A stretch of DNA of 35,562 nt from Candidatus Salinicoccus stercoripullorum (GTDB lineage Bacteria; Bacillota; Bacilli; Staphylococcales; Salinicoccaceae): contig DXHR01000020.1 in the NCBI GenBank assembly GCA_019113295.1, forward strand, positions 1-35,562, read 5' to 3'. Below are positions 1 to 35,562 of this stretch, piece after piece; the stretch's first letter is position 1, and the number at the start of each line of letters is the position of its first letter. The notes below the pieces were generated by a model. The model ran no database searches, was not told the origin of the DNA, and was given only the letters and a program-made list of their open reading frames with translations. Position numbers and translations under genes: made by a program.

Positions 1-408
1 ATCTACAACCTGGATTTTCAGCATTTTACGAATAATTTCAACCATTTTATGTCCATTTTCAGCACTATATATCGGGAATTGGGATAGAATACCAACGTGT
101 TTCAAATGAGCTTCTGCCAAGTTTCCCTTAAAGCCTATCCAGACATATTGCCAGGGTGTTTTACTATCAGCTTTATATGTTGTCTGTTTTTCTGGAAATA
201 GAACAAATCCCTGCCCTGCGTTCAAATGGTAAGAATGATTATCAACATAGAATGTACCTGAACCTTTTAAAATATAATGAATAACAAAGTTAGGTCTTAC
301 CGCTGGACCAAATTGATAATTGGGTTCACAATATTCCTCACCGCAAAACAATAACTGAAAATCCTCAAATAATACACTTTCATAATTATAATTAACATGA
401 TAGCTCAT
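1..408 (-). CDS. AraC-family transcriptional regulator, N-terminal part (runs off window)
   Basis: The reading frame is open from an ATG at 408 to the window edge (136 residues seen). It carries a cupin-type AraC sugar-binding domain: an N-terminal stretch with Cys-rich CGEEYCEPNYQFGPAVRP, the hallmark FVIHYILKGSGTF, then NAGQGFVLFP and WQYVWIGFKG. This is the pattern of MsmR/RafR/YesN-like activators of sugar uptake genes. The C-terminal helix-turn-helix domain would lie beyond base 1, so DNA binding is inferred from the family. The start is well set: a perfect AGGAGG (415-420) lies six bases upstream and overlaps the stop codon of the GNAT remnant. The region is more AT-rich than its neighbours, which suggests separate acquisition. 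The effector sugar cannot be told. Confidence 0.85.
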   Translation of the reverse strand, partial: MSYHVNYNYESVLFEDFQLLFCGEEYCEPNYQFGPAVRPNFVIHYILKGSGTFYVDNHSYHLNAGQGFVLFPEKQTTYKADSKTPWQYVWIGFKGNLAEAHLKHVGILSQFPIYSAENGHKMVEIIRKMLKIQVVD

Positions 409-418
409 GGATTACCTC

Positions 419-685
419 CTAATCTGTCAACGGATATCTCGCTTTGAGAGAAGGACGGACATGTACCAACAGATGTTCCAGGTCATTCCTCACTGCCAGC
501 CCCTTCATTTCTTCCACCATGATGAACTGAAAACCTGGAAAATCAGTCTTGAGCTTATTCCAATATTTCACCGTCACCGGATCTGCGCCGATAAATTCCG
601 GCCATCCGATACTGTGGAGCCTGTCGATCTCTTCCATCAGTTCAGGCCGTTCCTTTACAGTGAACCTTCTATAATTTCTTTCCAA
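419..685 (-). pseudogene. GNAT N-acetyltransferase remnant with internal deletion
   Basis: The 88-codon frame joins two pieces of one enzyme. Residues 1-55 (ERPELMEEIDRLHSIGWPEF ... YWNKL..DFPGFQF) match the N-terminus of a Bacillota GNAT family of roughly 240 residues. Residues 58-88 (EEMKGLA...LEHLLVHVRPSLKARYPLT) match its extreme C-terminus, where an 'xVRPSLKxRYPL' signature is typical. The acetyl-CoA-binding core between them is missing, so it cannot be active. The apparent start is TTG with no convincing ribosome binding site. Upstream, in another frame right after the hemerythrin stop, is a 27-codon ORF (ATG near 736) that I cannot identify. Family assignment is from remembered motifs. 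Confidence 0.55.
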
Positions 686-739
686 ACATCAGCCCGCCGA
701 TCCATTGCCTTTTGAAAAGCGGCGGAAAGCTTAAACATA

Positions 740-1168
740 TCATTTATGAAACAGTTCCAGTGCTTCCATCTCGTAGTCGTTATGCACTTCATCGACGATG
801 ATGAGAGTGTCGAACTTGCGGACTGCTTCATCCGTGACTTTCCCCTCTTTTTGAAGAACCTCCTTTATCTGTGCGAGCAGCACACGCAGGATATCATGCT
901 CCCTTGTCAGTTCAATGACGCGCTTTGCAAGTTCTTCAGAGTGCGCTGACATCTCTTTGTACAGCGACTCCTCTTCTGAATTGGCATGTTCGATGATCCG
1001 GTTTTCCCATATGTCAATAATCTGGGCCGAGATATCCATCGCTTCATCCATCTGGTTTTCAGCAATCGCATCTTGCAGGTCATCATTCAGATTGAGTGCG
1101 TGGTTCAATGCGGCATCATGGATTGAAGTATGACTGCCGACTTTTCTCAGTGCGGGTCCTGTGGACAT
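740..1168 (-). CDS. Hemerythrin HHE-domain protein
   Basis: 142 residues, mostly helical, with the His/Glu spacing of a non-heme di-iron hemerythrin-like four-helix bundle: HTSIHDAALNHAL near the N-terminus, ENRIIEHANSEEESLYKEM in the middle, ELTREHDILRVLL, and the C-terminal VDEVHNDYEMEALELFHK. Such domains bind O2, NO or iron; bacterial single-domain forms are linked to oxygen or nitrosative sensing or protection, but the job here is unknown. The start chosen is ATG at 1168 because AGGAGAG lies seven bases upstream; a longer frame starting eight codons earlier has no such site. A TATAAT on the minus strand at 1201-1206 could be the -10, but no good -35 accompanies it. The gene is followed without a clear terminator by the GNAT remnant. 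Confidence 0.85.
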   Translation of the reverse strand: MSTGPALRKVGSHTSIHDAALNHALNLNDDLQDAIAENQMDEAMDISAQIIDIWENRIIEHANSEEESLYKEMSAHSEELAKRVIELTREHDILRVLLAQIKEVLQKEGKVTDEAVRKFDTLIIVDEVHNDYEMEALELFHK

Positions 1169-1370
1169 ATTATCTCTCCTCTGATAAATCATTCAGGGTT
1201 ATTATAACATCCATCATCCTGAAGTTTTACAGATACTTGCCGTCTTTTCTGATATTTGACGGATGAAGTCTTTTTCTACGCCGGCTGATGAACCCCTTAA
1301 TGAACGGTTTCGCAAGTATTTTGCGTAAACAACCCTGTATCGCACATTTCGACTCCTGCGTGTTTTATCC

Positions 1371-1709
1371 TTACTGGACCTGCTTTCCTGTGCCGTCGGA
1401 CATATTCATGATGACGACACCGACGATGATCACCAGAAGCCCGATGATATTGACCGGGGACAGTGTTTCATCGAACAGGAATATGCCGATGAGTCCGGCT
1501 CCGGCTGTGCCGAGGCCGGCCCACACACTATAGGCGAGACTCAGCGGAATGGACTTTAGGGCAAATATCAGACTCGTGAATGAAAGAGCAAAACATATCG
1601 CCATCGCTATCGTCGGCATGAGGTTGGAAAATCCCTCAGACAGATTCAACATCGTCGTCCCGGTCACTTCGAATACGATCGCACTGCCGAGAAAAATATA
1701 TTTCTTCAT
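1371..1709 (-). CDS. SMR-family multidrug/cation exporter subunit (second of pair)
   Basis: 112 residues with four membrane segments, the standard small multidrug resistance size. The essential proton/substrate-binding glutamate is present at residue 14 (IVFEVTGTTM), and SLAYSVWAGLG gives the conserved Tyr/Trp/Gly motif of helix 3. The start at ATG 1709 follows AAGGAG; a longer frame reading back into the neighbour is a shadow. It lies 14 bases after the other SMR gene, so the two are co-transcribed and probably form a heterodimer in the EbrAB/YkkCD manner. Paired SMR proteins export quaternary ammonium compounds, dyes or guanidinium; the sequence does not decide which. Control is inferred to be by the upstream TetR protein. 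Confidence 0.88.
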   Translation of the reverse strand: MKKYIFLGSAIVFEVTGTTMLNLSEGFSNLMPTIAMAICFALSFTSLIFALKSIPLSLAYSVWAGLGTAGAGLIGIFLFDETLSPVNIIGLLVIIVGVVIMNMSDGTGKQVQ

Positions 1710-1723
1710 GATCCATTTCTCCT

Positions 1724-2032
1724 TTATATCCTCATGAGCACAAGACCGATGATCAGTACGATGATGCCGACCACCGTTTTTGGGCGCAGCTGTTCCTTGA
1801 ACACACCGAAACCGATCAGGGCGGTCAGCGCCGTGCCCACTCCGCTCCATGCGGCATAGGCGAAACTGAGCGGTATCGTCATCAGAGCCAGTGACAGAAG
1901 GTAGAATGCCATTCCGTAGCCCAGTATTATTCCGACTACCGGCAGTCTGCTATTGGTGACTGCTGTGACTTTCATCATGCTGGAGCCGAAGACTTCAGAT
2001 AGTATGGCACCGAATAAAGTCAGGAATCCCAT
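1724..2032 (-). CDS. SMR-family multidrug/cation exporter subunit (first of pair)
   Basis: 102 residues, four membrane helices. The conserved glutamate sits at residue 13 (AILSEVFGSSMMK), and the FAYAAWSGVGTAL helix-3 motif is intact. The ATG abuts the TAA stop of the TetR gene (stop 2033-2035, start 2030-2032), which implies translational coupling. Two slightly different SMR subunits in tandem usually assemble as an antiparallel heterodimer in the membrane. No guanidine or other riboswitch is visible upstream; regulation appears to be through the TetR operator at 2581-2616 instead. Confidence 0.88.
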   Translation of the reverse strand: MGFLTLFGAILSEVFGSSMMKVTAVTNSRLPVVGIILGYGMAFYLLSLALMTIPLSFAYAAWSGVGTALTALIGFGVFKEQLRPKTVVGIIVLIIGLVLMRI

Positions 2033-2569
2033 TTAACTTCCCTCCTTTGACAAAATCCTGCATTCCTCGTGTATCACTTTTTCTATCTCACGCTTGTTCA
2101 CATCATCCCTGTAGTACAGTACATGGAACCAAATGCCGTCAGCAAGCAGGCGAAGTTTCATGATCTTCGACCGATCTCCCGTATCAGCCAGGAATGAATC
2201 ATTCCACTGGCCGGAAAAATGCTGCCAAAGGTCCAGGCTGTCCTCATCGGCATATGAAACGATGAAGACTGCAGGCAGAAAACTCTGCTGGTCCTGATTT
2301 AAATAATCAAGCGTCGCCAGTGCATACGCCCGGGTGAACTGGTAGTTGCCAGTCATACCTCTCTGATGCTTCTCCACTTTTTCATCAAAGTTGTCAATCA
2401 CCATCTGATTCATTTTCAAAAGCAGGTTCCCTTTGCTTTCAAAATGATAGAGCACACCGCCTTTTGTTATATCCGCCTTCTGGGCAAGATACTCCATGCT
2501 CAGTGCCTGTATGCCTTCGTTCTGTATGATTTCAGCCGCCATCAGCAGCAGCTCTTCTTTCTTACTCAT
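2033..2569 (-). CDS. TetR/AcrR-family repressor of the SMR exporter operon
   Basis: 178 residues. The N-terminal helix-turn-helix (residues about 5-50: LLMAAEIIQNEGIQALSMEYL, then KADITKGGVLYHFESKGNLL) is the classic TetR DNA-binding domain; the C-terminal ligand domain ends in WFHVLYYRDDVNKREIEKV. It has a GAGGTGAAAGC-ATG start and heads the operon tetR-smr-smr. A near-perfect palindrome lies 12 bases upstream of its start, so autorepression and repression of both exporters, relieved by an exported cation, is the likely circuit. The resemblance to QacR/YvdT-type regulators is in arrangement only. Confidence 0.88.
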   Translation of the reverse strand: MSKKEELLLMAAEIIQNEGIQALSMEYLAQKADITKGGVLYHFESKGNLLLKMNQMVIDNFDEKVEKHQRGMTGNYQFTRAYALATLDYLNQDQQSFLPAVFIVSYADEDSLDLWQHFSGQWNDSFLADTGDRSKIMKLRLLADGIWFHVLYYRDDVNKREIEKVIHEECRILSKEGS

Positions 2570-2580
2570 GCTTTCACCTC

Positions 2581-2616
2581 AAATTCACTTTACTGACCGT
2601 TCAGTACAGTGAATTT
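2581..2616. promoter_or_regulatory. TetR-type operator, 36-bp palindrome
   Basis: The outer arms AAATTCACT (2581-2589) and AGTGAATTT (2608-2616) are perfect inverted repeats. The inner arms TACTGA (2591-2596) and TCAGTA (2601-2606) flank CCGT, giving the TGAC-N-GTCA-like core common to TetR/QacR operators. It lies directly upstream of the ribosome binding site of the minus-strand tetR gene. A possible minus-strand promoter, TTGCGC then TTAAAT 16 bases on, overlaps its upstream edge. Confidence 0.8.
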
Positions 2617-2641
2617 AACATCATTTTTTCTGTTGCGCAAT

Positions 2642-2670
2642 AAAAAAGTATGGACGGTATCCATACTTTT
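2642..2670 (-). terminator. Rho-independent terminator after the ABC-F remnant
   Basis: The inverted repeat AGTATGGA/TCCATACT with a 5-base loop is followed on the minus strand by TTTTTTATT. The plus strand also ends in TTTT, so it may work both ways. It ends the ABC-F remnant transcript. Confidence 0.75.
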
Positions 2671-2680
2671 AAATAAACAG

Positions 2681-3061
2681 CTATTCCATTCTGTCCAGTT
2701 TCCCATTTCTGATTTCATACACCAGGTCCGACGTCCATTCGACGAAGTATTTGTCGTGGGAAGTCAGGATGATGGTTCCCCTGTACACCCTGATGAATGT
2801 TTCCAGAGCTTCAATCGTGTCCAGGTCGATGAAATTCGTCGGTTCATCCAATATGATGATATTGGACGGCCTGACGAACATCAAAGCAAGCGAGACTCTC
2901 GTCTCCTCGCTTAGATTTGTATTGTCGGGGACATGCAGCCGGCTCAACAGTTCAAAGTTGAAGCTGTCATCCACTGCCGCATCCAGCTCGTCGATCTTCA
3001 ATACGTCCTTGTTACCAAAAATCACATCAATATCTTTCAATTTCACTGATAGTTCATTCAT
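2681..3061 (-). pseudogene. ABC-F ribosome-protection-type ATPase, internally deleted remnant
   Basis: 126 codons, against roughly 500 in intact antibiotic-resistance ABC-F proteins. Residues 1-25 (NELSVKLKDIDVIFGNKDVL) are the first strands of nucleotide-binding domain 1. The frame then jumps to the end of domain 2: a signature region reduced to NLSEETRVSLAL (the expected LSGGE has lost its glycines), an intact Walker B NIIILDEPTNFIDLDTIEALE, the switch histidine in TSHDKYFVE, and a normal C-terminus. Walker A is gone, so it cannot hydrolyse ATP. The similarity is to the Vga/Msr/Lsa-type group that protects ribosomes from lincosamides, streptogramins, pleuromutilins or macrolides. The start is ATG 3061 behind AGGGAG; an intact-looking attenuator precedes it. 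Confidence 0.8.
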
Positions 3062-3107
3062 TATAATTTGCACTCCCTATGAGTCTGCAAACTATATTTT
3101 TGCACAC

Positions 3108-3134
3108 AAAAAAGAGACAGCCTTATGCTATCTC
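3108..3134 (-). terminator. Leader terminator (attenuator) of the ABC-F remnant
   Basis: On the minus strand GAGATAGC-ATAAG-GCTGTCTC is followed by TTTTTT (one mismatch in the 8-bp stem). It sits between the leader peptide and the gene, where an attenuator must be. A second pair, CTGCAAAC/GTTTGCAG (3140-3147 with 3085-3092), embraces it and could form an alternative long-range fold. Confidence 0.75.
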
Positions 3135-3221
3135 CCCGTGTTTGCAGGATCATCCTAAAAATGGATACACCCGTCCCTTCAGAATATAGTTATAGCAAGA
3201 CTTTTGAATATTAATATTAAG

Positions 3222-3263
3222 TTAGTTATTCAAAAGTGATTGCCAAATTCTAGGGACACCCAT
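3222..3263 (-). CDS. Leader peptide MGVPRIWQSLLNN of ABC-F attenuator
   Basis: A 13-codon ORF with a perfect AAGGAG nine bases before its ATG, ending in TAA, placed between a good promoter and a terminator hairpin in front of the ABC-F remnant. In resistance ABC-F and erm genes, drug-stalled ribosomes on such short leaders open the downstream terminator. Here the first codons (AAAAATGG...GTCCCT, 3248-3268) are complementary to a segment about 90 bases later (AGGGAC...CCATTTTT on the minus strand, 3157-3178), and a second perfect repeat, ACTTTTGAATA/TATTCAAAAGT, lies at the leader's end. Both could be part of the switch. It is too short for gene finders. The function is inferred from layout. 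Confidence 0.7.
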   Translation of the reverse strand: MGVPRIWQSLLNN

Positions 3264-3288
3264 TTTTAAAATCTCCTTCCGTCCAATA

Positions 3289-3317
3289 TTTATAATGTCA
3301 TTTTACCACATTTCCAA
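3289..3317 (-). promoter_or_regulatory. Promoter of the ABC-F leader transcript
   Basis: On the minus strand there is a -35 TTGGAA (3312-3317), a 17-base spacer and a -10 TATAAA (3289-3294). Transcription would begin just before the leader peptide's ribosome binding site. Confidence 0.65.
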
Positions 3318-3336
3318 CTGGAAATTAAGAGCTTTT

Positions 3337-3729
3337 TCATCCTATCCGGTCGCCCTCTTCAAGGCCGGTGACGTCAAATGCCTGCTCTTTGTCATCAAAG
3401 CGTCCCAGAGCGCCCACCTTTTCCCTGTCGAATACAAGGACTGTATATACGTCCTGCTCCCCTTTGACAGTACCGTCCGTGTCCAGCCAGATGCCGTGCT
3501 GGCCCATGACGACTTTGTTGTCCCTGGCGTAATATTCAAAAGTCTCAAGTTTCAGGTTCGCCCGTTCCATCCATTCTTTCAGCCCTGTCTTATCGATTGT
3601 CGCCGTACCTTTCGGTCCGTGGACTTCAAGCTCTTCCGCTGTGATTCCAGCCAGGCCTTCGAGGTCCTGGTCATTGCAGTATTCAATCCACTGGTCCGCC
3701 GTGGCTATCATTTCATTGTCATTTGTCAT
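3337..3729 (-). CDS. NTF2-like (SnoaL/DUF4440-type) protein
   Basis: 130 residues with the features of a nuclear-transport-factor-2-like fold: an N-terminal helix (IATADQWIEYCNDQDLEGLAGI), EVHGPKGTATIDKTGLKEWMERA, and beta strands with VVMGQHGIWLDTDGTVKGEQDVYTVLVF. Such small alpha+beta cones include steroid-isomerase-like enzymes, polyketide cyclases and many uncharacterised proteins; the sequence gives no substrate. It starts six bases after the stop of the nucleotidyltransferase gene, with GGAG 11 bases ahead, so the two are probably one transcript. Confidence 0.75.
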   Translation of the reverse strand: MTNDNEMIATADQWIEYCNDQDLEGLAGITAEELEVHGPKGTATIDKTGLKEWMERANLKLETFEYYARDNKVVMGQHGIWLDTDGTVKGEQDVYTVLVFDREKVGALGRFDDKEQAFDVTGLEEGDRIG

Positions 3730-3735
3730 GTGTGA

Positions 3736-4542
3736 TCAGTCTCCATTCTGAAGCTGGTTGCCTTCTATTAATAATTTACCCAGAGCACTCCCCAGATAAT
3801 CAACCAGCGATTTCATGTCTTTTCCCTTATAGCTGCCCCTGTCGCCGTACTCACCCAGATAACCCGAGATTGCACATTGCAGCAGTTCCTGGTGATTTTC
3901 AGGAAGACTATTTTGTACTCTCTCCGCCGCATGGTGTTTCGGTATGATTTCACCTGTTTTCAAAGTCACTATCATCCGGCACAGTGTGAGCAGCGTATTC
4001 CTTTCGTCACCTGCATAGTTTTCCATCAGTTCCGGCAATGTATCTCCGATTGCTTTCTTAACATCTGTATCTGGTATTTCAGGAATAAACACCTCCGGAT
4101 TATCGCCATACAGTATGTAATGGTTATCCAGAAGCTGTTTTAGAACAATGACGAGATCGGGATTTTCCTCTTTTACCGGAACTTCTCCTGCCTCAAAATC
4201 CTGTCTGAGCCATTCACCGTACAGGAGTTCCTGTCTCGGCGGGTACTGCCATAGTGAGATATCGGATTCATCCACAATTGTAATTTCCATATACCTCTTA
4301 TTTTCAGGATTACCAATTTCACCTGATATTTTCATGTATGCTTCTATCAGCTGCCGCTTCTCGTAGGCTTTAAGCTCTCTTTTGCACATGATGAGTATAT
4401 CTATGTCACTGTCTTTCTTTAATCCACCTGCTGCAGCCGAGCCGAACAGATACGCCGCTTTCATTGACTGGCCGATCACCCTTTTGGACACTTCAAGGAC
4501 TTCATCAATCTGCCGTCTTGCCTTCTCCTCATATCCGTTCAC
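3736..4542 (-). CDS. Aminoglycoside nucleotidyltransferase-like protein (AadA/ANT(9)-type architecture)
   Basis: 268 residues, close to the length of spectinomycin/streptomycin adenylyltransferases. Residues 28-55 hold the nucleotidyltransferase motif AAYLFGSAAAGGLKKDSDIDILI: GS for phosphate contact and DSDID for the two metal-binding aspartates. The C-terminal half is helical (LLTLCRMIVTLKTGEIIPKHHAAE), as in the DUF4111 domain of AadA-type enzymes, with the conserved 'TLCR...T..G.I.SK..A' pattern. It would transfer AMP from ATP to an aminoglycoside, but real substrates cannot be read from sequence. The start is GTG at 4542 behind AAGGGG; it begins two bases after the stop of a nucleotidyltransferase stub, suggesting coupled translation. 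Confidence 0.8.
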   Translation of the reverse strand: MNGYEEKARRQIDEVLEVSKRVIGQSMKAAYLFGSAAAGGLKKDSDIDILIMCKRELKAYEKRQLIEAYMKISGEIGNPENKRYMEITIVDESDISLWQYPPRQELLYGEWLRQDFEAGEVPVKEENPDLVIVLKQLLDNHYILYGDNPEVFIPEIPDTDVKKAIGDTLPELMENYAGDERNTLLTLCRMIVTLKTGEIIPKHHAAERVQNSLPENHQELLQCAISGYLGEYGDRGSYKGKDMKSLVDYLGSALGKLLIEGNQLQNGD

Positions 4543-4544
4543 TG

Positions 4545-4694
4545 TCAGTTCCCCTTCCCGTACAGCTTGTACATATCTTCGGTGAAAAATGTAATATCAT
4601 AATCCTGCCAATCATCTTTCTGGATATTTACATTGTTCCGTGATCCCTCAAGCATCAGCATCTCTGTCCCCTCTTCCAGAATTTTGTCATAGTT
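4545..4694 (-). pseudogene. ANT(6)/AadE-like nucleotidyltransferase stub
   Basis: The frame is open from just after a TGA at 4695-4697 to a stop at 4545. It reads NYDKILEEGTEMLMLEGSRNN, then VNIQKDDWQDYDITFFTEDM. The pieces 'LEGSRxN' and 'DxxQDYDIxxFxTDM' are the catalytic front end of streptomycin 6-adenylyltransferases (AadE/AadK, about 280-290 residues); everything after is missing and there is no proper start. An ATG at 4661 could give 38 residues. It directly precedes the GTG start of the next gene, so its translation could still drive that gene. Confidence 0.6.
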
Positions 4695-4791
4695 TCATGG
4701 TATCACGCGTGTACAGTTCATAAAGTCGTTATATTCACGGAGCCTTTTAAATCCAGGCGTTGATATAATGGAGGAAAAAGGAGGGATATGC

Positions 4792-5298
4792 ATGAAAAGA
4801 TATCTATGGGTACCGCTTATCGGGCTGCTCGCAATCCTCTCCGGGTGTTCCGGCAATGCGGAGAGTGATGCAGGCAGCATCAAGGAATATGTTGCGGAAC
4901 TCAGTGCAGGCAATATTGCAGAGTCCGCTTCCATCGACTCTGAATCACTGATGGTCACCGAAGATGGCGGGGAGCAGATATATGACCTGCCCGACGGTGA
5001 ATTCTTCGTCTCGGTTGCGCCGTTCATTACATATACCCATCCCTGCAGTGTCCACAGCCTGACCGGCTGCCAGGGCGAGCTGGTGAATGCAGATATGGAT
5101 GTGCAGATCACCGATGATGAAGGCAATGTCCATGTCGATGAGACTGTCATTACGCTCGATAACGGATTCATGGACTTCTGGCTGCCGAGGGACAAAAATT
5201 ATACGATAGAAGTCTCATATGACGGTAAAGAAGGCAGTTATGAGTTCTCCACTTTTGAAGGGGACAGCACATGCCTGACAGACCTGCAGCTGAAATGA
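4792..5298 (+). CDS. cueP: CueP-family copper-binding lipoprotein
   Basis: 168 residues. A signal peptide with lipobox (LLAILSGCSG, Cys near residue 19) implies a membrane-anchored extracellular protein. The mature part has the CueP signature: FFVSVAPFITYTHPCSVHSLTGCQGEL, then NGFMDFWLPRDKNYTIEVSYDG and the C-terminal STFEGDSTCLTDLQL. The three conserved cysteines after the lipobox fit Cu binding known for Salmonella CueP, which stores or delivers periplasmic copper. The start is ATG 4792 behind AAAGGAGGG; an upstream in-frame ATG at 4768 has no such site. The gene is alone, with no copper ATPase or CsoR operator seen nearby, and a terminator follows. Confidence 0.87.
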   Translation: MKRYLWVPLIGLLAILSGCSGNAESDAGSIKEYVAELSAGNIAESASIDSESLMVTEDGGEQIYDLPDGEFFVSVAPFITYTHPCSVHSLTGCQGELVNADMDVQITDDEGNVHVDETVITLDNGFMDFWLPRDKNYTIEVSYDGKEGSYEFSTFEGDSTCLTDLQLK

Positions 5299-5305
5299 GG
5301 ATATT

Positions 5306-5339
5306 AAAAAGGCTCCGGAGTTGTTATCCGGATCTTTTT
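5306..5339. terminator. Bidirectional terminator between cueP and tspO-like gene
   Basis: AAAAAG...TCCGGA-loop-TCCGGA...CTTTTT forms an A-rich/T-rich flanked hairpin just after the cueP stop and just after the end of the converging minus-strand gene, so it can serve both. Confidence 0.75.
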
Positions 5340-5342
5340 CTG

Positions 5343-6068
5343 TCAGGTTCCACGCCTGGAGCGCCTGATGACTGCCATCGCAGCGGCAGCCAGCAGTACC
5401 AGGGCCGTTATCAGCAATGTGATATCGAGACTCATATACATATTGTCATTTTCTACATAGATGCCAAAATACGGCCAGATGAATACAAGCGGGTACAGCC
5501 AGTCCCCAAAGCGCAGTGCCACAGCGATGCCGGCCAGGGCCGCAAAAATCAGCATGATGATCGTCCAGGAAAGTTCGTTCAGCCCGATGAGGGTTTCAAC
5601 ATCATTATTCACTGCCAGCGCAAAGATATTCACGATGGCCGCTATCGTCACCCAGCCCATGTATACGGAAAACGGCAGCCGGTCAAACCCGTAATGGCCC
5701 CCGCCCGTCAGAGCGGAATACATTTTAACGAGTGTATATAACAGTCCGAGGATGACGATGACCGATGCCCCCAGCCACTGCTGGGTGAAAACAAGTATCC
5801 ATACTCCGTTGAGGAGGAAGTTGACGACCGGCCAGAATGTCAGACGGGCCGTCACCGATCCGTCCCCGGAAAAGAAAAGTTTAATGATCCATGCAAAGAG
5901 AAGCACATAGATCAGACCCCATATTGAAAATGCAAATCCCGCCGGCTGGATGATCGCCTGGTTCGCATCAGCCACACTGCCGACATTCGTCCCGCTCCAG
6001 TAGTTCAGGAAAATCATGACTATGAAGGCAATCAGATATCCGGCTGCCCACCTTTTCCGTGAAGACAT
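5343..6068 (-). CDS. TspO/MBR-like tryptophan-rich membrane protein
   Basis: 241 residues, about seven membrane helices, longer than canonical five-helix TspO (about 160). It is rich in Trp and aromatic residues, with FAFSIWGLIYVLLFAW, NFLLNGVWILVFTQQWLG, YMGWVTIAAIVNIFAL and WPYFGIYVENDN, in the order seen in the bacterial 'tryptophan-rich sensory protein' relatives of TspO. TspO proteins bind porphyrins or related tetrapyrroles and affect stress responses; for this long form the ligand is unknown. It starts ATG 6068 behind a G-rich site. A heme-type membrane protein lies upstream in the same direction, about 100 bases away. Confidence 0.75.
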   Translation of the reverse strand: MSSRKRWAAGYLIAFIVMIFLNYWSGTNVGSVADANQAIIQPAGFAFSIWGLIYVLLFAWIIKLFFSGDGSVTARLTFWPVVNFLLNGVWILVFTQQWLGASVIVILGLLYTLVKMYSALTGGGHYGFDRLPFSVYMGWVTIAAIVNIFALAVNNDVETLIGLNELSWTIIMLIFAALAGIAVALRFGDWLYPLVFIWPYFGIYVENDNMYMSLDITLLITALVLLAAAAMAVIRRSRRGT

Positions 6069-6164
6069 CGTTTCCGCCCCCCCATCTTTTCGTATCTTTA
6101 TCTATTGACAGTACGCGGAGTGGATAAACCTTCTGTTGCTGATGAAGCCCTTTACCCCGGCACA

Positions 6165-6644
6165 TCAGAAGATGAAATGGAGGGCGGTAAAACAAAACAT
6201 CGAAATACCAAGACCGATGTGCAGCCTTCTGATCTTCAGACTGGAATCGAACAGCAGCCGGTACCAGCCCGACAGGACAAGTATGAACAGGTTGAGTGCG
6301 GCCATAAAGCCGGTCAATATCTTGGGGTTGGTCAGATCAAAACTGTACAGGGTGACAATCGACATGGCATGCAGGATGATGAGGACGAGGGCAGTCGTCC
6401 CTGTCCATCTGTGATAAGGGACGATACGCTTCGACATGCGGGCCAGCCTGACTTTGGTCGCCCTGCTTTCTGCGTTGCGGATGGTCGAAAACACCGCGTT
6501 CCGTGTCCAGTTGAATATGAAGAACAGGAAGCCGGCGAACCCCAGCAGTATATGGACATATGCCGTGTGGTCCGAAAGCCCCGCCGTGACATTCCAGACT
6601 GCCCATATGAGCAGTGCAGCATTAAACAGAAACCAGACACTCAT
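6165..6644 (-). CDS. Four/five-helix membrane protein, cytochrome b/ferric-reductase-like
   Basis: 159 residues. Hydrophobic segments are at roughly 5-23, 28-45, 80-100, 108-125 and 140-158. Histidines sit inside or at the ends of helices: HTAYVHILLGF, YHRWTGTTALVLIILHAMSI and LHIGLGISMFCFTALHFIF. Paired helix histidines about 13 apart are how b-type hemes are held in ferric-reductase-like and DUF4405-like membrane proteins; heme binding is my inference. A GGAGG lies six bases before ATG 6644. It may be cotranscribed with the TspO-like gene downstream. No named family is recognised with certainty. Confidence 0.65.
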   Translation of the reverse strand: MSVWFLFNAALLIWAVWNVTAGLSDHTAYVHILLGFAGFLFFIFNWTRNAVFSTIRNAESRATKVRLARMSKRIVPYHRWTGTTALVLIILHAMSIVTLYSFDLTNPKILTGFMAALNLFILVLSGWYRLLFDSSLKIRRLHIGLGISMFCFTALHFIF

Positions 6645-6688
6645 ATGACGCCTCCAGTATTATCTTCTTTTATGATATACATTCCTTA

Positions 6689-8485
6689 TTATTCGTTATC
6701 ACCCTTGAATGTCTTCGCATCTTTCAAGTAGCCGATGACCCCCTCTTCGTCATACTCCAATTCACGTGTAATCGGTTTGAAACTTACATTTTCATTCTCA
6801 TCAATATGGTAGAGAACGACGTCGTTTTCAGCGAGGGTCTCCGCTTCACTGCCGGGCATCTCTAAAATCTCATGCTCTTTGATATACTGGTTCAGCCAGT
6901 AGTAGGTAAGCGTCTCTTCGAAAAGCATATGATGGCGTAGTGATTCTTCAGGACGGAATTTGACGATCCGGTCCATGGAGGAAATCGGCAGCATTTTGAC
7001 GTTCCTCAACCCGAATTCGGCGGACATTTCATTGAAGGCGAGGTTGTTCAAAACATAGGACCGGGTCATCAGGAGGCATCTGTCATAACTGGTCAGATCC
7101 GTGTATATACGGTCTTCTTCCGACAGAAGGTTCCCTTTGTATGTTTCGATCCCGAACTCCTCCGCCCTGCTTGAAGTGAAGTGCAGCAGGTCCGACATCA
7201 TGACAGGTATGCCGTGATCCTTCAATTTTTTTGCCAGCTGCAATGAAAATTCATTTTCACCGATGATGATCACACCCGGCGGGCTGGTGCTTGAGAGATC
7301 CATCGCCTGGCTGAGCGGTTTGAAACCGAAACCGTAGACAACAACGGTAACAAAAACGAACCCGAATGTGACAGGCGTGATCATTTCAGCCATCGGCACC
7401 CCGGCATCGATGAAAAGACCGGCAAAGAACTGGGCTACTGTAAGGGCGACGATGCCGCGCGGCGCAATCATTCCGACGAATGTCCTTTCCCTGAGACTGA
7501 TTTCCGTATTTATCGTGGACAGCTGTATGGATAATGGACGTACGATCAGGATCATCACCAGACAGAATAATACCAGTTCCCAGTTGAGCACATTGATCAG
7601 TACATCCCGTGTCAGGGAGGAAGTGATCAGTATGAATACCGTGGATACCAGGATCAGGGAAATTTCTTCTATGAATTCGTCAGACTGTTTGTAGACCAGG
7701 TTGCGGTTCTTCATCCTCGCCATTGCCAGGCCGAAAATAGTCACTGACAGCAGTCCGGATTCATTGAGCACCGCCTCGTTGATGCTGAATATCAACAGGA
7801 TGAAGGCGAATTGCACCGGCGCCATCAGATGCTGCGGAATATACTCTTTCCTGATCAGCAGACGGAACAGTATTGATCCGCCGAGGCCGAGTATGGCTGC
7901 CACAGCGAATCCGATGATGAATTCAAATATATACGTGCCGCCGAAACCATTCCCGATAATCTGGAATACATAGAATGAAAACAGCGCAAGCAGCGGCCCC
8001 ACCGGATCCAGTATGATCCCTTCCCATTTCAAGATGGAATTCACAGAGTTCTTGACTTTTGCCTGTTTGAGCAACGGTGTGATGACAGTCGGCCCTGTGA
8101 CGATCAGCAGTCCTGCCATTACAAGAGAAATTGCCAGCGGAAAGTCCAGGATATAATACATTGACAGAGTACCGAAGACCCATGCAAGGGCAGCGCCGAT
8201 TGTAATCACTCTTCTGACCGCCTTGGACACCCCTTGCAGTTCACGGTAATCCAGGTTACTGCTGCCTTCGAATAGAATGACAGCAACAGCCAGGGAGACT
8301 ATGGTACCAAAAAGGTCGCTGCCCATCATCTGCTCCGGGTTGGCAATCTGGAAAACCGGGCCGATCAGAAGGCCTGCGATGGACATGACGACGATGGCCG
8401 GCCACTTGATCAGACCTGCCAGCCATTGGCTGAATATGCCAAGACTTATGAATAAGACAATAATCAGCATTATAGGTAGATTCAT
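6689..8485 (-). CDS. CPA-type Na+(K+)/H+ antiporter with cytosolic Rossmann-like domain
   Basis: 598 residues. The first about 385 form a 12-13-helix antiporter: WPAIVVMSIAGLLIGPVF, VAVILFEGSSNLDYREL, VTGPTVITPLLKQAKVKN, LKWEGIILDPVGPLLALFSFYVF (the ion-binding aspartate region), FVGMIAPRGIVALTVAQFFAG. The GLLxGP, FEGxxxL and EGxxxDP motifs point to the NhaP/CPA1-like group. From about residue 395 a soluble domain begins VIIIGENEFSLQLAKKLKDHGI, resembling an RCK/TrkA-N nucleotide-binding fold with a degraded glycine motif. It would exchange cytoplasmic Na+ or K+ for H+, useful in salt and alkaline stress. The start is ATG 8485, seven bases after GAGG. A small hairpin, GCACT/AGTGC (8501-8516), precedes it. 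Confidence 0.85.
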   Translation of the reverse strand: MNLPIMLIIVLFISLGIFSQWLAGLIKWPAIVVMSIAGLLIGPVFQIANPEQMMGSDLFGTIVSLAVAVILFEGSSNLDYRELQGVSKAVRRVITIGAALAWVFGTLSMYYILDFPLAISLVMAGLLIVTGPTVITPLLKQAKVKNSVNSILKWEGIILDPVGPLLALFSFYVFQIIGNGFGGTYIFEFIIGFAVAAILGLGGSILFRLLIRKEYIPQHLMAPVQFAFILLIFSINEAVLNESGLLSVTIFGLAMARMKNRNLVYKQSDEFIEEISLILVSTVFILITSSLTRDVLINVLNWELVLFCLVMILIVRPLSIQLSTINTEISLRERTFVGMIAPRGIVALTVAQFFAGLFIDAGVPMAEMITPVTFGFVFVTVVVYGFGFKPLSQAMDLSSTSPPGVIIIGENEFSLQLAKKLKDHGIPVMMSDLLHFTSSRAEEFGIETYKGNLLSEEDRIYTDLTSYDRCLLMTRSYVLNNLAFNEMSAEFGLRNVKMLPISSMDRIVKFRPEESLRHHMLFEETLTYYWLNQYIKEHEILEMPGSEAETLAENDVVLYHIDENENVSFKPITRELEYDEEGVIGYLKDAKTFKGDNE

Positions 8486-8675
8486 ATACACACCTCTTAA
8501 GCACTTTATTAGTGCAATTATACCAGTAAATGAAGTGTCGGCAATCCATTAAATTACGAGGTCTTAAAAATGACATTTCAGTGAAATATGCCCTTGAAAT
8601 GTTTGCATTGCTACAGAATGGATAGAGATATAACGTATGCAAACAGCATAAAAATAAAATTGGAGGTCTTTTCAA

Positions 8676-9773
8676 ATGGCTAAATTCGTATTCCAATCTC
8701 CGGGAAAATATATCCAGGGGCAGGGTGTCCTTGAAACACTGGGAGATGAGACAGGAAAACTGGCCAGGAAACCATTGGTCATATCAGACGAAATGGTCTG
8801 GTCTATTACCGGAGATACAATTACCGACAGTTTCAAAAATGCGGATATCGAATTCAAATATGAGGAATTCAAGGGCGAGGCTTCTGAAGCTGAAATCGAT
8901 CGTCTGTCTGAAGTTGCCAAAACCAATGATGCCGACGTAGTCGTTGGTGTCGGGGGCGGCAAGACATTGGATACTTCCAAAGCGATTGCCGATAATCTCG
9001 GATCACCGGTCATCATCGTGCCGACTACCGCATCAACCGATGCGCCATCCAGCTCGCTTTCAGTCATCTATTCAGATGAAGGGGCGTTCACAGGCTACAG
9101 ATTCTATGACAAAAACCCGAATCTGATCGTCATTGACTCAGGTGTTGTCGTCAATGCGCCTGCAAAACTGTTCGCTTCCGGCATGAGCGATGCCATGGCT
9201 ACCCTGGTCGAAGCAAGGGCGGCGCTGAGAAGCAACGGCGACAACATGGTCGGCGGCCAGCCGACCCTCGCATCCGTGGCGATTGCGGAGAAATGTGAGG
9301 AAACAATCTTCAAACATGGACATGCTGCATATAAAGCCGCTTCAAACGGCATCGTCACACCTCAGGTGGATGCCGTCATCGAAGCAAATACACTGCTCTC
9401 CGGCCTCGGGTTTGAAAACGGCGGTCTGGCAGCAGCACATGCCATCCACAACGGATTCACTTCCCTATCCGGTGACATCCATCACCTGTCCCACGGCGAG
9501 AAAGTGGCCTACGGCACACTCGTACAGCTCGTCCTTGAGAACAGTTCGGATGAAACACTGAACAGATATATCGAATTCTATAAAAATATTGGAATGCCGA
9601 CCACGCTCAAAGAGTTGCATCTTGAAGATGCAAGCTTTGAAGACCTTGTGAAAGTCGGCAAACTCGCAACAGATCCGGAAGACACATTCGCCAACCTGAG
9701 CGACAAGATTACACCGGAAGAGATTGCGAACGCCATTCTTGCAGTCAGCGAGATCAGTGAAGGCAGCAAATAA
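8676..9773 (+). CDS. gldA: Glycerol dehydrogenase (NAD+, iron/zinc type)
   Basis: 365 residues, full length for GldA. It oxidises glycerol to dihydroxyacetone with NAD+ in the cytoplasm. Visible features are the N-terminal FVFQSPGKYIQG, the NAD-binding GVGGGKTLDTSKAIAD (about 91-106), PTTASTDAPSSSLSVIY, and the metal ligands Asp172 (SGMSDAMAT), His255 (AAAHAIHNG) and His273 (HLSHGEKVAYG), placed within one residue of those known in the Geobacillus enzyme. The start is ATG 8676 after TTGGAGG. It is monocistronic, divergent from the antiporter gene. No glycerol kinase or dihydroxyacetone kinase gene is nearby. The upstream region has a short palindrome, ATTTCA-G-TGAAAT (8575-8587), of unknown meaning. 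Confidence 0.95.
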   Translation: MAKFVFQSPGKYIQGQGVLETLGDETGKLARKPLVISDEMVWSITGDTITDSFKNADIEFKYEEFKGEASEAEIDRLSEVAKTNDADVVVGVGGGKTLDTSKAIADNLGSPVIIVPTTASTDAPSSSLSVIYSDEGAFTGYRFYDKNPNLIVIDSGVVVNAPAKLFASGMSDAMATLVEARAALRSNGDNMVGGQPTLASVAIAEKCEETIFKHGHAAYKAASNGIVTPQVDAVIEANTLLSGLGFENGGLAAAHAIHNGFTSLSGDIHHLSHGEKVAYGTLVQLVLENSSDETLNRYIEFYKNIGMPTTLKELHLEDASFEDLVKVGKLATDPEDTFANLSDKITPEEIANAILAVSEISEGSK

Positions 9774-9786
9774 TATGCGAAATAAA

Positions 9787-9821
9787 AATGGGGTTCCCGT
9801 CTGGATAGCGGGAACCCCATT
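9787..9821. terminator. Strong bidirectional terminator after gldA
   Basis: A perfect 13-bp stem AATGGGGTTCCCG/CGGGAACCCCATT with a 9-base loop. The minus-strand exit runs into TTTTTATTT, so it is a good terminator for the small minus-strand gene and a strong block for gldA. Confidence 0.85.
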
Positions 9822-9827
9822 GTACTC

Positions 9828-10010
9828 TTACATAGTATAGGCAAAGAATGAAACCACCAGTGCCAGCCAGAGCAATACAGCAAGCACAAGGAAGAATACA
9901 CTCCATTTGGAGACCCGGTTATTCTCCCGGTATTCTTTGCGTATTGTCGAAATGAGAGGAATCGAGAACAGTATCAGAACAATCGTACTCACTATTACTC
10001 TTAAAAGCAT
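9828..10010 (-). CDS. Small two-helix membrane protein
   Basis: 60 residues: helix about 3-22 (VIVSTIVLILFSIPLISTI), a charged loop RKEYRENNRVSKW, then helix about 37-58 (VFFLVLAVLLWLALVVSFF). An AGGTGAT site precedes the ATG at 10010, and a strong terminator follows the stop, so it looks like a real single gene and not a shadow. No family is recognised; the positive charge in the loop suggests both ends face outward. Confidence 0.7.
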   Translation of the reverse strand: MLLRVIVSTIVLILFSIPLISTIRKEYRENNRVSKWSVFFLVLAVLLWLALVVSFFAYTM

Positions 10011-10202
10011 ACTATCACCTGCCCCTTCATTTTATAAAACACCATGTAACTACAATACCCGCTAATCAGACGGGATATGTCTTCCCTCCCAGCCTGATTC
10101 CTTTGTAAAAACTGATTTCTTTTTTTGAGAAAGATCTTTAAATATATCATCAAGTTGTTTTGTGAAATTTCTGCAGGGAAGATTATTAATCAGGTGATTT
10201 TT

Positions 10203-10916
10203 ATGAATAGTATGACCAAATGGGCCTTGGCCCTGACAGCAGCACTGGCTGCACTGTCTGCAATCATATATTTCACATTTATCAATACGGGTGAGGAAAA
10301 TGTGCCTCAGGTCGCCGAAGCCAGTCCGGATGACATCAAAGTCGCAGCAGTCGGCGACAGTACGACTTACGGTCTTATGGTAGATAACCGGGAAAAGAAT
10401 GCGTATCCCCACAAACTATCAGAACAACTCGGTGAAGGCTACTGGGTAGGCAATTTTGGCGCAAACAACTACGCTGCCATGAAAAGTGCGGACTTCCCCT
10501 ATCCCGAAACCAAGGAGTACAGTGACAGCCTTGAACTTGAAGCGGATATCGCTGTAATCATGCTCGGCACCAACGATTCCAAAGAGACCAATTGGCAGGG
10601 CAAGGAACAATTCAGAAAAGAATATTCAGAACTGGTCGACGCCTATGCCGAAAGCAACCCAGATATGCAAATATACTTGGCCACTCCACCGAAAGCATTC
10701 AATGATGCGGATATGACCGGTGATATAAATAATCAAAACGTCGAAAAGATCACAGATGTGGTAAAGGAAACAGCAGCTAAAAAAGGAACCGGCCTCATTG
10801 ATATCAATCAGCTGACTCAGGAGGAAAGGGACTGGTTCCAAATAGACGGCATCCATCCCAATGCTGAAGGTGCCGACAGAATCGCCGAAGAAGTAGAAAA
10901 ACACATTGCCAACTAA
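10203..10916 (+). CDS. Exported SGNH/GDSL-type hydrolase
   Basis: 237 residues with an N-terminal membrane anchor or signal (residues 6-27), so it probably works outside the cell. The SGNH blocks are all present: VGDSTTYG (nucleophile Ser53), a block II-like NFGANNYAAM (oxyanion glycine/asparagine), LGTNDS (Asn124), and DGIHPN (Asp215, His218). Family members cleave esters of lipids, carbohydrates or cell-wall acyl groups; the substrate here is open. The start is ATG 10203 behind AGGTGA; a longer upstream frame from 10125 has no site and lacks a sensible leader. It is monocistronic with its own terminator. Confidence 0.87.
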   Translation: MNSMTKWALALTAALAALSAIIYFTFINTGEENVPQVAEASPDDIKVAAVGDSTTYGLMVDNREKNAYPHKLSEQLGEGYWVGNFGANNYAAMKSADFPYPETKEYSDSLELEADIAVIMLGTNDSKETNWQGKEQFRKEYSELVDAYAESNPDMQIYLATPPKAFNDADMTGDINNQNVEKITDVVKETAAKKGTGLIDINQLTQEERDWFQIDGIHPNAEGADRIAEEVEKHIAN

Positions 10917-10955
10917 AAAAACGCTATTCCAATCTCTTGTCGGAATAGCGTTTTT
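10915..10955. terminator. Bidirectional terminator after SGNH hydrolase
   Basis: AAAAAACGCTATTCC and GGAATAGCGTTTTT pair perfectly around a loop of about 11 bases; the T-run makes it a good plus-strand terminator, and the A-run allows minus-strand use by the converging YkvI gene. Confidence 0.85.
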
Positions 10956-10991
10956 ATAAATTCCATCATTTTTTTGCCTTCGAAACAGTTT

Positions 10992-12065
10992 TTATAACAG
11001 CTGTTTCCTGGAAAATTTATTGAATATCCACCGGAAGAACAATGCCACGGCGATGAACATTCCAATGTATCCGAATATTGGATAGAAGAAGTTGACAAGA
11101 TCGACAAAGCCGACGTAGCTGAACACGAATGCGAGAATCAGCGCAATCGCAAGCATGATACGGTATTTTCCGGAATACGGCTCTGTAAAGCGCGTGACGA
11201 AAGGATAGAGTACACCGATAACACTATTGAACATGACACCGACCATGATGATCGTCATCAATATTCTGAGTGCCGGGTGGATCTGGTCGGCAAGCAGCAG
11301 CGTCGGCATTTCAGAAGCGTTTGCAACTTCAAGATTGGCTGTCAGCCCTGCTGTCATCAGCACCAGGAGGATTGTGAATACCAATCCGCCAAACAGCGCA
11401 CTGCGCTTGGAGATGAAATAGTTTCTGCTTCCCGCCCCTACAATGACAAGAAACCCGAAACTGTTGGCGATGACAAGACCTGCATAAGTAACTGCATCCC
11501 ATAACCACAGACCACTCGGCGTCCTGTCTATATCAGTATGCTGATCCACTTCACTGAATGGGATATTGGGCTGGATGATATTATAACCGGCGATTATGAA
11601 TACAGCAAAAATCAGAAAAGGTGTAATGATACCTAGAGCTTTCGCCACATTTGTAAAATCGTACTGCAGGACAACGAAGAGTATGAGCACAGTAATCAGC
11701 GTTCCGAGCCATGATGGGACTCCGAAACCGTCATAGAAAGCGGCACCTGTACCTGCAATCATGATGACCGAAAGACCATAAAGGAAAAAAACGAGGACGT
11801 AATCAAAGAGTTTACCGAATACCTTGCCGAATATGATATTCAGCGGTACATCATATTCTTCGCTGCCCAACAGATAGCCGAGCTTCGTGATTTGTCTGCC
11901 GACGAATGTAATCAGAAGACCAGCAACGAGCGCTGCAGCATATCCCCATAACCCATGATTGGAGAAGAACTGCAGTATTTCCTGACCTGTCGAAAAACCC
12001 GCCCCTACAATGAAACTAATGTACGCAAATGCCAGAGTTACAGAAGACCTATTTATTCTGCTCAC
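10992..12065 (-). CDS. YkvI-family LeuT-fold membrane transporter
   Basis: 357 residues and about 10-11 membrane helices. The N-terminus SVTLAFAYISFIVGAGFSTGQEILQFFSNHG is characteristic: an unwound first helix with GAGFSTGQE, as in the amino acid/polyamine-organocation (LeuT-fold) branch that includes Bacillus YkvI. Other marks are GLWGYAAALVAGLLI, VIANSFGFLVIVGAG and RFTEPYSGKYR. It is presumed to be a cation-coupled uptake system for a small solute; the substrate is unknown. It starts with GTG 12065 behind AGGTGAT, with no ATG nearby. It is transcribed alone. Confidence 0.82.
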   Translation of the reverse strand: MSRINRSSVTLAFAYISFIVGAGFSTGQEILQFFSNHGLWGYAAALVAGLLITFVGRQITKLGYLLGSEEYDVPLNIIFGKVFGKLFDYVLVFFLYGLSVIMIAGTGAAFYDGFGVPSWLGTLITVLILFVVLQYDFTNVAKALGIITPFLIFAVFIIAGYNIIQPNIPFSEVDQHTDIDRTPSGLWLWDAVTYAGLVIANSFGFLVIVGAGSRNYFISKRSALFGGLVFTILLVLMTAGLTANLEVANASEMPTLLLADQIHPALRILMTIIMVGVMFNSVIGVLYPFVTRFTEPYSGKYRIMLAIALILAFVFSYVGFVDLVNFFYPIFGYIGMFIAVALFFRWIFNKFSRKQLL

Positions 12066-12201
12066 TTACTTTTATCACCTGTTCCTTTCGTTGTAAATTT
12101 TTTCAGCTTCAAACAACTATATAGATTATCATTAAAAAGAAACAAAGTAAACCAGAGGTGAATAGAAGGGAACATAATATTTCAAATGATGGTCTACATT
12201 G

Positions 12202-12228
12202 AAAAAAGCAGTCATTGGCTGCTTTTTG
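12202..12228. terminator. Terminator downstream of dihydrofolate reductase
   Basis: AAAAGCAG-loop-CTGCTTTT with A- and T-runs on both sides lies just after the minus-strand folA stop at 12241. Confidence 0.8.
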
Positions 12229-12240
12229 TTATTTTTGAAA

Positions 12241-12732
12241 CTATTTCCTTCTCCACAATTCAAATGTGTGCTCATATTTATTTTTCTCATCGACCATCCC
12301 TTTTTCGGTTTTCATCAGTTCAAAAGCCTCATAATTAAAGCTCTCGGGGAAATATGTGTCCCCTTCAAATGAATCATGTATTATGGTGCGGTACAGTTCA
12401 TCCACTTCGTCCTCAAAGATTTTGAATAGTGCCGCGCCGCCGATGATGTAGAGATCTTCATCATTCTTTTCTTCCAGTTCGAGCACTTCTTCTTTCGTAT
12501 GGACCACGACCGCCCCTGGCGCGTCATAATCTTTCTGTGCCGTCAAAATGATATTGCGGCGGCCGGGCAGCGGCCGGTTCGGGATCGTTTCATAGGTTTT
12601 CCTCCCTGTCACCATATCCCCGCGCATAGTTATCCTTTTGAAGAATGCAACATCGGCAGGCAGCCTCCACGGCAGCCCGGTCCCTTTTCCGATCAGTCCA
12701 TTTTCATCTTCTGCCCATACGTAAGCTAACAT
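12241..12732 (-). CDS. folA: Dihydrofolate reductase
   Basis: 163 residues, normal chromosomal DHFR size. It reduces dihydrofolate to tetrahydrofolate with NADPH and is the trimethoprim target. Visible features are AEDENGLIGKGTGLPWRLPAD with Trp22 and catalytic Asp27, the TGRKTYETIPNRPLPGRRNIILT cofactor segment, and the DLYIIGGAALFKIF glycine pair. The position equivalent to the staphylococcal Phe98 (resistance site when Tyr) is Ile here, as in many other bacteria, so no resistance claim is made. The start is ATG 12732 after AAGGAG. There is no thymidylate synthase gene next to it, unlike the common thyA-folA order. A terminator follows. Confidence 0.93.
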   Translation of the reverse strand: MLAYVWAEDENGLIGKGTGLPWRLPADVAFFKRITMRGDMVTGRKTYETIPNRPLPGRRNIILTAQKDYDAPGAVVVHTKEEVLELEEKNDEDLYIIGGAALFKIFEDEVDELYRTIIHDSFEGDTYFPESFNYEAFELMKTEKGMVDEKNKYEHTFELWRRK

Positions 12733-12805
12733 TCATTTCACTCCTTCTGTGTCCGTTCATAGGTGCCTTTACCCGGCTTCACAGACTCATAACTCCTCTT
12801 CATTT

Positions 12806-13225
12806 TTACAGAGTCAGCTTAACATCTTCAAATTCATCATCATTCATTATTTTGATGGCACTCGGCGTAATCTTCAATGCTTTCAGATGCGGATTTTCTT
12901 TGGAATCGAAAAATTTCTGATCTGCTTCTTCCCACAGCCAGTCGATCGTCCCCTGATCATCTACCCTCTCAACTGCCCCGTAGAATTCCACAAAAGCATG
13001 ATTGGGTGAATCATGGAACCCAAGCAGAATATGCGCTTTCGGATTATCTTTCAGCTCATCATATTTTGGCGATGCATCGTTTGTTTTTGCATACAATGTC
13101 AGACCGTCATTATAGAACCACATGTAACGTGCGTTCGGTTCATTATTATGCGACGTGGACAGCACACCGATTTTCGACTCACTCAATATTTCAGTAATAC
13201 GTTTTACAGCTTCAGACCATTCCAC
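12806..13225 (-). CDS. Pyridoxamine 5'-phosphate oxidase-like / general stress protein 26-type flavoprotein
   Basis: 139 residues with a split-barrel flavin-binding fold: IGVLSTSHNNEPNARYMWFYNDGLTLYAKTN, then KAHILLGFHDSPNHAFVEFYGAVERVDD. This matches single-domain FMN/F420-type proteins near B. subtilis YdaG (GSP26), not true PdxH. Role: stress-related redox or cofactor binding, by family only. It starts with GTG 13225 behind AGGTG; an overlapping ATG three bases upstream is in another frame. It is separated from folA by about 70 bases. Confidence 0.82.
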   Translation of the reverse strand: MEWSEAVKRITEILSESKIGVLSTSHNNEPNARYMWFYNDGLTLYAKTNDASPKYDELKDNPKAHILLGFHDSPNHAFVEFYGAVERVDDQGTIDWLWEEADQKFFDSKENPHLKALKITPSAIKIMNDDEFEDVKLTL

Positions 13226-13403
13226 ATAATCACCTGTTCCCTTTTAGTGCTATATCTTTCAATACCACGGTATTAAGAGAATGAACCATTAAAAAGAGAA
13301 CGGACATTGGAATCTTTCGGCTAACCGGAAAAGATAAAAACAGTAATGTTACACCATGTTTCCATAGAGTTTTCACACGTAGAATTGCTCAATTAAATTT
13401 CAT

Positions 13404-14204
13404 TCATATATGTCTGTTTATCCAGCTGCTGACACTATCCAATACATATTCTGCTTTGCTTCTTTCAGCATCCAGGCAATTGAAAATGTGATCTGCATCT
13501 TTAATGATTTTCAGATCCCTAATTTCCGCCTTGCTGCACATATCTATTATTTCATGCACATGCCTGTAAGGGACCAGTTCATCATCTGTCCCTGAAACAG
13601 CCAGAATGCTCCCTTCATATTTACTGAGCTCGTCCATGGGGTTGGACTTTTTGACATCATCAAACCATTTGGCCGGCAGGATGAGGTCCTCTCTCCAGCC
13701 CATCGGGATCGTCGCATATCCTTTCTTTTCCAATTCATCCTCATACCGTTCAAACCAGCCTCTGAAAACGCCTTTCCCATTGTGACATGCTCCGGACAGG
13801 CTTACTGCAGCTTTGATGGAGTCTGTGTGGTCCCCAAGGAACTCCGCCATCACACGGGCGCCCTGACTGAATCCCAGGATGCCTATTCTGTCTGAGTCGA
13901 TACTTTCATGATCAACAAGATATTCATAGACTTTTTCCGTATCGGAAACTTCTCCGTAAAAGGTGAGGTCTGTCTGCTCCGCCCTGCTGTCGCCGCATCC
14001 AGCAAAATCGAAACGGATCGAGGCAATACCGGCTCCAGCCAATTCATCTCCAAATTTTACGAATAAATCCCCAACTTCGTTTTTCTGCGACGCCGTACCA
14101 TGGCATAAGATCACTGCAGGAAAAACGCCGGCATTCGTTTCCGGAACATTGATTACAGCCGGGATATCGTAAGTTTCATTGCTTATATTTATATTCGACT
14201 CCAT
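13404..14204 (-). CDS. Alpha/beta hydrolase (serine esterase/peptidase-like)
   Basis: 266 residues, cytoplasmic. The fold marks are in order: VILCHGTASQKNE (oxyanion strand), IRFDFAGCGDS, the nucleophile elbow GILGFSQGARV (Ser113), a cap rich in aromatics (about 140-185), VSGTDDELVPY (acid Asp207 or 208) and KDADHIFN (His239). The arrangement resembles BAAT/feruloyl-esterase or 'alpha/beta hydrolase, S9-like' proteins that act on small esters or amides. The start is ATG 14204 after AGGAGG. The PTS gene lies 40 bases upstream in the same direction without a visible terminator, so the two may be cotranscribed and the esterase could process a transported glycoside; that link is speculative. Confidence 0.85.
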   Translation of the reverse strand: MESNINISNETYDIPAVINVPETNAGVFPAVILCHGTASQKNEVGDLFVKFGDELAGAGIASIRFDFAGCGDSRAEQTDLTFYGEVSDTEKVYEYLVDHESIDSDRIGILGFSQGARVMAEFLGDHTDSIKAAVSLSGACHNGKGVFRGWFERYEDELEKKGYATIPMGWREDLILPAKWFDDVKKSNPMDELSKYEGSILAVSGTDDELVPYRHVHEIIDMCSKAEIRDLKIIKDADHIFNCLDAERSKAEYVLDSVSSWINRHI

Positions 14205-14243
14205 AATAAGCCTCCTCTTCTGTTATTTTAAATCCCTGATCAT

Positions 14244-15707
14244 TCACTTTGAAAAATCCTTTTTCGCCGGATTTTCCGGTTTCTTGCGTTTCCTGACCAT
14301 TTCCATATTATCATTGTACCCCCATATATAAGTCAGACCAAAAGCGAGGAATAACGTCACAGCGGTCACCAATATGGCATACCAGAAGTTGGCTGTAATG
14401 CCATGTTCCGGGTCGATGAATGACGGCAGCCCAATAATCGAACCGATGATGCTCCACATGTTGACATCGAGCAGGCCGGTAAGCAGACCGCCCACCGCAC
14501 TGGCGATGCTTGCACAGATGAACGGTCTGCGGAACCGGAGGTTGATACCATAGATTGCCGGTTCTGTAATGCCGCAAAATGCCGAGAATGCGCCGGCATA
14601 ACCTAGTTCCTTGATATCCGCTTTTTTGGTTTTCACTGCGACACCCAGGGCGGCGCCGGCCTGTCCCACTATGGTCGCACTGACCATGGCGGACAGATAG
14701 CTGTAGCCCAGAGTCGCAAAATCATTCACATATACAGGAATGATGCCCCAATGCAGCCCGAAGACGACCAGCAGCTGATAGAACCCATTGATGACCGCAC
14801 CGAACATCGGAGCGTTCAGGCTCAGCATCATCTCCAGTCCATTGGCAAGCAGTGAGGAGAAGCCGGTCAGCACCGGTCCGGTGATGATGAGTGTGACGGT
14901 AGACACAACTCCAATCACAGCGATAGGGATGAAAATAGCCTGTATATAGACGGACACCCATCTCTTCAGCCAGTTCTCCAGTACTTTCACCATCCACGCA
15001 GCAAGTATCATCGGGAAAATGGAATATGTATAGGCCATGAAAGGAAAGTCGAAACTGCCGAGCGTAAATAGGCTTGATTCACTGTTCGCCGCTTCCAGTA
15101 TGGTCGGATGGATGATGACACCGCCGATGACGGCAGTCAGCAGCGGGTTCCCATTCAGACGTTTCGCCGCGTTGAAGCCGACCAGTACAGGCAGGAAGTA
15201 GAACACCGCATCCGCCATTGCATTGATGATCAGATAGGCAGTACCGGAATCGGAAATGATATTCGTTGTCGTCAGCACGGCAAGCAGACCTTTTATGATT
15301 CCCGCTGCGGCAAGGATGTTGATAATCGGCATGACAGATCCTGTGATCACACCGATGAATTTATTAAAATTATGTCCCATCCTCCCCCACAAAGTTTTGT
15401 GTTCAGGCCGGGTGGGATCCTGTACGTATTCCGATGTCTGATCTCCGGAAATTGACAGCCGTGAAATGACCTCCTTATAAATGTCATCCACTGCCGGCCC
15501 TACGACCACCTGGTACTGACCACCCGCTTCCGCCACACCCATGACACCATCGAGTTCTTTTATCTTTTCAGTTTCAGGCATGGTGTCATCCTTTATATAA
15601 AAACGCAGACGTGTCACACAATGGATTACATTGTCAATGTTCTCTTCACCACCGATCAGTTCGATGATTCCTTTCGCCAGAGACTGATAATCTTTCTTTT
15701 TAGACAT
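14244..15707 (-). CDS. PTS EIIBC sugar permease, beta-glucoside/sucrose class
   Basis: 487 residues. Residues 1-85 form the EIIB domain with the phosphocysteine motif NVIHCVTRLRFYIKDD (Cys about 29) and KELDGVMGVAEAGGQYQVVVGPAV. From about 105 the EIIC channel follows (MPIINILAAAGIIKGLL, INAMADAVFYFLPVLVGFNAAKR, VFGLHWGIIPVYVND, GITEPAIYGINLRFRRPF). The GITEPAIYG loop is typical of glucose/beta-glucoside-superfamily EIIC. No EIIA domain is fused, so an EIIA from elsewhere must phosphorylate it. The EIIB sequence is closest in pattern to beta-glucoside/sucrose transporters; trehalose or another glucoside is possible. A G-rich site precedes ATG 15707. No antiterminator RAT site was identified. 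Confidence 0.88.
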   Translation of the reverse strand: MSKKKDYQSLAKGIIELIGGEENIDNVIHCVTRLRFYIKDDTMPETEKIKELDGVMGVAEAGGQYQVVVGPAVDDIYKEVISRLSISGDQTSEYVQDPTRPEHKTLWGRMGHNFNKFIGVITGSVMPIINILAAAGIIKGLLAVLTTTNIISDSGTAYLIINAMADAVFYFLPVLVGFNAAKRLNGNPLLTAVIGGVIIHPTILEAANSESSLFTLGSFDFPFMAYTYSIFPMILAAWMVKVLENWLKRWVSVYIQAIFIPIAVIGVVSTVTLIITGPVLTGFSSLLANGLEMMLSLNAPMFGAVINGFYQLLVVFGLHWGIIPVYVNDFATLGYSYLSAMVSATIVGQAGAALGVAVKTKKADIKELGYAGAFSAFCGITEPAIYGINLRFRRPFICASIASAVGGLLTGLLDVNMWSIIGSIIGLPSFIDPEHGITANFWYAILVTAVTLFLAFGLTYIWGYNDNMEMVRKRKKPENPAKKDFSK

Positions 15708-15788
15708 GAAAATCCCCCCTCATCATTTATCTAAAATAATCATCTGCAGTTAGAACGTTATTTAAACTCTATATTTTACATATGATAA

Positions 15789-16385
15789 ATGGATACCCTG
15801 ATAATCAGATTATATGTAACAATACATCCATTTTACATACAGGCGTCGGAGATGATCCATATCAGTCAGCCGTCACTTACCGCAACCCTCAAAAGGATGG
15901 AAAATAACCTCGGCCATGAGCTGTTCATCCGTGCGACGAAAACGATTAAAATCACAGAAAAAAGGATACAATTCTACCGCCATGCCGTGAGACTGGTTGA
16001 GGCATACCATCAGACCATGGAAAAGATGTATGACCTGAACATCAGACAATCACCGAAAATCAAGATTTCCATTTTGGAATCCATGAGCCGCTGGATGCCG
16101 ACGGTAATTCAAAGCCATAATCGTCTCTACCCTGGCCGGCACTACCAGGTTCTTGAAGTGGATCGTTTTGAGGCCGCTACAAATTTCGTGCACCAGCGCA
16201 TGGGCTATGCCGTCATACCGAGGCTGTACTACCAGTCGTCCAACACGGATGAACTGAACATAATAAAGGTCAGGCCGGCCATCAAACGGACGATTTATAT
16301 GAACACATTAAAAAAGAGAAAGCACTCGGAAGAGGAGCTTTCCCCGATAGAATACAGTATGGGTTTTTGGGATATCGAACGATAG
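15789..16385 (+). pseudogene. LysR-type regulator, internally deleted and start-damaged
   Basis: 198 codons against about 295 in intact LysR proteins. The helix-turn-helix region QASEMIHISQPSLTATLKRMENNLGHELF followed by ITE is clear, but the part before it (MDTLIIRLYVTIHPFYI) is shortened. After about residue 112 the effector domain jumps from ...YQVLEV straight to DRFEAATNFVHQRMGYAVIPRLYY, the last part of the second subdomain, so roughly 90-100 residues are missing. The coordinates follow the open frame; no strong ribosome binding site precedes it. It is divergent from the PTS gene, so it may once have controlled it. Whether the short protein still binds DNA is unknown. Confidence 0.65.
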
Positions 16386-16387
16386 TA

Positions 16388-17185
16388 TTATAGAAAGTGG
16401 TACATCTCTCTTTTCCTGCTGTCGAATATGGGGACTTCTTCTCTGATCCTGTCCACTTCACTGCCGTCTGTCGTTCCCGTGACAACGGCTTCTGACCTGT
16501 CATCCGCTTCATCTTCCACATCACCGAACGGTCCGATGATCATGGATCGGCCGGCGAATGTCTGATCCACTATTTCTCCGTATGTGTTCGAAGCAATGAT
16601 GTAGCCCTGGTTTTCAATCGCGCGGGCCCTGAGCAGGGTCTCCCAGTGCTGTTTACGGGCAAGCGGCCACTCTGCAACGACGAATATTGTCGTCGCCCCC
16701 TTCATTGTCAGATCCCTGAACAATTCCGGGAACCGGAGATCATAACAGATGACAAGCCCGAATGTTTCACCCTCGAGTTCGAAGGTTTCCACTTTGTCCG
16801 TGCCGCCGGCCAGATATTCCGGTTCGTTCAGCATCGGGACGAGGTGTATTTTTGAATACTGGTAGACCAGCCTCCCTTTCCGGTCGATGACAAATGCCGT
16901 GTTATATACGTCGCCGGTATCATCGATGACATTGGCCACCGATCCGGCCACGATATTGACATTATACTTTACAGCCAGCTCTGAAATGATGGATTTTGCA
17001 GGCTCAAGATTGCGACTGGCAATCCTGTCCACATTTTCCAGGTCATAGCCGGTCGTCCACATCTCCGGCAGTACAACAACGTCCGTGCCGATAAGATCCT
17101 CTTTTTCAAAAAGTGTTTTTACTTTGCCGATATTGCCGTCGACATCACCATATGCCACTTTGAACTGGAGTATTTTGATGTCCAT
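16388..17185 (-). CDS. Carbon-nitrogen hydrolase (nitrilase superfamily, omega-amidase-like)
   Basis: 265 residues, cytoplasmic. The Glu-Lys-Cys triad is complete: VLPEMWTTGYDL (Glu41), YQYSKIHLVP (Lys112) and VICYDLRFPELFR (Cys147). The segments AEWPLARKQHWETLLRARAIENQGYI and AGRSMIIGPFG are also standard. The family includes omega-amidases that hydrolyse 2-oxoglutaramate/2-oxosuccinamate; MtnU in Bacillus is such an enzyme. Relatives sit beside agr in staphylococci, but no agr genes are seen here. The start is ATG 17185 after AGGAGT. It lies just downstream of the SRPBCC gene in the same orientation (18 bases), so likely one transcript. Confidence 0.9.
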   Translation of the reverse strand: MDIKILQFKVAYGDVDGNIGKVKTLFEKEDLIGTDVVVLPEMWTTGYDLENVDRIASRNLEPAKSIISELAVKYNVNIVAGSVANVIDDTGDVYNTAFVIDRKGRLVYQYSKIHLVPMLNEPEYLAGGTDKVETFELEGETFGLVICYDLRFPELFRDLTMKGATTIFVVAEWPLARKQHWETLLRARAIENQGYIIASNTYGEIVDQTFAGRSMIIGPFGDVEDEADDRSEAVVTGTTDGSEVDRIREEVPIFDSRKREMYHFL

Positions 17186-17203
17186 ATGCTCACTCCTTTG
17201 TCA

Positions 17204-17641
17204 TTATTTTGCTGCCACCTTTTCAAGCTTGTTCACCTGGTTGTCCAGTACCCTTTTTATGACCGGTTTAGCACCTTTCAGGATCAGGTTGTATTTCCTT
17301 CCCGTGCCTTCAAAATTACTTGTTACAGTCACCTGGGTTTCATTGTTGCTGGATGGTGCGAGCTGGAAAGCAGAAGTGATTGTGCCCTGCTTCAGAGTCG
17401 TCCGCACTTTAACACACCGATTCTCTTCATATTCCGTAATCTGTGAACGGAACTGATAAGTTTTATTCAACACTTTAAGTTTAGTTCTGAATTTTGTGCC
17501 CCTTGCACGTTCCTCCTCTGTGAAATAGTCGTTCCCCTCAAATATGGGACTCCACTGTTTCAGTTTTTCATCATCATTCACCACATCGAAGATTTCCTCC
17601 GGCGAGGCTTTCATCTGTTTATCATATCTGTAAAGTTCCAT
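17204..17641 (-). CDS. SRPBCC/START-like lipid-binding-fold protein
   Basis: 145 residues, read as a helix-grip fold: the opening YDKQMKASPEEIFDVVNDDEKLKQWSP is typical of SRPBCC/polyketide-cyclase-like proteins, with a long C-terminal helix (GAKPVIKRVLDNQVNKLEKVAAK). Such proteins bind hydrophobic ligands in a deep cavity; the ligand is unknown. The start ATG 17641 has a GAGTG-type site at moderate distance. It is followed 18 bases later by the amidase gene. Confidence 0.8.
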   Translation of the reverse strand: MELYRYDKQMKASPEEIFDVVNDDEKLKQWSPIFEGNDYFTEEERARGTKFRTKLKVLNKTYQFRSQITEYEENRCVKVRTTLKQGTITSAFQLAPSSNNETQVTVTSNFEGTGRKYNLILKGAKPVIKRVLDNQVNKLEKVAAK

Positions 17642-17749
17642 GCGATGATCACTCTTTCCTCAAAATAATTGGCTATTCTGTAACAATCATACCATTTTTC
17701 TTTCATTTCGCCATGCACTCGATTATCATGATTTAAAAAGGGTGAAAGA

Positions 17750-18184
17750 ATGTTGGAACTAAGAATAGACAGAAGTTTCACTTCAGAAGATATCAATAGC
17801 CTGTACATGAGCAAAGGCTACAGTTCATATGAAGGCAGACTCGATGCACTCTATGATGCAGCCGTTTCCTCAGATCATATAGTCACCGCTTGGGACGGTG
17901 CGAAGATGGTAGGGGTAATACGCTCTTCCGGGGATATGGAATTCACCCAATATATTGCAGATCTGATCGTTCATCCCGAATATAAGAGTATGGGACTTGC
18001 TTCAAATTTGATGAGTGCATATATCGATGAGGTTTCCGCAGTCGAGGAAATCTATCTGATGATAGATTCAACCTCTAAAAATTCCTTCACCAAAAACTGG
18101 CTGGTCTACAAAGGCTTTGAAAGCCTCGCTGAAACGGATAAAAAGATCATCTATATAATGAGGAAAGACATAAATGAGGGATAA
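17750..18184 (+). CDS. GNAT-family N-acetyltransferase
   Basis: 144 residues with the acetyl-CoA-binding motif A, YIADLIVHPEYKSMGLASNLMSAYI (a slightly atypical 'Q/RxxGxG/A' read as KSMGLA), preceded by the strand AWDGAKMVGVIRSSGD and followed by FTKNWLVYKGFESL, where the GF near the end is typical. The acceptor is unknown. An AAAAAGGGTGAAAGA site sits before ATG 17750. It is divergent from the SRPBCC gene and ends before a terminator. Confidence 0.82.
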   Translation: MLELRIDRSFTSEDINSLYMSKGYSSYEGRLDALYDAAVSSDHIVTAWDGAKMVGVIRSSGDMEFTQYIADLIVHPEYKSMGLASNLMSAYIDEVSAVEEIYLMIDSTSKNSFTKNWLVYKGFESLAETDKKIIYIMRKDINEG

Positions 18185-18249
18185 TTTTTTGCCGGTCCCT
18201 GTTGGTTTTGCCATGCCGGTAAGCACATAATATGGAATTTAACTTCTCA

Positions 18250-18295
18250 AAACACAAAGACAGGACGAAATCATAAAGGGTTTCCGTCCTGTCTT
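18250..18295. terminator. Bidirectional terminator between GNAT gene and lipoprotein A
   Basis: A perfect 10-bp stem AAGACAGGAC/GTCCTGTCTT closes a loop that itself contains GAAA...TTTCC. The minus-strand exit runs into CTTTGTGTTTT after lipoprotein A. Confidence 0.75.
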
Positions 18296-18301
18296 ATTAT
18301 T

Positions 18302-19336
18302 TTATTCAACTGATCCGTCGATGTCCCCTGCCTCTTCCGAAGAGATGATGTCATCTGGATTCGGCTTTTTGATTTCCTTATCATCAAACGCACCATAGTC
18401 TGAGTAATTCAAGATGATTTCGACTTTAACCTCCTGCTGTGGATCCTGCTCCGAAGGTGCCGATGCGATGAGGTTCGCGCTTTCAAGTTCCCCGGAGTCC
18501 TGGTTTATGAATGCAACAAGCCCGGTTTCAAGTTCCTCCATATTTGTACCTGTAAATTCCACCTCGAAATATTCCTGATAAAGCTGGTGGACTTCGTCAT
18601 CATTTCCTGTGTAATAAAGAAGGTCATAGTTCCCGGCTTCCTTCACCTCCATGGAATCCGGCATCTGCTCTATAATTTCATGTATTGTGGAATACGTACC
18701 ATATACCAGCTCATCCGGTCCATATTCTCCTGAATAATCCGCCCATCCTTCTTCAGTATTCAGATACAATTCATCTGTTTCACTGTTTGCATATCCATGC
18801 GGTGTAGTCACATTGAAATTCTCATCTACATAATCAGAAGCGACTTCCAGTGTGTCGTCGGTTTCGTCAATCTCAGCCCTGTTGCCAGTGAATGATTCAT
18901 CCAGGACCTGTTCACCATCAGTAACTTCGATGGCAATTGCGGTTTCCTGCATATATGATGTGACTTCTGACGGCTCCTTCAGGACGTCCTCTACAGACTT
19001 ATCTGTTTCTGTGGCATTTTCTATCATGTCCGCTTTATCCTGGCCAAGATCATATGCCGCTTTCATGTCTTCTTCGTTGACTTCTCCTTCAGATGTATCC
19101 TCCGATGATTCTGAACCTGAAGAACCTTCATCGGATTCAGAAGCATCGACATCCGATCCAGTGTCCTCTTCACTGGATTCCTCTTCTGCACTCTCTTCTT
19201 CCGTGGACTCCTCTTCTGTGGTTTCCTCTGTAGCTGTTTCTTCCGCTGTCTCTTCCTCAGTATTCTCTTCTCCGCCACCGTTGCATGCTGCTAAAAAAAG
19301 CGCTCCGACAAGTGTCGCTGAAAACAATTTCTTCAT
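18302..19336 (-). CDS. Lipoprotein A: acidic-linker lipoprotein (paralogue of B)
   Basis: 344 residues. A signal peptide with lipobox (LVGALFLAACNG, Cys18) is followed by a highly acidic, repetitive Glu/Thr/Ser/Asp linker from about residue 23 to 88 (runs such as ETATEETTEEESTEEESAEE), then a folded region about 90-344. Shared blocks with paralogue B are YDLGQDKADMIENA, EPSEVTSYMQET, DYVDENFNV, HGYANSETDELYL, TIHEIIEQMPDS, YYTGNDDEVHQLYQ and VEIILNYSDYGAFD. The folded part vaguely resembles DUF6612/LppX-like lipoproteins, whose role is unclear. It should sit on the outer face of the membrane with its domain pushed out by the charged linker. The start follows GGGTGGGTGAA. No catalytic motif is seen. 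Confidence 0.85.
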   Translation of the reverse strand: MKKLFSATLVGALFLAACNGGGEENTEEETAEETATEETTEEESTEEESAEEESSEEDTGSDVDASESDEGSSGSESSEDTSEGEVNEEDMKAAYDLGQDKADMIENATETDKSVEDVLKEPSEVTSYMQETAIAIEVTDGEQVLDESFTGNRAEIDETDDTLEVASDYVDENFNVTTPHGYANSETDELYLNTEEGWADYSGEYGPDELVYGTYSTIHEIIEQMPDSMEVKEAGNYDLLYYTGNDDEVHQLYQEYFEVEFTGTNMEELETGLVAFINQDSGELESANLIASAPSEQDPQQEVKVEIILNYSDYGAFDDKEIKKPNPDDIISSEEAGDIDGSVE

Positions 19337-19457
19337 ATAAATTCACCCACCCAAATGTAAATTATGAATTTCTTACTATCATTGTAACATTTTCGTGATA
19401 TTTTCGTAACATTTCTCCATAAAAAACACAATAGTTTTAAAAATTATCCGAAAACCA

Positions 19458-19693
19458 GACTGGTAACGAGCTTTGACGGCCATCGTAGAACAAACGGAGG
19501 CCGGTAATGAGCTTTGACGGACACCGTCGAACAAACGGAGGCCGGTAATGAGATTTGACGGCCGCCGCAGAACATACGGAGGCCGGTAACGAACTTTGAC
19601 GGCCGCCGCAGAACGAACGGAGGCCGGCAACGAGATTTGACGGCCGCCCCAGAACATACGGAGGCCGGTAACGAGATTTGACGGCCGCCGTCG
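19458..19693. repeat. 41-bp tandem repeat array, about 5.8 copies
   Basis: Units start at 19458, 19499, 19540, 19581, 19622 and 19663 (the last is partial, to 19693). The consensus begins GGCCGGTAACGAGATTTGAC and continues with GGCCGCCGCAGAACAAACGGA. Units differ by a few point changes, e.g. TAATGAG/TAACGAA and CATACGGA/CAAACGGA/CGAACGGA. It lies between the genes for lipoproteins A and B. Because 41 is not a multiple of three, reading frames change from unit to unit, so the open frames across it look accidental. GGCCGG and CGGCCG self-complementary cores suggest short hairpins. Confidence 0.9.
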
Positions 19694-19702
19694 TTGAAAC
19701 AC

Positions 19703-19732
19703 AAAAGACGGAAACCTTTCAAGGTTTCCGTC
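19703..19732 (-). terminator. Terminator after lipoprotein B
   Basis: A 12-bp stem GACGGAAACCTT/AAGGTTTCCGTC, followed on the minus strand by TTTTGTGTTT, ends the lipoprotein B transcript before the repeat array. Confidence 0.8.
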
Positions 19733-19752
19733 CCCAATCCTTCCTTACACTT

Positions 19753-20865
19753 TTACTCGACTGATCCTTCGATGTCTCCATCGTCACCTTCTGTTCCGGA
19801 TCCATCCATGTTATCCGGATTCGGTTTCTTTATTTCTGTACCGCCGTCAAAGATACCATATTCCTGATAGTTCAGGATGATTTCGATGGTGAGAATCTGA
19901 TCTGGATTCTGCTGACCCGGGGCTGATGCTAACAGGTTTGCACTCTCCAGGTCTCCGGACTTTTTGTTGATGAATGCCACGAAGCCCAGTTCAAGTTGAT
20001 CCATGTCCGCCCCCGTAAACTCCACCTGGAATGTATCCTGATAGAGCTGATGGACGATATCATCGTTGCCGGTATAGTAGAGGATGTCATAATCACCTTC
20101 CTCCATCACCTGCAGTGAATCGGGCATCTGTTCGATGATTTCATGGGTTTTGGAATAGGTGCCATATATCAGTTCCTCCACTCCGTGTTGTGTGGAATAA
20201 TCCTCCCATCCTGCTTCTGAGTACAGGAACAGTTCATCTGTCTCACTGTTACCATAGCCATGGGGCTGGATGATTTCGTAATTTTCATCGAAGTAGTCAG
20301 AAGCCACCTCGAGTCCCCCATCCGATTCATCGACCTCTGCTGTGATTCCCTGGAATGACTGGTCTATGATTTTTTCACCTTCTGTGACTTCGATGATGAT
20401 TGAAGTGTCCTGTATATATGATGTAATTTCAGAAGGTGCTTTAAGCACATCATCGACAGTATTATCAGTTTCAGATGCACTTTCCACCATGTCCACTTTA
20501 TCCTGGTCGATATCATACGCACTTCTCAGCTCTTCCTCATCAATCTCCTCTTCTGTCAGATCCTCGGACTGATCTTCTGATGATGTTTCCGTGGTCCCGG
20601 GCTCTTCAGTGGATTCGTCATCTTCCTCTGTACTGTCGGTGCCGCCGGAGTCTTCACTCCCTTCATCATCCTCTTCTGCCGATCCTTCGTCTGCCGCGCT
20701 CGCAGAATCATCTTCTGTCGTCTCTTCCTCTGTTGTTGCTTCTTCATCAGTCATCTCTTCGGTGGTTTCCTCCTGACCATTCTCTTCCTCCAAGTTCTCA
20801 TCCCCGCCGCCGCATGCTGCCAGGAACAAAGCACCGGCCAGCGTTACCGGGAACAACTTCTTCAT
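19753..20865 (-). CDS. Lipoprotein B: acidic-linker lipoprotein (paralogue of A)
   Basis: 370 residues. The lipobox LAGALFLAACGGG (Cys18) implies a lipid anchor. An acidic linker (about 24-115) is longer than in paralogue A and rich in Glu/Asp/Ser/Thr/Gly. The C-terminal domain then follows A block for block: YDIDQDKVDMVESA, APSEITSYIQDT, DYFDENYEI, HGYGNSETDELFLY, KTHEIIEQMPDS, YYTGNDDIVHQLYQ, IEIILNYQEYGIFD. The start was set at ATG 20865 because a signal peptide begins there and GTGGGTGG lies upstream; the longer frame upstream is not a sensible leader. The gene has its own terminator. The duplication with a diverged linker suggests the folded domain is under selection while the linker is free. 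Confidence 0.87.
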   Translation of the reverse strand: MKKLFPVTLAGALFLAACGGGDENLEEENGQEETTEEMTDEEATTEEETTEDDSASAADEGSAEEDDEGSEDSGGTDSTEEDDESTEEPGTTETSSEDQSEDLTEEEIDEEELRSAYDIDQDKVDMVESASETDNTVDDVLKAPSEITSYIQDTSIIIEVTEGEKIIDQSFQGITAEVDESDGGLEVASDYFDENYEIIQPHGYGNSETDELFLYSEAGWEDYSTQHGVEELIYGTYSKTHEIIEQMPDSLQVMEEGDYDILYYTGNDDIVHQLYQDTFQVEFTGADMDQLELGFVAFINKKSGDLESANLLASAPGQQNPDQILTIEIILNYQEYGIFDGGTEIKKPNPDNMDGSGTEGDDGDIEGSVE

Positions 20866-20952
20866 AAAATTCCACCCACCCACTCTATGAATTTTAATTA
20901 ACGGAATTTTCTTATTTCCGTAATATTTCTGTAACATTACTATATTACCCAC

Positions 20953-20986
20953 AAAAAAAGGATTGGAAGCATAAAACTTCCAATCC
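20953..20986 (-). terminator. Terminator after YitT-family gene
   Basis: A perfect 10-bp stem GGATTGGAAG/CTTCCAATCC, followed on the minus strand by TTTTTTTGT. It ends the minus-strand gene at 20995. Confidence 0.85.
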
Positions 20987-20994
20987 CCGACCTT

Positions 20995-21888
20995 TTATAT
21001 GAAATAGTTCCCGAGAACACTATTCACATCGTGTACGACGACGAATGCGTTGTCATCATATTTTTTTATGAGCCGCTTTATGCGGGTCAGCTGGTTTTTA
21101 TTGATCACGACGTAGAGGATGTCTTTGTCCTCCTGAGTATAGAAGCCTTTGCCGTTCATGGTAGTAACGCCGCGTCCTATTTCACTGTTGATCATCTTGC
21201 CAAGCAGTTCCGGGTATTCGGAAATGATGGTGATCGCCTTTTTCGGGTTCATTCCTTCGATGATGAAATCCATGACTTTTGCTGCGATATACAGCGCGAT
21301 GACTGTGAGCAGCACCTGTTCGAATGTCATTACTGAGAGTCCGATTGTGATGACGATCATATCAAAGAACAGCAGTGCATAGGATACATTGACATCGAGA
21401 TACTTATGGGCGAGCTGTGCCAGTATCGTCGTTCCGGCTGTCGTCGCCCCCACTCTTATGATCAGCCCGATGCCGAGTCCTACGAACATGCCGCCGAAAA
21501 CAGTGTTGATCAGTATTTCATCGGTTTCGATATGCCACGTTTCCGTCATCCACAGGAAGAACGACATGAGGAACACAACGAATATCGTGTAGTACATGGA
21601 GCGTTTGCTCAAAAATTTAAAACCGACCGCCAATAAAAGTGCATTAAGTATGAATGTTGAAACCGCCGGTGATATATCAAATGCATAGAGGAGTATAATC
21701 GCGATACCAGTGACTCCACCTTCACCGAGATTCCCTGCAATCATGAAAGTATTGACTCCGATCGAAAATATGAAAGAACCGAAGATGACTGTCACGAGAT
21801 TGATCAGTGTCTGCTGGGTGATCCTCGGGCGGATGGCCAATTTTCTGTTTTCAAAGTTGATTTTCTTGAGTCTGTCTCTGATTTTCAC
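20995..21888 (-). CDS. YitT-family membrane protein with DUF2179 domain
   Basis: 297 residues. Helices of the YitT (DUF161) part run from about 30 to 205: FGSFIFSIGVNTFMIAGNLGEGGVTGIAIIL, a long GLGIGLIIRVGATTAGTTILAQL, and YLDVNVSYALLFFDM. The C-terminal cytosolic DUF2179 domain starts about 215 (KKAITIISEYPELLGKMINSEIGRGVTTMNGKGFYTQEDKDILYVVINKNQ), a small ligand-binding-like fold. The GNLGEGGVTGIA motif is diagnostic. Transport is presumed but the substrate is unknown; the DUF2179 part may sense a nucleotide. The start is GTG 21888 seven bases after AGGAGG. Confidence 0.9.
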   Translation of the reverse strand: MKIRDRLKKINFENRKLAIRPRITQQTLINLVTVIFGSFIFSIGVNTFMIAGNLGEGGVTGIAIILLYAFDISPAVSTFILNALLLAVGFKFLSKRSMYYTIFVVFLMSFFLWMTETWHIETDEILINTVFGGMFVGLGIGLIIRVGATTAGTTILAQLAHKYLDVNVSYALLFFDMIVITIGLSVMTFEQVLLTVIALYIAAKVMDFIIEGMNPKKAITIISEYPELLGKMINSEIGRGVTTMNGKGFYTQEDKDILYVVINKNQLTRIKRLIKKYDDNAFVVVHDVNSVLGNYFI

Positions 21889-21972
21889 AACTATTCCTCC
21901 TTCTCTTCGTTTAAGCCACCGATATATGATAAATCAAAAAGGGAAATATTTCAACTTAGCTGTTCCATTTTT

Positions 21973-22866
21973 CTATTTCATGCTTTTTCCAGGAATGCTG
22001 ACCCGGACCCTTCCTTTCAGAAGGCTGATATCAAGCGGTTCAAACGGATGCGGATCGCCGTCGACATCCATCACCGAAAGCCGGTCCGCCTCTATCTTCA
22101 GCCGTCCGGTCTTTATGTACCGGACATTTTTGTGTTCTGAAATCCTTCCTCTGACTGTCAGCCATATGATTTCCAGGATTTCCGCCGGGCTCGATTCCGT
22201 GATATTCAGTATGTGCAGGAACCCGTCATCGAGGGACGCTTCCGGCAGCAGGCTTTCAAAACTGCCGACAGATGAGGAGTTGGCGACGATTGTCAGCAGG
22301 GAACGCTCCGTTATCTCTTCATCCCCCATCGTTATCCTGATATCATACGGTTTCATAGTAATCAGCGCCTGGATGCCGTTATACAGATAGGCAAGAGAAC
22401 CGAAACGGTTCTTGGTCTCTGACTTCACGCGGGTAAAGGATTCCATGAAATCACCCAGGGCTATCAGATAGCCGGCATACTGATCATTGTATCTGATGAC
22501 GTCTGCTTCAATGATTCTTTGTTTTTCAGAAAGGCCTCTGACCGTATCTTTCAGATCCAGCGGGATGCCCAGTGTACGGGCATAATCGTTCACAGTGCCT
22601 GCCGGCAGTATTGACAGGAGTGGTTTATATCCGCTTTCGGTGATGCCCCCGATGACTTCGCCGATCGTCCCGTCTCCGCCGGCCGCCACGATCAGGTCGC
22701 TATCGCCCGCCTTTTTTTCTGCGAGCTTCCTTGCGCCCTCCGGGGGTGTGTACAGAATCTCCACATCGCAGCCGGTTGCTGTGAGCTGCTCGATGATTCC
22801 GTATTCCATCGGCCGATTCTTTGTCCTGCCTGACTTTTTATTGAAAATCACCGCTGCCTTCTTCAT
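21973..22866 (-). CDS. Diacylglycerol/lipid kinase-like protein (DAGK catalytic domain, YegS/BmrU type)
   Basis: 297 residues. The N-terminal FNKKSGRTKNR, then the ATP-phosphate loop VAAGGDGTIGEVIGGI (about 60-75), and LPAGTVNDYARTLGIP are the catalytic-domain signature of the DgkB/YegS/BmrU family. The C-terminal beta domain is in place (SEHKNVRYIKTGRLKIEADRLSVMDVDGDPHP). Members phosphorylate diacylglycerol or related lipids. The conserved 'GT.ND.AR' is intact and the end 'DGDP' fits, so it looks active. Some members are of unknown specificity. The start is ATG 22866 behind GGAGGGG. Confidence 0.88.
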   Translation of the reverse strand: MKKAAVIFNKKSGRTKNRPMEYGIIEQLTATGCDVEILYTPPEGARKLAEKKAGDSDLIVAAGGDGTIGEVIGGITESGYKPLLSILPAGTVNDYARTLGIPLDLKDTVRGLSEKQRIIEADVIRYNDQYAGYLIALGDFMESFTRVKSETKNRFGSLAYLYNGIQALITMKPYDIRITMGDEEITERSLLTIVANSSSVGSFESLLPEASLDDGFLHILNITESSPAEILEIIWLTVRGRISEHKNVRYIKTGRLKIEADRLSVMDVDGDPHPFEPLDISLLKGRVRVSIPGKSMK

Positions 22867-22881
22867 ATTCCCCTCCGCATT

Positions 22882-22911
22882 AAAAAAGATTCTGGATGAT
22901 AATCCAGAATC
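22882..22911 (-). terminator. Terminator after amidohydrolase gene
   Basis: A perfect 9-bp stem GATTCTGGA/TCCAGAATC, followed on the minus strand by TTTTTTAAT, placed right after the stop of the amidohydrolase gene at 22924. Confidence 0.85.
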
Positions 22912-22923
22912 AATGACTTATAT

Positions 22924-24156
22924 TCATTCTATTATATTTTTATGGATGATGCCATCTTTCGCGACAAGCTTGATGTTGTCATTGTCTTTCAGGACGCCGA
23001 TATTCTCAAGCGGATTTTCTTTTGAGAGTATGAAATCCGCCACATACCCTTCCTTGACGAGGCCGATATCCGTGTATCCCAGACATTCAGCAGAAGTTTT
23101 TGTGGACGCAACAATTGCATCCATCGGTGTCATGCCGCACTCGACCATGAGTTCCAGCTCTCGCAGGTTCGTACCATGTTTGAACACCCCCGCATCCGTA
23201 CCCATGGCGATTTTCACCCCGGCGTTGCAGGCTCTTGTGAAGCTCTCTTTATGGTAGTCCAGCACTTCCTTCGATTTATCGATTGCTGTCTGTGACATGC
23301 CGAGCTCTTCGGAGAATTCAAGGACGGAGACCGGCGCAAGGAGTGTCGGTACCAGATATGTGCCCTGGTCCTTCATCTTGCCGCATACTTCATCATCAAG
23401 GAATATGCCGTGCTCTATGGAATGGATGCCCGCTTCCACACACTGCCTGATGCCTTCAAGCCCCTGGGCGTGTGCCATGACTTTGACGCCGTTGCGGAAC
23501 CGTGCCTCCTCGACGATCACTTTAAGTTCCTCCAGAGAAAACTGTGTAAATTTCGGGTGGTCCGTCGGGCTTGAAACGCCACCGGTCGCATGGACCTTGA
23601 TGACATCCGCCCCGGCACGCAGCATCTCACGCGTCTTTTTGCGTACTTCCTCCACACCATCACACACCCCGTGCGGCATGCCAGGATGTGACTGTATCAG
23701 GTCCGCCACAATACCTGAGTAGTTATACCCATCGCCGTGTCCGCCCGTAATTGTCAGTGCATTGACACTGATCTGCATACGTGGTCCATTCACAAGGCCA
23801 TCGTCGATCGCCTTTTTGAGTCCGAGGTCACTGCCGAGCGCATCCCGTACTGATGTGACCCCTGCATTAAGCGTGCGTTTCAGATACTCGGTTGCAGCAT
23901 AGAAATTATACGAGAACGGTGTGGTGAGCCTCTCTTCCAGCGGCTTGAATTCCGTCATCATATGGACATGGGCATCAATCATGCCCGGCATCATGTACTG
24001 TCCCTTACCATCCAGCACTTCAGCATCTTCAGCCGGTGTGACGTCAGAGCCGACAGTACTGAAGATGCCGTCTTCCACGTAGACATTCGTATTCTGTACT
24101 ACATCAGTGCCTGTTCCATCGATCAGATTCACATTTTTAATGAATAATTTACCCAA
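22924..24156 (-). CDS. Amidohydrolase (imidazolonepropionase/Xaa-Pro dipeptidase-like, binuclear metal)
   Basis: 410 residues. The metal ligands are all present: DAHVHM (His63, His65), IKVHATGG with the probable carboxylated Lys187, MAHAQG (His229), SIEHG (His249) and GTDAG (Asp321). The layout (LIDGTGTDVVQNTNVYVEDG at the start, LRELELMVECGMTPMDAIVAST near the end) fits the amidohydrolase family of imidazolonepropionase-like enzymes. Such enzymes cleave amide, peptide or cyclic imide bonds; the natural substrate cannot be read here. The start is TTG 24156, eight bases after AGGAG; an upstream GTG at 24165 overlaps that site and is less likely. It is downstream of a transporter gene on the same strand (18 bases between stop and the ATG-rich start region), so a transport-hydrolysis operon. 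Confidence 0.87.
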   Translation of the reverse strand: MGKLFIKNVNLIDGTGTDVVQNTNVYVEDGIFSTVGSDVTPAEDAEVLDGKGQYMMPGMIDAHVHMMTEFKPLEERLTTPFSYNFYAATEYLKRTLNAGVTSVRDALGSDLGLKKAIDDGLVNGPRMQISVNALTITGGHGDGYNYSGIVADLIQSHPGMPHGVCDGVEEVRKKTREMLRAGADVIKVHATGGVSSPTDHPKFTQFSLEELKVIVEEARFRNGVKVMAHAQGLEGIRQCVEAGIHSIEHGIFLDDEVCGKMKDQGTYLVPTLLAPVSVLEFSEELGMSQTAIDKSKEVLDYHKESFTRACNAGVKIAMGTDAGVFKHGTNLRELELMVECGMTPMDAIVASTKTSAECLGYTDIGLVKEGYVADFILSKENPLENIGVLKDNDNIKLVAKDGIIHKNIIE

Positions 24157-24183
24157 TATAAACACTCCTATTTTTAAAATGAC

Positions 24184-25335
24184 TTAAATAAGACTCATGA
24201 CGAATGTAGCGATGAAAACCGAAGCGACGGTCACTGTGACAAACCCGCCGATCAGCATCGGTGTCACCAGTTCCTGGAATAGCTTCTCCTCATCTTCCGG
24301 ATTATCCGTCTCACTGCGGGCAACTTCCTCACAGATCAGATAATCCCCGGGGAAACCGATCAGCGCTGTCAGGGCCACAGGCATCCCTTTGTACGGGTGC
24401 CAGCCAACAATCTTTGAAGCAATAAGGCCACCAGTCATGATGCCGAAGATACCGAGGGCCAAAATCAGGATGACTGCCAGAATGTTTTCTGCTACATCCT
24501 GCGGCGTAATGCCGCCCATCGTGCCGATGATGACAAAGATCAGGGCAACCATCATGAAACTGAATGAATTTGCGGACTCCAGCACACTCTTTGGCACAAG
24601 ATTCGTATTCAGTGCCAGTATGCCGAACAGCAGGCAGAAGAGTGTATAGTGGATGCCGGTGAATTCTCCAAGCACAACACCTACAGCCGCCAGCACGAAG
24701 ATGACGAACAATTTGATCGTGTTGTTCTTCATCAGACTGAACCTCATCGGAGCAATATCCTGCTCATCATCAAAGGGGATTTCCCCCGCCTCTTTGCCGG
24801 CAGCCACGAAACGCCGTCCGTATTTTTTCATGAAGGCAGCCGCCAACGGCATTCCTATGACACCTTGGAATGACTGGACCAGAACAGGAACGACTATAAG
24901 TCCGGTCATCCCGATTTCAGTCAGCTTTTCATTGGTGATCAGAAGGGCAACGACTCCGCCGGAAACCGGACCGACACCACTTGCCGCTGTCGGGAAGTCA
25001 TATACTAAAGTGACTATGCCCAGGATCAGGACAAGCGCTCCGGCCAGTCCGGAGAGCGCAATGATGACCGCCCGCCACTGCTTTTTCAGAATCCTGAAGC
25101 GCATCAATGTCCCCATATGTACAATCAGCGGCCCGATCAATATTGCTCCCAGTGCAGGGAGGGTGGATAGTTCAAGAATGTTTTCAGGAAAGACGCCGAT
25201 CCATGTCAGGATCAGAAATCCGAGCATCGCAGTCATCAGCATCGGAATCCGCGCCCTGGTATAAACGGAAATACATTCACCCAGAGCAATCAGTGCGAAA
25301 AGCACTACTGTGGCAACTATTGGTTCCTGCAACAT
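24184..25335 (-). CDS. Multi-helix membrane transporter of unrecognised family, in operon with amidohydrolase
   Basis: 383 residues, about 10-11 membrane helices, with a charged cytoplasmic loop at 175-205 (KKYGRRFVAAGKEAGEIPFDDEQDI) that splits it into two halves of like size. Possible re-entrant motifs are SGVGPVSGGVVALLIT and GIMTGGLIASKIVGWHPYKGMPVALTALIGFPGDYLICEEVAR. The pseudo-twofold layout and glycine-rich loops suggest a secondary carrier such as a GltS- or 2-hydroxycarboxylate-like symporter, but I cannot name a family. The start is ATG 25335, eight bases after AAAGGAG. Its substrate is probably what the amidohydrolase cleaves, or its product. Confidence 0.7.
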   Translation of the reverse strand: MLQEPIVATVVLFALIALGECISVYTRARIPMLMTAMLGFLILTWIGVFPENILELSTLPALGAILIGPLIVHMGTLMRFRILKKQWRAVIIALSGLAGALVLILGIVTLVYDFPTAASGVGPVSGGVVALLITNEKLTEIGMTGLIVVPVLVQSFQGVIGMPLAAAFMKKYGRRFVAAGKEAGEIPFDDEQDIAPMRFSLMKNNTIKLFVIFVLAAVGVVLGEFTGIHYTLFCLLFGILALNTNLVPKSVLESANSFSFMMVALIFVIIGTMGGITPQDVAENILAVILILALGIFGIMTGGLIASKIVGWHPYKGMPVALTALIGFPGDYLICEEVARSETDNPEDEEKLFQELVTPMLIGGFVTVTVASVFIATFVMSLI

Positions 25336-25474
25336 ATTTTTCACTCCTTTACATAAGTGGATTAAATCATTATACAGTCAAACCAATGATAAAGAAAGGG
25401 ATTATTCAGAAATGAAAGAGTTTTCAGAATAAATTTACGCAAAAAAAAGCTGCATCTGCAGCCTTTTGATAAAA

Positions 25475-26974
25475 TCACTCCGCAAACGCATCCTCGGCAA
25501 TACTGAGCGACCTGAGCATGGAAGTCTTCTTATACTGATGAACTTCGAATTTTTTGAGGATGTCCGAGACGACTTCGACGCCGTCGACTATATAGTCCCC
25601 TTTGTTGAGCATGATGCATTCTGCCCTTGAACCGGCAACGACATCGGAGATTTCTGAACGGGTCGGTATGCCGGTCTTGACCAGTGATTCCACAACCTGT
25701 GTTGCCCAGATTACCGGTATATGGGCCGATTCGCATATCCACAGCAGTTCCTCCTGAACCTCGCTGAGCCGCTCGTATCCTGTCTCCACAGCAAGATCCC
25801 CGCGTGCCAGCATGACTCCGAAGGGACGTGCACCGGCTGCCTGCTGGATGATTTCCGGCAGATTCCTTATGCCTTCGGTCGTCTCGATCTTGGCAATCGT
25901 CGGCATGTCCCGCCTCTCATCGGACAGCCTTTCCTTGAGCGCCGCTTCTATCAGGTCGATATCTCTTTTATCGTTGATGAATGAAAATGCTATGACATCA
26001 GCATGTTCGGCGGCAAATTCCAGATCTTTGCAGTCCTGCTCGGTCAACACGTCGAGTTTATAGTCCATATCAGGAATATTGATGCCCTTTTCCGTCTTCA
26101 CTTTCACGCCATTTTCCTTGACGGTCCGCACCACTTCACAGATGACTCCCCCGTCAACCGTCTCCGTAACTTCTGCTTCGATATGTCCGTCATCGAGTTT
26201 CACAACCTGTCCTTTTTCCATTTTGCCGAAAACTTCGGGCACGGACGTGTTCACAGCAAGTTCGATGCCCTTCGGCAGAGTCATGGAAACCTGCCCTGAT
26301 ATCAGGAAGCGTTCGCCCTCTTTCACTTTCGGATTCCTCTTGGTCGTAAGCAGAGTCTTCGTACGGATTTTCGGGCCGCTGATGTCCATGAGCACACGGC
26401 ATGTATGTCCGGACTTCTTTTCCGCCTGCCTTATATTCCCAATCATGGCCTCCCACACTTCCGGGTCGTCGTGGGCACAGTTTATGCGCGCCATATTCAT
26501 GCCTGCGGCAATCAGAGATTCAACCAGGCCATAGTCCGACCCTGCTGCCGTCGGCATGGTGACCAGGATGCGTTCATTCCTGTCATGATGGTTCTCCCCG
26601 AATATTTCATCCGTATTGTTTTTGAGGGCTTCATTGCGTTCCTTGAACGACGCCTGGGAACGGTAATCGATGTCCCCGACATCCTCCCCTGTAATGCTGC
26701 CGAGCGTCCTGATCAGTGCATTCAGTGTACCAAGTACATCCGCCTCAAGCCTGCCCAGGGACGAAACACCCCACGGAATCAGGCGTTCCTGAAGTTTCCG
26801 GAGGTCCATTTTGCGGAATGCCATATAATAAGCCAGATTCCGGGCGCTGTTTTCATACGCCGCTCTGATCGGCGTCCGGTTCCAGCGGTCATACAGTCTG
26901 TCCCCTTCCTCTATTACGGATTTCCTGATTTCCATCACTTCTTCAAGCAGTTCCCTGCCTTCTGTCCTATCCAT
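25475..26974 (-). CDS. Pyruvate kinase-like protein with helical N-terminal extension and no C-domain
   Basis: 499 residues. About 130 N-terminal residues are helical and not part of pyruvate kinase. From about 134 comes a kinase barrel: LVTMPTAAGSDYGLVESLIAAGMNMARINCAHDD (Arg163 of the MxRxNxxH motif), LMDISGPKIRTK, a B domain 205-300 (KLDDGHIEAEVTETVDGG), INIPD, AFSFIND, TIAKIETTEGIRNLPEI (Lys362, Glu364), VMLARGDLAVE (the metal-binding region) and PVIWATQVVESLVKTGIPTRSEISDV. The glycolytic enzyme's motifs are changed (e.g. NCAH for NFSH, ISGPK for TKGPE), and the C-terminal allosteric domain is replaced by a 30-residue tail. It belongs to the 'pyruvate kinase-like' group of unsettled reaction. 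The start is ATG 26974 behind GGGGAG. Confidence 0.82.
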   Translation of the reverse strand: MDRTEGRELLEEVMEIRKSVIEEGDRLYDRWNRTPIRAAYENSARNLAYYMAFRKMDLRKLQERLIPWGVSSLGRLEADVLGTLNALIRTLGSITGEDVGDIDYRSQASFKERNEALKNNTDEIFGENHHDRNERILVTMPTAAGSDYGLVESLIAAGMNMARINCAHDDPEVWEAMIGNIRQAEKKSGHTCRVLMDISGPKIRTKTLLTTKRNPKVKEGERFLISGQVSMTLPKGIELAVNTSVPEVFGKMEKGQVVKLDDGHIEAEVTETVDGGVICEVVRTVKENGVKVKTEKGINIPDMDYKLDVLTEQDCKDLEFAAEHADVIAFSFINDKRDIDLIEAALKERLSDERRDMPTIAKIETTEGIRNLPEIIQQAAGARPFGVMLARGDLAVETGYERLSEVQEELLWICESAHIPVIWATQVVESLVKTGIPTRSEISDVVAGSRAECIMLNKGDYIVDGVEVVSDILKKFEVHQYKKTSMLRSLSIAEDAFAE

Positions 26975-27042
26975 GATCCCACTCCCCATCCGTTCATATA
27001 TATTGTATATACCCTGGACAACGAGTGTTTATTTACGCCATG

Positions 27043-27069
27043 AAAAAAGCACGGACAGCGTCCATGCTT
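27043..27069 (-). terminator. Terminator after the 136-residue membrane protein gene
   Basis: GCATGGAC/GTCC(G)TGC hairpin on the minus strand (one mismatch), followed by TTTTTTCA; it ends the gene at 27073. Confidence 0.7.
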
Positions 27070-27072
27070 CGT

Positions 27073-27483
27073 TCAGATTCTCTTTTTATAGCAGATATGG
27101 AGCACTTCAAGGTAGCCGATGTGGAAGATCGACCACAGTGTCCAGCCGATGTAGCTATGCAGTTCCATCGGTTCCTCCGCCTGCTTTGACAGAATGAAAT
27201 ACAACGACGTTGTGATGACCCAGATCGCCACCATCGACGGCATATAGAGCTTGCTCCGGTTTATGTAGATCCATTTCAGGATGGTTGCTATCACTACAGA
27301 TACAAGCAGATGAAGCAGTATCTGGATGACGATGTGCGGCTCTTCCCTGCTGATGAAGTCGAGATTGAGCAGCAGATCCAGCAGCTCTATATCAGTGGAT
27401 AACTGGACATATGAAAATGCACCGGCCAAAAGCAAACCCGCCACAGTACCGCTGATGAGACCGGAGAGTAGTATTTTGCCCAT
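27073..27483 (-). CDS. Four-helix membrane protein of unknown function
   Basis: 136 residues: helices about 5-25 (SGLISGTVAGLLLAGAFSYV), 52-72 (IQILLHLLVSVVIATILKWIY), 80-98 (MPSMVAIWVITTSLYFIL) and 107-130 (LHSYIGWTLWSIFHIGYLEVLHICY). An acidic loop (LSTDIELLDLLLNLDFISREEPH) joins helices 1 and 2. The start is ATG 27483 with an AAAGGAAC site. No domain is recognised. It is monocistronic and divergent from helD. Confidence 0.7.
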   Translation of the reverse strand: MGKILLSGLISGTVAGLLLAGAFSYVQLSTDIELLDLLLNLDFISREEPHIVIQILLHLLVSVVIATILKWIYINRSKLYMPSMVAIWVITTSLYFILSKQAEEPMELHSYIGWTLWSIFHIGYLEVLHICYKKRI

Positions 27484-27504
27484 AGTACCTGTTCCTTTAA
27501 TATA

Positions 27505-27534
27505 TTGTTAAGTCAATTTTCACAATTCCATTAT
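27505..27534 (+). promoter_or_regulatory. Candidate helD promoter
   Basis: TTGTTA, about 18 bases, then CATTAT (4 of 6 matches to the -10 consensus). Transcription would start near 27541-27545, at or after the ATG at 27540, which argues against that ATG as the start of translation. Confidence 0.4.
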
Positions 27535-27539
27535 ATCAC

Positions 27540-29690
27540 ATGCAAAAAAGTAATTTAAGACTGTTATTGGAGGGGAAAACTTTATATGATGGATTTCCTA
27601 TTAAAAATGAGGGGGACAAGCATTTGGCACACTTATCAATGGAAGAGGAAAAACAGCATCTGATGCTGACAGTCGATTTTTTAAAGGCCTACAACGCCAA
27701 ACTCTCACTCGAACGTGACAATCTCAAAAAAGGTATCCGCTCAAACCGTGAAGCGATAAATGAAGAGATCGCCTCCATTGATGCCGATTTCGAATCCGGA
27801 AACATCCATCAGTTCATACAGATGCTGCCGGAGCTCAGGACCACTGAAGTGAACTTCAATTTCATCGATGCCATGTACAACCGGACGAAACGCATGATTC
27901 CAAAGCCTTATTTCGGCAAGATCACGGTCGATGGCGAAGACATATATATCGGTACAGGAACAATCAGGAATAAAGACAACGACCTCCTGATATACGACTG
28001 GCGGACGCCGGTAGCCAGCCTATTCTATGAGAACGAGACAGGCGCGCTTTCCTATACGATACCCGATGGAACACAGTTAGACGCAAATGTTTCCGGAAGG
28101 AGGCAGTTCATCGTTGAAGACGGAAATCTTCAAAAGATGTTCGACAGCGACATGTATATCGGGGATGAAGTCCTGCAGAACATGATCACCGACTCCTCCC
28201 AGTCGAAACTCAGGAACATCGTCTCCACAATCCAGCAGGAACAAAACGAAGTCATCCGGCAGCCGCTCAGGCAGGACACCCTGGTCTACGGCCCGCCGGG
28301 GAGCGGCAAGACTTCCCTTGCCCTGCAGCGGATTGCATTTCTGCTCTATCAGCACAAGGATATTCTGAGACCCGAGAACATACTCCTCATCTCTCCGAAT
28401 GAAATTTTCAACGACTACCTTTCAGATGTCCTGCCGGAACTCGGTGAAAATCACGTCAAAAACATTACATTCTACCGTCTGCTCGGACAGTTTCCCTACT
28501 TCAAGGCACGCCGCTTTGAAACGGTCTACGGGAATATCAGAAGGCTCCGTGAGGATGCAGGGGCGCAGGACATTTATGAATTCAAATCCTCCCTCCGGTA
28601 CTTTAAGTCACTGCATGAATTCCTTGACGGTCTCGCCGGCCGGGGAATGGAGTTCAGGGACCTGAAGGACAAAGACGGGATATTCATCGGCAAAGAGAAG
28701 CTGAATGATATTTTCTATAAGGAGCTTTCCCATCACCCGGTCAGTAAACGCCTGCTTAAGATAAAAGAACGTCTGCTGTCCCTCTACTCTGCACGTGTGG
28801 CTGAAATCAGGGAAGCCAGATTCAGGGAACTCAACAGCCAGAACAAGTATATTGGCGAAAAGCACCAGCTCAAGGAGGAGGCCCATTCCTATGCGAAAAG
28901 CCAGCTGAAACAGGCCCACAGGCAGATCATGCTTTTCAGGTTCATCCATATCGAGAAACTCTATATCAATTCCATCAAGGATAATGGTTTCAGGAACAGG
29001 ACCATCCGTTCAATCAAGGAAAACGACTTCAAATATGAAGATATCGCACCGATGCTCTACATCTATATCCATCTGCTTGGTGCGCATGACCGCTCCGTGC
29101 AGCATGTATTGATTGATGAAGTGCAGGATTACTCTAATATACAGTATTATGTAATGCGCCATTATTACAGGAGGGCATCATTCACGAGTCTCGGGGACCC
29201 CAATCAGCAGATTCATCCTGCTGACAAAGACCCACTCGTTGCCAAAAACCATGTTCATAAGCATCTGGTCCGTTCATATCGGTCCACCAATCAGATCAAC
29301 GCATTCCTGAACAGTCTTGTACCGGATTCAATCCAGTCTGTTTCCGTCGACGGGGAGGAGGTGCAGAAACTGCATTCCCGGAACCATACAGAAAAGATTA
29401 GGGAAATACTGCGGGCACAAGACAGACCGCAAGTGGCCATCATCACACCGGCAAGGGAATCTGCAGATGCCCTTTACGATGAACTTGCAGGCGAATTCCC
29501 GCAGTTCCGCAACCTGCAGGAGAAGGATACGCTCTACAACCAGTCCTTCATCATCCTGCCCTACTATCTGTCCAAAGGATTTGAGTACAACACGGTCATC
29601 CTGACCGATGCCGCGGAATATGACAATGAGGACCACATCATGTATGTGCTCTCCTCACGGGCAACCAGACATCTGTACATCATCGAATAG
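27540..29690 (+). CDS. helD: HelD-like UvrD/Rep-family ATPase (RNA polymerase recycling factor)
   Basis: Up to 716 residues. HelD binds RNA polymerase and, with ATP, strips it from stalled DNA complexes and helps reuse it; it also affects rifampicin tolerance in some Gram-positives. Visible features are an N-terminal coiled coil (EEKQHLMLTVDFLKAYNAKLSLERDNL), the UvrD-like Walker A in VYGPPGSGKTSLALQRIAFLLY, motif II VLIDEVQDYSNIQYYVMRHYY, LGDPNQQIHP, RSYRSTNQI, and the C-terminal SKGFEYNTVILTDA then LSSRATRHLYIIE. The start is uncertain. ATG 27540 has no ribosome binding site, while TTG 27624 lies eight bases after GGGGG and would give 688 residues. An overlapping ORF with a better site sits between the two. 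Confidence 0.85.
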   Translation: MQKSNLRLLLEGKTLYDGFPIKNEGDKHLAHLSMEEEKQHLMLTVDFLKAYNAKLSLERDNLKKGIRSNREAINEEIASIDADFESGNIHQFIQMLPELRTTEVNFNFIDAMYNRTKRMIPKPYFGKITVDGEDIYIGTGTIRNKDNDLLIYDWRTPVASLFYENETGALSYTIPDGTQLDANVSGRRQFIVEDGNLQKMFDSDMYIGDEVLQNMITDSSQSKLRNIVSTIQQEQNEVIRQPLRQDTLVYGPPGSGKTSLALQRIAFLLYQHKDILRPENILLISPNEIFNDYLSDVLPELGENHVKNITFYRLLGQFPYFKARRFETVYGNIRRLREDAGAQDIYEFKSSLRYFKSLHEFLDGLAGRGMEFRDLKDKDGIFIGKEKLNDIFYKELSHHPVSKRLLKIKERLLSLYSARVAEIREARFRELNSQNKYIGEKHQLKEEAHSYAKSQLKQAHRQIMLFRFIHIEKLYINSIKDNGFRNRTIRSIKENDFKYEDIAPMLYIYIHLLGAHDRSVQHVLIDEVQDYSNIQYYVMRHYYRRASFTSLGDPNQQIHPADKDPLVAKNHVHKHLVRSYRSTNQINAFLNSLVPDSIQSVSVDGEEVQKLHSRNHTEKIREILRAQDRPQVAIITPARESADALYDELAGEFPQFRNLQEKDTLYNQSFIILPYYLSKGFEYNTVILTDAAEYDNEDHIMYVLSSRATRHLYIIE
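27586..27663 (+). CDS. Possible upstream ORF overlapping the helD start (25 codons)
   Basis: ATG ATG at 27586, behind GGAGGGG (27569-27575), the best ribosome binding site in the region. It runs 25 codons in another frame (MMDFLLKMRGTSIWHTYQW, then KRKNSI) and overlaps the start of the helD frame. It could be a leader peptide coupling or limiting helD translation, or just chance. The peptide has no recognised features. It is reported because the helD start cannot be chosen without it. Confidence 0.3.
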   Translation: MMDFLLKMRGTSIWHTYQWKRKNSI

Positions 29691-29700
29691 ATACGTGAAT

Positions 29701-29750
29701 ATTGAAATTTTCAATACCGACTTTACAAGTAGGAATAAATCCTATATAAT
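29701..29750 (+). promoter_or_regulatory. tcyP promoter with palindromic candidate operator
   Basis: The -35 TTTACA (29722-29727), 17-base spacer and -10 TATAAT (29745-29750) are near-consensus. ATTGAAA-T-TTTCAAT (29701-29715) is a perfect palindrome just upstream, and AGGA...TCCT lies in the spacer. Cystine-transport genes in Bacillales are commonly repressed by CymR; a CymR site may be here, but I cannot verify the match to its consensus. Confidence 0.65.
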
Positions 29751-29787
29751 TACTCTACTTTGAATTTAAAAAAGAGGAGTTAATGTT

Positions 29788-31179
29788 ATGGACCTTTTGC
29801 TTATCATCATCAATCTCATCATCTTCCTGACGTTGATTGGAGCGCTCATGCTCCTTAAGAAACACAATGTCAAATTTTCATACCGCGTCATGATCGGCCT
29901 GTTGGCCGGCCTTGTATTCGGAGCGGTGCTTCAGCTCATCTACGGTGTTGAAGATACCGTCATAACACAGACGACCGACTGGATGGCGATCGCCGGTGAC
30001 GGTTTCGTCCGGCTTCTGCAGATGATCGTCATGCCGCTCGTATTCATTTCCATCCTCGGGGCATTTGCCAAGATGGATATGCAGGAAAAATTCCTGAAAT
30101 CAGGAATGAAGATCATCCTGATACTGCTCGGCACGACAGCGATAGCGGCTGCGATCGGCATCACTGCGGCTCTGCTTTTCAACCTCGATGCTTCAAGCCT
30201 CAATCTTGGTGACGCAGAGAACGAAAGAGCCGCTTCCCTCGAAACGAGCGCCCAGGAAGTCGAGGATCAGACACTGCCACAGCAGCTGGTTTCACTGCTT
30301 CCTGCTAATCCGTTCCTTGATTTTACAGGCGAACGTGCAACATCAACGATCGCAGTCGTATTCTTCGCGGTCTTCATGGGACTCAGCCTGGTCCGCCTGA
30401 TCAGGAGCAACCCTGAAACGGGCGAAAAGGTCAGAGCCGGCATCATAGCCGTAAACGAATGGGTCATGCAGCTGGTAAAAATCATACTTGCACTGACCCC
30501 GTACGGAATATTCGCCATCATGGCAAACACAGTAGCCACTTCAGATTTCCAGGCCATCTATGATCTCGGATTGTTTGTAGTCGCATCATACGCCGCATTG
30601 ATCACAATGTTCCTGGTTCATCTCGTCATTATTTCACTGACCGGTCTGAACCCCGTCCAGTACTTCAAGAAGACATCTGAAACGCTGTTATTCGCATTCA
30701 CTTCCCGTTCCAGTGCAGGTACGCTGCCCCTGAACATACAGACACAGAGAATCCGTCTCGGTGTACCATCAAGCATCGCCAACTTCTCCGGAAGTTTCGG
30801 ACTCTCCATCGGACAGAACGGCTGTGCAGGAATCTACCCGGCAATGCTCGGCATCATGATAGCACCGGCCGTCGGCATTGAGGTCAACGCCACATATATC
30901 ATCACGCTGATTGCCGTGACAGTCATTGCCTCCCTCGGCATCGCAGGCGTCGGCGGCGGTGCAACATTTGCCGCCATCGTAGTGCTTTCCACTATGAACC
31001 TGCCGATCGCACTTGCAGCTGTACTCATTTCGGTGGAACCGCTCATCGACATGGGACGTACAGCACTTAACGTCAGCGGCTCAATGGTGTCCGGCACTGT
31101 CACTGCCAAGACCAACGGTCAGATTGATAAAGATGTTTATAACTCTCATAATCTGGATGAGCTGACTGCTGAAGTCTAA
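29788..31179 (+). CDS. tcyP: L-cystine:cation symporter TcyP-like (DAACS family)
   Basis: 463 residues, the length of B. subtilis TcyP. It has eight helices plus re-entrant loops of the dicarboxylate/amino acid:cation symporter fold: MIVMPLVFISILGAFAKM, FAFTSRSSAGTLPLNIQT, SFGLSIGQNGCAGIYPAMLG, AGVGGGATFAAIVVLSTMNLP and DMGRTALNVSGSMVSGTVTAK. The SSAGTLPLNIQTQ loop and the N-terminal extension are typical of cystine-specific members. It imports L-cystine with Na+ or H+, feeding cysteine and redox metabolism. It is monocistronic, with a strong promoter and terminator. The start is ATG 29788 behind AAGAGGAG. Confidence 0.9.
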   Translation: MDLLLIIINLIIFLTLIGALMLLKKHNVKFSYRVMIGLLAGLVFGAVLQLIYGVEDTVITQTTDWMAIAGDGFVRLLQMIVMPLVFISILGAFAKMDMQEKFLKSGMKIILILLGTTAIAAAIGITAALLFNLDASSLNLGDAENERAASLETSAQEVEDQTLPQQLVSLLPANPFLDFTGERATSTIAVVFFAVFMGLSLVRLIRSNPETGEKVRAGIIAVNEWVMQLVKIILALTPYGIFAIMANTVATSDFQAIYDLGLFVVASYAALITMFLVHLVIISLTGLNPVQYFKKTSETLLFAFTSRSSAGTLPLNIQTQRIRLGVPSSIANFSGSFGLSIGQNGCAGIYPAMLGIMIAPAVGIEVNATYIITLIAVTVIASLGIAGVGGGATFAAIVVLSTMNLPIALAAVLISVEPLIDMGRTALNVSGSMVSGTVTAKTNGQIDKDVYNSHNLDELTAEV

Positions 31180-31190
31180 ACCGATCATCC

Positions 31191-31226
31191 ATACCGGATC
31201 CTTATTTCAGGATCCGGTATTTTTAT
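31191..31226 (+). terminator. Terminator after tcyP
   Basis: A perfect 11-bp stem ATACCGGATCC/GGATCCGGTAT with an 8-base loop and TTTTTATT after it. Confidence 0.9.
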
Positions 31227-31227
31227 T

Positions 31228-31522
31228 GAAAAATCATATTAATATGACAATTTATTTCAAAAAGAAACGCTTCTACGCTTCTCTGTGCTTTCCTGGCTGA
31301 AAAACAATGTATATACAATGAAATTTTTAAGATTAAATTTCAAAACAAATTGTATGAAAACATTATATTTTATCGCAATCCGAATATAATATTATACTTC
31401 TCCGATATACTTTATTCTTTTTAAAGATTGTCATATAGGCTTTTTAAAACCCACCTTTCCCCTCCTTTCTTAGATATAAATGCATAGAACATATATTTTT
31501 TAAAATAAAATTACTAATTCGA
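31228..31522. other. AT-rich intergenic region with no gene seen
   Basis: About 300 bases, markedly AT-rich compared with the flanking genes. No ORF with a ribosome binding site was found on either strand. It may hold control sites for the sugar ABC operon that follows. A cre-like piece near 31264 (AGAAACGCTTCTA) matches the CcpA consensus poorly, so it is not called. Confidence 0.5.
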
Positions 31523-31550
31523 TTGTATTTAACTTCTTCTCTGTTATACT
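31523..31550 (+). promoter_or_regulatory. Promoter of the sugar ABC importer operon
   Basis: TTGTAT (31523-31528), a 16-base spacer and TATACT (31545-31550). The ATG of the binding-protein gene follows at 31605 after a GGAGAGGGAGAGG tract. Confidence 0.6.
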
Positions 31551-31604
31551 TGCATAAAACAAAAAATTCTAAAAATTTTCAAAACATTGGAGAGGGAGAG
31601 GCTT

Positions 31605-32969
31605 ATGAAAAAGTTCATGTTTCTGCTCATGGCATCAATGCTGTTTCTGAGTGCCTGCGGCGGTTTTAATCTCGGGGAGAATGATTCTTCCGGCGGGGAT
31701 GGTTCAAATGAGGAGGGCGATTCTGAGGAAACCACTGCTTCCGGTTCTGAAGAGGCAGAGGAAGGAGAAAAGATCGTCCTTGATTTCTGGACATATTGGG
31801 GGTCTGAACAGAGACGGCCGGTAATCGATAAGATCATCGAGGACTTCAACAATTCACAGGATGGAATCGAAGTAAAGCATACGTATGTGCCATGGGGCGA
31901 TATCTGGACAAAGAACCTTGCGGCCATTGCGGCCGGCGACCCGCCTGATGTTATCATCAACGATATCAATACAGTAAAATTGAGGGCTCAGGAAGGTCAG
32001 ATTGAACCGATTACGGAGTACTTGGATGAAGAGACGAAAAACAGTTTCTATGACCAGATGATGGAAGCGTCCACTTTCGAGGATGAAATATATGCACTGC
32101 CTTTCAATACGGATACACAGATCCTTTTCTATAACAAGGATCAATTCGAGGAAGCCGGCCTTGATCCCGGCTCACCGCCATCTACATGGGCAGAAGCAGA
32201 GGAGTACGGCAATCAGCTTGACATCCAGGAAAACGGGGACTTTGAACGCATCGGTTTCTATCCTCTGATCGGCGCAGGAAACGATGTCTGGATGGTAAAC
32301 GCACTGGGCGAAAACTACATTACCGAAGACGGAGAGGTAAACATCAACACGCCTCCTGTACAGGATACTTTTGAGTGGATCCTTGGCCAGAAAGAGAAAT
32401 ATGGGGAGAATACAATCACTTCCATAAATTCACAATTCGAGAATGCCCAGCAGGACCCTTTCATGTCGGGTAAAATTTCGATGATGGTACAAAATGCAAA
32501 CTATTATGTGGAGCTGCGCGATTTTGCGCAGGATATGAACTTCGGTGTTGCACCCCTCCCTGAAAAAGAGGAAGACTCCGGCCACACTTCATGGGGCGGC
32601 GGTTTTGTTGCAGAGGTGCCCAAGGGGGCTAAAGACCCTGAGGCTTCCGCCGAGTTCATCAAGTATCTGACCAATCATGCCTCACAGCTCTACTGGGCGG
32701 AAAACAACTTCGACCTCGTTGCCAATGAAGAGGCAAGCATCGCGGCTGCAGAAAGTGATGAATTCTCCGATAAAGGTCAGGAAGTCTACAGCCTGATGAT
32801 TGAGAATATGGAGCGGACACAACTGACACCGCAGCCCGTGGTGGCACCGGATTATGCCAGCACAATCAACCCGGTCTTTGAGTCCATCATCAGTGAAAAG
32901 ACAGACGTCGATGAAGGGCTGGAAAAAGCACAGACTGAACTCGAACGGATCGTCGAGAATAATAAATAG
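31605..32969 (+). CDS. Sugar ABC transporter substrate-binding lipoprotein (family 1)
   Basis: 454 residues. A signal peptide with lipobox (MLFLSACGG, Cys18) is followed by an acidic Ser/Glu/Gly linker (about 24-55). The binding-protein fold then starts (KIVLDFWTYWGSEQRRPVIDKIIEDFNN) and shows AAIAAGDPPDVIINDINTVKLRAQEG, ALPFNTDTQILFYNKDQFEEAGLDP, and the C-terminal FIKYLTNHASQLYW, all of the UgpB/MalE-like cluster. It captures a sugar or sugar-like solute outside the membrane and feeds the two permeases below. The start was moved to ATG 31605 because the longer frame has no proper ribosome binding site. The sugar is unknown. Confidence 0.9.
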   Translation: MKKFMFLLMASMLFLSACGGFNLGENDSSGGDGSNEEGDSEETTASGSEEAEEGEKIVLDFWTYWGSEQRRPVIDKIIEDFNNSQDGIEVKHTYVPWGDIWTKNLAAIAAGDPPDVIINDINTVKLRAQEGQIEPITEYLDEETKNSFYDQMMEASTFEDEIYALPFNTDTQILFYNKDQFEEAGLDPGSPPSTWAEAEEYGNQLDIQENGDFERIGFYPLIGAGNDVWMVNALGENYITEDGEVNINTPPVQDTFEWILGQKEKYGENTITSINSQFENAQQDPFMSGKISMMVQNANYYVELRDFAQDMNFGVAPLPEKEEDSGHTSWGGGFVAEVPKGAKDPEASAEFIKYLTNHASQLYWAENNFDLVANEEASIAAAESDEFSDKGQEVYSLMIENMERTQLTPQPVVAPDYASTINPVFESIISEKTDVDEGLEKAQTELERIVENNK

Positions 32970-32983
32970 ATGGGTGGTATGGA

Positions 32984-33871
32984 ATGAACAAGAAGAAGGA
33001 AAATATATACGGTTATATTTTCATATTACCCTGGATCATAGGATTTCTCGGACTGACACTCGGCCCTTTGCTCTTCTCCCTGGCTGGAAGTTTCACCAAC
33101 TATAATGTGACTTCACGGATGGACTTCATAGGATTCGAAAACTACAGCAGAATGTTCGCGCACGATGACCTTTTCTGGACATCACTGTATAATACAATGT
33201 ATTTCGTGCTGTTTTCAGTCCCTCTGACGACAATTGCAGCCATTCTGATTTCGACCATGATGAATCAGAGCATCCCGGGCATGCGCATATTCAGGACGAT
33301 CTACTACCTGCCGGCGATACTTTCCGGCGTGGGCGTCTACCTGCTCTGGATGCAGCTGCTCGACCCGTCAACCGGGCTCATCAATCAATTCCTGGACATA
33401 TTCGGTATAGAGGGGCCGAACTGGCTGTTCGATGCCGGGTGGGCGAAGCCGTCACTCATCTTCATGAAATTGTGGAGTGCCGGTGGCAGCATGCTGCTTT
33501 ATCTGGCTGCCATGCAGGGCATATCGAAGACATTGTACGAAGCAGCCGTCATGGACGGCGCCTCCCGTGCCCAGCTGTTTTTCAAGATTACACTGCCGAT
33601 GGTCAGTCCCATCATATTTTTTGACATCGTGACCAGCACCATCGGTTCATTCCAGATTTTCCAGGAAGCATATGTCATGAGTGCCGATAACGCGGGAGCA
33701 CCGGAAAATTCACTGCTGTTCTACAACCTTTATATGTGGATCAAGGCCTTCAATGTATTTGACATGGGCTATGCAATGGCAATGTCCTGGATCCTGTTCA
33801 TCATCGTACTGCTTTTGACACTGCTCAATTTCAAATTATCCAAACGCTGGGTCCATTACGAGGGGGATTGA
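32984..33871 (+). CDS. Sugar ABC transporter permease, MalF/UgpA type
   Basis: 295 residues, six membrane helices, with the EAA loop EAAVMDGASRAQLFFKITLPMVSPII (about 185-210) that docks on the ATPase. The first helix YGYIFILPWIIGFLGLTLGPLLFSL is typical of the MalF/UgpA class. It starts 14 bases after the binding-protein gene and ends one base before the next permease, so they form one operon. Confidence 0.9.
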   Translation: MNKKKENIYGYIFILPWIIGFLGLTLGPLLFSLAGSFTNYNVTSRMDFIGFENYSRMFAHDDLFWTSLYNTMYFVLFSVPLTTIAAILISTMMNQSIPGMRIFRTIYYLPAILSGVGVYLLWMQLLDPSTGLINQFLDIFGIEGPNWLFDAGWAKPSLIFMKLWSAGGSMLLYLAAMQGISKTLYEAAVMDGASRAQLFFKITLPMVSPIIFFDIVTSTIGSFQIFQEAYVMSADNAGAPENSLLFYNLYMWIKAFNVFDMGYAMAMSWILFIIVLLLTLLNFKLSKRWVHYEGD

Positions 33872-33872
33872 C

Positions 33873-34715
33873 ATGTATAACAACGGAAAGATGAAATTCT
33901 GGCGTGCTTTCAATTTTGTACTTCTGCTGGCCGGAAGCCTCTTCATGATAGCACCGCTGTTCTGGATGATTTCCATCTCACTGAAGACGATGGAGGAGAT
34001 CTACCGGGGGGAATTCACTTTCATCCCGGAAGACATCCAGTTCTCGAACTTCACTGATATATTCACAGTCGCCCCATTCGGGACGTATTTCATCAATACG
34101 GCAGTCATTACTGTCATCGTGGTACTGGCCAATGTCTTCGTCAATGCGTACATTGCATACGGGTTTGCCAAGATCGAATTCAAGGGGCGTGGGCCCCTTT
34201 TCATCATCGTTCTGTCGACCATGATGCTGCCGGGATTCATCACACTGATACCACAGTATGTCATATTCGCCAAGCTCGGTCTTGTGAATACCTATTATCC
34301 CTTGATACTGCCGGCACTGTTCGGAAGTGCATTCAACATCTTCCTGCTCAGACAGTTTTTCAAAGGTGTGCCCAACAGCATGATCGAAGCGGCAAAAATG
34401 GAAGGTGCGAACCATTTCCAGATATTTTTCAAAATCGCCCTTCCAATGATCAAACCGGCACTGTTCACCGTCGCAATCTTCTCATTCAATGGTGTGTGGA
34501 ATGACTTCCTCGGGCCGCTGCTCTACCTGAATGATGAGTCGCTCTACACACTCCAGCTCGGTCTGCAGGTGTTCAAGGAACAGTCCAACACCCAGTGGAA
34601 CTATCTGATGGCAGGATCACTGCTCGTCCTTCTGCCTGTCATCGTGCTGTTCTTCTTCTTCCAGAGGTACTTCATCGAAGGATCGAATATACTCGGCAAT
34701 ACGGACGAAAAATGA
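33873..34715 (+). CDS. Sugar ABC transporter permease, MalG/UgpE type
   Basis: 280 residues, six membrane helices, EAA loop EAAKMEGANHFQIFFKIALPMIKPAL (about 169-194), and a typical end, FFFQRYFIEGSNILGNTDEK, where 'GxxxGxxK'-like endings are common. A GAGGGGGATTGAC site precedes ATG 33873. No ATPase gene follows, so the importer must borrow a shared MsmX-type ATPase encoded elsewhere, as is usual for this class in Bacillota. Confidence 0.9.
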   Translation: MYNNGKMKFWRAFNFVLLLAGSLFMIAPLFWMISISLKTMEEIYRGEFTFIPEDIQFSNFTDIFTVAPFGTYFINTAVITVIVVLANVFVNAYIAYGFAKIEFKGRGPLFIIVLSTMMLPGFITLIPQYVIFAKLGLVNTYYPLILPALFGSAFNIFLLRQFFKGVPNSMIEAAKMEGANHFQIFFKIALPMIKPALFTVAIFSFNGVWNDFLGPLLYLNDESLYTLQLGLQVFKEQSNTQWNYLMAGSLLVLLPVIVLFFFFQRYFIEGSNILGNTDEK

Positions 34716-34767
34716 TGTCAGACATCCGCTTCTGTTATAATTGGGCTATGCAGATAGGAGGATGAAT

Positions 34768-35163
34768 ATGAAGTCAATGACACCCTTCCTGATGTTCGAA
34801 GGCCGTGCAGAGGAAGCGCTGAATTATTATATTGAGGTTTTCGCGGATGCGGAAATCCGCTATGTAAACAAATACGATGAAGAAAATCCTGAGCTGGAAG
34901 GCAAGATCATGCAGGGGGTAATCCGCATCCATGACCAGCTCATCATGATGATGGACAGCAATGCCCCCCATGAATTCACGTTTACGCCAAGCATGTCTTT
35001 TTTCATAGAATGCAGATCGATGATGGAAATTGAAAACTATTACCGGAAGCTCAAGAAAAAAGGCGCCATTCTGATGCCTTTGGATGAATATGGATTTTCC
35101 GACAGCTTTGGCTGGATTCAGGATCAGTTCGGTGTTTCCTGGCAGCTGAACTTTTCCGGATAG
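34768..35163 (+). CDS. VOC/PhnB-like protein (glyoxalase-fold)
   Basis: 131 residues. The start is ATG 34768, six bases after AGGAGG; an upstream frame has no better site. TPFLMFEGRAEEALNYYIEVFADAEIRYV is the first half-site of the vicinal-oxygen-chelate fold used by PhnB/'3-demethylubiquinone-methyltransferase-like' proteins; VIRIHDQLIMMMDSNAPHEFTF and the C-terminal DSFGWIQDQFGVSWQLNF complete it. The metal or substrate is not predictable; several such proteins have no known enzymatic role. A strong terminator follows. Confidence 0.87.
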   Translation: MKSMTPFLMFEGRAEEALNYYIEVFADAEIRYVNKYDEENPELEGKIMQGVIRIHDQLIMMMDSNAPHEFTFTPSMSFFIECRSMMEIENYYRKLKKKGAILMPLDEYGFSDSFGWIQDQFGVSWQLNFSG

Positions 35164-35165
35164 AT

Positions 35166-35204
35166 AAAAATGCCGTCCCTCTTCTTGTCAGGGACGGCAT
35201 TTTT
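35166..35204. terminator. Bidirectional terminator between VOC gene and small minus-strand gene
   Basis: A perfect 15-bp stem AAAAATGCCGTCCCT/AGGGACGGCATTTTT with a 9-base loop, one of the strongest hairpins in the window. Confidence 0.9.
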
Positions 35205-35212
35205 CAGTTCAA

Positions 35213-35362
35213 TTATGCAGTTTTTCTGTTAAAGATTCTGCTGAAGAAAGATTTTTTCGCTTTAACATCTTTCTTGCTCTGTGAAATGTGGCTGTAGCTT
35301 TCAGCGATTTTTTTGTACTCTTCCATGCGAAGGTCTGCAGAAATACGATCTGTTGAGAACAT
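35213..35362 (-). CDS. 49-residue basic protein of unknown function
   Basis: The ORF starts ATG 35362, seven bases after a perfect AGGAGG, and ends TAA before the shared terminator. The sequence reads MFSTDRISADLRMEEYKKI, then AESYSHISQSKKDVKAKKS and FFSRIFNRKTA. It has an acidic/helical first half and a Lys/Arg-rich amphipathic C-terminus, with no signal peptide. It resembles nothing I can name. The site, spacing and terminator argue that it is real. Confidence 0.65.
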   Translation of the reverse strand: MFSTDRISADLRMEEYKKIAESYSHISQSKKDVKAKKSFFSRIFNRKTA

Positions 35363-35562
35363 TTTGTTTCCTCCTATTTTGTAATTCATATTTATATAAA
35401 TATCATTATTACCGTTTGTTTACAGTTACATAATACCATTATATCAATGTCTCATCAATGATTATGTGAATTTTTTACCAAAGTAAATATATTGATAATT
35501 TTTAAATAGTTTTATTTTTTAATGTAATAATATGTTTAAAATTTCACCTTTGGATTTGTTTA

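Follow-up and report, generated by a model that had tools for sequence, protein, structure and literature searches.

Attenuators of msr-type and related resistance genes

Among the closest known systems are the leaders of msr(A)/msr(C) and mef-msr(D), whose peptides are given as MTASMRLK, MTASMKLRFELLNNN and MTASMRLR (PMC4335068, Table 3); in these leaders, as in the one described here, a short upstream open reading frame (uORF) lies approximately 200-300 nt before the gene, a stem-loop forms over the uORF, an intrinsic terminator follows, and the unit contains an Msr-type ABC-F protein. The likeness extends to the RNA of the S. aureus msr(A) leader, whose similarity to the present one is detectable, and to the msr(C) peptide, which shares with it the residues LLNN; the differences lie in the N-terminus, MG[IV]P or MIP here and MTAS there, and in the motif, whose final basic residue is replaced here by Trp (R-I-W). 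The ErmDL peptide of erm(K), reported as MTHSMRLRFPTLNQ (PMC8298421, PMC10314930), likewise carries an Arg-X-(A-site residue) arrest motif a few residues from the N-terminus, and its LNQ tail recurs in some Jeotgalicoccus leaders; it controls, however, a methyltransferase, and its A-site residue is Arg and not Trp.

Two further systems share the architecture but not the sensor. As described in PMC9226507, the B. subtilis vmlR leader has the same arrangement of an anti-antiterminator around the uORF, an antiterminator, a terminator and a hairpin sequestering the Shine-Dalgarno sequence (SD), but its uORF has three codons, the ribosome stalls at initiation, induction is by lincosamides and pleuromutilins, and the ABC-F protein is a different one; the uORFs compared here are 12-16 codons long, and no vmlR-type three-codon uORF was found. 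MsrDL (MYLIFM) controls a terminator before an Msr ABC-F gene in response to macrolides, as would the present leader, but it is described as stalling at the stop codon and without a basic motif (PMC10314930).

The locus considered here lies in a window of 35,562 nucleotides, which is one whole contig (DXHR01000020.1) of the 2.29-Mb genome of Candidatus Salinicoccus stercoripullorum (a 37-contig draft, 99.93% complete); switch and broken ABC-F gene are both on the minus strand, with leader elements spanning window positions 3308-3059. There is good reason to regard the locus as a macrolide-inducible transcription attenuator (probably acting on translation as well) that belonged to a chromosomal ribosome-protection gene, an ABC-F of Msr-like type, and that persisted when two in-frame deletions recently removed most of this gene. 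What appears to be new is an R-I-W variant of the known msr-type attenuator class and, in the window, a copy of it that looks like a recently disconnected switch; the disconnection itself would be ordinary evolution, and the greater interest lies in the R-I-W sensor.

Promoter, ribosome-binding site and leader peptide

The leader was compared with its relatives in a set of 13 distinct sequences out of 14 (the leader of S. halitifaciens is identical to that of genome G023 and was counted once). All 13 carry an extended -10 promoter element of the form TGNTADAAT, represented in the window by TGGTAAAAT (3300..3308, minus strand). The sequence-only reading had proposed instead the promoter TTGGAA-17-TATAAA (3317-3289); these letters are present, but TATAAA occurs upstream in just 5 of the 13 leaders, at 10 to 14 nt 5' of the aligned start, and transcription from that -10 would be expected to begin a mere 4 nt or so 5' of the SD. 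This candidate was rejected as unconserved in favour of the extended -10.

The strong ribosome-binding site and the 13-codon leader of the same reading are, on the other hand, both in place: an AAGGAG SD (3273..3278, minus strand), with AGGAG found 5' of the uORF in 13/13 leaders, precedes the uORF MGVPRIWQSLLNN of 13 codons plus TAA (3222..3263, minus strand), whose codons 5-7 encode the presumed arrest motif R-I-W. In the 13 distinct leaders the peptide begins with MG[IV]PRIW or MIPRIW despite synonymous changes in the underlying codons (two codons used for Gly, four for Pro, three for Arg); conservation extends through the Trp codon in every leader, while the second half of the uORF varies. 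To judge from this pattern, the uORF upstream of the resistance gene appears to be conserved as a peptide.

RNA structure of the leader

The leader folds at -74.4 kcal/mol, compared with -46.2 +/- 4.1 kcal/mol for its shuffled versions (z -7.0; reached by 0 of 200). The repressed structure consists of SL-1, a long stem-loop with the uORF in its 5' arm, assigned as anti-antiterminator and supported by folding and covariation (3146..3277, minus strand); of an intrinsic terminator stem-loop (3111..3137, minus strand), whose core is formed by GAGATAGC (3134-3127) and GCTGTCTC (3121-3114) and runs into six T; and of SL-4, a stem-loop of 14 pairs over the downstream SD (3077-3072), at 3062..3096 on the same strand. 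The complementary segments and the terminator with its T6 had already been recognised, and correctly placed, from the letters of the window. In the alignment of the 13 leaders this structure comprises 72 pairs, and 88.5% of 905 cells are paired, as compared to 35.3-48.5% when the structure is slid along; cells with double changes number 20, against 8.3 +/- 2.9 in shuffles (0 of 500 as high). Pairs in which both sides have changed are seven, two of them in the terminator; this total is equalled or exceeded in 51 of 500 shuffles, and one slid version has nine. As far as the alignment can tell, the base pairs of the leader covary. Thirteen of the 14 pairs of SL-4 are invariant over the 13 leaders, an invariance partly due to selection of the leaders, which were chosen via this very pattern.

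Between leader and gene, the intrinsic terminator is faced by a competing antiterminator, the segment TGCTATAACTATAT (3184..3197, minus strand), whose TGCTAT can pair with the 5' arm of the terminator and which includes AACTATAT, able to pair with ATATAGTT at 3097-3090. When the uORF is covered (RNA masked up to 11 nt beyond the Trp codon) and the nascent RNA is folded, 4-8 of the 8 bases of the terminator 5' arm pair upstream in 13/13 leaders; in the uncovered nascent RNA 0-5 of them are paired, and in 13/13 leaders none with the 3' arm of SL-1. The support from shuffling is good for half of the leaders and weak for three: the antiterminator pairing is matched by 0-17 of 300 shuffles in seven leaders (4 for the window), by 27-34 in three and by 53-59 in the remaining three (G002, G008 and G010), and the folding energy as such is not unusual in most leaders. 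Covariation of this helix is weak, being limited to one pair, changed from UA to CG in 3 of the 13 leaders and reached by 72 of 500 shuffles. At equilibrium, with the uORF covered, the terminator persists with P of at least 0.96 in the ten leaders considered (three from Jeotgalicoccus being left out), a clear gain in accessibility of the SD being confined to G002, G008 and G010; switching must therefore be kinetic, a model which is the same as that of the vmlR (PMC9226507) and mef/mel (PMC4335068) attenuators, where the order of folding is reported to be decisive.

The following sequence of events may be proposed. Without drug, ribosomes would clear the 13-codon leader, SL-1 would fold, the terminator would form and the RNA would end near position 3108; in any transcript reading through, SL-4 would hide the ribosome-binding site of the gene. 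In the presence of a cladinose macrolide, we infer that the ribosome would stall once Arg-Ile has entered the nascent chain and the A site awaits Trp, thus occupying the leader half of SL-1; the freed 3' half would pair with the 5' arm of the terminator, whose capture would let the polymerase read through, and pairing of AACTATAT with ATATAGTT could help to open SL-4. In the strain of the window, induction would yield only a 126-residue fragment without Walker A, from which no protection is expected.

Distribution among relatives

Searched as DNA, the leader has matches in 9 of 12 Salinicoccus genomes, including its own; an intact ABC-F gene of 483-485 codons lies behind the leader in 7 of the 12, and in three (G006, G007 and G011) neither leader nor ABC-F gene was seen. 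The peptide pattern M-G-[VI]-P-R-I-W was found in 11 of 33 genomes of the family and in the same 11 among 157 genomes of the order, the reversed control giving 0; the own genome holds no second copy of MG[IV]PRIW. In a wider search, the exact SD-hairpin pattern occurs at 10 loci among 84,980 species, all at the start of an ABC-F gene and all in Salinicoccus or Jeotgalicoccus; seven of these genes are full-length (483-485 codons), two remain open as far as the DNA covered extends and one is the truncated gene of S. albus. No instance of the leader apart from an ABC-F start was found in the genus, family, order or 84,980-species searches, and neither the viral contigs (exact SL-4 pattern) nor the plasmids (blastn with the leader) gave a match. 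The ABC-F attenuator layout suggested from the sequence alone is accordingly conserved, with covarying pairs, before intact homologues of about 484 residues in Salinicoccus and Jeotgalicoccus, where absence of the leader would have spoken against it.

More distant similarity was detected by nhmmer, in which the leader matches three of five plasmid msr-like leaders, namely those of E. faecium (5e-13), Vagococcus (1e-5) and S. aureus msr(A) (1e-4), E-values to be read in the light of five short stretches and high bias scores; the two other comparators among these five, msr(G) and msr(I), gave no match. The leader is also linked to two genomes of other families, G160 (6e-10) and G395 (6e-11).

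In S. albus the leader match is confined to the terminator half: promoter and uORF are gone, and the terminator half now lies directly behind a nitrilase-like gene; the ABC-F frame stops after 94 codons, in what by eye is an array of repeats of about 40 bp at the contig end. A unit made of gene plus switch can apparently die in two ways, by loss of the gene with the switch kept, as in the window, or by loss of promoter and uORF with the terminator left behind another gene, as in S. albus.

Drug class and the R-I-W motif

The four intact relatives score best with the ABCF_Msr_all family model, at 635.3-645.3 bits in an almost full-length match (below its cut-off of 680), compared with 385-391 bits for the Vga model; they pass the generic ribo_prot_ABC_F model, with 470-480 bits against a cut-off of 380. 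The sequence-only reading had compared the layout first with that before vga, vmlR and lsa, and had named lincosamides and pleuromutilins among the drugs; the Msr scores, together with the resemblance of the leader to some msr-type leaders, speak for a different class. Lincosamides, pleuromutilins or type A streptogramins could still be what the same attenuator responds to, given that its plan of SL-1, terminator and SD hairpin is that of the vmlR leader (PMC9226507), but this is unlikely in view of the margin of Msr over Vga and of a uORF conserved up to Trp in 13 leaders, where that of vmlR has three codons.

The R/K-X-R/K arrest motif is replaced in the window leader by R-I-W. This substitution was followed in a survey of 56 ABC-F loci (loci being present in 30 rows out of 37 at the order level and in 30 out of 45 at the class level, with 4 shared and the class sample drawn from a larger group), in which a uORF was accepted when it had an SD and the motif [RK]-hydrophobic-[RKW]; the 26 loci lacking one are uninformative. 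R-I-W uORFs occur in 17 of 18 same-family loci, spread over four genera; outside the family, a motif-bearing uORF is found at 13 of 38 loci, in 12 of them as R/K-X-R/K, and the thirteenth (G127, with R-I-W 52 nt 5' of the gene) looks like chance. The chances are about even that in the Salinicoccus-Jeotgalicoccus family Arg-Ile-Trp has taken the place of Arg-X-Arg/Lys in a swap that created a natural +X(W) sensor, one which in the window strain outlived its gene. The E. faecium plasmid NZ_CP131828.1 carries a related leader, with the uORF MTASIRLWFNLLK placed 233 nt 5' of an ABC-F gene whose product is 55.6% identical to that of S. sediminis; its motif reads R-L-W, a +X(W) outside the family, which argues against a strictly family-bound swap.

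Inverse toeprinting of a random library with erythromycin is reported to yield, among other arrest motifs, +X(+), XP(X), +X(W) and XP(W) (PMC6238534), and the window peptide holds both V-P-(R) and R-I-(W). The combination of an Msr-like gene with the +X(W)-type motif R-I-W makes a macrolide the likely inducer. In ErmDL, exchanging the A-site Arg for Trp relieves stalling by the ketolide telithromycin, while the +X+ motif is described as dispensable with erythromycin (PMC8298421); R-I-W may consequently not serve all macrolides, and the sensor should, on this prediction, respond to cladinose macrolides but only weakly to ketolides. The earlier proposal, that drug-dependent stalling of ribosomes operates an attenuator before an ABC-F gene, is supported in its outline, stalling and drug being inferred from the features above. 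In a full-text search covering few subscription journals, nothing relevant was found on this peptide or on Salinicoccus leaders. The +X(W) motif, known from a random-peptide screen with erythromycin, appears here in nature, conserved at the core of a family of leaders from four genera, and natural R-I-W leaders allow one to ask whether Trp in the A site narrows a sensor to cladinose macrolides; if the swap is real, the window strain is a natural experiment on a sensor surviving its gene.

The broken gene and the age of the break

The gene behind the switch is a 126-residue ABC-F remnant (stop included; 2681..3061, minus strand, ATG at 3061), made of 23 N-terminal codons, part of ABC domain 1 and the 75 C-terminal codons; its best family match is again ABCF_Msr_all, with 110 bits. 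Compared to S. sediminis, 126 of about 484 codons are left after two in-frame deletions of 153 bp (junction at 2983..3004) and 921 bp (junction at 2895..2917, joining the two ABC signature regions), both on the minus strand and both at short matching stretches. The remnant does not have two ABC domains: Walker A and most of both domains are gone, as had been noticed from the start, and no stop interrupts the 126 codons. An error of assembly, to which a 37-contig draft and junctions at matching stretches might lend some colour, is scarcely credible, since the genome is 99.93% complete, the remnant has point changes of its own and no second copy of the gene was found in the assembly.

Over the remnant codons, the window branch has accumulated 8 nonsynonymous and 12 synonymous changes and the sister branch 0 and 5, a contrast that is not significant (Fisher p 0.14). 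Neutrality along the whole branch would predict about 42 nonsynonymous changes; if all 8 were to postdate the break, the gene would have evolved freely over about 19% of the branch, or over 37% when the Poisson upper limit is taken. The dN/dS of the window remnant is 0.116 against S. sediminis and 0.232 and 0.052 against two further relatives, compared with 0.203, 0.041 and 0.087 among the three relatives over the same codons, so that relaxed constraint is not evident. The substitution counts say that the break is likely to be recent. Of the explanations offered by the sequence-only reading for an undamaged switch before a dead gene, very recent decay is the likely one, with the 8 changes counted against about 42 in its support, and it would be enough to explain the intact switch.

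It might alternatively be supposed that the in-frame product has been retained as a drug-induced mini-protein, with the Walker B and H-loop region but no Walker A. Both deletions keep the frame (a chance of 1 in 9 if free), the 126 codons are open, dN/dS against S. sediminis falls within the 0.041-0.203 of intact relatives and nonsynonymous changes stay well below the whole-branch neutral number; recency, however, accounts for the same facts, the 0:5 of the sister and the 8:12 of the window (nonsynonymous to synonymous), although not significantly different, lean the other way, and no comparable fused short form was seen in the other 11 genomes of the genus. This makes the mini-protein highly improbable.

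The leader itself has one window-specific change in 226 sites (four in the sister, and one more unassigned), compared with 16 in 225 sites of the C-terminal coding piece; the 46 nt 5' of the leader have two, and one in the sister. The single leader change sits in the downstream SD; S. halitifaciens has the same state, and its ABC-F gene is open as far as the DNA covered goes, so the change need not be damage. Such slow change could mean that the leader RNA or peptide is kept for a job of its own, with or without the gene: about 6 changes would be expected if all 8 nonsynonymous ones postdated the break, and the probability of at most one is 0.017 (of at most two, 0.061). Most of the branch, however, seems to be older than the break, so that few leader changes are expected anyway; moreover, every leader located in these searches stands before an ABC-F start, as do all 10 SL-4 pattern loci, the three Salinicoccus genomes devoid of the gene are devoid of the leader too, and S. 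albus lost promoter and uORF together with the gene. The suggestion of a leader useful by itself is therefore weak and its truth improbable, and a switch recently separated from its gene is the reading to be preferred.

Neighbouring genes and other features of the window

Downstream of the remnant a hairpin terminator (2642..2670, minus strand; -12.3 kcal/mol, T6) is followed on the same strand by genes for a TetR regulator and two SMR efflux proteins (EbrB/EbrA-like; window 1371-2569); by eye, an inverted repeat lies immediately 5' of tetR. The switch might now govern these genes, as the idea that it controls something else would require, and the common strand and the 111 nt from the stop of the remnant to the start of tetR would allow it; yet the hairpin stands in between, and the same gene order is found behind the intact ABC-F gene of S. 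sediminis, S. carnicancri and S. halodurans. On these grounds the candidate was rejected, the odds in its favour being slight.

The gene upstream of the leader is taken to be SnoaL-like; at the thresholds applied, neither Pfam nor NCBIfam gave a match for it. Also upstream, a gene for an ANT(9)-like aminoglycoside nucleotidyltransferase (window 3736-4542) adjoins the locus. In S. carnicancri approximately 285 additional bases separate the SnoaL-like gene from the leader as compared to the window, and in the S. carnicancri stretch compared the ANT(9)-like gene is matched over its last 32 codons only (positions 10851-10946 of that stretch); this resistance-like neighbour may be decaying as well.

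Elsewhere in the own genome, a second ABC-F gene (another contig, positions 1-1400) runs off the contig end; its best family score is with Vga (440.7 bits, under the cut-off of 725), and it is not a copy of the broken gene. Rfam gave 0 matches at gathering score within the window. Far from the locus, at 18302-20952, a tandem pair of similar acidic lipoprotein-like ORFs can be recognised by eye, the two being separated by a repeat-rich stretch (19379-19737).
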